Below are positions 1 through 64,000 of a stretch of 64,000 nucleotides of DNA, piece after piece (the first letter of the stretch is position 1; the number at the start of each line of letters is the position of its first letter). The stretch lies in contig CP136063.1 of assembly GCA_032622095.1 (NCBI GenBank), positions 209,919,934 to 209,983,933 on the forward strand, given 5' to 3'. Origin of the DNA: Siphonodentalium dalli (taxonomy: Eukaryota > Mollusca > Scaphopoda > Gadilida > Siphonodentaliidae). The position numbers and the translations under genes are program-made. Below the pieces are notes generated by a model. That model was given only the letters and a program-made list of their open reading frames with translations. It did not search any database and had not been told where the DNA came from.

Positions 1-39
1 TAATCGAAACAAAAAAAATATTTTTTTTAATATTTAAAT

Positions 40-285
40 ATGGTCCTGGCGGATCATAGGCTATGGTACCGCTCCTTATTCGGGCCGTGCACGCCATACC
101 AATATCGACTTACGGGACCAGAGAAATGGTCGGGTGCGAGAGACGCCATCTTAACTCAATGGGGTCGCACTTTCTTCCCACTCAAAACACGGAAAGTGGA
201 CACAAAAGAACCATCAATCGAACGCATCTTCCCCTTGATAATAATTATTGTAATCGCAGTCCTCGTAAGACTCTTCTTGTGGTAG
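40..285 (+). CDS. Flavin-containing monooxygenase, C-terminal end (partial, last exon)
   Basis: FMOs are NADPH- and FAD-dependent ER enzymes that oxygenate soft nucleophiles (N, S) in xenobiotics. Only the C-terminal tail is here. About residues 13-43 read LFGPCTPYQYRLTGP, then KW.GARDAILTQW and PLKTR, which is the signature C-terminal segment of animal FMOs. Residues 65-81 are a run of hydrophobic residues ending at the stop, matching the family's C-terminal membrane anchor. The FAD and NADPH motifs lie in the N-terminal part, outside the window or absent. An in-frame TAA at 28-30 and a T-rich tract at 21-28 suggest an intron just upstream. However, the first AG after that tract is at 58-59, inside the homologous-looking sequence, so the true exon start is either 60 or is lost. 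An ATTAAA at 553 is a possible variant poly(A) signal. Family identity is strong; whether the gene is intact cannot be judged. Confidence 0.85.
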   Translation: MVLADHRLWYRSLFGPCTPYQYRLTGPEKWSGARDAILTQWGRTFFPLKTRKVDTKEPSIERIFPLIIIIVIAVLVRLFLW

Positions 286-834
286 TCGACTCCCTACCCA
301 TAAGCAATTTTTATTATATGATTGCCTATAAAATGGCGGGAAATTACAGAAACGTAAATCGTTGTATGTATCTCTTAGAAGTTATAGTGAAATACGATTT
401 TATTATTTCGTTGAAGCTTTTTGTTATTTCGCTGTATAGCTTGTCGAATGACGTTATCACTTGAAAGCGGTTTTCTACCTATCAACTGATCGATGTCACA
501 AATTTGGGTCAATCAGGTGTTGTTTTCCGCGTATTGTTTAATTTGTTGTGCTATTAAAAGTGAAAATGCTGCACAGTTTAGCTAATTTACGCATTAACAA
601 GGCGCATATGATAAAAAGAACAACTAAAGTTTAAGTTTGAATACCTCAAACATCTCATTTCTGTCTGGAAAGAAATATCGAATTTTCACTCGCGGTTTGC
701 AGCCGCACGTGAATATTCGATATTATTTCCCAGACACTGATGAGATATTTCGGTATTGAAACAAAAACTCTGGGTGTTCTCTATGTTTTAGTCAGATGCG
801 TGGAGGAAACCCGAAAAAAACTACATGTATTTAA
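286..834. other. FMO 3' flank, no recognised gene
   Basis: This AT-rich stretch lies between the FMO stop codon and the first MITE. Forward ORFs here are short and show no family features. It probably contains the FMO 3' UTR. The 655-745 segment has short inverted matches (GAATTTTCACTCGCGG and CGTGAATATTCGA), which form a weak hairpin. Confidence 0.4.
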
Positions 835-1052
835 TGGGGTACTGCACACTAAATCCGCCATTTATGGGACCATCTCCTTTTATACTCAACAGAGAATGAA
901 TATGAATAAATGCAACACTTGAATGAATATGAGTCATGGTTTAGTGCAAGACACACTCATTTGCTCTATGAACGATGCAGACAAATTGGTAATGATAATG
1001 AAAATGAATTTATTAATACAAGGCCGGAATGTATGTACAGTACAGTACCCCT
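835..1052. mobile_element. Small MITE with TTAA target site
   Basis: The 5' end reads TGGGGTACTGCAC directly after TTAA (831-834). The 3' end reads GTACAGTACCCCT directly before TTAA (1053-1056). These ends are imperfect terminal inverted repeats, and the flanking TTAA is the target used by piggyBac-like transposases. The element is about 218 bp and has no coding capacity. Its termini match the larger element at 35,784-36,375, so both probably belong to one family. The interior was not aligned between the two copies. Confidence 0.6.
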
Positions 1053-1056
1053 TTAA

Positions 1057-1489
1057 CCATTATCCAGAAAAGCATTATTTCAAATTGGATGCATTTACGA
1101 AAAACAGTGGAAACAGTATGAAATAGCCTGGAACTATTATTCCATTAGCACCCATTTGGTCACAATTACCTATATACATGTAAATGAGTAGTAGTTAAAC
1201 TATAATTTCAACAAAACCCCCTGAAATTGCACTCTCGTTGTGCCTAGTTGCGTATACGACCATTAAGGGCAACCTTTCCGAAGCATGATGATATCAAACA
1301 TGCGTCATCCATTGATTATCAACAATACAGTTGTACCCCTAACCGGCTGAGCCACCAAGGCCCCCGGTCACCCTTTCGTGACACACAACATCTGAACTGC
1401 GCAAAGATGTAAACAACCAGTCCCCTATTTGTCCCGAACAAATCGCCGATAAACAAACGAGAAATATTTCGTCAACGAGATTCATTTAT
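1057..1489. other. Non-coding stretch with possible tRNA-like A box
   Basis: No ORF of note. On the minus strand, near 1,326-1,366, the sequence reads TTGGTGGCTCAGCCGGTTAG, which resembles a tRNA A box (TRGCNNAGYNGG). No convincing B box follows, so at most this is a truncated tRNA-derived SINE. Confidence 0.3.
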
Positions 1490-3625
1490 TAAATTTATAT
1501 TAAAGATACGTATAAGTCGTTACGGTGTCTGTATTAAAGAGTCATATATGTCATTACGGAGTCTATTTTAAAGATTTGTATACATCATTATGGAGTCTAT
1601 TTTAAAGATTTGTATACGTCGTTACGGAGTCTATATTAAAGATTTGTATACATCATTATGGAGTCTATTTTAAAGATTTGTATACGTCGTTATGGAGTCT
1701 ATATTAAAGATTCGTATACGTCATTACAGAGTCTATATTACAGATTTATATACGTCGTTACAGAGTCTAGATTAAAGATTTGAATACGTCGTTACGGAGT
1801 CTATATTAAAGATTTGTATACATACGTCGTTATGGAGTCTATATTAAAGATTCGTATACGTCGTTATGGTGTCTATATTAAAGATTTATATACGTCGTTA
1901 CAGAGTCTATATTAAAGATTTGAATACGTCGTTACGGAGTCTATATTAAAGATTCGTATAGGTCGTTACGGAGTGTATATTAAATATTCATATATGTCGT
2001 CATGGAGTCTGTATTAAATATTTGTATACATCGTTACGGAGTCTATACTAAAGATTTGTATACATCATTATGGAGTCTATTTTAAAGATTTGTATACATC
2101 GTTACGGAGTCTATATTAAAGATTTGTATACATCATTATGGAGTCTATTTTAAAGATTTGTATACGTCGTTACGGAGTCTATATTAAAGATTCGTATACG
2201 TCGTTACAGAGTCTATATTAAAGATTTGAATACGTCGTTACAGAGTCTATATTAAAGATTCGTATACGTCGTTACGGAGTGTATATTAAATATTCATATA
2301 TGTCGTCATGGAGTCTGTATTAAATATTTGTATACATCGTTACGGAGTCTATACTAAAGATTTGTATACATCATTATGGAGTCTATTTTAAAGATTTGTA
2401 TACATCGTTACGGAGTCTATATTAAAGATTTGTATACATCATTATGGAGTCTATTTTAAAGATTTGTATACGTCGTTACGGAGTCTATATTAAAGATTCG
2501 TATACGTCGTTACAGAGTATATTAAAGATTTGAATACGTCGTTACAGAGTCTATATTAAAGATTCGTATACGTCGTTACGGAGTGTACATTAAAGATTCA
2601 TATATGTCGTCATGGAGTCTGTATTAAATATTTGTATACATCGTTACGGAGTCTATATTAAAGATTTGTATACATCATTATGGAGTCTATTTTAAAGATT
2701 TGTATACGTCGTTACGGAGTCTATATTAAAGATTTGTATACATCATTATGGAGTCTATTTTAAATATTTGTATACGTCGTTACGGAGTCTATATTAAAGA
2801 TTCGTATACGTCGTTACAGAGTCTATATTAAAGATTTGTATACGTCATTACGGAGTCTATATTAAAGATTCGTATACGTCGTTGTGTAGTCTGTATTAAA
2901 GATTCGTATATGTCGTTATGGAGTTTATATTAAAAATTCGTATGGTCTATATTAATGATAAGTATATGCCGATAACTGAGTCTATATTAATGACACGTAT
3001 ACGTCGTTATGGTGTCTATTAAATATACCTATATATCGGTACAGAGTCTGTATTAAACATACGTATACGTCGTTACGGAGTCTGTATTAAAGATTCGTAT
3101 ACATCGTTATGGAGTCTGCATTAAAGATTCGTATACATCGTTAGGGAGTCTATATTGAAGATACGTATACGCCAATACAGAGTCTATATTAAGGATACAT
3201 ATACGTTGTTACGGAGTCTGTATTAAAGAATCGTATACATCGTTAGGAGTCTGTATTAAAGAATCGTATACATCGTCTGGAGTCTGTATTAAAGATTCGT
3301 ATACATCGTTAGAGAGTCGCTATTAAAGACACACGTCGTTACGGAGTCTGTATTAAAGATAAGTATGCGTTGTTACAGAGTCTATATTAAATATACGAAT
3401 ACGTCGTTATTGAGTCTGTATTAAAGATTTGTATACGTTGTTAGGGAGTTTATATTAAAGATACGTATACGTCGTTATTGAGTCTGTATTAAAGATTTGT
3501 ATACGTTGTTAGGGAGTTTATATTAAAGATACGTATACGTCGTTATTGAGTCTGTATTAAAGATATGTATACGTCGTTACGGAGTCTATATTAAAGATAC
3601 GTATATGTCATTAGGGAGTTCGTAT
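1490..3625. repeat. 34-bp satellite array with ~306-bp higher-order unit
   Basis: About 60 head-to-tail copies of a ~34-bp monomer, with core GAGTCTATATTAAAGATT then GTATACGTCGTTACG. Variants alternate TACATCATTATGG with TACGTCGTTACGG. A marked variant (ATTCATATATGTCGTCATGG) recurs near 1,986, 2,291 and 2,597, which is a spacing of about 305 bp or nine monomers. This shows a higher-order repeat present about three times. The array degrades after 2,900, where monomers become more divergent and some are shortened. No ORF spans it. Confidence 0.95.
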
Positions 3626-3637
3626 ACTAGACACATT

Positions 3638-3836
3638 TCGCATAATGAACTACTACTGATAAGAATTATGAATGGCTTATAGTAGCCGCAAAATGACCTA
3701 CTACTGATAAGAATTACGAATGGCGTACAGTAGTTGCATATGAACTACTACTGATAAGAATTGCGAATGGCTTATAGTAGTCGCATAATGAACTACTACT
3801 AATAAGAATTACGAATATCTAATAATAGTTGTAAAG
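3638..3836. repeat. 48-bp tandem repeat, 4 copies
   Basis: Four units of about 48 bp, each carrying GAACTACTACTGATAAGAAT and ending in a TATAGTAG-type motif. CTACTACT and AGTAG make each unit partly self-complementary. The block sits between the satellite and the palindrome at 3,842. Confidence 0.85.
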
Positions 3837-3841
3837 TTTTC

Positions 3842-4800
3842 GGATGGGATATGGGACAAAACGACAATCTGCGGGACAGAATTTCAAATTGCGTGGGACG
3901 GCCGATATCTCGAGGAATACAGGGCGTAGTGGGCTCATTTTGGTGTCTAACGAAAGGTCCACACTCGCCCTATCCACACATATTAACCCCACCACTGACC
4001 GAACACCAGAAGTTGCATTATGTGATCGACAACTGACCTAACATGGGGTGGAATTTGGGATAGAATGACAATCTGCGGGACAGGATTTTCAAATTGCGTG
4101 GGACGGACGATATCTCGAGGAATACAGCGCGTAGAGGGCTACTTTTGGTGGCTAACGAAAGGTCCACATTCGCCCTATCCACACATATTAACCCCGCCAC
4201 TGACCGGACACCGGAAGTTACATTATTCGGTCGACAACTGACCTAACATAAAATGACACAAACACGAAAAACTGCGTTCGACATTAATGTTTAGAATTTA
4301 GATTTCTCGATGAATACACTAGTAAACGACAAGTTTTAGGTATCAAATAACGCAGTGGAATAATGTGCATTCGTTTTTAGCTACAATATGGCTGTTTTAG
4401 TGCGAATATTGTAATGGCGAACACGCAAACACGCTCCGATAAAACAGCTAAAAATAGACTCGATGTTTACAATTACAGGATCGATTTCAGCCGGTATATT
4501 CAATATAATGGGGCGTATAGTATATCAACATGTAGAATTAGTCACAGGGAATGTATTTTTTTCCAAATGGGTCCACCAGGCGGTGAAATTGTTGCAGAAA
4601 TTCGCTCCAAGATATTCGCACTTATTTTTATTTCAGTTGTGACTAAAAGCCCAGATGCCGGAGCCCAGCGACTAAAAGCCAAGTAACAAAATAGATCAAC
4701 TGGTTTGAACGAATGAATATGTCAATGGTAAGACTATTCAAAATAATATTCAAATCAAATAGTGTTTATAGACTTAAAAACTTATGTGTCCGCAATTCAT
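3842..4800 (+). repeat. Fold-back palindrome I, left arm
   Basis: This arm is the inverted counterpart of 6,890-7,806. It starts GATGGGATATGGGAC and contains two direct subrepeats of about 200 bp (about 3,845-4,040 and 4,045-4,255). Each subrepeat includes ATCTGCGGGACAG, TATCTCGAGGAATACAG and CACACATATTAACCCC. The arm continues through a 90-codon ORF at 4,414-4,686 and ends in TTTATAGACTTAAAAACTTATG before the internal array. Arms made of direct subrepeats are the hallmark of Foldback-type elements. Confidence 0.85.
4414..4686 (+). CDS. Hypothetical 90-aa ORF, left palindrome arm copy
   Basis: The ORF starts MANTQTRSDKTAKNR and ends at TAA after SPDAGAQRLKAK. I recognise no domain. It has a basic, polar N-terminus, a central MGPPGGEIVAEIRSK segment and a short hydrophobic run (IFALIFISVV). 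The other arm carries the same ORF at 6,978-7,280. The two copies differ by only a few substitutions and by loss of this stop codon. The shared frame may simply reflect recent duplication or gene conversion, so real coding is doubtful. Confidence 0.25.
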   Translation: MANTQTRSDKTAKNRLDVYNYRIDFSRYIQYNGAYSISTCRISHRECIFFQMGPPGGEIVAEIRSKIFALIFISVVTKSPDAGAQRLKAK

Positions 4801-6900
4801 ATGCGGTGGAGGTTCTCATATTATCTGCCAGTCATACGCGGGGGAGGTTCTGATATGAACATATTATCTGTCGGTCATACGCGGTGGAGGTTCATATTAT
4901 CCGCCGGTCATACGCGAGGGAAGTTCTCATATTATCCTCCGGTCATACGCGGGGGACGTTCTGATATGAACATATTATCTGCCGGTCATACGCGGTGGAG
5001 GTTCATATTATCCACCGGTCATACGCGAGGGAGGTTCTCATATTATCCTCCGGTCATACGTTGGGGAGGTTCTCATATGAACATATTATCCGCCGGTCAT
5101 ATCCTCCCTCGCGTATGACCGGTGGCTAATATGAGAACCTCCCTCGCATATGACCGGCGGATAATATGTTCATATGAGAACCTCCACCATGTATGACCGG
5201 CGGATAATATCTTCATATGAGAATCTCCCCTACGTATGACCGGTGGATAATATGAACCTCCACCGAGTTTGACCGGCGGATAATATGTTCATATCAGAAC
5301 CTCCCCCACCTATGACCGAAGGATAATATGAGAACTTCCCTCGCGTATGACCGGCGGATAATATGAACCTCCACCGCGTATGACCGGCGGATAATATGTT
5401 CATATGAGAACCTCCACCGCGTATGACCGGTGGATAATATGAACCTCCACCGCGTATGACCGGCGAATAATATGTTCATATCAGAACCTCCCCCACGTAT
5501 GACCGGAGGATAATATGAGAACCTCCCTCGCGTATGATCGGCGGATAATATGAACCTCCACCGCGTATGACCGGCGGATAATATGTTCACATGAGAACCT
5601 CCACCGCATATGACCGGTGGATTATATGAACCTCAACCGCGTATGACCGGCGAATAATATGTTCATATCAGAACCTCCCCCACGTATGACCGGAGCATAA
5701 TATGAGAACCTCCCTCGCGTATGACTGGCAGATAATATGAACCTCCACCGCGTATGACCGGCAGATAATATGTTCATATGAGAACCTCCCCTACGTATGA
5801 CTGAAGGATAATATGAGACCCTCCCTCGCGTATGACCGGTGGATAATATGAGAACCTCCCTCGCGTATGACCGGCGGATAATATGTTCATATGAGAACCT
5901 CCACCGCGTATGACCGGCGGATAATATGTTCATATGAGAACCTCCCCCACGTATGATGGGTGGATAATACGAACCTCCACCGCGTATGACCGGCGGACAA
6001 TATGTTCATGACGGAACCTCCCCCACCTATGACCGAAGGATAAAATGAGAACTTCCCTCGCGTATGACCGGCGGATAATATGAACCTCCACCGCGTATGA
6101 CTGGCGGATAATATGTTCATATGAGAACCTCCACCGCGTATGACCGGTGGATAATATGAACCTCCACCGCGTATGACCGGCGAATAATATGTTCATATCA
6201 GAACCTCCCCCAAGTATGACCGGAGGATAATATGAGAACCTCCCTCGCATATGTGACCGGTGGATAATATGAACCTCCATCGCGTATGACCAGCAGATAA
6301 TATGTTCATATGACAACCTCCCCTACGTATGACTGGAGGATAATATGAGAAACTCCCTCGCGTATGACCGGTGGATAATATGAGAACCTCCCTCGCATAT
6401 GACCGGCGGATAATATGTTCATATGAGAACCTCCACCACGTATGACCGGCGGATAATATGTTCATATGAGAACCTCCCCTACGTATGACGGGTGGATAAT
6501 ATGAACCTCCACCGCGTATGACCGGCGAATAATATGTTCATATCAGAACCTCCCCCACGTATGACCGGTGGATAATATGAACCTCCACCGCGTATGACCG
6601 GCGAATAATATGTTCATATCAGAACCTCCCCCATGTATGACCGGAGGATAATATGAGAACCTCCCTCGCGTATGACCGGCGAATAATATGAACCTCCACC
6701 GTGTATGACCGGCAGATAATATGTTCATATGAGAACCTCCCCTACGTATGACCGGAGGATAATATGAGAACCTCCCTCGCGTATGACCGGCGGATAATAT
6801 GAACCTCCACCGCGTATGACCGGCAGATAATATGTTCATATGAGAACCTCCCCCGCGTATGACTGGCAGATAATATGAGAACTTCCACCGCATATGAATG
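4795..6900. repeat. 33/35/43-bp minisatellite in 111-bp higher-order units, with orientation switch
   Basis: Monomers share CGGTCATACGCG, a GGAGGTTC block and CATATTATC. Three length variants (43, 33 and 35 bp) follow each other to make a 111-bp higher-order unit. From about 4,795 to 5,105 the units point forward. From about 5,110 to 6,900 they point in reverse, so the array itself is an asymmetric palindrome. The switch lies near 5,095-5,125, where CCGGTCAT meets GTATGACCGG. Because 111 is a multiple of three, long in-frame ORFs run through the array on the minus strand (for example 5,930-6,316); they are artefacts of periodicity. Confidence 0.95.
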
Positions 6901-7806
6901 GCGGACACATAAGTTTTTAAGTCTATAAACACTATTTGATTTGAATATTCTTTTGAATAGTCTTACCATTGACATATTCATTCGTTCAAACCAGTTGATC
7001 TATTTTGTAACTTGGCTTTTAGTCGCTGGGCTCCGGCATCTGGGCTTTTAGTCACAACTGAAATAAAAATAAGTGCGAATATCTTGGAGCGAATTTCTGC
7101 AACAATTTCACCGCCTGGTGGACCCATTTGGAAAAAAATACATTCCCTGTGTCTAATTCTACATTTTGATATACTATACGCCCCATTATATTGAATATAC
7201 CGGCTGAAATCGATCCTGTAATTGTGAACATCGAGTCTATTTTTAGCTGTTTTATCGGAGCGTGTTTGCGTGTTCGCCATTACAATATTCGCACTAAAAC
7301 AGCCATAGTGTAGCTAAAAACGAATGCACAGTATTCCACTGCGTTATTTGATACCTAAAACTTGTTGTTTGCTAGTGTATTCATCGATAAATCTAAATTC
7401 TAAACATTAATGTCGAACGCAGTTTTTCGTGTTTGTGGCATTTTATGTTAGGTCAGTTGTCGGCCAAATAATGTAACTTTCGGTGTCCGGTCAGTGGCGG
7501 GGTTAATATGTGTGGATAGGGCGAACGTGGACCTTTCGTTAGACACCAAAAGTAGCCCTCTATGCGCTGTATTGTCATTCTATCCCAAATTCCACCCCAT
7601 GTTAGGTCAGTTGTCGATCAAATAATGCAACTTCTGGTGTTCGGTCAGTGGCGGGGTTAATATGTTTGGATAGGGCGAACGTGGGCCTTTCGTTAGACAA
7701 CAAACTGAGCCCCCTACGCCCTGTATTCCTCGATATATCGGCCGTCCCACGCAATTTGAAATTCTGTCCCGCAGATTGTCGTATTGTCCCATATCCCATC
7801 CCATCC
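6890..7806 (-). repeat. Fold-back palindrome I, right arm
   Basis: This is the reverse complement of the left arm. It includes the 100-codon version of the arm ORF and the two subrepeats, which appear here at about 7,436-7,605 and 7,606-7,806. The subrepeat nearer the array lacks roughly 60 bp relative to the left arm, near 7,570. The outer end reads CATATCCCATCCCATCCCGC. No target-site duplication was obvious by eye. Confidence 0.85.
6978..7280 (-). CDS. Hypothetical 100-aa ORF, right palindrome arm copy
   Basis: This is the right-arm copy of the ORF at 4,414-4,686, with scattered substitutions (for example DVHNYR against DVYNYR). The left-arm TAA is TTA here, so the frame runs ten residues further, to RSTGLNE. 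No domain is recognised. See the left-arm entry for caveats. Confidence 0.25.
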   Translation of the reverse strand: MANTQTRSDKTAKNRLDVHNYRIDFSRYIQYNGAYSISKCRIRHRECIFFQMGPPGGEIVAEIRSKIFALIFISVVTKSPDAGAQRLKAKLQNRSTGLNE

Positions 7807-8255
7807 CGCAGATTGTCATGTCCCCGTTTTTGGCGCTTTCATCACAGTAACGTGTGAAACGCACGTCATGTGAATGTCTCAGGTTTATTATGTTTGTTCT
7901 AATTCACCATTAGACGCCGCAATTCGGATGACGCGCTGCTCGCTACGCCGTCTGCAGTGAATGCAATTTAACGCCATTAACCAGGTATTTATTAAATACT
8001 CATTGGCGAGTATCTCTTTTGGAAAATGTTCAGATAATTAGTACAACAATAGGCCCTTTGTTGGATTTATTATCTATATGTTTACAACCAATCAATATGA
8101 ATCCTTCTGAACTTGTATCATCTGTCCTCTGCTTTTATTTACTGAACATCCCTCCAGATAAAAATGATTTCTATTTACCATTTCGATTTATACTTTAATA
8201 ACTGAATCCATTCAAAAAGGAAAGGGGTAACGTTGAGACTCATTGTGATAATACA
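7807..8255. other. Spacer between palindrome I and minisatellite; candidate lectin poly(A) signal
   Basis: No ORF is supported. On the minus strand there are AATAAA hexamers at 8,134-8,139 and 8,066-8,071. They lie just beyond the minisatellite in the direction of the lectin transcript, so the array could be part of that gene's 3' UTR. This is inference only. Confidence 0.35.
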
Positions 8256-9320
8256 AGTCCACCATGTTCCCCTATATTATTCTATATGTCTATCTCAATA
8301 CCATTCCACCATGTTCCCTTTATTATTCTTATGTCTATCTCAATACCATTCCACCATGTTCCCTATATTATTCTTATGTCTATCTCAATACCATTCCACC
8401 ATGTTCCCCTATATTATTATATATGTCTATCCCAATACAATTCCACCATGTTCTCCTGGATTATTTTGTATGTCTATCTCAATACCATTCCACCATGTTC
8501 CCTATATTAATATATATGTCTATCTCAATACAATTCCACCATGTTCCCCTATATTATTCTAGATGTCTATCTAAATACCATTCCAACATGTTATTCTGGA
8601 TTATTCTATGTCTATCTCAACACAATTCCACCATGTTCTCCTGGAGTATTCTAGATGTCTATCTCAACACAATTCCACCATGTTCTCCTGGAGTATTCTA
8701 GATGTCTATCTCAATACCATTCCACCATGTTCCCCTATATTATTCTATGTCTATCTCAACACAATTCCACCATGTTCTCCTGGAGTATTCTAGATGTCTA
8801 TCTCAACACAATTCCACCATGTTCTCCTGGAGTATTCTAGATGTCTATCTCAATACCATTCCACCATGTTCCCCTATATTATTCGATATGTCTATCTAAA
8901 TACCATTCCACCATGTTCCCCTATATTATTCGATATGTCTATCTAAATACCATTCCACCATGTTCCCCTATATTATTCGATATGTCTATCTAAATACAAT
9001 TTCACAATGTTCTCCTATATTATTCTATATGTCTATCTAAATACCATTCCACCATGTTCCCCTATATTATTATATATGTCTATCTAAATACCATTCCACC
9101 ATGTTCCCCTATATTATTCGATATGTCTATCTAAATACGATTCCAACATGTTATTCTGGAATATTCTATGTCTATCTCAACACAATTCCACCATGTTCTC
9201 CTGGATTATTCTAGATGTCTATCTCAATACCATTCCACCATGTGCTCCTGGAGTATTCTAGATGTCTATCTCAATACCATTCCACCATGTGCTCCTGGAG
9301 TATTCTAGATGTCTATCTCA
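8256..9320. repeat. 47-bp minisatellite at the 3' end of the lectin exon
   Basis: About 22 head-to-tail copies of a ~47-bp unit with ATGTCTATCTCAATACCATT, CCACCATGTT and a CCCCTATATTATT or CTCCTGGAGTATT ending. The two endings define sub-types that appear in blocks. The unit's TCTAGATGTCTATCTCA is the reverse complement of the last codons and stop of the lectin exon, so the array begins inside the coding end. Forward ORFs through the array (8,233-8,899) are periodic artefacts. Confidence 0.95.
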
Positions 9321-9522
9321 CAGATGCAGTTGTGAGAGCTGCATGGTGTGTCGAGAATTTTGAGCCCGTTCGCTCGGTCTATCATCATGCAGCCATTGGA
9401 ACCGTTCGGCTCTCCGGATTGCCAATAAGCCCATGCAATCAACTCCCCGTCGAAGTACATCCAGGTCCCAGGGTGGCCGTTGTCAGTCCCATCCACTAGA
9501 AACTTTTGATGTCCAGAATTGG
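9305..9522 (-). CDS. C-type lectin domain, terminal exon (partial gene)
   Basis: C-type lectin domains bind carbohydrate, often with Ca2+, and are typically secreted or on membrane proteins. The exon starts after an acceptor reading TATTTCAG (AG at 9,523-9,524) and encodes 72 codons to a TAG. It shows the canonical second half of the fold: DGTDNGHPGTW, YFDGE, WQSGEPNGSNGCMMID, then TPCSSHNCICEI. The EPN motif typical of mannose-type Ca2+ site 2 is present. The usual WND triplet is replaced by ILD, so Ca2+ ligation may be impaired. Conserved Cys residues occur in NGC, TPC and CIC. The first half of the domain and any signal peptide should lie upstream on the minus strand, but I could not find them before 22 kb. 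It may be an orphan exon or follow a long intron. A GTG at 9,496 is not a start codon. Confidence 0.85.
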
Positions 9523-11400
9523 CTGAAATATTTCCATTAAAATAGTTAGTAATCTTGAGTTGAAAGCGACATAATTTTCAGTTCTCAAATCAAAGGGACA
9601 CAAGGCTCTAGCAGTGGGTAAATGTGCAAAAAGTTTTAAAAAAATTTAAAAACGTCACCACTAAGAAGAACATGGATAAATTGATAAACTTTGTTCTTAT
9701 ATTCATTATCGAAAGTTCTTCAATAACAAAATTGCGCGTGTTGAAACCATTGTCAAGTAAACAAACGGTTACAGTGATTTGGCAACAAATATCGCTAATC
9801 GTTATGTAAGTTCAAATTTTGTAGTCTGGATTTCAAAAACAATTTCAATGACCATTTCCAATGTTTACCGCCAAGTCTTGATTAAACTTTGTTATCTTGA
9901 TGAACTAATTGGACCTTTATTGGTAACAATGTTTTTCTATGCGACATCTCATTATTGAAGAGTTATTAATAATGCAAATAAGAACAAAGTCAACATATTT
10001 TCTCAAATATATATTGACGATTTATTTTTACATACTTTATGTTATTTCGCATGAACCCATGTCGAAGGCCTTGAATGCTTTTAAGTCAAATAACTGTCAT
10101 CTACTATATCCCAGATATCACAATAGTACGACAAATTCATGGCATTCATATTTCGTACGTACGCACAATACATGTCTTAGAGGAAAATACTTATTCAAGG
10201 AAATAGAGTCCCTTTTCCACACCATGCAACATGTTTACATCGTGCAACAACACATTTGCCATAACGACAAGAAAAGAGAGTCTCCTTTTCTACATCTTGT
10301 AACACTCGATTTGTCATAACCACAGGCAAGAGATTCCTTTTGTATGATTTAGTGCGATAAGGCACGATCTTGTTGTGTGTATGACGTGTAGATGAATGCA
10401 CCCACTATTAGCCAAAACACAAAATATTATATTCAAAACTCTCTACAATCGAGAACAAAAGATATCGTTATCAAACATCAAGTATTATCTGACGAACGGG
10501 ACCATTTTATTTGATACACTGTAAACTATTTTGAATTTTGAATTCGAATTTGAATAAGGAATTCAAAACTAAGTGCTTACTTATGACATTCTTTCTAATG
10601 GCTAAACCGTATTGATTTTCCACACCTCATGCTGATTTTAAAACAGTTTGGTAACTTGCTTAAAGACATATTATGGACTTGTTCGGGTGTGTGAAACTGG
10701 TATGTTAGTATTCAGGCGCTATGTCAACAGGAGGAATGGAGCATTCTACTAACATCGCCGAAAACATCGACAAAATAACTCCATAGAAAACATCGTCTGA
10801 ACTATGCATGATTGTAAATATTTACATCTCGATTCGTGACGCAACTGTAAGCGATAAACCAACTCAAATGATTTCGCCATCATTGGGAAAATATCCACCT
10901 GTGGGAGAGTATTTCATATACTGACATATACTCATGAATGTCACAAACATGGCTGCACAAATTACACTAATTTGATATTATATTCGAAGAAAGTAGAAAA
11001 AATAAAAGAAATGAAAGAAAACGGTTTCTTGATTACATTGAGTTATTGAGATACAGGGATAAAATAACACATATATCCTACAAAATGATTTATACCTATA
11101 TTTACAACTAAGAGTATCATATCCACATGCACAGTCGAATATCTCACACGCGTGGGGATGCTAGGCAGAGTGAAATGTGGATGTTTGAAAATATTGTATT
11201 TGAACCCATTTTACATAATACATTTTATACATTGACAATTGGAATATGAACATATGATATGAGTTAATCAAAAGGGATGGGAGCACAAGTTATTCAACTT
11301 AGAATATTGCTTATCTCCCTTAACAATATTGAAACGCATAATACTATTTATATATGGAATTATGTAGGACTCAAAGTTAGCTCATAGTTGGAATGTATTA
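9523..11400. other. Intron or intergenic, no recognised gene
   Basis: AT-rich DNA upstream of the lectin exon. ORFs at 9,624, 9,939 and 10,195 show no family features. Around 10,200-10,340 a phrase with CTCCTTTT..ACA and ..CAT..AACGACAAG..AGAG recurs imperfectly two to three times, suggesting a decayed short tandem repeat. No lectin exon was seen. Confidence 0.4.
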
Positions 11401-11539
11401 CATAAAAAAAACGGTGGGGGTCGAGATTGAAGGTGATGTCTAAAGTGAGTGGACAGATATCAAGGAGGGGATGTAGGTCCTATCTACCTGACGTCAGACG
11501 ATGCAATGAACGTTTGCGTACTGCTAAACAATTTATCAT

Positions 11540-12130
11540 TTAGAGTATTGGATAGGTTGCTTTGAGGATATCGTCAATCATATCAACGAACATTCCTTTT
11601 AGCCAAAGGCGTTGGATGAATAGTAAGAGACTTTCTTCAAATAATGGGCACTGAAAGACAAAATGCAAGGCGTCTTCAGTATAAAAGCCGCATTGACAGT
11701 GGGCTGTTATGGAAATATAGTTTCCAAGTTTATCAAAATTTAAATCGCTGCAGTTATTCCTTAGCTTGGTGTGCACGATGTTCCACTTGCGAGAGCCTGA
11801 ATTGAAATATGGCGGCGGTTTTGGGGGTAAGATAGGCAATTTGTCATATATTAATTTCAATATGTCGGTTTTGGTGCGATCAGATGAACCATTTATTACC
11901 ACTGCATTCCATTTAATTACCACTGCATTCCATTTAATTACCACTGCATTCCATTTAATTACCATCTCAGACAGAAAGGTCGATTTAAAATGTGGATTAT
12001 TTTGCCAATAAATCATTATCATAAGGATATTTGATGGCCCTGTTTTCTGAGCATCCAAGCAGCTAATGATAAATAACCGAAAATTGGTCCCGTTGGTTAA
12101 ACGCTTATGGAATATGTATGGAATACCCAA
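11540..12130 (-). pseudogene. LINE polyprotein C-terminus (5'-truncated non-LTR retrotransposon)
   Basis: This open frame of 196 codons matches the region after the reverse transcriptase in LINE ORF2 proteins. Residues 116-165 hold a KWNIVHTKLRNN..L segment, then HCQCGFYTEDALHFVFQCPLF, a Cys-x-Cys-x8-His-x4-Cys arrangement (C145, C147, H156, C161) typical of the C-terminal zinc-like motif in CR1, Jockey and I type elements. No reverse transcriptase motifs precede it, so the copy is truncated, as is usual after incomplete reverse transcription. The first codon of the frame is TTG, not ATG. Residues 57-79 contain a seven-residue unit (VIKWNAV) three times, from a 21-bp tandem triplication. No enzyme is made from this fragment. 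Confidence 0.75.
11893..11964. repeat. 21-bp tandem triplication inside the LINE fragment
   Basis: The phrase TTACCACTGCATTCCATTTAA is repeated three times head to tail with almost no change, followed by a partial copy. It preserves the reading frame. The near-identity suggests a recent slippage event. Confidence 0.9.
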
Positions 12131-12859
12131 GTGGATTCCTCTGTACGGTTGTTAGGCTGTGTGTTGAACTGGTCTGCTAAAAATCCATGCGGACGAAACT
12201 TATGTAATCAAGTAACTAATTCAGTTATTAATGACTAAATGACTAATAAACTATAAAACACATTTTAATGGACACTTTTGGGAGAATATATAAATCTTTC
12301 ATCGATTCGCATATCAACCATGAATATAATAGTGTCGTCATGGTGATCGATAGTACTGCTCATACGGATCTCTTCGATGACATCGGGACCACTAATTGTT
12401 GCAAGAAAAATACAAATTTAAACCGATAAGCGGGGATAGTAGAAACGGATATGCAGTCTTAATTGATGCGTATTGTCCCAATTTTTCGATTATTATTTTT
12501 CCACCTTGTTACTAACGACAATAGATGATGTAGTCTAATAATCAATTTCTCTTCCAATAAAATCGATAGCTACAAAAGACGTCTAGCTCGAATTGTATCT
12601 CCTGAATTGTATCGACGATTAAATGTAAATTCATTTTTGCAATGATTAGTATAGAAACATTCCGAAATAGATGCTATTTAGCTTATATTTGATATGGAGG
12701 GCCCTTGAGTGACATGGATACTGATTTGTTCAAATTGGATCACAGGGACATAACTTTCTATCCATAGAAATCGGGGTTTAAGAGAACATACACGAACCAT
12801 CTGGGGGCGATATATGATAACGGAGGTATACGAATTACCATTGAACTGATGTGTGTAAG
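12131..12859. other. No recognised gene
   Basis: AT-rich DNA between the LINE fragment and the trinucleotide tract. The minus-strand frame continuing from the LINE is broken by stops upstream of 12,130. I see no exon signals. Confidence 0.4.
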
Positions 12860-12879
12860 GTTAGTCATGGCGTTGGACG

Positions 12880-13180
12880 AGGTTGGTGATAGTGATGATA
12901 AAGATGACAGCGACGACAACGATGACGATTGACGACGACGATAACAACGCCGACGATGCCGATGATGGGATAATGAAGACGGTGGATGATGACGAAGATT
13001 GATAAAGACTTCGACAAAATTGTTGACGATTGTGATGATGATGATGACGACGATGATGATGATGATGATGATGAAGATGATGTTGATGATTGTGTTGATG
13101 ATGACGACGATGGATGATGATGATGATGATGATACTGGTGACGACGACAATGATGAGGATGTTGATGATGACGACGATGA
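12880..13180. repeat. GAT/GAC-rich imperfect trinucleotide repeat
   Basis: A roughly 300-bp tract of GAT, GAC and GAA triplets. It gives ORFs rich in Asp and Met on the plus strand and in Ser or His on the minus strand. These frames are low-complexity artefacts. Confidence 0.9.
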
Positions 13181-13189
13181 TGTAAGTGA

Positions 13190-14079
13190 CCCCATTGTAT
13201 ATATGTATATGTCCATGTTCTGCATTAATTTGCAGCGTTGACAATTAAAGCTTAGCATACATATACGTTCGTGTACATTCAGTGTGAAGTTAGTTTCACA
13301 TTGGACATTCGTGGACTTTCGCGAAATATCTTCGACGAGCACATGGGTACAGGACAAACCGCTCTGCTGAGGTCGGATGGTTATTCCGTGGGAAGAATAA
13401 TTACTCTATGAGAGCTCCAGGCTGAATTTTCAAACCTTTTCAAACATCGTTTAGCCTCTATACCTCTACATTCAATTGCCAATTGTCACATAATTTTCTA
13501 AGTCCAGAATGTCCTTTTCTCTATTGAAAGACATTCAAACATACATTCAACTAGTATGCTTCTAATTAACTTATAGTTTCTTATTCAATACATTTGAATG
13601 TGTGTAGATACCAAATACAATAATTATTGTAACATCTCTGTAGTCAAATTATTGCATTTAATATAATTAGACAGTGTGCGGTCAAGTGTATTGGCAGATG
13701 TTCGCACGGTCAAATTTACTTGACTCGCACATGTGGACAGGAAAAAACGCTCTCTTTTGACCGAAGCTGTATTGCATGCGAAGTAGCATTGCTCCATAAG
13801 ATTCTCGAGCATAATCGTCCACCGGTTTTGCCTCTACGCTTACTGCGAAATATTGCAGTAATATATTGGCATTTCAAAGGAATGACGCTTGCTCTAGTCC
13901 TTACCAAATCGAAGCAAGTTTGTTGTTTCAAAAATATAGGACTGTCCTCCTATTTGAGATTGTAATTCTATAAACCTCACACGTACAACACTTGGCAATA
14001 AACACGCGTCTAATAATGAACACATATGTGTCCGTTGTGTTTGCATCACTTTGAGCTTTGAGTTTATCATATTAATTTA
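13190..14079. other. No recognised gene
   Basis: Two short segments near 13,345 and 13,725 resemble each other (CACATGGGTACAGGACAAACC and CACATGTGGACAGGAAAAAAC), perhaps an old duplication. The opposing ORFs at 13,624-13,965 overlap on both strands and show no domain. Confidence 0.35.
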
Positions 14080-14094
14080 TGGACCGTCGATCTA

Positions 14095-14555
14095 GATATC
14101 GTAATATAACGCGATTTCTATACATCGAGTCAACTCGTACCCAAGTCGCCGATGTTATTGCAAAGTGTCCATTAACAAATTATACTCGTACCCCGTGGTG
14201 TGACTACAGTAACGCGATTTATATATACCGAGTCAACTCGTACCCAAGTCGCCGATGGGGGGGGGGGGGGTGACTACAGTTTACCAAAAACTAAGTCAAC
14301 TCGTACCCGGAGTCACTAATTTTACAATGTCATACACTCTAAGTCATTTCATCGACTTTGATATAACGAGTCATCTCGTACCCTGCGCTCCTGATTGTTT
14401 GGAAGGTCTCATGTCAATCTTCGGTTGTAATATGGGTCTTTTCTCTCAATAAAATAAGAGGGTACGAAATGACACAGGAGGGTACGAGTTGACTCATATG
14501 GAGGGTACGAGTTTTCTTTTTTCGGAGGGTACGACCTGGTCAGGGTACGAAATTT
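14095..14555. repeat. Mirrored cluster of a TCAACTCGTACCC repeat
   Basis: The motif (G)TCAACTCGTACCC or a close variant occurs about five times in forward orientation (14,129-14,382). It then occurs about five times in reverse as GGGTACGAGTTGA-type copies (14,459-14,550). The two halves form a fold-back. A run of 14 G (14,257-14,270) interrupts the forward half. Confidence 0.85.
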
Positions 14556-15039
14556 AAGATGTAGGTAATGTTCCATAACAATCCTAGAATTCGGTGGGTT
14601 CCACTAACAAACAAACTTATGAGTTGGTTCCAGATGGAATCAAAGAAGCGTGGAACCAAACTGCTAGGTTCTATCCTGGTATTATGTTATACGGGGAACC
14701 AAATTTGGAACTTTGTCCTCAGAGTGTAACTTATTATACATACATATTATCACTATATATACAGTAGAGCGATGCTGGTCTCCATACCAAGCGTTGCAGC
14801 TCGTCTGATCTCGGATGTCATCTTCTCAACGAGACGTGATGTGGAGTCCCATACCACTTCATTGTAGTGATAATGTGTGTACATTGATGAATTGCATGTC
14901 TATGTGAAAGACATTTGGCTAAATGTGTTTATGGAGAATAACAAACACGAAAGATATAAATTTTACGAGAAAGCGTGTAAACATTACGACGTCACTGTTA
15001 TTAATGAGCAGATCTGCTGTATGCGTTGGTTCGATTGTA
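14556..15039. other. No recognised gene; short 5S rRNA-like stretch
   Basis: At 14,778-14,815 the plus strand reads GGTCTCCATACCA, then CTCGTCTGATCTCGGA. Both resemble the internal promoter half of animal 5S rRNA (CCATACCA..CTCGTCTGATCTCGGAAG). No full 5S gene is present. The ORF at 14,877-15,065 shows no domain. Confidence 0.3.
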
Positions 15040-15300
15040 ACCCTTCCATGACTGGAGCTTCCTGAAATGTTGCGAAAACCCTGTGCCAATGCATTCTCTG
15101 ATATATGCGAGTCTCCCATAGTGAGCCTCGCATATATAACATAATGCATTGGTCTAACAATGTTTACCTTGATCTTGTTAGCAAGTGCATTCTCTTATAT
15201 ATTCTCTCCCTTTGTGAGACTCGCATATATAAGAAAATGCAGTGACACAGGATATTTAATGCTCCACCAGCGCAGCTCCAACCATGAAAGGGTTAAATGA
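15040..15300. repeat. Hairpin MITE-like repeat, two adjacent copies
   Basis: Two neighbouring copies (about 15,040-15,150 and 15,180-15,300) carry a stem made from TATATGCGAGTCTCCC and its complement (..GAGCCTCGCATATATA), flanked by AATGCATT. A third copy in inverted orientation lies at 53,170-53,300 and shares CCTGTGCCAATGCATTC, GTTTTCGCAA and GAAGGGTTAA with this one. No coding capacity. Confidence 0.75.
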
Positions 15301-15330
15301 ATGGCGCAGGCAATGTCATCGCAGAAGCAC

Positions 15331-17010
15331 ATTAGCAGAGCGGACGGAACCGATTTCAGAAAGTTTAGTCCATCGGCACCACACACGGGCTTGTGATACA
15401 TCATTTGGAAGGTTAGGACATTCCGCATCGGATAGGACCCGGTGTGAAATATACAAATGATGCAAAAGATGATTTTTAGCTGATTAAGTGCCAAAATTCA
15501 GCAAAAATCCCTGTTTTTGTAAAATCGACAAAATGAGAAATATAAGTATAGAAACGCGAACATTTTGTGCTAAAATATTGTAGTCTACATACCTCTAGAT
15601 ATTTACTATGATAGTGGTACGATTTCTCTGATATAACGAAGATTTTTTTTAGATTTATTGTAAAAATAGACAAAACAGCGCAATTTTTTGGACCGGGGAT
15701 CACGTATATAGTCTAGAAAAGTGGGTATATATATACCGCATACGACAATATGCTGAATATGTCATAATATTTAACACGCGATGTGTTATGTAAGATTATT
15801 TCAACCCTCACCCCAAAATTCAGCAAAAAGTCACTGTTTTAGGGAAATTCGGCACAAATGAATACAAAAGAACAGGTATTCGGGATATGTTTGTGCTACG
15901 ATATAGCAGGTTACACACTTATAATTACAAAGTAATGAAATGCCATGATTGTGGTGATAGATGTAAAAATTTCTTAAATTTACGTGGAAAATAGACAAAA
16001 AAATCATTCATTTTCAGTTGTTTCGCCCCTCTTAATAGGCGATTATTCAGTATTGCATTGAATGGAGATCCCGTATATAATATAGAAACTGGTGGAAATA
16101 TATACTCCATATAATTGTAGGATAAGAATGTCATTCTTTGCCATAGATGCTATGTGGTGGTAGATTGTGTTACCCCCACCCCAAAATTAAGAAGAAACAA
16201 AATCAGTTTTAGAAATTTCGGTATGGCAGAATACAAAAGCACAACTCCCATTAGTTTGTGCTATTATATTGAAGTGTACCCACTTCGAGATATACATTAT
16301 GATAACGTCGTGGTATAATTTACAGATGGCAAATTTCGGAGTTTTCTTATGAAAGTAGAACGAAAATCGTGAAATATAAACTTGTTTTGCCCCTCTACAT
16401 GGGTGATAATTCAATTCCATTTTGAACAATAATCCAGGACAAACTCTCAAGAGTTGACGAGACACATAATGCATATGAATGTTTTCGGATTGTATCATCT
16501 TCTGTCGCATTTGTTTGGTTACGTTATTGCACCCATCGCCCCAACAATACAATACATTGTAAGATGAGACAAACACGGAATATTCCTATACACATTTATG
16601 CATTATACACATACCTTATCAAGCTGCGGCTTTTGATAGTTACTTGAGTTGAAGAAATTACATCATTGTATATGTTTACTTCGCATAATATAGCTTCACA
16701 GTTTTATAAGATTATACGTATTGGGAGGTTTAGTGATTGTTAATAACCAGGTTCAGCCACAGTACATGTAACTTGTAACATGTGTTTCCATTACCAACGG
16801 AATCACATGACCATTCCGCTTACACGTACACCATCAAACAACCGTTTAGACGTTTTGTGTCAAATGTGCAGCATTGCGAAATTTGTATCAGAGGGGTGTC
16901 CACTGTCCAATCTTTATATCAATCGACGAACCTGTGCTTAGTGAACTTTTGTTAAATTATTCAGCAGCGGTGACCACGCCGTTACTTTTCCCAAATGGGT
17001 TGTTGGTACG
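15331..17010 (+). repeat. Palindrome II, left arm (~1.7 kb)
   Basis: This arm matches 19,252-20,985 in reverse complement throughout. Examples are TTTAGTCCATCGGCACCACA near the outer end and CCCAAATGGGTTGTTGGTACG at the inner end. The outer two thirds holds three diverged direct subrepeats of about 340-360 bp starting near 15,486, 15,826 and 16,186. Each begins with a CCAAAATT(C/A)AG phrase and carries an AAATAGACAAAA or related block. The inner third (16,700-17,010) is unique to the arms. Confidence 0.85.
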
Positions 17011-17879
17011 ACTTCCTTTACACCGTAGGTCGTCTGCACCCTGGAACCGATGGAAGCCAAAGTTTGTTTGTATCTGGGTGCAGACATGTTCTCCAATGCG
17101 GTCGCATAGCCTACTCTTCTTCGATACACATAGAGGGTTTTTAGCGACCAATGGGCATGAATTACCCACGAGACGACACAGCCATTAAGGTGAGCTCGCG
17201 ATCTCACCACATCTGTTCGTGGGTCAACCCTGCAAGTTGAGACAAGAGGTCGTATTTGGAATGAACCTGCAGCCACCCAGGACTTGATGTTCCCCCATGG
17301 CTGCCACGTCTATTTAATCATATAATAGAATATTTGTTTACATCAACAGTACTGTACAAACAGTATATACTATGTATTTCTGTGGCTCTCCTATCTGGGA
17401 GTCATCATCCACGACTTTGCCCTATGGGGACCTTCCCATAGTATTTGGGGTTTTAATGCGCCACGATCTTCTTGGTCACAGCCATCAAATCGAGCCTTGT
17501 CATCAAGCTTGCGATGTTCTTTAATTCTATATATCGTCCTCGAATCCCCCTTGGGGTACCATGGCGGTGTTTTTGGGTTGGGCCATATTTCTTGGAATAT
17601 GATGAGGAACAGATGCCGTAATATCTCCCAAGGCCTTGGTCATTACATGCCGAATTTATCTGACCATGTATGTCTGCCAATGTGTCAGGAAGAATTTATT
17701 TCTCCTGTGCATTTGGTTTCACTTCAGGATAGGGTGGTTTTGGTTCAGCTCTTTGAAACACATCCTCATTTCTTTTATGGTAGCAGAAACTACTGCTGTA
17801 TTGCCATGTGATCATATAGACCCATACTAGATTCGTTAAGCTTTCTGAGCATTTTTGAATTTCCAGACCTTCCAGGAGT
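17011..17879. other. Palindrome II loop, proximal part
   Basis: No domain is recognised in the ORFs here (17,453-17,811 on both strands). On the minus strand this lies 3' of the gag-protease relic, so it may be decayed pol or long-terminal-repeat sequence. I could not find reverse transcriptase motifs in it. The 17,290-17,460 part is AT-rich with short direct repeats. Confidence 0.35.
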
Positions 17880-18810
17880 CACATATGGCATATTCTGCCA
17901 AAATATGTGTTCTCTACCATAGCTGGTGCCTGATCCGTGCTGCTTATCGCGGTATAAGTGGGCTCGTGATAATCAGTTTCAATAGTTCCAATTCCTTCTG
18001 GGGAATTTGTGTTGATGTGCTCTGACAAGTGACGAGAAGATACTATCTCTGGAAGAGTTTCCGATGAGTTAGATGATACAACTCGGTATGCCTTATTCGT
18101 TTCGTTGGACTCAGTGATCAGCAGCTCGTGTGTTACATCATTTATGTAACATATGTATTTATCTTCCGATAAGTAGTGATACAGTTTCTTGAGAGCTTGG
18201 AAACTTTTGCTCCAGTACCAATCAGAAACCTTACTGGCTGCCCATACAGATTGCAATCTAAATACAACCCCCCCTCTTCAGAAGAGCTGTATCTAACAAA
18301 CTCGTTGGAGTTACGATGTCCACTTGTGTTCTGCTGGTCTCCCCTACCACGATATGCATTATGGCACATGTCGCGTGGATTGTGAGAAGTTCTACATCTG
18401 GTGCGTTCTTTGTATTCGTTTGTGTTATAATCAGGATTATCATTATAATTATGTCTCCATTGTCTATCGTCACGACAGTCCCTCCAGGACTCATTTGTGT
18501 TATCCCTTTTCTCCTTGTTTTGGTTCTCCAAGTTTGTCATTCTTTGTTATTCTCCCCTTTACATCTCTTCACATCAGTCAGTATTTGTTTTATCTCCTTT
18601 ATCTCAGAGATGGACTGTGGTGTCTCGGACGATTGTGAGCTATTTGAGCTATCCAATTAGAACCAGTTTGGGGCTTCAGTTCATCTCTTATCTTTTTTAG
18701 TTCTTCAAACTCTATATTTTTGCTTTGAGTTGGGTCTGCTTCATTTAGTGCCCTAGCAAAGTGTTTAGCCCTATGTTTTTCAGACTTGGAAAAAGCCTCT
18801 AATTCAACTT
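17880..18810 (-). pseudogene. Ty3-like LTR retrotransposon relic (gag and protease)
   Basis: Minus-strand frames read through a gag-like segment (18,599-18,810, with KSEKHRAKHFARALNEADP). Then comes an Asn/Arg/Asp-rich linker (18,142-18,540), and then GGLYLDCNLYGQPVRFLIGTGAK. That last stretch is the retropepsin active-site region, where the family has D-T-G-A; here the catalytic Asp is Gly (LIGTGA, residues 106-111 of the frame). A frameshift after this motif moves the likely continuation into the frame at 17,879-18,256. A stop and frame changes also separate the gag part. It is a dead copy, and no intact zinc knuckle was seen. It sits in the loop of palindrome II. Confidence 0.65.
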
Positions 18811-18904
18811 ATGCTCTTATGTCTTATGCTCTCACCAAGAGAGCCCAGTCATGCTTGTTGTACAATGAGCCGTATATATATCTGGATCATCCAACCGGGT
18901 GCAG

Positions 18905-19022
18905 GACGTTTCGGCACCTGGACGTTTCGGCACTTGGTTTTCGAGACGTTTCGGCACTTGGTTGTTTCGGCCCAGGTACTTGGACGTTTCGGCACTTCAT
19001 CGAAGACGTTTCGGCACTTATT
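18905..19022. repeat. GACGTTTCGGCACTT minisatellite
   Basis: Five to six copies of a 15-bp core GACGTTTCGGCACTT, with spacers of varying length between them. It lies in the palindrome II loop next to the retrotransposon relic. Confidence 0.9.
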
Positions 19023-19251
19023 TGATTTACTTTTCATATATAATATTGACTTTGATGTTGCATTTATATTCGCCGTTTGTTATAATTCGGTATAGTACAT
19101 ACTAAAGCGTGTTTACACTGTCAAGTAGTTCCAAACCATCCAACGTCGTTAGAAACATCAACCGCACGCGACTAGCACAACGACCAGATGACCCTGCCAC
19201 ATGTCATGAAGAGGTAATTCTTATATGTATAGTACTACTATAATGGTAGTT

Positions 19252-20985
19252 CGTACCAACAACCCATTTGGGAAAAGTAACGACGTGGTCACCGCTACTG
19301 AAGAATTTAACAAAAGTTCACTAAGCACATGTTCGTCGATTGATATAAAGATTGGACACCCCTCTGATACACATTTCGCAATGCTGCACATTTGACACAA
19401 AACGTCTAAACGGTTGTTTGATGGTGTACGTGTAAGCGGAATGGTCATGTGAGTCAGGTGATTTCGATGGTAATGGCAGCACATGTTACAAGTTACATGC
19501 ATGTACTGTGGCTGCACCTGGTTATTAACAAACACTAAACCTCCCAATATATATAATCTTATACAACTGTGAAGCTATATTATGCGAAGTAAACATATAC
19601 AATGATGTAATTTCTTCAACTAAAGTAACTATCAAACGCCTCAGCTTGATAATGTATGTGTATAATGCATAAATGTGTATATGAATATTCCGTGTTTGTC
19701 TCATCTTGCAATGTATTGTACTGTTGGGGCGATGGGTGCAACAACGTAACCAAACAAATGTGACAGAAGATGATACAATCCGAAAACATTCATATGCATT
19801 ATGTGTCTCGTCAACTCTTGAGAGTTTGTCCTAAATTATTGTTCAAAGTGGAATTGAATTATCATACATCTAGAGGGGGAAAACAAGTTTATATTTAACG
19901 ATTTTCGTTCTACTTTCATCAGAAAACTCCGAAATTTGCCATCTGTAAATTATACCATGGCTTTATCATAATGTATATATCGAAGTGGGTAGACTTCAAT
20001 ATAATAGCACAAAATAATTGGAGTTGTGCTTTTGTATTCTGCCATACCGAAATTTCTAAAACTGATTTTGTTTCTGAATTTTGGGGTGGGGTGACACAAT
20101 ATACCAACACATAGCATCTATGGCAAATAATGACATCCTTATCCTACAATCATATGCAGTATATATTTCCACAAGTTTTCTATATTATATACGGGATTTC
20201 CATTCAATGCAATACTGAATAATCGCCTATTAAGAGGGGCGAAACAACTGAAAATTAATGATTTTTGTCTATTTTCCACGTAAATTTAAGACATTTTCAC
20301 ATTTATCACCAAAATCATGGCATTTCATTACTTTGTATTTATAAGTGTGTAAACTGCTATATCGTAGCACAAAATATCCCGAATACCTGTGCTTTTGTAT
20401 TCATTTGTGCCGAATTCCCTAAAACGGTGACTTTTTTTGAAATTTTGGGGTGAGGGTTGAAATAATCTTACATAACACATCACGTGTTAAATATGATGAC
20501 ATATTCAGCATACTGTCGTATGCGGTATATACATGTATATACGCACTTTTCTAGACTATATACGGTATCCGCGGTCAAAACAATATTGATCTATCGCCCA
20601 TTAAGAGAGGCAAAAAAAATGAAAAATTGCGCTGTTTTGTCTATTTTTACAATAAATCTAAAAAAAAATCTTCGTAATATCAGAGAAATCGTACCACTAT
20701 CATAGTAAATATCTAGAGGTATATAGACTACAATATATTAGCGCAAAATGTTCGCGTTTCTATACTTTTATTTCTCATTTTGCCGAATTTTACAAAAACA
20801 GGGATTTTTGCTGAATTTTGGCACTAAATTAGCTAAAAATCATCTTTCGCATCATTTGTATATTTCACACCGGGTCCGGTCCGATGCGGAATGACATAAC
20901 CTTCAAAATGATGTATCACAAGCCCGTGTGTGGTGCCGATGGACTAAACTCCTACTTCTAATGAGCTTTTTGGGTTTGTCCGCTC
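19252..20985 (-). repeat. Palindrome II, right arm (~1.7 kb)
   Basis: This is the inverted copy of 15,331-17,010, including the three subrepeats. Small indels and scattered substitutions separate the arms, so the duplication is not very recent. The outer ends diverge past CTCTACTACATAGAG. Confidence 0.85.
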
Positions 20986-21936
20986 TACTACATAGAGTGT
21001 TCTGTGAAGTATGATGCTACCAGTAGAGTTTCTCTGAATTTCTTGGTACTGGAAACGAACAACGGAATAATTTTGTCTCGATTGGACATTGAGAGGGAAT
21101 GTTTTCACTTTTATCTTACTTTACTTGAATATAATCGAGTGACAATGGGACTATTTTTTATCTATCGCGGATTGAAGAAAATGGTACTTGTTGCAATTAA
21201 CGGTGAAAATGGAACTTTAAGATATAGAACGATGTCACTTATAAAGCAACCTCTGTATTTCATTTTATCATTAGTGTCGTCATAATGGATTAAATGGAGA
21301 TAAAAATCCAATTTTTCCGTAATTTGAATAGCAGTATTTCCCCGCTTTGTCGATCGCGGAAGAAAATATCGTTGTGTATTTTCAGAGTCGCGTGATACGG
21401 ATTCGAAAAACCATACAGTGGTTTCCGATTTTCTGGAAAACTTCACCAAACAAATGCGGTATTATGCTAGAAAACCCACAGTCATATAATAATAGACACT
21501 TACATTTAATACATTGGATATATACACATTATCGGTACAGTGAAGTGATATGGGCCGTAGTATCACGCCGAATCCACGAGGTCAGATTGCCGTTACAAAT
21601 AAGCTGCCACACGTCAACGAGACTACGGCCCATGTCTTGCATGCTGGCAACGACGTGCCAGTGGCTGCGCGATTGGTGGGGTGTCCACTTCTAACTCCAT
21701 ACACCGCCAAGGCGGAGCTATACATTTCTAACTGCTGTAAGAAAAAGGTAGAACATATTTCCACAAACTTGGACATCACTTGTTTTAATTCCAGTAGATT
21801 CAAATAACACAATATTACACTATAATGCTCGGTTGAATCGGACTGCAAAAAGAAACACGAGTTTGTGTCGTGGTGGTTTATTTGTTGGTGATGATCCTAT
21901 TTCTTCAAATGTGGCTAGGATTTCCATTATAAAAAC
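20986..21936. other. No recognised gene; one short hairpin
   Basis: The ORFs at 21,004 and 21,550 show no family features. ATGGGCCGTAGT (near 21,550) and its exact complement ACTACGGCCCAT (near 21,623) could form a 12-bp stem with a ~60-nt loop. Confidence 0.4.
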
Positions 21937-22904
21937 ACTCTGGTAAAGGCCAGCTAAACCATGGTTTACCAGGCTCTACTCTGTTAAAATATAGTAAAGT
22001 CAAGTTTACAAAAAAAACCACTATGGTAAAATCCCGATAAATCATGGTCTACCAGGCTCTACTATGGTGTAGTCAGGTTTACAATGATAAACTCTGGTAA
22101 AAGCCATGTACACCCATGTAAAATGACATACCCTGTAAATTTCATGCAAGGAAAGGCATGGTGTACCACACTTTACTATCGTAAAATGCTTGTGAAACAG
22201 GGCATAAATGGGTAAAACCATGTAAATCAGAACATACTGGAAAACATTCTCATTAAAAAACGCCCTTTAAATGATTGTATTATTTGTTTCATTTCTGAAT
22301 ACATCCGATATTTAGTCAATATAGATTTTTTCGAGGAAAAAAAGCGCTATTTAAAATTTAAAATTTTGTGAATAGCTGAGTTCTACATTATCTATAGTAG
22401 CAGCCAACAACACATATCATTTGATCTTGAATGGGGTGAGGTAATGCCATACAATAATGTACAAGTGATACAAGGGAAATGACAGTATTAATCATAGTCC
22501 TATCTCTAGACTAAAGTCTGGTATGTTGTCCTTGTAGCAGTTCAGACTTACACTACCGATCCTACAAAACGTATTTCAAACATGCAGGGGCAATACTTTA
22601 GGTGGGTTGGGTTTTTGTATAATTATGTTCAAAACGGAAAAAACTCTGCAAGGTACATGGAGCCCCAACCAATCTTAAAATTGCTGGTATATATGCTCCC
22701 ATGTTGGTTAATGTTTTGTATGTAATGGTATACAGCAGGATTTACCAGAGTATAATGTAAGTGGGGAATATACAGGGGCGTGTCCCTTTTACATGGACTT
22801 TACATGGCTTTTTACCGGAGATTATCATTGTCTATTTGACTTTATACCATATTTTACCATAAGTTGAGCCGTGTAAACCATGGGTTACCTGGCTTTGCCA
22901 GAGT
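21937..22904. mobile_element. Non-autonomous DNA element with long terminal inverted repeats
   Basis: The left end reads ACTCTGGTAAAGGCCAGC..ACCATGGTTTACC. The right end is its inverted match, ..AACCATGGGTTACC, then GGCTTTGCCAGAGT. Similarity continues inward for about 200 bp on each side (AACTCTGGTAAAAGCCATGTA and its counterpart near 22,800). The left arm holds a tandem duplication of about 85 bp. There is no transposase ORF in the middle. I found no convincing target-site duplication, so the superfamily is unassigned. Confidence 0.75.
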
Positions 22905-24290
22905 AATATTACATGGATATGAGCGATAACTCAATGTCACAATAGCACATTTCCCGGCTGATGTGTTTTCTGTATCTTTTGTGAGAATAAAATTATATTT
23001 TGTTCGTTAATCAGTGGAAAACAATTGTACTCGTGTCATACTCAAACCTTAACAGAATGGGACAATAATAAGAGCATACAGCACTATGAACTATCTCTTC
23101 GTGTTTTGTTAATTATAAACGCCAGTTGTTAAAATTCAACGCTTTGGTTTTATCAAAATATATATTTGAAAGTGGCGTGCAACGTATCCCTGTACATAGC
23201 TTCGAATTTAATACTCAGTTCAATTATTATTAACAGGACTTTATCATATTTGTCAACAGAAGCAGAGCATATTGCATTTGGTTACAATACACCAAATGAT
23301 TTACATAGGCCTCAGTGTTAACAAATCCCGCTGGCCTATATTCGATGCAAAGCTTTGACCCTGCACGAGTATTTGAAATTAAATAACGTCCTTTTAGACA
23401 CACAGAAATGTACACAAAAGTACATGTTAACATGGTAGATCGCACTGGAGCTCGACAAACGTCACACTACCCTTAAAATTGAGAAAAAAATGGCATCGAA
23501 AAAAACGCAAACACCTCCCATAAATTATTCGCCACTTGCACAGCCATAACCATTTACCGTGTGGTTATATTTGATGTTTCTCGACGGGAAACACATTTGT
23601 GCATTTTTTCGTGTACTTTTCATCCATGTATCATTGACCATTCAGCTGCCAGAATTTTTTTTATGCTGATCCTAGCTTGGGGGTCCCAGGGGAAATCACT
23701 CTACTTATTTGTATTTGGTGTATTGTAACCATTTACATCATTTATATATGGCTTCTACGTGTATGTCTCGGATTGAACATACAGCCTATGTGGAGCATGA
23801 TGTGAATTACTATTCACATTTGATTAATATAAATAAAGAGCGTTTCGTGTTAGTACTCCATAACTATTGGCAATTAATACAGAACGTTTATATCACTGCT
23901 TGTACCGTGGTGTATTGTATCTTAAACAAATTACATGGCAGTTTTGCGATTCAATGTACGCAGCATCAATATAATAAACCCAGAGGCAGATTTAGTGTAA
24001 ACATATTTTTATTTCCAAATCCAACATAACATAATATACAGTTGATACAAATATGCAAAAATGGAAGAGATAGTGTATGGAAATGAGGATCAGACAACAA
24101 GCTCGAGGGCTTATATGAAGTCTTCTCCTCTTTGGCGACATGCCCCTTCCCCAACAAGTGAGGGAGGGGTATCGATCAGACGGGAAAGGATAGAAATAAT
24201 GTATTTTTTAGGACAAATGGAGATATATAATTAAGTTTGAGTTAGGGGTGGAACATGAAAAAGATAGTGCTAGGGATAGCAAAAGAGGCA
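22905..24290. other. No recognised gene
   Basis: AT-rich DNA with short ORFs (23,230, 23,709, 23,966) that have no detectable domain. Confidence 0.4.
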
Positions 24291-24291
24291 T

Positions 24292-26880
<2,589 letters not shown>

Positions 26881-27292
26881 CCTATATAGTGATATCAATA
26901 ATTTATTTGATATCACAAAATTAATATATAATACCACAAAATAAAATATATGATACCATAATACAGTAATCATTAAGGATATCACATATTCGATTTTATG
27001 ATATCATACAATGAATTTGTGGTATCACTTATTCGAATTTGTGATATTATATATTCATTTTGTGATATAAATAATTCGGATGAAAAGACTATTTATTGAT
27101 ATAACTAAATGCATTTAGTGATATCATAAAATATTTAATGATATCATAGAATAAATTTATGATATCACAATATTGAATTATTGATATCACTAAATGCTTA
27201 CTATTTTGTGATATCATATATTAATTTTGTGATATCAATAAATACTAGTTATTACTGATATCACATATTAGATTTTATGATATCACTAATTC
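26881..27292. repeat. GATATC palindrome comb, segment 1
   Basis: About 20 copies of TGATATCA or one-mismatch forms, spaced about 20-25 bp and separated by AT-rich linkers such as CAAAATNAATTA. Because the core is palindromic, the array looks the same on both strands. Confidence 0.85.
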
Positions 27293-28227
27293 ACGGATGT
27301 CGGTATAAGTGTCGTCTAAATGAAAGATCCCGCAAACTTTCGCCATCCTTAAGCTTCCAAGTGTTGGAAATTTCAAACCTGACACCCCCTATGGCGTTGG
27401 AAAATGTTCAACTGATGGCGATCCAAAGGTTCGAAAATATGCAAATGTTTGGTCTAAAAACGATAAATTTCCACTAATAATCTGTTGGAAAAATCAAACT
27501 AAGAGAACAATTCAACTAGCTGTTGTTGGTGTGAAATTTCCAACTAATGTTTGGTTGGTATGAAATTTTCAACTCTCGAAAAGTTTGACCAAAGTTGGGG
27601 TGAGACACCCCCTCCAACCTCCTCTGCCATCACGTCCTGTATATTGTTGACGTACGTACATGTGTCCATAATAAAGATTGACATCTCGCCGGCTACATTA
27701 GGTTTACAAAATGCGGTTTAATGTATTAAATGTTGTTGGCTGGGTTTCTTGACAGGTTATGTGATTAATGTGCATTTTGTTGACTCACCCTGATAAATCT
27801 CTTGAGCTTCGGATATAAATATTCTACACCCTTAGCTTTCTATCAATATACAAGTAAGGTTAGCCCAAGAATCTAAAACGCGGCGGCGGAATCTCAGAAA
27901 AAGTGGTGAAGGATCAGGGAGGATCACAATTTTCTGGTGAATGTGAAGGAGATATAGCTTAGTTTTTTCTTGTTGGACGTGATAATTTAACCATGGGTGT
28001 CCCGTGTCCCGTGTGTCACCGCGCACCACCGCCTCTGAATCTTTAGAATCAATGAGTGTGTGTGACCATCCCATTGCTTATAATGCAGGTGTGGCGACAT
28101 TATTTCCCCAACGCAGCTAGAGGCTACGATCTCCGGGTGACAGGGTGACCAGATGACTTCCCGGAAAACGCACGACAAACGTCCTTGGTAGCTGGGAGAA
28201 ATCATTTCATTTTGTTGAGTTTAGGTT
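27293..28227. other. Non-repeat block inside the GATATC comb
   Basis: This block separates two segments of the comb. Around 27,365-27,600 a phrase with AAATTTC and CAACTAATG or GTTGGAAA recurs in loose copies. The minus-strand ORFs at 27,832-28,205 have no recognised domain. No terminal inverted repeats were seen at the block edges, so it may be an insertion or a gap in the array. Confidence 0.4.
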
Positions 28228-28512
28228 GATTTATTGATATCCATAATTTGAATTATTGATATCATAAAATGTTGGGGGAATTAGTGATATCACAAAATGA
28301 TTTTAAGATATCACACATTGGTTTAGTGATATCATAAATTAATATTTTTTATATCACAAAACTTAATATATGATATCATAAAATAAGTAAGCATTTAGTG
28401 GTCTCACTAATTTGATTTAATGATATCATAAAATGATTTAATGGTATCACACAATGTGGTCTAGCTATGCAGTTTTCTATTTATTGATATAACAAAATGA
28501 ATTAGTGATATC
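28228..28512. repeat. GATATC palindrome comb, segment 2
   Basis: Same ~20-25 bp periodic TGATATCA units as segment 1. Segment 2 continues at 28,990-29,095 on the other side of a TTAA-flanked insertion. Confidence 0.85.
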
Positions 28513-28516
28513 TTAA

Positions 28517-28985
28517 AGGTACTCAACCCGATAAAACTCCTCTAAATTACTATTTCAATGGCTTCGGGGGTCAAAAAAATTTGATTCGAGTCGAGGAAGT
28601 CACCCATCAAAGCTCAGATTTGTTAGATATCGATTTTAGAAATCTATTATTTTTCATTATCGGGAATTCTTACTGGCCCAGTACGTAGTCAATTATTACC
28701 ACTTGATTATAGAGTTATCCATCCTTGTCTGTTTGAATAGAATTTTGGCGTAAAATCTCGAGCATGTTACCAAATTGACGGCAGTTATAAGTACTCATCT
28801 CGAGAACATAAGAATTTTCAAAAATCAATATCTAATAACTCTGAGCTTTGTTTGATGGGTTCCTCGACTCGAATCAAATATTTTTTACCCCCAAAGCCAA
28901 AGAAATAGTAATATAGGACCCTCTGATCGGATTGTTGTTGTTGGAATCTGTTGAGATGGGGACCCTCTTTACGGGTTGAGTACCT
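28517..28985. mobile_element. Palindromic MITE with TTAA target-site duplication
   Basis: The element is 469 bp, bounded by AGGTACTCAACCCG at the left and its exact complement CGGGTTGAGTACCT at the right. TTAA lies immediately outside on both sides (28,513-28,516 and 28,986-28,989). The inverted repeats extend well inward, for example ATTTGATTCGAGTCGAGGAA on the left against its complement near 28,860. The right arm has about 45 extra bp near its end. There is no coding capacity. It split the GATATC comb, so it is younger than the comb. Confidence 0.85.
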
Positions 28986-28989
28986 TTAA

Positions 28990-29095
28990 AATCATTTTGT
29001 GATATCATTAAATATTTAATGATATCATATATTCGATTTTGTGATATCATATGCATTTAGTGATATCATAAAATGAATTATTGATATCACAAAAT
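28990..29095. repeat. GATATC palindrome comb, segment 3
   Basis: This is the continuation of segment 2 after the MITE, with about five TGATATCA-type units. Confidence 0.85.
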
Positions 29096-29189
29096 AGGTA
29101 ATAAATAGATGACCGGAGCCCCATAGAAGCGGCGTGAACAAAGTATAGTGAGTAACAATCATACCAGGCAACAACACTCTCTTTCGATA

Positions 29190-29654
29190 CTACGATTTTA
29201 TCTGGCCATACTGTGTATCTAGCGGTGATGATATCTTCATAACCCAGAACACATTTGTAGACAAATCACAGCGGCACTGACGATATATTGGCTCAAATAC
29301 AAACCATTGACGATGAATGTGTTTTCGCAGCAAAACCTTGCAGTGAATACTTCGGTATTGAGCGTCAACCCAAGGGGCTCGTGGCAGATGCACCGATGCC
29401 TGTAGTGACGTCAATAGTAACGTCCATTCTTCACGTTTTTCTAACCCGATTGCCGAGGTTGAAAGCCCTGGATGACCAAGTCGCGCTTCGCCAAAACAAC
29501 TGAATCGAAGAGTAAATGGGTTGTTTCTTTGTTCAACAGATGGCTTACACACAGACGTGAACTTCAACTGAATAGGACAGATCTGGGATGTACTGAAGGC
29601 GACCTTCTCACAATGCAAGGTGGAATTATTGGAATATCCTTTGGTTCCGTTCAT
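29190..29654 (-). CDS. Hypothetical 154-aa ORF
   Basis: The longest non-repetitive ORF in the window, starting MNGTKGYSNNST with an ATG in an AAAATGA context. It contains about eight Cys, no clear membrane segment and no motif I recognise. A donor-like GTGTAAGC lies near 29,545 within it, so it could be a first exon spliced early rather than a single frame. Opposing plus-strand ORFs overlap it. It may be spurious. Confidence 0.2.
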   Translation of the reverse strand: MNGTKGYSNNSTLHCEKVAFSTSQICPIQLKFTSVCKPSVEQRNNPFTLRFSCFGEARLGHPGLSTSAIGLEKREEWTLLLTSLQASVHLPRAPWVDAQYRSIHCKVLLRKHIHRQWFVFEPIYRQCRCDLSTNVFWVMKISSPLDTQYGQIKS

Positions 29655-30480
29655 TTTCGAAGTGCAAAAAGAAAATGGCGATGATTACCAAGGAAATACG
29701 TTATACGAAATAATTACGATTATACAACACTTCATGCGATAACAGGGCCGACATATCACACTAATGATTGATTCTTCGTTGTTGGGGGGGATGGGGTCAA
29801 CTCAGAAACACGTTGTTCTACCTTATCGGATTAAACTTTGCTCTTCGTGGTGGGGAAAGACCAACTACAATCCAAGGCGTGGCCCCAATAAATATCTAAT
29901 GTATAGGCGATAATTCAAAATGTAACAGTGGGGGAATAAAACATCGACGATTAGATCGAAAATATATCAAAGCATTTGAAAACATTTGTGATCGTGCCAA
30001 TGCGTTGAGACTCTGCGTGAAAGTATATAGAATTGAGGCCGAAAGAAACACTGAAGAAACATTCTGCAAAGTTGTGGTATGCAGACATGATGATTGGTGA
30101 ACATTCGTTGGCAAAGGTTGTGAAGGAATTGCGCGCAACGGGAGGATTAGTTGGCTATTTATACTACACTAAGCATTCGCTCAGGTCAACAGATGTGACC
30201 CGCATGTATATGATGCTGATATCCCGGAAATTATTTGTAAAAAAAAACTGCCCACCGTTCGAACGCAGTGCGAAATTATAAACGTACGGGCGTCACACCG
30301 CAACAGGTAGCCAGTGACACTGTACAGGGAAGTTAGGGAACCAAGCGCAACACATTGAACTGTAACTTACGGTTTCTGAACATGTGGTTATTTAATAAAT
30401 GTTAATTTATTGCAGCAAGTTAAGTTATTTTTTATATAAGTTTGTTTTGTTTCAAATAATGTGCTAATGTCCAACCTATG
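29655..30480. other. No recognised gene
   Basis: A plus-strand frame near 29,923-30,102 is open for about 59 codons (CNSGGIKHRR..VVVCRHDDW) before a stop, but no domain is recognised. Otherwise nothing is seen. Confidence 0.35.
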
Positions 30481-30511
30481 TACTATACATAGTAGCTGTT
30501 CGGATCTCACA

Positions 30512-30595
30512 GGCGTTGGATATATGCAGCTGATAGGTTGGACAGTTAGAAGTGTAATTATTAATCATCCAAGGCTCAGCTGCATATATCCAACG
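30512..30595. repeat. Stem-loop, ~20-bp inverted repeat
   Basis: GCGTTGGATATATGCAGCTG and its complement CAGCTGCATATATCCAACGC pair around a loop of about 40 nt. The stem is essentially perfect. Confidence 0.85.
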
Positions 30596-30744
30596 CATGG
30601 CTGTGGCCTGTGTGTTACACATGTGTAACGTCCTTTATCTATTGGTAACTCACCCTATTTTCTTAGCTCTTGTTAACACCGCTATCTATCTTCTTCTCGC
30701 TTCGAATCTCTGTCTTTTCCCTCTTTTCTCTCCTGTTTGCCTTT

Positions 30745-30912
30745 TCTAGTTGCCTCCCGCGCTCGCTTCCGTTATCAGCTCTTCCAGTGTCACTAACGGC
30801 TCGCTGACTTCGCCCAATCCCCGACTCGTCCACACCGCTCACACAGCTTTCCCAGCGTCGCTAACGGCTCGCTGACTTCGTCCGATCCCCGACTCGTTCA
30901 CACCGCTTACAC
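30745..30912. repeat. ~73-bp tandem duplication upstream of the LINE
   Basis: Two nearly identical units share CTAACGGCTCGCTGACTTCG, CCCCGACTCGT and CACACCGCT. GC content is higher than in the flanks. Tandem repeats of this kind are often found in LINE 5' UTR promoters, and a candidate LINE ORF1 follows directly. Confidence 0.75.
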
Positions 30913-30938
30913 ATGCGTGTTAAGACATCGAACGCAAA

Positions 30939-31492
30939 TTGTGCAGTCACGCAGATACTATGTCATCTTTCGGTGGTATTCTAAGGAAGAAGCAGACACC
31001 AACAGACGAAGCAACACAAGACGCGACTAAGGAGTTCATTCACTTTTCTAAGGAGTCGATGAAAACAATGACTTCTGTACTATGGATGGGATGGGATGTT
31101 TTCGGACTCTTTGAAAGACTCCTTATTGTATATCAACAAATGCCGGACGAAGGATATTAAACAAATTGTGACTCCTCGTTCTCAACTGACACAAGCTACC
31201 GTCAAGGTTCACATGTGAACACTCAAAGTTCTTCGACTCCAACCCAAGTCAGTTCACAGAGTATTCCGGGGGGGTGACATCCGACCACCTTGCACCTGTC
31301 ACTCAGAGAGAACCACAGCCGGCAAATTATAACCGCAATAATAACGCTAACAAAATCGAAAGTGAAAAACCATCGTTCGCGGGAAAAAAAGGCACGGATG
31401 GAATTCCGATCGTCAAATTGAGCATGCATAGGAAGATACATGGCCATATAAACTGTTTAGTTCCAGATGGCTCTCCAGACAAAATTATCTGA
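30939..31492 (+). pseudogene. Candidate LINE ORF1 relic
   Basis: Two plus-strand frames follow the tandem duplication. The first (30,939-31,160) contains MSSFGGILRKKQTPTDEATQD and ends at TAA. The second (about 31,190-31,492) is rich in Ser, Gln, Asn and Lys. Neither shows a recognised domain such as a CCHC knuckle or esterase. The assignment rests on position, just upstream of an endonuclease-like frame on the same strand, so it is tentative. It could equally be unrelated sequence. Confidence 0.3.
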
Positions 31493-31849
31493 AACAGCAG
31501 CACGACAAGCCTGATAGGGGAGAATACTGAGTCAACTTTATGCTACCGACGTGTATGTATAGAGTGACCTCGCTTTATTCACTAATCGTGTTGCATGTAT
31601 CTCAGCATATATTTATTCATTGCTAAATGTTCTTGCACTGTTTGTCTCATTTTCATTTGACCAGAATTCTTGTTTCGTGCAAACCAGGACAATTAGTAAT
31701 ATCATGGCAAATACCAGAATATGTTATACACTGTGTTATATATTATGATCTTCACTCACATAACACTGTATATTACACCCGTGAGATGGTCTGATACAAC
31801 GGTGTTGGCCCCAATAATGTTACTGCTTCATTTATTTGGCATTACAATG

Positions 31850-34800
31850 CTCTCTACGTGTCCACGGAGAGCAACAGGGATGAAGTCGTCAGCCTGTTAT
31901 TTGAGTTTCTTTCTACGGTACTATAGTTTAGACGTACATGTATATTGGATCAGCGAACATTGGCTAGCCCAGAAAGACATTCCTTACTTTCAATCAGCAG
32001 ATTCAATGTATGATTTATGTGCCATCAGTGATTTTACACAGCGCCTGTGCCAAACTCCATGCAGCGCCCTCTACGTTAGCACTGCGATATAGCACGGCCA
32101 CAAGGATGGCACTTTGCGGACCGATACATCTATTTTTACATATCGTCGGAACTATATTTCATAGTCACCTATTATATTATTTTGACCACCAAAAGTTTGC
32201 AATAATGATAATTCTTTCGGTATAGACTGAGCCAGGCATAGACAATTTAAATCCTAAAACATAAGACCTAAGAACAGGTAAGAAATCCTTACCAAATGTC
32301 CTTATGGCAGTGATATCTCAGCGGAGTGATGGGAGATAATTATGCCTGGAGTTTGCGCCTGCCCATGCGCAGAGGAAGAAACTCGGGCAGTGTTTGTATT
32401 TTGTGGAGGCGAGATACGATTGGAATTAAAGTTGCACCCTTGAATTAGATAATGACCTGATAATTGGTATCCGATTGGACAGTGGGTTCAGCTACTTCTA
32501 CATTATCCAAATATATCTTCCGTCCACAAATCATTCTATTGACGTGTTTAGGGACCATCTCAAAACCCTCTATTATTTATAGCACACATGTAGTACATGG
32601 TTTCACAGGTTTGTTTTCGGTGAATAATTCATCACTGTGTTCTGTGCCTCGAACAACATACTTGCCTTATATGGGGTTACCGGGTTCAGTGATAGAACAC
32701 TTGGTTGTACATGTATCTTATCTCATCATAGATTGTCAAGTTTTAGATGATGATGATGCATTTGACGTATAAACTCACAGACCGATGATACTCAGAATCA
32801 ATACCCCAATGTCAGCTCAACAACCGCCAACTTTCGTTGATGATCAACCAGCGTTAAACTGGAAGAATTTTTGTAATGAACCTTGTTCAAAAGCAAGCTA
32901 CATGTACCAATCTGACTTGGAATCTTCTCATCCCTAAAAATAATGTAGCCAAACTAAGTGATTTAGACTCATTCTATAGCAATATTGTTGAATATATAAA
33001 CAAATCGGCGCAAAAAATAATGTCCCTCACAAGAGTTATAAGTTTTTGGTCCCAACATCTCAAATCACTTCATCAACATATGATATACCACAGGTAAGTT
33101 TGGATCTCAGTCGCTAGACCAATCAATGACCCCATGTGCTTATATACCAGCTACAGAAATGCTAAATGTAATGTTGGGCGTAAATATCGCAAAGCATTAA
33201 AATAATATCTTCAGTCGTTTAATAACAACATTGATGCATGTGCAGAATCTGATCAAGACACCTTCTTCATACTGTTTAACGCAAAACGTACAAAGTTGGG
33301 ACTCTTGACATGTCATTCTTTAAATATAATGGTAACCTCATCAGGGATGCACAAGAGATAACCGAGGCATGGGGTGATTATTACAGCGGTATTTTCTCAG
33401 CTCCCTTAACGGACATGTCGTTCGATTAATGTCATTATGCCAAAGTAAACGAATTTGTAGAAAAAGAATCGACTCGCTCATCAACAAGCCATTTAGATAG
33501 GCTTATTTCTTTCCCCGTAACTTCACCAGAAATAATGTCTTTATATAAGCACATCAATTTAAATAAGGGATCAGGGTTGGATGGAGTTAACTATGAACAC
33601 ATTGTCTATGGAGGCAATACGCTAGCTAAATCCCTGAGTTGCCTTTTCAACTTCCAACTTCATTTCTTGTTTACAGTTTCAGCGGCACATTCCTGATGCA
33701 GCACAACGGGGTGTCATTTTATGTCTGCATAAAGGTGGTTGTAAACCAAAAGACTCCTTTGATAGTTACCGCGCCATAACGCTGCTGTAGGTAATACATA
33801 AATTAAATGAAAAGTTTCTATTCACAATACTTGAGCTCTACAGATGCGCCACGCTGATATCACACCACCACTTTCAAAACGGGTTTCAGCGTGAGGTCTA
33901 TGACATTATCTTTGGTTATTTTCCTGTTTCTCGGACGTTTGGAAAGCATTTGACACTGTGGATACTATATCAGCTATTTGAAAAGCATATTCAGGACAAA
34001 ACTTGGAGAATTATAAGAAAACTGCTCAATTATATACACTGCTGCACTTTTTTCCAAAACTGAAACTCACGCTGGATACCGATGTTGCAAAGGGCCAGAC
34101 AGGGAAGTACCATTGCGCCTCTGTTTTATATAGACACCTTATTGTTCGAGCTCAATGCGTCAGTTCATGGCTTCATCGTGAAAAATTCCCAATTGTTGTC
34201 CGACTCACGCGGTGACATGGTTCTGCTATCACTCACCGCTTCAGGGTTGCAGTCCTTGATTGACGTTTACTTGAAATATAGTACAAAGTGGCGTTACATT
34301 TATAAACCGACTAAAACAGAGGTCGTAGTGTTCAACGAATCAATAAATGCGGCATTTAATCGCAGAACTAACTGGTTTATTGGTTCACATCGAGTGGATG
34401 AAGCTGAATGTGTTACTCACTTAGGTATTCCTCTCAGAAAACATAACTCTAGGGCATGTTTTGTTGAATATATTTGTTCTGAACTGAGAAAAACGTATTT
34501 TGCACTTTCAAATATTCCTATATATGCTGGTGGGATAACAACGATGAGCTCCCTTAACAATTATACTTTAGTTATAATACCTAAAGGTTTATATGGAAGT
34601 GAAATACTATGTGGTTTAACACGTACAGAATGTGACCGCTTCGAACGTGCTGTTCGCTTATGCCTTAAACACATTCAATGTCTCCACATGAGAACTAGAA
34701 CCGATATGGCATTGGGTTTACTTGGCTCTCAACCAGTAATGTATTAAAAACATCGTCGTAATTTGTCATTACTTTGCTCTTTATGTTATCTCAGTAAGGG

Positions 34801-35490
34801 TATACAGACTATTGCAATATTTTCAAGATAATGACGAAACACTGACAGAAATCTCTTCTTCAACGACTGACTAGTTATACTTCAACAATTTGGTTTGACT
34901 CAGTACACTGTGACTGCCACCTTCCCCATAAAAGGTAGATGGAATCTACTTGTTAAACAAGGATCTAGGTATTGGAAAGATGACTTGTTTGTTTGAGTTC
35001 TCAATGATCCTTCCTGTGAAAGTTTTCGTTTGATACATCACAGTCCAGATATTGCATTCATGTGGCGTGCTTGTAAGCACTATCCCAAAAGAGAAAGAGG
35101 GCTTCCACATAGCGTTGCAGTTACTGTGTACTCCGGCTTCAGCTGAGGAAATAAAATGTACTGCATGTCAGATGCCATATACTGACATGATCCACCATTT
35201 TTTAAATATACTGCCCAGCTTTAGCAGCCTCCCGTAATACATTCTAATACTTATTCATCGACCGTTTACCAGTTATAGCATATCAATGTGTTGACAATCT
35301 TCCGATAGAACAAACAAACTGCACTCTTCTTATGTCATTTACCATCGGGTCTTGTCGATATTTGTCCGATAGCTGGCACAAATTTACTTCGGTTTTTCAT
35401 CCGAGCAGCAACGATGTTATGGCACGAGTGGAATTCATTCATTGAAACTCCTTCAAAGACGATCTTCTACCAAGGTTGATTAGCGTGGCT
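31850..35490 (+). pseudogene. LINE ORF2 relic: endonuclease, reverse transcriptase, C-terminal zinc motif
   Basis: The plus-strand frames, broken by frameshifts and stops, read in the order of a non-LTR retrotransposon polyprotein. Near 31,930 an APE-type endonuclease start has ISEHWLAQKDI, and the catalytic Glu is retained. Near 32,680-32,790 its end reads VLDDDDAFDV-stop-THRP, where SDHRP is expected. The linker (32,876-33,097) has FYSNIVEYINKSAQKI. The RT follows: SLYKHINLNKGSGLDGVNYEH (33,540-33,600), CKPKDSFDSYRAITLL (33,750), FQNGFQRE (33,875) and ARQGSTIAPLFYIDTLLF (34,088-34,140). The YADD active-site box has become RGDMVLLS (near 34,210). The C-terminal region has GLYGSEILCGLT (34,588) and CTACQMPYTDMIHHF (35,158). 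It is clearly inactive. The layout suits CR1, L2 or Jockey-like clades; I cannot name which. Confidence 0.8.
34082..34747 (+). pseudogene. Longest open segment of the LINE reverse transcriptase
   Basis: The 221-codon open part of the relic above, covering RT motif B (QGSTIAPLF) to the post-RT region. It lacks the two catalytic Asp residues of the YADD box. It retains the thumb-like segment KPTKTEVVVFNE and the THLGIPL and YGSEIL motifs seen in many LINEs. It has no start codon context of its own. Confidence 0.75.
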
Positions 35491-35783
35491 TTACATGTAC
35501 ACGCATTGTTACCAATCACACGCGGAAATAGTTCAATTTATTAATAGAATGCTCATACTCACCACCGAATATTGGGATATACTGGACTTGTAGCCGTAAG
35601 AGTACTATGCATACATGTCCATGATACATAATGTAAATCTGAAAACTTATGAGTTGTAAGATTTGCGCAGAATGCATGTACCATGTGCTTGATGGCACTT
35701 CACTCTGCTCTCTTGGATTACAATGTATGGTGCGTAAATATTTTATTTACAAGTACACTTCATATCTGAAGCGCTCTTGTTAA

Positions 35784-36375
35784 AGGGGTACTGTACGCCA
35801 TTTTCAATAAATTCCCGGTGATAACAACGATCTATTATCGATACTATATAGAAATATAAGTAATTTGAGTCGAAGATGTATTCTGTAAACGCTCAGGTTA
35901 ATAGGCTATCTTAAAATTTAATAATTTAAAAGTTAATAATTTAATATAAATTGATTTTATGGCTCCAGCCATAAAATGGCGTCTCTTAAAATTGGAATTT
36001 CCGTGTACAAAACGTAATCAAATTATAATTGAGGGATACTGGATTAATAAAACAATTGCACACACGATCGTTTGAAACATTATGCTTATACGGGGAGAAA
36101 ACCCAAGCCACTCATTGACTAGTGACCATACACTAACTTAAATGAGTATATGGGACTGCTAAGCATATAATATAATGTTTATTTGATTCATTTGGTTGAA
36201 AACTGTACAAAAATTACTCGACAACGACAATTTGTATTTTTGCATTCCGGTAAATTTGCCATCCGTAACAATACTTCGTACTCAACAGACTTTCAAAAAA
36301 TGGAAAAGTTGTTACCTTATTCTCCGACTCGGGGATTATGGAAACCAACAACAACATCTTGGGTACAGTACCCCT
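35784..36375. mobile_element. TTAA-flanked MITE (592 bp)
   Basis: The left end AGGGGTACTGTACGCC follows TTAA (35,780-35,783), and the right end GGGTACAGTACCCCT precedes TTAA (36,376-36,379). The ends are inverted repeats of about 13 bp. The family resembles the 218-bp element at 835-1,052. The short ORFs inside (36,183 and 36,196) are not conserved transposase. The ends do not match the MITE at 28,517. Confidence 0.8.
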
Positions 36376-37183
36376 TTAAGCCTTCTGTTATGTTTAGATA
36401 AACGTGAACCATATTGCTCATTTAGCCCGGATGGACAGGGATAGCCGATGGTCATCACTCGATGAGTGGTATTCAGTTATGTTCGTATATATGAGTACAT
36501 GCATGTGTATGTGCATGCGTGTGTCTGTGCGTGTGTGTATGAATGTGCAGGTATTGTGATCGTGTTTGTATTGTTGTACGTAATGTTCATTTATCTGCGA
36601 GTTTACTGATTAGACTGTGTCTGAATATGCTCGTGGTTAATATGGCTTGTGGGTACATGTGAGCTTATATGTGTATAGATGTGTACTTCAGTATATGCGA
36701 CGGGATGATAGCTCTTTCGTTAACTACCAGGTAATTCCGTACATCAATCCAATTAGACTGGTGGCATTTGGTGGTCGCTCGCGTGCCGTTAACGCTCTTA
36801 ATTGAAGAGGTGATAGAAAATTAATCCTCAGTTCCTCAAACGACGTTCTATTGAAATTAACTGTATATAGCTATGACCGTTCGGTTCATCGACGCCCCTT
36901 ATATGTCTTCACGGATAATGCCATTGCATGGTATAAGCTAGACTTCTTGTCTGGAAATTTAGACCTTGAAATTTCGAAGCAGATTATCCACCAACTTATT
37001 ATAAATTCCAGATGGATATAGCTTCTATATCCTTCTATACACCTGTTGCAAAGGAATTAGCTAATCTTGGAATTATATCGCAAACCAACGGATTTATCGT
37101 ACACACGTTGTCCGAAACATGACTGAAACTCATGAACTCCCCAATCCGACCTGTGCATAATATTGCACCGGACTTCCATGAAA
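36376..37183. other. No recognised gene; possible upstream RT debris
   Basis: A TG-rich stretch (36,480-36,560), then AT-rich DNA. The last 300 bp may belong to the reverse transcriptase relic that follows, but no motif is clear. Confidence 0.35.
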
Positions 37184-37315
37184 GTACTTATCTTCATAAA
37201 CGATTTGCCAGAAAATATAAATTGTATATGCAAAATATTTGCAGAGGACAGTAAACTAATTGCGAATCAGACCAACAACACAAGACATACAATGCAAGTA
37301 TCAATGACACTGTAG
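37184..37315 (+). pseudogene. Second reverse transcriptase fragment
   Basis: The frame reads VLIFINDLPENINCICKIFAEDSKLIANQTN and ends at TAG. This is the segment around the active-site box of Jockey/CR1-type LINE reverse transcriptases, where the family has (L)FINDLP..(Y/F)ADDTKL. The first catalytic Asp is Glu here (FAED). Only about 43 codons are open, and no neighbouring RT motif could be placed. It is separate from the LINE at 31,850-35,490 because its motifs repeat ones already present there. Confidence 0.7.
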
Positions 37316-37429
37316 CTCAACTTGGGAAGGATTTATTTTTTCCTGAGCAATAAATAGAATGATAAAGAAGGAAAGTCAAACAGTTACAGTAAAGGGTTTG
37401 TATTGTGTAGATGAAATTATTTTCATATC

Positions 37430-38420
37430 AAACTTTTCTTCAATAAATGTGGGCTGCAGGGTGTGCCTAGATTTCAAATTAGAAATCCATGATGGCTGCT
37501 GGCAGCCACGTTTTATAACGAATTTCGGAAATAATCGATAGCTCCCATCTAGAGGTCACCCCGAAGATCCGCATGCAGTTTGGTGACGATTGGATGAGGG
37601 ATGTGGCCTGTAAGCTGTGCCGAAGGATTTAGTCATACAAAGAGTGAAATCCAAGATGGCCGCTGACAGCCATGTTTTTCAACGAATTTCGGAAATAGTC
37701 GATGACTCCCATCTGGAGGTCCAGAAGTTCCATATGAAGTTTAGTGATGATCGGATAAAGTGTGTGTCCTGCAGGGTGCGCCTAAGGATTTAGTGATGCA
37801 CAGAGTATAGTCTAAGATGGTCGTTGGTAGTCATGTTTTTCTACGAATTTCGGAAAAAATCTATGGCTCCCATCTAGAAGTCACCCTGAATATCTATATA
37901 TAGTTTGGTGATGATCGGATAAGGGATGTGTTATGTAGGGTGTGCCAAAGTATTTAGTCACACAAAGAGTAAAGTCCAAGATGGCTGCCAGCGGCCATGG
38001 TTCTTTTTATCGAAAATTGTTCAAATTCGATGGCTCCCATTTATTGGTGATCATAAACATGCCTGTAAAATTCCAATAAATGCTTGCTGCAGGCTATGCC
38101 AATGGATTCAAATTTGAAATCCAAGATGGCTACTGGCGGCCATGTTCTTTAACGAATTTATGAAAAAAATGATGGCTCCATCTAGAGGTCACCCCGACGA
38201 TTCATATGAAGTTTGGTGATGATCGGATGAGAGATGTAGGGTGTGCCAAATAATTCAGTCATACAAAGAGTAAAATCCAAGATGGCTGCTGGCGGCCATG
38301 TTTTTAAATGGATTTCGGAAATAATCAATATCTCCCATCTAGAGGTCACCCTGAAGATCCGTATGTAGTTGTGGTGGCGATCAGATGAGGGATGTGGTCT
38401 GTAGGCTGTGCCAAAGGATA
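37430..38420. repeat. ~160-bp tandem array with CCAAGATGGC cores
   Basis: Six units with spacings of about 164, 160, 165, 145 and 155 bp. Each carries CCAAGATGGCTGCTGGC or a variant, AACGAATTTCGGAAATAAT, CTCCCATCTAGAGGTCACCC and AGTTTGGTGATGATCGGAT. In the first unit ATGGCTGC and GCAGCCA form a short hairpin. No coding frame persists across units. Confidence 0.9.
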
Positions 38421-38424
38421 TAAT

Positions 38425-38600
38425 ATGGTCGTCGTCGGATTAGACCCAGAAGAAATTGGTAAAGAGGCAGTTTTGGTGTCATTCGACGCGGGAGAATCTC
38501 GTGTATAGCATATCCAAAATCCGCTAAAATCCGCTTTAGGGAAAATTCAGGATCCAAGATGGCGTCCAACATGGCCGCCGTTAGTCAAAAGAGACTCTGA
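38425..38600 (+). repeat. Dispersed repeat family B, copy 1
   Basis: The segment with GGATTAGACCCAGAAGAAAT, GAGAATCTCGTGTATA and TCCAAGATGGCGTCCAACAT matches 51,005-51,190 in reverse complement. It also loosely matches 49,280-49,400 in the same orientation. No terminal repeats were recognised. It follows directly on the 160-bp array and shares its AAGATGGC phrase. Confidence 0.75.
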
Positions 38601-39691
38601 CTGAGATTAATTCGATTATAGTGAGAACAAATGTTGCCATATGTATACAAATGTATACATTTTTGCGAAGGTAAAATATTATGCCACCTGTTTATGGCAA
38701 AAATGGAACCCCTCGTCCCAGATGACCGCCACAATGGCGGCCTAAACTCGAAAAATTGAAGTTTTTGCCTAATACCTTAAAGACCAGTTCCTGTTGTTTG
38801 ATAATGGTTGAGACTGCCGACGTTGATTAGTCTTATTCATGTTAATTCAGCATTGGAGCAACGAAATATACCATAAATGGGGTCCCAGACTCATCCACAC
38901 CCTCAAAAATTCGATTTTACAGAACGCGGTGTAAAATTTCACAAACATCGCCATTGGGATTCCAGTCATATATCAACAAGAAATGGACAGAACTGTACAA
39001 TGTAAGTTGGGCATACCATTATCTATAAATACTCCAATTCAATGAAACTCAAAGTGGCCTTTGTCTCAAAATGGCGGTCAAAATATGCAAAATGGCGGAT
39101 ATTGCTCACAGTGTCATTCAATCGATTATAAGTAGTGTTTGATGAATAAAATTGACTAAATAAATACGAATGTATACCTCTTTATGCTGCCATTATGCTA
39201 GCTCTATGGAAAAACTTTAAAAATCAGTACCCAAAATGGCCACCCGATGTGAAAAATACTATTTTCTATCACTTATTTTTATCACTTATTGCTCTCTGAA
39301 CTGGGAAACAATGGGTATACTCTTTCAATGGTCGTGCCAACTGATCATTCCGGCAATGACATGTGTAATCGATTAGGTCATAGTTTACTCCGGTCCTTCA
39401 CTAATAAGTTCTAACGAATGCGGTTTTTTAACCAAAATCGGCTTTGGGGCTCTGGTCACATTGGATATTTAGGGATGAGCAGATCTTGTCTACAAAATAA
39501 TTGAGCGTTTCTTTTATTTGTGAACATTCCATATCAAATGGACCAAAAGAAACAATAACTTTTATCTAACATGGCTTCCAAAACGAAAATGGTAGACTCT
39601 GCCCAGCTTGTCATATAATGGAAGTTGTGAGTGTTGGATGCAGTTGATAGTTGGCTAATCTATGTGACTTATATATATCAAAACTATTTAT
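38601..39691. other. Non-coding, AAAATGGCGG-rich
   Basis: No ORF of note. The phrase AAAATGGCGG or a near variant occurs repeatedly (near 38,733, 39,068, 39,089 and 39,234), suggesting decayed relatives of the neighbouring array. Confidence 0.4.
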
Positions 39692-41427
39692 TATACTTCC
39701 ATGGTGTAACCAAGGAAGTATATTGTTTTTCTACTGGGGTCGTTTTCCGTTTATTTGGAAATACTCAGAAACTAATTACAATAGGAACGCGAAATCTCTA
39801 GCGAATGTAGGCATCGGAGGTCTACTAAATATAATGGTATCCGGAATTCGGCGCAATGTTTTTTGACGGAGTTATGGCCCTTTTACGATTATTTTTCATT
39901 ATTATTTGTTATTATACTCGACACTTTTGCAACGCCCTAATACCTGAAAGTATGGGGAGTATCGAACTGAAAGTTTGTACATATGTTGGGGTCAATGAGT
40001 TCTAACCTATCGGCATACAACGAATATTGTCCGCATTTACCCAGCTGAGTTATCTCCCTTTATATGAAAAAATGTCACTTTACTATCTCGGAAATTATAA
40101 GGAGCAGAGTATCGAAAATTGGACCGTATGCACAACTCGATATGCCCTACTGCCCACGGGCATCAAAACTTGTGTCCGCGCTTTCCCTGCGGAGTTACCG
40201 CCCATAAATAGGCAAACCTCTATTTGATTTACTAGGCTGTCCTCTCGTATCATTCCAGATAAATGCATTTGGATTTCACAGTCGTTTTGACCGTTGTCAG
40301 TTTAGTTTGAGAAAGCAAATTGGACAGGGTCGGCCATATATTTTGACGCTGGGGTGGGGGCCAAATTTTCGAAGAAAAAAAGTTTTGATTGACATTCATC
40401 TATTTAAGTATGTGGATTCCCTGAACGAAAACGAACACGTACCGGAAAGGATTTTTGAAGTCCGAGAAGAAATGCAAGAGTTACCTGCCCTCAAAGTTTG
40501 CAATTTGGGCCCATGTGCTTGTGAACACATCTCCTCCGAAGATGTCGAACTTAGGATGTCATCAGATATCCCAGTGCGGACGGTCTGAAGAGAGCACGCG
40601 GTGTGCCAAATTTTGCCTGTGTCGGTTCAGTGTTGTGTGTCAGGGGAGGGGCGATCCGGGGTACCAATTTTGTATTCTTCTCCGAATCAGATGAAACTTG
40701 GAATATAACACCGACACCGCCAATCAATCTAGAAACTGAAAGAATTTCGAAAATCCATTGAAAAATGGCGGAGTTGCGGGCCTTCAAACTATGCAAATTT
40801 GGGCACATGTGCTTGTGAACATATCTCCTCCGAAGATGTCGAACTTAGGATGTCATTTGATATCCCAGTGCGTGCGGTGTGAAGGGAGCACGCGGTGTGC
40901 CAAATTTTGCCAGTGTCGGTTCAGTGTTGTGGGTCAGAAGATGGGCGGGCGGTCCGGGGTACCATTTTTTTTTATTCTTTTCCGAATCAGATGAAACTTA
41001 GAATATGACACCTACCATACACGATGATCACAAAACTGAAAACAGATCGTAAATCCGTTAAAAAATGGCCGAGATTTGGGGCCTCAAAATTTGAATCTGG
41101 ACCCATATTCTTTTCAATAACCAAAATGTTATCCGTCTCCGAATCATACAAAATTTATAACAAACAATCTGTGTGAGGAGCCGATCACATTACTGAAAAC
41201 AATTTTAAAATCCATTGAAAAATAACTGAGTTACGGGCCCTCAAACTTCGCATTTTGGGCCGGGTTTGATTATTTCCCAATCCCGTTACCCAATTTCGAG
41301 GTAGGGGTGGGGTCACTTACAAACACATACGATAAACACTCACATGATAAGAACAACATATAAACAACATACTTCGTATTTCCATCCCAAAAATTCGATT
41401 CTTTCAGATCATGATTTTCCCTATTAT
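39692..41427 (+). repeat. ~1.73-kb tandem unit, copy 1
   Basis: The unit starts with a 31-nt palindrome (halves TATACTTCCATGGT and ACCAAGGAAGTATA, one mismatch). It continues TTGTTTTTCTACTG, then includes GAGTTATCTCCCTTTATATG and TGTCCGCGCTTTCCCTG. An internal ~300-bp direct repeat (about 40,455-40,680 and 40,760-40,985) shares CATCTCCTCCGAAGATGTCG and GCCAAATTTTGCC. It ends in a TTATTAT tract before copy 2. ORFs at 40,307-40,994 follow the internal repeat and are not genes. Confidence 0.9.
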
Positions 41428-43153
41428 TATACTTCCATGGTGTAACCAAGGAAGTATATTGTTTTTCTACTGAGTTCGTTTTCCGTTTATTTCGAAATAC
41501 TCAGAAACTGATTGCAGTAGGAACGCGAAATCTCTAGCGAATATAGGCATCGAAGGTCTACTAAATATAATGGTACCCGGATTTCCGCCCAATGTTTCTT
41601 GGTGGAGTTATGGCCCTTTTGCGATTATTTTTCAGTATTATTATTATTATACTGGACACTTTTGTAATCAGTATTACTCGAAAAGTACAGGCAGTAGCAC
41701 ACTAAAACTTGGTAAGTAGGTTGGGGTACATAAGTTCTATGCCTATGGCCCATAACAATTTTGTCCGCGCTTTCACCGAGGAGTTATCTCCCTTTATTTG
41801 AAAAAAATGTCATTTTATTATCTCGGAAATTATAAGAAGCAGAGCATCGAAAATTAGACCGTATGCACATCTCGATATGCATTACTGCCCACGGGCATAA
41901 GAACTTGTGTCCGCGCTTTCCCTTAAGAGTTACCGCCCATAGTTGGCAAACCTTTATTTGATTGTACTCTGTTGTCCTCCGGTATCATTTCAGATAACTG
42001 CATTTGTTTTTATACTCGTGTTGAACGTTGTCAGCTTAGTCCGAGAAAGAAATTTTGACAGGGTTGAACATATATTTTTACACTGGGATGGGGGCAAAAT
42101 TTTCGCAAAAAATGCTTTTTATTGACATTCATATATTTAAGTATGTAGATTCCCTGAACGAAAACAAACCCATATCGGAAAGATTTTTGAAATCAGAGAA
42201 GAAATGTAATAGCTACGGGCCCTCAAAGTTTGCAATTTGGGTCCATGTGCTTGTGTACACATCTCCTCCGAAGATGTCGAACTTTGGATGTCATCTGATA
42301 TCCCAGTGCGTGCGGTCTGAAGACAGCGCGCGATGTGCCAAATTTTGCCAGTGTCGGTTCAGTATTGTGGGTCAGGGGAGGGGCGGTCCGGGGTACCAAT
42401 GTTTTATTCTTCTCCGATCAGATGAAACTTGGAATATAACATCTATATCACCAACCGATCTAGACACTGAAAGAATTTCGAAAATCCATTGAAAAATGAC
42501 AGAGTTGCGGACCCTCAAACTATGCAAATTTGGGCCCATATGCTTGTGTACACATCTCCTCCGAAAATGTAGAACTAAGGATGTCATCTGATATCCCAGT
42601 GCGTGCGGTCTGAAGAGAGCACGCGATGTGCCAAATTTTGCAAGTGTCGGTTCAGTGTTGTGGGTCAGGGGAGGGGTGGTCCGAGGTACCAAAATTTATT
42701 CCGTCTCCGAATCATATGAAACTCGGTATATAACATCTACCATACACGTTGATCATAATACTAAAAACCGATCGTAAATCCATTAAAAAATGGCGGATAT
42801 TTGGCCCCTCAAACTTTGAATGTGCGCCCGTATTCTTTCCAATAAACAAAATGTTAGTCGTCTCTGAATCAGACAAAAATTATAACAAAGACTCAATGTA
42901 AGTAGCTGATAACAATACTCGCAACAATTTTAAAATCCACTGGAAAATAACGGAGTTACGGGCTTTCAAAATTCGCATTTTGGGCCGGGTTTGACAATTT
43001 CCCAATCCCGTCACCCAATTTCGAGGCAGGGGTGGGGTCACTTCCAAACATTTGAGATCAACCCACACATGTTCAGGGAAAGATATAATCATCCTACTTC
43101 ATATTTTCCGTCCCTTAACTGCGATTTATTCAGCTCATGATTTGCCCTATTTT
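41428..43153 (+). repeat. ~1.73-kb tandem unit, copy 2
   Basis: Full-length repeat of copy 1, starting with the same 31-nt palindrome and containing the same internal ~300-bp duplication (42,200-42,420 and 42,495-42,710). The two copies are collinear with small indels. Confidence 0.9.
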
Positions 43154-44800
43154 TATACTTCCATGGTGTAACCAAGGAAGTATATTGTTTTTCTACTGAG
43201 GTCGTTTTCCGTTTATTTCTAAATACTCAGAAACTGATTGCAGTAGGAACGCGAAATCTCTAGCGAATATAGGCATCGAAGTATACTAAATATAATGGTA
43301 TCCGGATTTCCGCCCAATGTTTCTTAGTGGAGTTATGGCCATTTTGGGATTATGTTTCAGTATTATTATACTTCCATGGTGTAACCAAGGAAGTATATTG
43401 TTTTTCTATTGAGTCAGTTTTCCGTTTGACTGCAAATACTCAGAAACTAATGGGAGGAGGACCGTGAAATTTCTAGGGATCGTAGGCATCTAAGGGATAC
43501 AACAAATGAAGATATCGCGAGTTCGGCCCAACGCTTTACCACGGAGTGAAATTTGTTCACTATTATTATTATTATACTCGACACTTTTGCAACGCCTTAA
43601 TATCTGAACATATGGGGAGTATCGAACTGAAAGTTGGTACTTATGTTGGGGTAAATGAGTTATGTGCCATAGATGCATGACGAATATTGTCCGCGCAGAG
43701 TCTTCATATAAACGACCGCGACTCCTCTGAAAGTATCCGACATTAAAAGCCGTATCACACTCTGGTGTGACTGGAATAACGAGCGCAAGTGGTGCGCCAA
43801 AATCTGCCAGGTTCGGTTCAGTATTGTGGGTTTGGGGAGGGGGTGGACCCAGGTCCCAAATTGTTTTTGGAATATAACATCTACAATACATGCTGATTAT
43901 GAAACTGAAAACAGATCGTTAATCCGTTGGAAAATGTCGGAGATTTGGTCCCTCAAAGTTTAAAATTGGGCACATATGCTTGTCAATTTCAAAAATGTTA
44001 TTCGTCTCTGAATCAGATGAAATCCATACCATCGCATCTCTGAGAGCAGCAGATCACAAAACTGAAAACAGTTTTAAAATCCGTTGGTAATTAACGAAGT
44101 TACGGGCCATCAAAGTTCGCATTTTGAGCCGGGGTTGACAATGTGCTTATCCCGTCACACAGTTTCGAGGCAGGGGAGGGGTCACTCCCATACACGTCAG
44201 ATGAAAATACAAAAGCCAGGATAACATATGGTCACACAACTGAACATTTTGTGTTACTAAACTGCGATTCTTTCATCTCAATATTTTTTCTATTATTATA
44301 CTTCCATGGTGTAACCAAGGAAGTATATTGTTTTTCTATTGAGGCAGTTTTCCGTTTGACTGCAAATACTCATAAACTAATTGGAGGTAGAATATAAAAT
44401 TCTACAGCATAAGCCGATCACGAAACTGAAAGAATTTCGAAAATCCATTTAAATATTCCAGAGTTACATGTTTAGGCCTTCAACGTAACCGTTACGGACC
44501 AAACGACTCGCAACCTGAACTCCTCCGAACTTTCAAGTTATTGGAGGTCGAATCATAAGCCGATGTGACCGGAATAAAGAGCGCAAGTAGTGCGCCAAAT
44601 TTGGCCAGTTTCGGTTCAGTATTGTGGGTTAAGCAGAGGGGTGGTCCATGGAACCAAATTTGTTTTCCAAATCAGATGAAATTTATAATAGAAATCTTGG
44701 AGAGAAGCAGATCACAAAACTGAAGAAAATCAATTAAAACCCGTATATTGGAAATAACGGAGTTACTCAACAAAGAACTACAGATAATATAAAACTTAAT
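43154..44800 (+). repeat. ~1.73-kb family, truncated copies 3 to 5
   Basis: The palindromic start recurs at 43,154, 43,367 and 44,297. Copy 3 is only about 213 bp, copy 4 about 930 bp, and copy 5 is truncated near 44,800. Copies 4 and 5 share a variant 5' part (CTATTGAG(T/G)CAGTTTTCCGTTTGACTGC) distinct from copies 1 and 2, so two subfamilies are interleaved. Confidence 0.85.
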
Positions 44801-44919
44801 TAGATTTCGCGAAGAAAATTCCGAAAATGTTCATAAAGGTAACTCGCATTGAGCTGTAATATTACTTGTTATATAGGGTTTGTAACCATGCCTTTGATGA
44901 TTAGGTCAGCAAGGAACAT

Positions 44920-45730
44920 GGTTGGTAAATATATATGTGAGAGTTATGGAGGCACGGACTCATTATGAGTGATCATTGCTCATATTTGCTTAACTCAGTG
45001 AACGTGAACAAATTCTCATTTCTTATCAAAATGGCCATGTGTCGATCGGAATGGTACATCGTCTAGCCCAGACTTTAATGATCTTATCCACGACCTAACC
45101 ACATCAGCTACGGGGACATCCTTAAAAGGGAAGCCCTTTCACCGAGAGGTTAGGAAGCGTATCAGTCTGAACATGGGTCCAAACTCACTACCTTCGAAAT
45201 TCTTGATCTGCCATTCTGCGACCATACGATTACTGGTACTGGCGTATATATATATGTCAGAGTTATGGAGGCACGCACTCAGTATGAGTGTTCGGTGAAT
45301 AGCAATTCGACCCACATAGGTTGCTATCTTGAAGGGTGTCCTTAGTCGCATTGGTAATGTAACAGCATGTTGTGGGGAAGATGTCGGATTAAAATCAAAC
45401 AAATTACACATTGTTTTATCAGATAGGGGAACAATATATATCTAAATGAGCAATTCCATGGATATGCTATTATGAATATGTCGAGAGATCTGAATGTGTT
45501 TTGATGTTCAGCAGTATCATCCAGACTTTTACTTTTGATGTTTTCATCAGTAAGGATACTGCCTGTTAATACAGAACTATAGATTAGGTGAATATCAATT
45601 GGACCCACACATGTTGATATTGCGAAGGTTTTACAAGGCGCAATGTTAATGTGACAGCATTTTGTGAGGCAAATATGTTTGGTTAAATCAGTCACTTCAT
45701 ACATCTTTTTGTTCAGCACTAAGTACACTA
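44920..45730. repeat. Diverged ~320-bp tandem repeats
   Basis: GAGAGTTATGGAGGCACG..CTCA.TATGAGTG occurs near 44,940 and 45,255. A phrase with GGTGAATA(G/T)CAATT(C/G)GACCCACA..TTG(C/A)TAT occurs near 45,292 and 45,587. Together they indicate about three diverged units. The minus-strand ORFs at 45,139-45,728 follow the repeats. Confidence 0.6.
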
Positions 45731-47040
45731 CACATTTAATTGGACAGTTCCATGTAAATAAATTTTAGATGTCTTAAGGAATATTCATTTCCTAATGTAA
45801 TGACACTGTTTAGATACACTTGAGTCGATCACAAACATATAGTAGCACATCGATTTATAAACAAGTTTGTGATCCGTTAAAATGTTTTACAATTATAATT
45901 ACACATAGCTTTGGGCATAAATGTTGCTACTTACAATTGCCACATCCATGCCATATTGGGTGGCAGTCAAAGTAATTGTTGTGCGAGGGGATTGTATTTG
46001 TACGTAACAATGACTAGTGTTTGTGATTGTTTGGAAGAGGCTTTTTAAATAAATAGCGTTTACGTGAAAAATTAAGAATATCTAATTTCACTCGCTATCA
46101 CATCTCTAGATCTTTGCAGATCTGTACAGAGAATACTGTCTCCATGCAGTTTTTCGACCTACTTAGACCACATGAACGCGACACAGGGGAGCTACATTAC
46201 TGAATATTTACAACCATAATTTTCTTCTCAATGTTGCATACATGCCGATTGCAATAGTATCTAGTAGGTTAATGTTTGTTGTTTGATATGTTGTATTTTC
46301 CTGGTCCAAGCTATTTAAAGTTTACTTGTGAAATTTTAGGCGCCCAGGCACTGACATACGTACACACCCTCGATAACGATTGAATCATCTGCCTCTGCGT
46401 GCATATTTGCATTTTATTTTCTCTTATCTATGTTGCTAATTAGCATATTTTCCACATACGCGCCTTTCATTTAAAGCGTAGACATGTATTCGTAAAATTG
46501 TGATCTAATTAATGGAGCGGATATAATAGTCCCACCTATCACTGGTGTTAGGTTTGAAACGACCGCAATGCATATTTTGATCCGATATAACATAATTGTG
46601 TAACCAACCCCTATAATTGCAAGGTATATTATACTTCTCAATTCCTAATATACTATGTATTAGAATCTTGACTTGTATTGCATTTTTAGATTATAAATTG
46701 AAGACTGATATTGAGACACTGATAATCAATTTTATGGATGTACATTATTGCATGTGTATATTGGTGATTATCACATGTTACTTACATGTACATGTATATA
46801 GTGGGGAGTTATCAAGCTGCCCAATATATTTTGGCAAATAAACATTAATTGTATACGAAAACCTTAGGAAGATTTTACATCTTTTCAGATCTGCCAATAT
46901 ATAATCATACGTGTGTCTATGTATCTGATGTGTACTTACTGCTATTGGCATTTCTAGTTGGAACTTGAGTTTGGTAAGCCGTAGTTAGCGGATGGTAGAC
47001 GGCATGAATTCAGGCTAGGCATACAATTAAATATTTACTA
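45731..47040. other. No recognised gene
   Basis: AT-rich DNA. The ORF at 46,617-46,841 shows no domain. Confidence 0.4.
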
Positions 47041-47410
47041 GCTGGTGGGCCCGACTTCGTCCGAGCTGTTTCCCCTCTGCTTTCCGCCGAAAGGCGCGAT
47101 TTGACCTTGAATTGTCCATTTTTAAGGTCAAGGTCAGGTCGGGGTAACGATTCGACCCGTCCAAAACGCACTCTCGACAAAAGTACCCCTAGGTATCAAA
47201 GTTCGTCCGTTTTACCCGATTTGACCTTGAATTGACCATGTTGAAGGTCAATGTCAGGTCGGGGTCTCTATTTGACCCATCCAAAACACTCCCCGGACAA
47301 AAGTATCCACAGTTATCAAATTTCGTCGAAATCCGTCTGGCAGTTTTCCCGGCCATTGATAACAGACAAACAGACAGACAAACAGACAGAAGTCCCAAAA
47401 TATATATTAG
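47041..47410 (+). repeat. Dispersed retroposon-like repeat with ACAGACAGACA tail
   Basis: Two direct subrepeats of about 120 bp (near 47,099 and 47,219) share CGATTTGACCTTGAATTG, AAGGTCA, GTCAGGTCGGGGT and GACAAAAGTA. They are followed by AATTTCGTCGAAATCCGTCTGGCAG and an (ACAGACAA)n tail (47,364-47,391). A short simple-repeat 3' tail after such a phrase is common in RTE-related or other invertebrate non-autonomous retroposons. There is no coding frame. Confidence 0.6.
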
Positions 47411-47609
47411 ATATATGAAAGGGAAAATCAGTTCATGAGTACATATACCAGAAGGAAAGCTCCGATGGGATTTCAACATTAATCTGGGAGTGTTATACAT
47501 ATACAGAGACCAGAAGGAAAACTCTGAAGGAATTTCAGTTTTGTATACAGGGTGTATTGGACATGCATATACAAGAAGGAAAACTCAGAAGGGTATTTTA
47601 CTAGGAGTG

Positions 47610-47864
47610 TCAGTCCCATACAGCTGTAAACAAGAACAACATGTCAGAACAAATTGAAGCTGATACAATGCCTCGATTCAATGCACATAATAGATCATCG
47701 AGTGAAAAGGATGAACAGAACATGTCACTCCTAATATTAAATAAATGTGACGGTTTCGTATTCACCATCGAACGTGTAATTTTCTGGCCGTGTTCCGTGA
47801 CCAAGCACCACTCCAATTCGAATAAAATGTCTCTGGCAATTGAAATAAGATCTTGTACATCCAT
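47610..47864 (-). CDS. Hypothetical 84-aa ORF
   Basis: The ORF starts MDVQDLISIARDILFELEW and ends CSDMLFLFTAVWD. It contains four or more Cys and amphipathic stretches but no motif I recognise. A frame on the opposite strand (47,641-47,946) overlaps it. Its amino-acid mix looks more natural than that of most frames here, which is the only reason to list it. It could be one exon of a host gene or chance. Confidence 0.2.
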   Translation of the reverse strand: MDVQDLISIARDILFELEWCLVTEHGQKITRSMVNTKPSHLFNIRSDMFCSSFSLDDLLCALNRGIVSASICSDMLFLFTAVWD

Positions 47865-48009
47865 GTCTGTCAGTTTATTTCACCATACATGTCACGCGAC
47901 CTTTTCACTAACCTCAGTGCGCACACACCTGACTGGATGCACCTAAAATGCTGAATCAGCTATTTGGCAGCAGGTTACAACATACAAGGATATTACCTGA
48001 GTTCAGTTT

Positions 48010-48680
48010 AACTCAATTGTAACGATATATATGTTATTTCCCAATACAAGATTGCGGAACCGTTTGACCATCCGCCATGCCCGTCCAGCAGTTAAACATC
48101 CTGTTCAGCAATTCGGCTGCTGCACTTCAGTCGATTCTTGTGAACGCAGTTTAGCTCAATTTAACGAAGTCAGCAGAGTATAGGTTGTGCAAATGACTTG
48201 TAATCGATGGTCCAAGTACAGGGATGGATCACAATTGACCGACCTCCACCACAGTTCAACAGTTTAAATTCCCATTCAGCACTTTACGTACAGTTCAGCA
48301 GATTACCCCGAACGCAGATTAACATATTTTTAACGACGATTGTCGGGTATAGGTAATGCAAATGACTTTTAATCGATGGACCAAAACCAAATATAGGGAG
48401 GGAATACTATTGCACCGACTTCCACCCAGTTTAAAATCACGTTCGGCACTTCATCGGATACTGTTCAGCAGATCCCCCGAAAGTAGCTTAACCGATTTTT
48501 AACTATATGATAGTCAGGTATAGGTTATGCAAATGACTTGCAATCGATGGGCCATAACCAAGTACAGAGATGGAACACAATTAACATTTTAACGGACATC
48601 CACCCCTGTTCAACAGTTCAAAATCGCGTTCAGCAAATACTCGATTACAGTTTAGCAGATTCCACCGATCGCAGTTTAAC
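48010..48680. repeat. ~168-bp tandem array with GCAAATGACTT cores
   Basis: About four units. Each has a (G)GTATAGGTTATGCAAATGACTT phrase followed by AATCGATGG, then ACTTCCACC, CAGTTTAAAATC, CAGCAGATT and CGCAGTTTAACCGA. The GCAAATGACTT cores lie near 48,188, 48,358 and 48,526. The earliest unit (48,010-48,170) is most diverged. Confidence 0.85.
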
Positions 48681-48683
48681 CGA

Positions 48684-48735
<52 letters not shown>

Positions 48736-48740
48736 CATCC
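48684..48740. repeat. (CT)n microsatellite
   Basis: An imperfect CT dinucleotide run at the 3' end of the ~168-bp array. Confidence 0.98.
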
Positions 48741-49279
48741 TAACTTGACAGAATTTTCAAAATCCCTCAACATGCTTTATAATATTTTGCTCTTGAATAC
48801 GATGACATCCTATCTCTACCAAATATAACCGAAGCCTTATCTCATAGATCGAATACTGCCATATAATATGGAATGAGTTAAGTATTATATCTCATTACCT
48901 TATTATAGTATCCGACAAGCAAAATTTCGTGACTGTCGGACAGAATGTTGGCATCCTTGGGAGGTGTGGTAAGTGGCCCTAAAATATAGCCCCACCGAAT
49001 CGATCTAAACGTTTGGCTTGGGGCACCGCACTGTCAGTCGGTTAGTAACATGATACTTTAGAATGGCATAAACACTGCCACGCTTGTTCGAACTATATGA
49101 TATATAGAGTACACCCATTGAAATGCCGATACCATGGAAGTATATCTGATTTGATGGAATCAGACCTCTAGTTTTCAATCTTTTGGTGGCTTCCCGCGGG
49201 TTGGCAAATATTAACTATTCGGCCTCGGCCATCATTTCGTTTCACTTACGGTACACGGTCTCGATAGTCGCAAAAGAGG
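48741..49279. other. No recognised gene; short shared repeat at 49,128-49,175
   Basis: The segment ACCATGGAAGTATATCTGAT..CTAGTT at 49,128-49,175 is an inverted match to 54,471-54,520 (AACTAGAGGTC..CAGATATACTTCCATGG). It also shares TATACTTCCATGG with the ends of the 1.73-kb family. Confidence 0.5.
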
Positions 49280-49404
49280 TTGATCCAGAATAAGCAAGCA
49301 GAGAGCGATTTTGACTTCAGAATACCCTATCGGATATCTGATAAAATGAGCTTTGGAAAAACTTTAAGATCCGAGATGGCATCCAATATGCCCCCCCCCC
49401 CCCG
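49280..49404 (+). repeat. Dispersed repeat family B, diverged copy
   Basis: Carries TTGATCCAGAA, GATATCTGATAAAATGAGCTTT and TTAAGATCCGAGATGGCATCCAA, loosely matching 38,440-38,575. It ends in a run of 13 C. Confidence 0.5.
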
Positions 49405-50829
49405 ACAACAATAGAAGTCATAAATAGGATATTTGCTCTTTGATTCCTTTAAGAATTTTTTTTTTACGTGCATATATCTCTTATTGAATACAGTATTGTT
49501 TTAATCTGGAATATTTATGAAAAATCATATTCTCCAACATCTTAAGAAGGTTACCAAAACAGGAACGTGTCCGATTTATAGCTAGGTTGAGATACACTGA
49601 AAAAATACTCTTTAGTTGGACGGTTTTCATAGAAAGTAAAACATAATGACTATAAATTTCCGCTAAACGGATTGTGAACGCACATTTTTGGAACTAGCTG
49701 GAACTAAATGTAGCCCATGGATTCCCCATTTCGACATGTACGAAAAGTGGTTTTACTCTTATCTCTTCCCATATATCAACTCTCCGGTGAATGGTGAATA
49801 TCTTATGTCCTAGAAAATACGTGTCAGTAAGTCTGTGGAGGTCTTCTTGGACAAGCGTGATTTTCAAAACTCGAAACCGTCTGTACAAACAGTAAAAGTT
49901 AAAAGGAAATGACGTTGGATGTAGGTCTCGAGTACGTCGTCTGCATGAGATAGTTTTCATGTAATTAATTTGCACATATTTCGTGCTCTGATCAGCATGG
50001 ATGAAAGCCTTATGTGACAGTTTGGTTGTCTAGCATCCGGAAAAGAACATGTTCATTGTTCACATTTGTTTGACAAACATGTTGTTGATCACCATGTTCA
50101 TGTGGCTTTTCTATCCAATGACAACCTTGAAATATCAGTTCATCAAGCTAAATGGTTGATACGTTTACGCCTACGGGTCAGATCCAGCCGTGGCGCACAT
50201 TGTGTCTACATATCATTGATGAAATTCAATCAATGTGTAGTAGATATCGGTGTGTCTATATATTTACTAGAATGTTTCTACCCACATGTATATACCCTCA
50301 GTCGCATGACATGGAATTGTCACATGGAGTGTGAAGGGTATACATTGAATGTACGTGCGGAATTTTCCTTTTTCCTCTTGATATTGAAGAAAATAATTTT
50401 ACTTTGAATCTACCTAGCTCCGATAACCAACTTGCCCACCCATTAAGTAAACCCCAGATTATTCGCTCTTCCTTCCTGTCCTTTCCACTTTCCAGCTTCG
50501 CCATCACTGTGTGACCCATTATAGCTTGATGCTTCCGGACTGACCACCGATGCCCATATATTTGCTGGAAACGTTCCGAATAGTCGTTATAAGTAGAAAT
50601 ATTGACACTGTGTTTTCAAATAATCCAGATTTGTGCGCAATTTAATTTCTTTCTAATTAATTTCCAGATAGTCCCTCGTAATAAGTGGACATGGTGTTGA
50701 ATACTGGAGTAGATACTGCTTCGTTGGAATATTACGCGCTGCAATGATTGTGGTAGTAGATATTATTGGCAACATGTTTAATGAGTCTGGCATCGTTAGC
50801 TCACAACCGAAGTGTTGTTTCGGCTTTCC
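49405..50829. other. No recognised gene
   Basis: The ORFs at 49,694-49,975 (-) and 50,066-50,407 (+) show no family features. No splice-site pattern supports an exon. Confidence 0.4.
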
Positions 50830-51240
50830 TCTGAGCAGAACTTAAATTTCGACAATTTTCGGTGGCAATTTTGGTAGCCATCTTAGAATTTTGAATCGTG
50901 ATAGGCTACTCATACCCACAAAAACATATTGATTTCAATCAATGGTGTATATTGGTGCCGAATTGGCGTTTTGTCGTGTGGGTTTTCGTGAATAACTATC
51001 TATTTGCTATTTTCATTATTATTGGCGACCATGTTGGACACCATCTTGAATTCTGAATTTTCCCCAAAGTGGATTTTATCGGATTTTGGATATGTTATAC
51101 ACGAGATTCTCCTGCGTCGAATGATACCAAAACCGCTTCTTTGTCAATTTCTTTTGGGTCTAACCCTCCGCCGACCATACTAAATATCCGCCATTTTCCA
51201 TATTTTGGCAGCCATTTTGAGACACATCGTTAATTCATTA
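50830..51240 (-). repeat. Dispersed repeat family B, inverted copy
   Basis: The reverse complement matches 38,425-38,600 (TTTCTTTTGGGTCTAACCC, ACACGAGATTCTCCTGCGTCG, TGTTGGACACCATCTTG). The 5' part (50,830-51,000) has a second, weaker internal copy with GCCATCTTAGAATTTTGAAT. Confidence 0.7.
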
Positions 51241-51845
51241 TCCATCTTTCTGACTACTATTTTCATCGTTAATACATTATCTATCTTCCTGACTACTATT
51301 TTCATCTACATCGCCATGACGACCATCAGTATCAGCACCATAAACATGGAATCATAAGTGGCTCAGGAACACTTCACATTTAACTCGTTTGAGATCATAT
51401 GCGATCGGTTATTTATGGGTAGCAATAGAAAATTCCCTCGAAACCCGAGTAAAAATTTAACCGACGCGGTGCTGTAGAAATACGATATTTATATTCCCGA
51501 CGAGATATCTGTATCAATAATGACTATTCCTCGAAATTCTCTGATATGTTATTATGTTAATCTGATAAAGACTTAATCAAGTGGAAACAAACGAGACAGT
51601 GTGTCAAATATATAATAAACACATCAAAAAAAGAAAGTCCCCCCTAATATAATATGTAATATTTTCGGAGATATTGGGTGGATTTTGATGAAACTTTTCA
51701 CAAATGCTTATTGGAGCTAGAGACACAATCCATCCAAAGAACAGCCATGTGCGTGTTGTTACGGCTGACTGAGCATCGATTGAATAGGAGTGGGGTAGAT
51801 TTTAAAAATGACAAAAAAGATAACAATGATATTTTATTCAATGAA

Positions 51846-52046
51846 TCAAGGTTGCGTGTTGCCACCGTGTCGCGGGATAACCTGCTGGCATCGGGGTAGC
51901 ATGCTGTTGATGAGAGGGTTGATTCTACGCTTTGGAATGTTACTCCATTCGTCCTGCAACAGACAGTGCATGTCACCGAGCATGGTGTGATCATTGACAC
52001 GATGGTAGACAGCTCTATTCAGTTGGTCCCACAAAATGATTCCCAT
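51846..52046 (-). pseudogene. Tc1-like transposase C-terminus
   Basis: The frame reads ILWDQLNRAVYHR, LLQDEWSNIP, INSMLPRCQQVIPRHGGNT. This is the classic end of Tc1-family transposases (family form: (N)PIEH.WD.L, then ..EW..IP, then S..R...VI...GG.T). The PIEH motif with the final catalytic Glu is absent at the start, because sequence upstream is deleted. The terminal GG.T is intact. Confidence 0.85.
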
Positions 52047-52066
52047 TAACAGGGACGAGGTTAGTC

Positions 52067-52207
52067 TTATGTGTGGTTCTGATACATACCACCCCTTGAC
52101 GTCATCCTACGCAATGTAGCGTTTGTTAAATAACGATCTTGTTTGGCGGTTGTAACCCTCAGTCTTCCAGTTCTGGGGCGATCTGCGATATTGCCAATCT
52201 GCTGGTT
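52067..52207 (-). pseudogene. Tc1-like transposase DNA-binding segment
   Basis: The frame reads GNIADRPRTGRLRVTTAKQD, then RYLTNATLRR, and ends at TAA. This is the linker and start of the second helix-turn-helix in Tc1-type transposases (family form: ..DRPR.GRPR.TT..QDR.I). It is followed on the same strand, after a short gap, by the C-terminal remnant, so about 150-200 codons including the DDE core are missing. Confidence 0.8.
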
Positions 52208-52739
52208 TCACTGTCTTAAATTCCGTATGCTTTTTGGCATTACCACATGCGGCGGGCAACATGTTTTATGGAGAAATTCAACTCCAAAAGACCAATAGCT
52301 ATGCCTCTGTTTTGGGGTGGTAATCGACCTATCACTGGTTGATTTCAACCTTCCCAGCTAAAGGGGTATGGAATGACTGAAGGGAATGCGTATGGATCGG
52401 GCACATACTGTTCCCATTCGGCAAAGTTATGCTCTAAAGCATGCAGGGTGACTCACATCATTTTCTGACAAAAACTACAGGCAGTACACAATGTGTAATC
52501 AAGGACACAATACTGTGGCCGAGATCACTCTACCTGTGTGTTTGCCATTTTTGAAAAGCACCCCTCCTTCAACCAACTCGTGCTCAGTCGTCCGTAACAC
52601 TTACATGGATGTCCTTCGCACGAATTGTGTCTCTAGCTCCAGTAATCATGTGTGGAAAGTTTCACCAAAATCCAACCAATATCTCCGAAAATATTACACA
52701 TTATATTAGGGGGGGGCTTTCTTTTTTTGATGTGTTTAG

Positions 52740-53169
52740 TTATTATTATTAGATAGCTATATTTCGGACAGAAATGTCCATATAAACAAAAGAAATGGGA
52801 ACACCCGTGCATACTGAAAAGGCAGTTATTCTCACTGCAGACATGTAAACTTGCATGTACAACACGAACGAGGAAGACTAGCCCCATTAAACACGACCCG
52901 GACGTCCTGGTTGTAAAAATTTCGAAGTCAATCCCATAACACTTAGTAGATGACGGGCAATATTACGTTCTTTAAATAGTCAATTGAATATTCTTCCAAA
53001 GCGTTCTTGCGTTAACTAGACTTAGTGTTCATATTTTGTATTGTTATAATAGAATAAGGGCGTAAGTTTTTTTTTCGATTACTATTAATGTCACAGACGG
53101 CTGGTATCAACACATGCAATCTCACGATTCGTCTCAATGAAATTTCATATACTGGCTTACAAGGTCAAG
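52740..53169. other. No recognised gene
   Basis: AT-rich DNA between the Tc1 element and the hairpin repeat. The ORF at 52,633-52,887 overlaps the transposon end and is not a gene. Confidence 0.4.
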
Positions 53170-53300
53170 ATACATGTTATTAGGCCAATGTATATGCTTA
53201 TATGCGAAGCTTCCTACGGGAGACTCGCATATATAAATGAATGCATTGGCACAGGGTTTTCGCAAACTGTCATGAAGCTCCAGGCATGGAAGGGTTAATT
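53170..53300 (-). repeat. Hairpin MITE-like repeat, inverted copy
   Basis: Matches 15,040-15,150 in reverse complement: TATATGCGAAGCTTCC and GGGAGACTCGCATATATA form the stem, followed by AATGCATTGGCACAGGGTTT and CCAGGCATGGAAGGGTTAA. Confidence 0.8.
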
Positions 53301-54219
53301 GCCACGAATTGAGGTGATATAGTTGAATTAACTTGGCGGTTTCATGCCTAAAATGCTAAAAGTTATGAAAATTACGGGGATCGATCATGAATAAGTACGA
53401 TGCAATAGTTGCCTAGCACTATATTTAAAGCAACTTGGCGGTTTAGAGCCTCAATTCATACTCAACTCTGTTCCGTGTCCGGTTCCTGGGATCACAATAG
53501 TACGATACATGTACATACATTAAATGTTTTAACACAGCCGTTATATGCAACATAAATACGTATTCACATAATTTAGAAAAAGCGGGTCTTTTTTCAACAT
53601 GGAACAATGAAGATCGTTCTCGAAAAATAAAATTAAAGAGCGTCAGTCTCATTTATGCCAGAAACATTTAAAGGACCACTTAATTGTCGAACCCCAGATC
53701 ATATTATATAAACACATGCCATATTATATACCACTTGAACGAGGAAGCTCCAAAACATTGTATTATCAACATATCCGGTGTATTAAACAGTGAACATGTT
53801 GTTTGTGTTGAGGTACCGACGTGTTTTGTGTTTAAGTTTCATTTGGTTTCTACTGCAAATTAAGTCTATAATTTTCAATGAAAGGGTAATAATTATATAT
53901 CATAGTTTGAATAATGTTGCATTCTGGGAGCGAGACGGGGAAGTGTTTCTATGATTTCATATTTTTCTATTACTCTATGGGCACCTTCTGAGACACAGAC
54001 GCTCAATTGTGATGAATTATAGTCATTTTAATCAAATTGTATGTAACAGATTTTTATTAAAACCGTATATCTAGGCATTATAAAAAATAATCGGTGACAC
54101 GAAAATTATGTGGGCCTTTAAGAATTAGCATGGGAATTTGCTATGACTTTTATAATTTGACAATCATCTACAACGTATATGCAATAGACTTCACGGTGAT
54201 CAAACAAATAACAATGTAA
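53301..54219. other. No recognised gene
   Basis: AT-rich DNA. The phrase AACTTGGCGGTTT recurs at 53,330 and 53,431. Nothing else is seen. Confidence 0.4.
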
Positions 54220-54275
54220 CACTTTATTGGACATGTTCGGTCACATGACCTTCTTCAGCCAAAAAACAAGTTATA
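54220..54275 (-). other. Hammerhead-like core followed by AATAAA
   Basis: On the minus strand the sequence CTGAAGAAGGTCATGTGACC GAAC is followed by ATGTCCAATAAAG. CTGANGA, a short stem (GGTCA/TGACC) and GAA resemble the catalytic core of a hammerhead ribozyme. Stems I and III are not evident, and the base after GAA is C, not A. AATAAA could be the poly(A) signal of a retroelement whose 3' end this is. Confidence 0.3.
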
Positions 54276-54640
54276 CATGTACAGGTACAATCAATATTAA
54301 TGTTGACTCCAATTAAACAAGTCCTTCAATGGTCACACCTTTGCTCCGATGTTTGTGCCTCAATCGACGATAACGTAATTATACGACACTATACGATTTA
54401 TTTGCATAAACACCAATAAAGGCAGTATGCTAACAATATATGCAACAATTCATAATAAAACAATAATTAACTAGAGGTCAAATTCCATGGAATCAGATAT
54501 ACTTCCATGGCATCCCATTCCATGTGGGTGTTATGTGTATAGGTGTGTTCCTCTTCATGCGAATGCATATTGGTGCTTTGTGATCTGATGGTGGACTTGC
54601 ATTGACATTTCTAAATAAGATATATATTCCAAAGGTTTAT
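54276..54640. other. No recognised gene; shared repeat at 54,471-54,520
   Basis: AT-rich DNA. The 54,471-54,520 part is the inverted partner of 49,128-49,175. Confidence 0.4.
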
Positions 54641-54649
54641 GTCATTTGG

Positions 54650-54722
54650 TTCGACCCACCGTGGATGATTAATGACAGTCTATTGCATGATGGTTGTGAC
54701 CAACTGAGCCACCATTCACCCC
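54650..54722 (-). ncRNA. tRNA-like SINE fragment
   Basis: On the minus strand TGGTGGCTCAGTTGGTCA (54,695-54,712) fits a tRNA A box, and GGGTCGAACCA (54,646-54,656) is near the B-box form GGTTCGAANCC. The spacing of about 55 nt is slightly longer than in a tRNA. No acceptor stem or anticodon could be folded, so this is a SINE head or decayed tRNA rather than a working gene. Confidence 0.4.
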
Positions 54723-55084
54723 AGCCAATCTGTTCATTTTTAATCGTAGAGATACATTTTAGAGCTAAGTATAACCTCTCCCCAAGTCACCCATATCATA
54801 TTCAACGATCACGAAATTTGGCGTGTCTGATTATATCGTAATCGACATGTATCAAAAGGGTGTAAAGCATATGAATGTACCATAACTATGTTATTTCGCA
54901 TTTATTGGATAGTTCTTTCAGTTTCGGATACAGAATATTTTAGTTTTAATGGCGGAGGAAAGACCGCTTGGATAATTAATTAATTAGTATTTCAGTGCGG
55001 CATCGCTACACTATAGTCATTAACGTCTTTGCAATAGAGTTAACTGTAATCGAGAGATAACTATATCACAATCGATCATGCTAG
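54723..55084. other. No recognised gene
   Basis: AT-rich DNA between the tRNA-like fragment and the ~355-bp array; nothing is seen. Confidence 0.4.
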
Positions 55085-56095
55085 CTGAGTGATTACCCGT
55101 CCACTCTGAAACTAATGTTGTCCTTATATACTACCAAACACACACATTGTTCAAAATATAAAACACTTGATTCGCGATTTGCCATTTTTTCCCGTTTACG
55201 AGTTTCGGTGGAATTTGCCAAAAGCCTCGACCCTCCCCCGGGGCGTACCCCACCTCTCCGTTGGACAGGTTACGTTTATAGTAGAGCGGACATACCTATA
55301 GTATATCGGTGAACATATTCATGCATTTGCCTTGCTCCTTGATAAGTCCGTTTGAATTTGCGTCATAAAGAGTGGGTTTGAATTTGAGTAATATATATCA
55401 CCCGTTAACAACGTTACACGCTACCAGGGTTAAACCGTCCATACTGAAACTTCGAAAAGCGTACTAATCTTGCGTTTAGATACTACTAATCACATCCACT
55501 CGTCGAAAAGTTTTTATCTCAATGTCTGATTTTCGGAGTAATTTTCCCCATTTGATTTTCGGTGGAATTTGCCAAATCTGAACTCACCCGACACAAACAC
55601 TCCGTTGAGCAGGTTGCGTTATAGTAGAGAGGTCAAATTTTGGAGGCGTACCTACAGTATACCGGCTTACATGACACTGCATTAAACTCGCTCGGCTCCT
55701 TCATTAGCCCGTTTGGATTTGGGGCTAAAAATAGGTTAGTGATAGACTACTTAAGTATACATATTTATGTTATATAGCGTTGTCACGAGTAAACCGTTCC
55801 ATCTGAAAATACGAAAATCGTACTGTAGATGCGCGCGAACACTACCCATCAGATGTACTTGTCCAAGAAATTTATCTCGATGTTTGAATCCCCCCCCCCC
55901 CCCTTGCAATTTTCGTGGAATTTTCCTAAAGTCTCAACCCACCCCGACTCGCATTCTCCGTTGGACAGGTTACTTTTAAAGTATATAGAAGTCAAACTTT
56001 TGGGATGTACATACACTATGTCAACGTACCTGTTACGGCATTATCTTGCTCTTTAATAAGCCGGTTTGGATTTGGCGGGAAAAATAGGTGCAATA
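55085..56095. repeat. ~355-bp tandem repeat, three units
   Basis: TTTCGGTGGAATTTGCC starts matching blocks near 55,202 and 55,557, and TTTTCGTGGAATTTTCC does so near 55,910. Each is followed by (T)CTCCGTTG(G/A)(A/G)CAGGTTAC, a (T/A)GTATA block and a GGCTCCTT.(A/G)TAAG phrase. The third unit has a run of 14 C (55,890-55,903). The short ORFs follow the units. Confidence 0.85.
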
Positions 56096-57030
56096 TTTCC
56101 GTACCCCGTAATGCGGAAAGTCCTGGAAAAAAACATTTTTAAGCGGGATATTCGGGTCCGGATCACTCGTCCAATTCGGAATATGCAATAAAACCTCGGT
56201 TTATACATCCTGGTGTATGGTGTATGCCTATCTACGGGCGGTAACTCCGTTTTGATGCCCGTGTGCAGTAGTGCATATCGATGTGTTCATATGGTCCAAA
56301 TTTGGATGCCCTGCTCCTCATAATTTCCGAGATAGTAAAATGACATTTTTTCAGATAAAGGGAGATAACTCTGCGAGGAAAGCGCGGACAATATTCGTTA
56401 TGTGACTAAGGCATATAACTCATTTGCCCCAACATACCTACTAACTTTTAGTTTTCTACTGCTCATACTTTCCAAATTATAGTGATTATAAAAGTGTGGA
56501 GTATTTTAATAATAATAATAATAGTGAAAAATATATATTTTTTAATTTCACTCCGCGGTGAAGCGTTCGTCCGAACTCATGATATCTTCATTTTCTGTAT
56601 CCCTTAGATGCCTACATTCCCTAGAGATTTAACGGTCCTCCTCCTATTAGTTTCTGAGTATTTTCAATTAAACCTGAAAACGGCCCCAATAGAAAAACAA
56701 TATACTTCCTTGGTTACACCATGGAAGTATAATAATAGGGCGAATCTTGAGCTGAAATATCGTAGTTTATGGACGGAAAATATGAAGTAGGATGATATTA
56801 TCACGTCCTTACCATGTTTATGTTGATTTCAAGTGATTGGAAGTGACCCCACCCCTGCCTCGAAATTGGGTGACGGGATTGGGAAATTGTCAACCCAGGC
56901 TCCGTTATTTTCCAATGGATTTTAATTTTTTTGTTCAGTGTTGTGATCTGCTGCTCACATAGATTGTACGGAATGCATTTCATCTGAATCGGAGACGAAA
57001 AACATTTCGGTTATTGGAAAGCATATTGGC
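56096..57030 (-). repeat. ~1.73-kb family, inverted copy
   Basis: The reverse complement matches the 39.7-44.8 kb units: GATAAAGGGAGATAACTCTGCG, GTAACTCCGTTTTGATGCCCG, AGTGACCCCACCCCTGCCTCG. The palindromic boundary lies at 56,701-56,731, so parts of two adjacent units are present. A (TAA)n tract lies at 56,508-56,523. Confidence 0.85.
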
Positions 57031-57639
57031 CCAAGTTCAAACTTTGATACTTAGAAGTGTGTCACTATCTCCATTTATTGTTCGTTTTAAAGGAGATACG
57101 GCAACAAGCCGATTGCCCCAAAAAAATTACTTATTCAGTTAAGCGGGGAGCGGCCCGAGAGGGCTGGCCTTCTAGACTTAAGCCGCAGGACGTCGTCGCG
57201 TCGTCCTGGCGACCCGATCTGAAGACAGTAGACTTACAGATGTATTAAATGATCGTTTTATAAGTCATGTCTCCATTCCTTTGGATCATATATATATATA
57301 TGTACATACATGTAATCAATATTCAACAATGAACGGATACCTTTCTTAATTTTTAAACTATTCCATTCTTCACGTCAGCAGTCACCTACCTCAGAGGAGA
57401 ATTTCTTCTTTAAAAAAAAATATATATATATATTGATGATACCCACCCTGTTTGGTCTCATTTCAGGAACGATAACTCTATCCGAAGTACACGACCTATA
57501 TGCAGTACTACCGTCGGTGTTTGACCTATATTCTCCGCCCACGCGTCGGTCTATTTGTATACCGGTTGGGCATGTCCGGACATGACCCGTTGGTTATATC
57601 CAATGGGATAATGTTAAAGTGACACTCGCATTGAAAACT
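57031..57639. other. No recognised gene
   Basis: A GC-rich patch at 57,145-57,235 has GCAGGACGTCGTCGCGTCGTCCTG, a short imperfect palindrome. Otherwise the sequence is AT-rich. Confidence 0.35.
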
Positions 57640-57935
57640 TACAAAAAATTCAAAAATTCAAAAACTTCAAAAATTTCAAAAATTTCAAAAACTTCAAAAA
57701 CGTCAAAAACTTCAAAAACTTCAAAAACTTCAAAAACTTCAAAAATCGCAAAAAATTTCAAAAAAGTTTAAAAACTTCAAAATACTCAAAAATTTCAAAA
57801 AACTTAAAAAACTTTTCAAAAAGAAACAAAAATGAAAAACAGAAAAAAATTCATAAATTAAAAAAATATGAAAAACTTAAAAAACTTCAACTTTTTCTAA
57901 AATTCAAAAATACTTTAAAATTAAATTAAAATTAA
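57640..57935. repeat. TTCAAAAACT minisatellite
   Basis: About 20-25 copies of a 9- to 11-bp unit (TTCAAAAACT, TTCAAAAATT and variants), decaying into A-rich sequence at the right. Confidence 0.95.
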
Positions 57936-58061
57936 CTGTCTTTTAATATATCTAACCCACTGCCACTTCTAAGGGTTCCACACTACACCTGAGGGGATAT
58001 TGAGTGGTCTACACACGTCTCCTAAACCCTAGAATAAGATCCAGCCCATAAGAAACACCGC

Positions 58062-58195
58062 CTCCTGCAATGCCTGTCATTCGAATCTGACGCAATCCCT
58101 ACTTCTGGCGCAATGCCTGAGTCATTCGAATCTGGCGCAATCCCTACTTCCGGCGCAACGCCTGAGTCATTGGAATCTGACGCAATCCCTCGCGA
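58062..58195. repeat. 45-bp tandem repeat, three copies
   Basis: TCATTCGAATCTGACGCAAT and CCCTACTTCTGGCGCAA recur with a 45-bp period at about 58,077, 58,122 and 58,167. Confidence 0.95.
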
Positions 58196-60240
58196 AACCT
58201 ACCGGCTGACTCCACACCCATCGGCTAAACGTTGTATCACATGCTTATTATTTGATCATATCGTGGAAATTCAATGTTTTGTCATCACTCATGAGATATA
58301 ACCCATATCCACTGAAAAAGGGTGGATATCCTCTATTTATTTATAATTTTTTCTTTGTTATCTTTTTTTTATCCCTCTTTTTTATCTACCACTTCCTGTT
58401 TTTATTCGCTCTTCTTTTTCTTACAACTTCTAATCCCTCATAATCTTCGAATATCCACTTTCATCTCCAAGTTTTTGAAAAAATTCCTTGTTTAGTAGCA
58501 CCTCCAGATGGGCTCTATAGAATTTGAACGAGGCATCCATCTTGGATATTACTCTTTCTATGACTAAATCCGTTAGCACGCTCTACAGATATCATATAGG
58601 TAGCACGCTCTACAGATGTCATATAGGCCTCTTCACATCTTGTTTTCCATAATTTATTCATTCCTAATCGCTCCATTGACTGTAACAAATTAAATTACCC
58701 CCTCCCCCTGTATTTAGAATACATCCTTGATTATTAATATTTCCTCCTTTCATGGTGTGCATGTTCCTTGGGACATCTTTGCTAATGTGAAGCCACACCT
58801 ATTATATATATATATATATACAACTTTAAAAGCCCGCGAAAATATTACTCATATTATAGACTTCCCTTTGAAGACCTTTGTATGTGACAATGATCCGTAA
58901 TATTGTTTCTAAGTGACACTGGCCAGTGAAACTGATACTACGGGTATGAACTAGCCAACTTCACATCGTAACAATAATAAAAGGGACACTTCATCTATAT
59001 CAGTCTCAAAACGTGTTGGTACACATCTGTGTGGAAACTAAAACCAATCACTCTTCGTCCGTCATCCGTACATAATTGTAATATAATTTTCTCAGAAACC
59101 ACGGGATCCCTTTGGCTGAAATTTGGTCTCAACATGGGATAAGAAATTATCCATGGAAGACAACAGTGTCCGTGTGGGGGAGAAGCTTCGTAGTGTTTCG
59201 CTGTCGCCATGGTGTTTGTTTGGGTATAGGCATGGGTGGTGAGTGTGGTTCTCATATGGTATGAACTAGCCTTTACTGACTGAGGTAATTTAGTGCACAT
59301 GTCATCACTTCACTGATAACCATTATATGGTCAAATCCCTACACTATCAAACGCAATGTTTCAATAATGGGTTTTCTTAAAATTTTGACTAAATATTGGT
59401 TATATTATACGCATCAGCGATCCTTCTTAATAACGCTCTGTATATTTTCAAACGCATTGCACTAAATGGGTTTGGAATAGCCATACAGGAAAGGAGAAAC
59501 TGAGGTCCTGGGTAGGTCGACTGCATATAGCAGTATATATGGGGTACAGACATGGACAGCAATGGGTTCCTCGTGGCTTCTGGTCTACACATGACATATT
59601 AAAGTTAACCACACCCATCGGCGCGCCTTTATTGGGCTATGAAGCGCCATACAGGCTCGAATCATGGCCTTCGCCATGTGTTTCTATTTGAACCCACATT
59701 AGTAACTAAATAAAATCTTTCTCTCCAGGTTGTTTCACGCCATAACCTTGATTTGGAAAGCTTGAAGGGCTAATTAAGCTTCAATTTAAATCCCAACATT
59801 TTCTTATTTGAAGAACGTATCTGGTTAAACATGTCCACCATAGTAAGCTCATTTAATTCAAAGAGCTTCACACATAGTCCCACTAGTAATGATGTGTCGT
59901 TATTTACTACAGAAATGGTCATATAGAATACAATACAACACATTTTGGTCACATACCTTAAAGGTGCACGTCACTTTCGCAAGATATCGAACTGACCATG
60001 TATAGAGTGGAATGACATGTCGGGTATCAAATGTATAATCAGTTCCAGTATTTCGTCCATAAGGCAGTTTTGGTTGTAACATCATTGTGTATGACGGTTC
60101 ATTCATATGATATCTTAGCGGTTGCACACGATACTGTCTGTTGTATTTTATGTCTTATATCATGTATATTAATTGCTCCATGGATGGTAGGAGTATGGCA
60201 TTGGTGTCTGGTTCTTCGATGTATTCTAGTCATAGTTCAT
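58196..60240. other. No recognised gene; short tandem duplication at 58,572-58,629
   Basis: TAGCACGCTCTACAGAT(A/G)TCATATAGG is duplicated head to tail at 58,572-58,629. A (TA)n tract is at 58,802-58,821. The ORFs at 58,995-59,300 and 59,389-59,592 (-) show no domain. Confidence 0.45.
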
Positions 60241-61530
60241 TCATATTATTACTCTAAAATCTCCATTAAATGGAGAAACTAAAGAGCCCATATTATGTAG
60301 ACTAGTGTATAAATACTTACTTCATGCATTATTTTTATCAATTATATGTATTATAACTCCCATCAAGATAGGCTGTTATACAGAGGAAACAAAGCATGTA
60401 CCAAGTGACAGTCTGTACCAAGTGACAGTCTCATGTCACGAAAGGCCTACTATGTGGACACATTTTCTTATCAAAACGCTCTATTATGTAGGGGGTTATC
60501 AACCATTGGTCTGGAAAAGGCATACGAGCGGAAGGCGTGTATACACATTTATTCGATGTACTCTTTAATCGTCGATTTCTCTTTATTGTCGTTAATTTAT
60601 AGCATTATTAGTAGGAATCTAAACTCGCCGTTATATTGAGAAAATAATGCGTCAATACCAGTCAATACTGCTTTATTGGCGGTAAATGAAATTATTGAAT
60701 CATGTATCGCAGCTAAACAAGCGAGACAACTGATCACAACACAAAAATTAGTAATATTTCTGAAGCCTTGAGTGGGTTGTAATACACAGTGTAAATTTTC
60801 ATTATTGCTACCATTTAAGGAAACATGCCCCCGATAGGGCTACTATGCGAACACATGTCTATATTAATTTCACATATTCCTTACCGTTCATTCATATATA
60901 CTCCAAGCTCTCTGTTAATACAGAGGCATCAAAACATTGGTCTGGAAGAGACCTACTATGTGGATGCGTGTATACATATTTACTTGATGTATTCTTTAAT
61001 CGTTCATTTCTCTTTATTATCGTTCATTTATAGCATTATTAGAAGAAATTTAGTCTAAAATCTCCATTACATGGAGACAATAAAGAGCCCATATGGTGTA
61101 GACTAATGCATAAATACTTACTTCATGTATTCTTTTCACCAATTATATGTATTGTACATCCTATACATTTAGTCCGTTATACAGAGGAAACAAAGCATGT
61201 ACTACGTGGCAGTTTCATATGACGATAAGACCTACTATGTGAACACATGTGCATATTAATTTCACATATTCTTCTCAAAACGCTCTATTTTATACGGGGG
61301 GTATCAAACATTGGTCTGGAAAAGGCATGCTATGTGGACGCGTGTATACATATTGACTTCATATATGCATTCATAGTTCATTTCTCTTAATTGTCGTTCA
61401 TTTAATAGCATTATTAGTAGAAATATAGTCTAAAACCGTCGGTATATGGAGAATATATAGCGTCAATACTGTTTTATTGTTGGTAACTCAAATTATTGCA
61501 TTATGTATCGCAACTAAACAAGCGAGATAA
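60241..61530. repeat. Diverged ~800-bp duplication
   Basis: (T)CTAAAATCTCCATTA, then GAGCCCATAT..GTAGACTA..GCATAAATACTTAC(TT)CATG, occurs near 60,251 and 61,064. CAATACTG(C/T)TTTATTG followed by ATGTATCGCA(G/A)CTAAACAAGCGAGA occurs near 60,665 and 61,470. A TAGCATTATTAGTAG phrase adds a ~400-bp sub-period. The short ORFs across it are not genes. Confidence 0.75.
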
Positions 61531-62829
61531 CTCATAAATTCTTAATAGTTCTGATGTCTATGGCAGTTCACACAGTGTATATTTTCATTGTTGTTACCAT
61601 TTTAGTGCATACATTACTGATTTCTGTGTAAGAACGCCGGTCTCCATTGTTGTTATGATTGTGCCTATAACTGTCCATATTCTTAAAGCAAGTACGGTAC
61701 CTCTATGTGATATGATCTATAAAAATTTCCATTTTCACAGGTAAATCACGTATAAACGCTCTTTAATGTATAGTTAAACTGAGTTTTCACATGCAGGGCT
61801 ATGTCTTTGTGGACTATATACGTGGTATACTTCAGTATATACACGAAGTGAATGTGTTCTAAGTATACGTATCTGATTTATGTATACGTCCGTGTTTCTT
61901 AAAGCAAATCCAATACATATTAGTGCGTTATATTATGATGTACATTAAGTGCCCTTTTCACTGTTAAATCAAGTAAAAAGGCCCTCTACTATAGTTAACT
62001 ATTCAGTTCCACGTACGCTATAAGATCTATGGTGGTCCGGTGTGTCTTATCAATATGCCATTATATGCACGAATGTAATGTGTTCAAATATGTGGGTTAT
62101 GATGTATACTTTAATGTTAAAGTATATAAGCACTCTTTAAGATATGCATATGCAGAATGTTGCCTCTTTACACTGACAGAAAAAAAAGGAATATATAATT
62201 TTGAGTACTACTCTTCATAAAACGTTAGAAAACCATAATCTAACAACGAATATCGAAGAACAATGTAATTACTTGATAAGCATTGTAAATATTTCGTCTG
62301 TTTTAAATAAAATGGAAATATTTCGTCTATTTGAAATACAGTTGGAAGCAACAATCAAGTATTTAAATGAAATTTGGACCAAAATCTTATAATTTGAGAA
62401 AACGTATATAATTTCTATCGAAGTCTTATAATAAAGGAAGGCTTTGTGCGAATCCATTCGGTCTAATGTGTGAATGTGTTCATCATCGCAAATATAATGA
62501 TGCAGAAATGAATATTTCCTAGAATAATGTTAACATAGCTTGTATTTAACCGAAATAATATAGCATTTGAGTTAAAATGTTTCATATTAGGACCATAACG
62601 AACCAATGCATAAAAATACAATATTTTGTTTTTCATTCTCGATCAAAATAATGCAGGGTTGTCAATTATCAACAAAAAACAAATACTTTGAAACAAAAAC
62701 GATGACATAAGAAGGAATATCCAAGAGCTAGTGTGAAAATAACCCTCACATTTATAAAAAAAAAACAATAAAATTAAAGTTTTCGAGTAAGTCCTTCAAA
62801 TTTATTGAATTTTTTCGTCTATGTTGGAT
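61531..62829. other. Diverged repeats, no recognised gene
   Basis: A segment near 61,735-61,860 (TTTTCAC.GGTAAATCA.GTA.AAA..CTCT) is loosely repeated at 61,955-62,085. Frames at 62,029-62,392 are AT-rich with no domain. Confidence 0.4.
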
Positions 62830-64000
62830 AAAATTTGACACAAAAATCAATTAGCTCACTAACAGTTCGCGCAATATCTCATATTTTGAGAAAACGTTTG
62901 CAATTTTAGACAACAATATTGCTAGTGAAGGTGAATATTTCATCCTGGAACTCATGAAATATGATAAAAATAGATGTAAAGACACTTCACGAGCCCTCAT
63001 ATATTTGAGTTATGAACATAAAGTCATCTCATAGTGCCATTGTACCCCATAATTTGGTCAGGAGAAATATGTATTTCATATTTGACCCTTCATCTGTGGT
63101 AAAAAATGAATTAAGGGACATGGGAGTGGTGTCCCTGGACATTAACCTAGAGCATAAATTGACTCAATTATGCAATTTTAGGCAACATTCTTGCCAGGGA
63201 AAGTGTATATTTCATGTTGGAACTCATCCAATGTGATAAACATGCATCATAAGACACTTAATGAGCTCTGATGACTTTGAGTTATGACAACAACGGCATC
63301 TCATACTAGATTGTAAGCCATAATTTGGTCAGGAAAAGTGTAAATTTCATATTTTATCCTACATGTGTTTTAACAATCAATGTAATTACACCCCATCGGT
63401 CGCCTAGACACAGCGTAAATGTTCTCAAGTTTTCAATTGTAGGCCACAATGTCGGCAGTGAAGGTAAACATTTCATGTTGGAACCCATGAAATGTGATAA
63501 AATGGATAAAAAGACACTTCCTGAGTCCTTATGACTGAGTTATGAACATAAAGGGAACTCATAGTGTATTGTAGGTCATAATTTGGTCAGGAAAATTGTA
63601 AATTTCATGTCTTAAGCTCCATGTGTTTTTAAAATATATGTAATTACAACCATTGGGTCCCTAGAGATCAATCCACAGTCCATGTGTAGTCCATATGCAA
63701 TTTTAGGGAACAGTTTTGCTAGTGAAGGTGAACATTCCATGCTGGAACTCATGAAATATGATAAAAATAGATGAAAAGACACTTTCTGAGGCCTTGGTCG
63801 GGAGAAATGTGTATTGTATTTTGACCCTTGATGCGTGGTAGCAATCAATGAAATTACACCCCATGGTATCCTCAGATATGAAGCAACATCATAAATGCAC
63901 TCAGTTTTGGCAATTTAGACAACATTGTTGATGGGGAAGTTGTACATGTCATGTTGGAACTGGTGAAATGTGATAATAATTGATCAAAAGACACTCGATG
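62830..64000. repeat. ~265-bp tandem array, runs off the window
   Basis: At least four units. GCAATTTTAG(G/A)CAACA, then GGAACTCATGAAATATGATAA, then AAAGACACTT, recurs near 62,897, 63,169, 63,433, 63,693 and (shortened) 63,905. A phrase with GAGTTATGAACATAAAG and ATAATTTGGTCAGGA lies between. The last interval is shorter by about 50 bp. ORFs here follow the period. Confidence 0.9.

What the first reader, a model, noticed from the sequence alone, without database searches (positions are those of the whole stretch)
3842..7806. Fold-back element whose arms and core are both built from tandem subrepeats
Arms of ~0.9 kb are inverted copies. Each holds a direct subrepeat pair and the same ORF, and the core is a 111-bp higher-order minisatellite that itself flips orientation near 5,105. 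Foldback (FB) elements of Drosophila have long inverted repeats made of short direct repeats, so the architecture fits. The nested, orientation-switching core is unusual. The sequence shows the structure; mobility is inference.
Basis: partly seen in the sequence, partly recalled or inferred. Interest (0 to 1): 0.7.

Follow-up and report, generated by a model that had tools for sequence, protein, structure and literature searches.

The report
Foldback-like transposon family, many copies
This stretch is one copy of a real jumping-DNA family of a known general type: two long mirror-image arms made partly of short repeats, present in hundreds of copies in a large genome, with no recognisable gene of its own to move itself.

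Summary
Confirmed as a mobile element. The window copy spans 3842-7824; its arms are 97% complementary over 981 nt. The genome (2.23 Gb, 9 contigs, species not established) holds 861 exact copies of the 31-bp terminus, against 0 in the reversed-pattern control. Of 20 copies fetched, 15 had both ends at my stringency; 13 of those 15 carry an exact 8-bp target-site duplication and 2 match at 7 of 8.

One correction: the array is not a core that flips. It belongs to the arms, and the 'flip' is the palindrome centre. That centre (J1) recurs in 10 of 15 copies plus the window; in most of them 3-7 units lie on one side and 26-61 on the other. The shared ORF shows no coding constraint.

Best reading: a non-autonomous foldback-type transposon moved in trans by a transposase that makes 8-bp duplications. 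Merlin (5'-GG ends) and Mutator-like are the leading candidates; neither was linked to these ends. It does not fit the Drosophila FB family (9-bp duplications, recalled). New family, known kind.

The parts
3842..7824 (.). whole element copy (3983 bp)
   Evidence: left match boundary shared with other copies; right terminus at 7824; left end lacks ~23 bp of the terminus
3835..3842 (+). possible left target-site duplication AGTTTTCG (6 of 8 with the right side); on this reading the element starts at 3843
   Evidence: best of 70 positions scanned, next best 4 of 8; weak on its own
7825..7832 (+). right flank octamer CGTTTTTG, partner of the above
3845..4249 (+). left arm, two 205-bp direct subrepeats
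   Evidence: family D6
4250..4788 (+). left arm, non-repeated part; holds an open frame that shows no coding constraint
4789..5094 (+). short-side minisatellite array (7 units by motif count)
5095..5120 (.). palindrome-centre junction J1 GGTCATATCCTCCCTCGCGTATGACC, shared with small variants by 10 of 15 other complete copies
   Evidence: position read
5121..6905 (-). long-side minisatellite array (36 units by motif count; 33/35/43-bp monomers)
6906..7444 (-). right arm, non-repeated part
7445..7824 (-). right arm, direct subrepeats and intact terminus; 51 bp missing near 7571
3863..3876 (+). repeated subterminal motif GACAATCTGCGGGA (left arm)
4067..4080 (+). repeated subterminal motif (left arm, second subrepeat)
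7767..7780 (-). repeated subterminal motif (right arm)
7804..7817 (-). terminal motif copy (right arm end)

Best explanation
A non-autonomous DNA transposon with foldback architecture. Each half is terminus + two ~205-bp subrepeats + ~540 bp + a minisatellite array; in the complete copies examined the two halves meet tail to tail with no separate middle domain. A transposase made elsewhere in the genome binds the ends, perhaps helped by copies of GACAATCTGCGGGA at +7, +44 and +248 of the arms, and inserts the element with an 8-bp staggered cut. Shown: interspersed copies, common ends, 8-bp duplications, unrelated flanks at the insertion sites, array-length difference between sibling copies. 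Inferred: cut-and-paste in trans, the motif as transposase site, and the superfamily (Merlin or Mutator-like most likely).
For: 861 exact 31-bp termini, 434 forward and 427 reverse, control 0 and 0. 13 of 15 copies with both ends have exact 8-bp duplications, the other 2 match 7 of 8; control: among 14 octamers, 0 of 182 ordered cross-copy pairs are identical and 2 of 182 match at 7 or more. A 1499-bp deletion derivative and a 7344-bp copy with a nested repeat also have exact 8-bp duplications; a 996-bp derivative does not. Of the 100 C1 termini listed, 27 of 30 neighbouring pairs under 12 kb face each other. Window and L009 are sisters on both arms (100/99 support), 98.3% identical over 3983 aligned bases with 578- and 425-bp array differences, and no flank match adjoining the insertion. 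The motif lies at +7/+44/+248 in 27 of 30 arms of the 15 copies.
Against: No copy with a transposase was found, so the mover is unknown. Seven long terminus pairs on C1 were sampled and none showed a recognisable transposase (only parts of most were fetched and no family search was run on them). None of 6 Merlin loci carried the terminus within about 1.5 kb, and 0 of 20 MULE and 0 of 3 Merlin hits on C1 lay within 20 kb of the 100 listed termini. The window copy itself has only a 6-of-8 flank match and two motif copies per arm, not three. One 74% flank match between window and L009 exists, 2.8 kb from the window copy and 0.4 kb from L009.
Confidence: 0.9

Rival explanations
1. Member of the Merlin superfamily, moved by one of the Merlin-type transposases in this genome.
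For: Ends 5'-GGG and 8-bp duplications fit Merlin (5'-GG, 8 or 9 bp; PMC8101967, abstract and passages read). The genome holds 62 matches to DDE_Tnp_IS1595, a number of them in open frames of about 480-600 codons.
Against: None of the 6 Merlin loci cut out (of 62 matches) carried the terminus at up to 5 mismatches within about 1.5 kb. Merlin inverted repeats are given as 24-462 bp, shorter than here.
Confidence: 0.35
2. Mutator-like (MULE, including Phantom) non-autonomous element.
For: [quoted passage not shown] 150 MULE-domain matches, 150 scored of 813 candidates.
Against: Duplications found are 8 bp, none of 9.
Confidence: 0.35
3. Moved by a hAT, P-type or Zisupton-type transposase.
For: All can make 8-bp duplications (Zisupton; hAT and P recalled). 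20 KDZ matches in this genome.
Against: The hAT target pattern nTnnnnAn (recalled) is not seen: T at position 2 in 5 of 14, A at position 7 in 2 of 14. The KDZ matches are mostly partial and about half have stops. hAT and P families were not searched.
Confidence: 0.2
4. Local inverted duplication or an assembly artefact, not an element.
For: A single palindrome could arise this way.
Against: Many copies with common ends and target-site duplications.
Confidence: 0.01

Closest known systems
Tetris (Drosophila virilis), PMC4079207, abstract and passages read
   Same: Foldback structure, long inverted arms (to 1735 bp) with internal tandem repeats of variable number, no coding capacity, 8-9 bp duplications in complete copies, transposase unknown.
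   Different: Tetris has ~220-bp repeats and a middle domain, with three structurally complete copies reported; here the minisatellite monomers are 33/35/43 bp, the arrays meet directly, and copies are many. No sequence comparison was made.
Drosophila FB elements (recalled; mentioned in PMC3169594 passages)
   Same: Long inverted repeats made of short direct repeats.
   Different: FB duplications are 9 bp (recalled); 8 bp here. Sequence relation not tested.
Galileo (P superfamily), PMC3573991 and PMC3688188, passages read
   Same: Long internally repetitive inverted repeats; ~210-bp tandem repeats in one subfamily; repeated transposase-binding sites inside the arms.
   Different: 7-bp duplications, and a transposase gene in near-complete copies.
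Tm1 of root-knot nematodes, PMC3169594, passages read
   Same: FB-like composite inverted repeats with variable number of an internal motif; 45 of 53 with 8-10 bp duplications.
   Different: Most commonly 9 bp, ~14-bp motif, and some copies encode a Phantom-type transposase.
Sea-urchin TU elements (recalled only; one search found no paper)
   Same: Long inverted repeats with tandem repeats and 8-bp duplications (recalled).
   Different: 15-bp repeats (recalled); not compared.

Membership tests
Foldback-type TIR element (structural class) | long inverted arms containing tandem subrepeats | tested here: met
Foldback-type TIR element (structural class) | interspersed copies with common ends and target-site duplications | tested here: met
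Drosophila FB family | 9-bp target-site duplication (recalled) | tested here: not met
   13 of 15 exact at 8 bp, none exact at 9
Drosophila FB family | sequence similarity to FB or its NOF gene | not tested
   no FB sequence was used
Merlin | 5'-GG ends and 8-9 bp duplications | tested here: met
   feature
Merlin | ends shared with an IS1595-type transposase copy | tested here: inconclusive
   0 of 6 loci examined, of 62 matches
Mutator-like (MULE) | long inverted repeats and 8-11 bp duplications | tested here: met
   feature
Mutator-like (MULE) | ends shared with a MULE transposase copy | tested here: inconclusive
   only nearness on C1 tested: 0 of 20 within 20 kb of the 100 listed termini
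Rehavkus | 9-bp duplication (with a minisatellite before the 3' inverted repeat and a PHD-finger transposase) | tested here: not met
   8-bp duplications; feature list
hAT | target pattern nTnnnnAn (recalled) | tested here: not met
   T at position 2 in 5 of 14, A at position 7 in 2 of 14
Galileo | 7-bp duplication | tested here: not met
   8 bp; 7 bp stated in a passage of PMC3573991
Zisupton (KDZ) | ends shared with a KDZ transposase copy | not tested
   20 matches listed, no locus fetched

The most novel reading that the evidence does not exclude
The minisatellite makes new palindrome centres by itself. Besides the common centre J1, three other centres occur (J2 in three copies, J3 and J4 in one each), and J2 and J3 both sit at the same near-palindrome inside the unit (GGTTC-CATATG-GAACC type). 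The monomer would thus be a fold-back hot spot at which replication or repair repeatedly re-inverts the array, renewing the foldback form, while the two arms of an element mostly keep separate histories.
Probability: 0.25. Interest if true: 0.5.

Novelty: new member of a known kind. Interest (0 to 1): 0.35.

Why it matters
Foldback elements have been tied to chromosome inversions (Galileo, abstract) and to the birth of satellite DNA (Tetris, abstract). A family with hundreds of ends, a widely shared centre and arrays that change quickly offers a large natural set for asking how long inverted repeats arise, stay diverged and lengthen. It adds a family rather than a principle.

Tried and rejected
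Arm ORF as a gene: rejected. No Pfam match for the window ORF 6978-7280 at E 0.01; shuffles reach such lengths; variable columns fall 18/23/18 by codon position, and changes 15/48/3 synonymous/non-synonymous/stop, close to expectation. RNA gene: no Rfam match at gathering scores in the window.

Autonomous copy: parts of seven long terminus pairs on C1 were fetched (one of them again in full). L029 and L035 are minisatellite arrays; L033/L038 holds a nested repeat of about 88-bp period; L030, L034 and L037 hold retrotransposon-like frames (my reading of the letters, no family search run); L036 has no match to the element. Variant termini: 14 found, 5 fetched. L045 is covered by the element throughout the part fetched; L046-L048 are diverged relatives with other sequence inside or beside them, in L048 a reverse-transcriptase-like frame (my reading); L049/L050 is a lone 21-bp end with no partner in the 9 kb read.

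Arm homogenisation: not the general rule, since own left-versus-right identity averages 97.3% over 15 elements (window included, L016 left out for want of an anchor in its left arm), the same as between copies. But the two arms of L019 group together, with one arm of L016 (100/96), so it may have happened in some lineages.

Papers: seven searches; none of the listings named this family, but no search was made by its sequence and no repeat library was available.

Selection: the 20 copies were the best matches to the window's left arm, not a random sample; 5 of 20 (L015, L021, L024, L026, L027) lacked one end at up to 2 mismatches in the stretch fetched (L026 was cut by the fetch) and were left out of the duplication count. 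Notebook entry 2 is wrong on one count: J1 is in 10 of 15 complete copies plus the window, not 11 of 15.

Full report
What is there. The window lies in a 2.23-Gb genome of nine contigs; the species was not established. At 3842-7824 two inverted arms are 97% complementary over 981 nt. Each arm has two direct subrepeats near its end, a non-repeated part, and a minisatellite with monomers of 33, 35 and 43 bp that gives 76-, 111- and 187-bp periods.

It is a mobile element. A search with 909 bp of the left arm scored 40 of 2301 candidates and gave 40 near-full-length matches and one 55-bp match, spread over all nine contigs. The 31-bp family terminus occurs exactly 434 times forward and 427 times reverse, with 0 and 0 for the reversed-pattern control. 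I fetched 20 regions chosen from the best matches. In 15 both ends were found at up to 2 mismatches; lengths run 3404-6373 bp; 13 of 15 have an exact 8-bp target-site duplication and 2 match at 7 of 8. As a control, among 14 octamers 0 of 182 ordered cross-copy pairs are identical and 2 of 182 match at 7 or more. The 300-bp flanks of the 15 copies show no match between copies at E 1e-3. Of the 100 termini listed on C1, 30 neighbouring pairs lie under 12 kb apart and 27 of these face each other. A 1499-bp deletion derivative and a 7344-bp copy with a nested repeat also have exact octamers; a 996-bp derivative does not.

The window copy. Its nearest sibling of those examined is L009 on C7: the short-side arms pair with each other and so do the long-side arms, both with 100/99 support (the bootstrap had not fully settled and 14 of 28 inner branches are weak). 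Over 3983 aligned bases they are 98.3% identical, but L009 has 578 and 425 bp more array. The window copy lacks about 23 bp of its left terminus and 51 bp in the right arm. A 6-of-8 octamer match flanks it exactly where the shortened left end begins; this is suggestive only.

How the centre behaves. In 14 of the 15 complete copies all counted units run one way up to one centre and the other way after it; L017 has two centres. Junction J1 is shared, with small variants, by L009, L012, L014, L016, L017 (twice), L018 (reversed), L019, L020, L023 and L028, that is 10 of 15, and by the window. J2 is in L010, L011 and L022; J3 in L025; J4 in L013 (the class names are my reading of the printed sequences). 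In nine of the ten J1 copies one side has 3-7 counted units and the other 26-61, L017 being counted across its two centres; the exception is L018 with 45 and 49. J2 and J3 both sit at a GGTTC...CATATG...GAACC-type near-palindrome inside the unit, which suggests fold-back re-inversion there (inference).

Arms. Short-side and long-side arms cluster on the arm tree (5 label changes against 10.6 in shuffles, 0 of 500 as low; the tool warns that near-copies alone cause clustering). This fits copying of whole two-armed elements. Own left-right identity averages 97.3%, the same as between copies, so the arms are mostly not homogenised. Against this, the two arms of L019 group together (100/96).

How it probably works. 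No coding capacity was found: the shared open frame is within shuffle range and its variation looks neutral. The motif GACAATCTGCGGGA lies at +7, +44 and +248 in 27 of 30 arms of the 15 copies; the window copy keeps two per arm. [quoted passage not shown] this is inference. The element is therefore most likely moved in trans by a cut-and-paste transposase.

Which superfamily. The 8-bp duplications and 5'-GG ends fit Merlin (PMC8101967, abstract and passages read). [quoted passage not shown] Both transposase types are in this genome: 62 Merlin-type matches and 150 MULE matches with 150 of 813 candidates scored; KDZ gives 20. None was linked to these ends: 0 of 6 Merlin loci examined, and 0 of 20 MULE and 0 of 3 Merlin hits on C1 within 20 kb of the 100 listed termini. 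I leave the superfamily open. Galileo (7 bp), Rehavkus (9 bp), Drosophila FB (9 bp, recalled) and the hAT target pattern (recalled) do not fit.

Novelty. Foldback elements with tandem repeats in their arms are well known (Tetris, Galileo, Tm1, FB). Tetris, read in abstract and passages, is the closest in behaviour: non-coding, variable tandem repeats in the arms, 8-9 bp duplications, unknown transposase. This is a new family of that kind as far as my seven paper searches show (listings, none made by sequence); the repeat libraries that would decide this were not available.

Noticed in passing
window 15362-20950: A second long inverted repeat: arms 15362-17020 and 19241-20950, 92-95% identical in the main blocks; no exact 7-10 bp flanking duplication found near the ends. 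Ten window ORFs, most of them from this region, gave only matches below the curated cut-offs.
   Followed up: partly
window 1496-3619, 3638-3816 and 8250-9320: Three tandem arrays of other units (periods 34, 48 and 47 bp) lie on the two sides of the element.
   Followed up: no
window 26868-29111: A stretch rich in short inverted and direct repeats around TGATATCA-like motifs.
   Followed up: no
window 37486-38419: A 164-bp tandem array of about six diverged copies.
   Followed up: no
L038, 2748-5573: A repeat array of about 88-bp period lies inside a copy of this element that still has an exact 8-bp duplication: an apparent nested insertion.
   Followed up: partly
L049 69-89 (C7:43404168): A lone 21-bp family terminus followed by unrelated sequence, no partner end within the 9 kb read.
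   Followed up: partly
L017 elements 2692-7923: A copy with two palindrome centres in one element, as if the centre had been duplicated.
   Followed up: no
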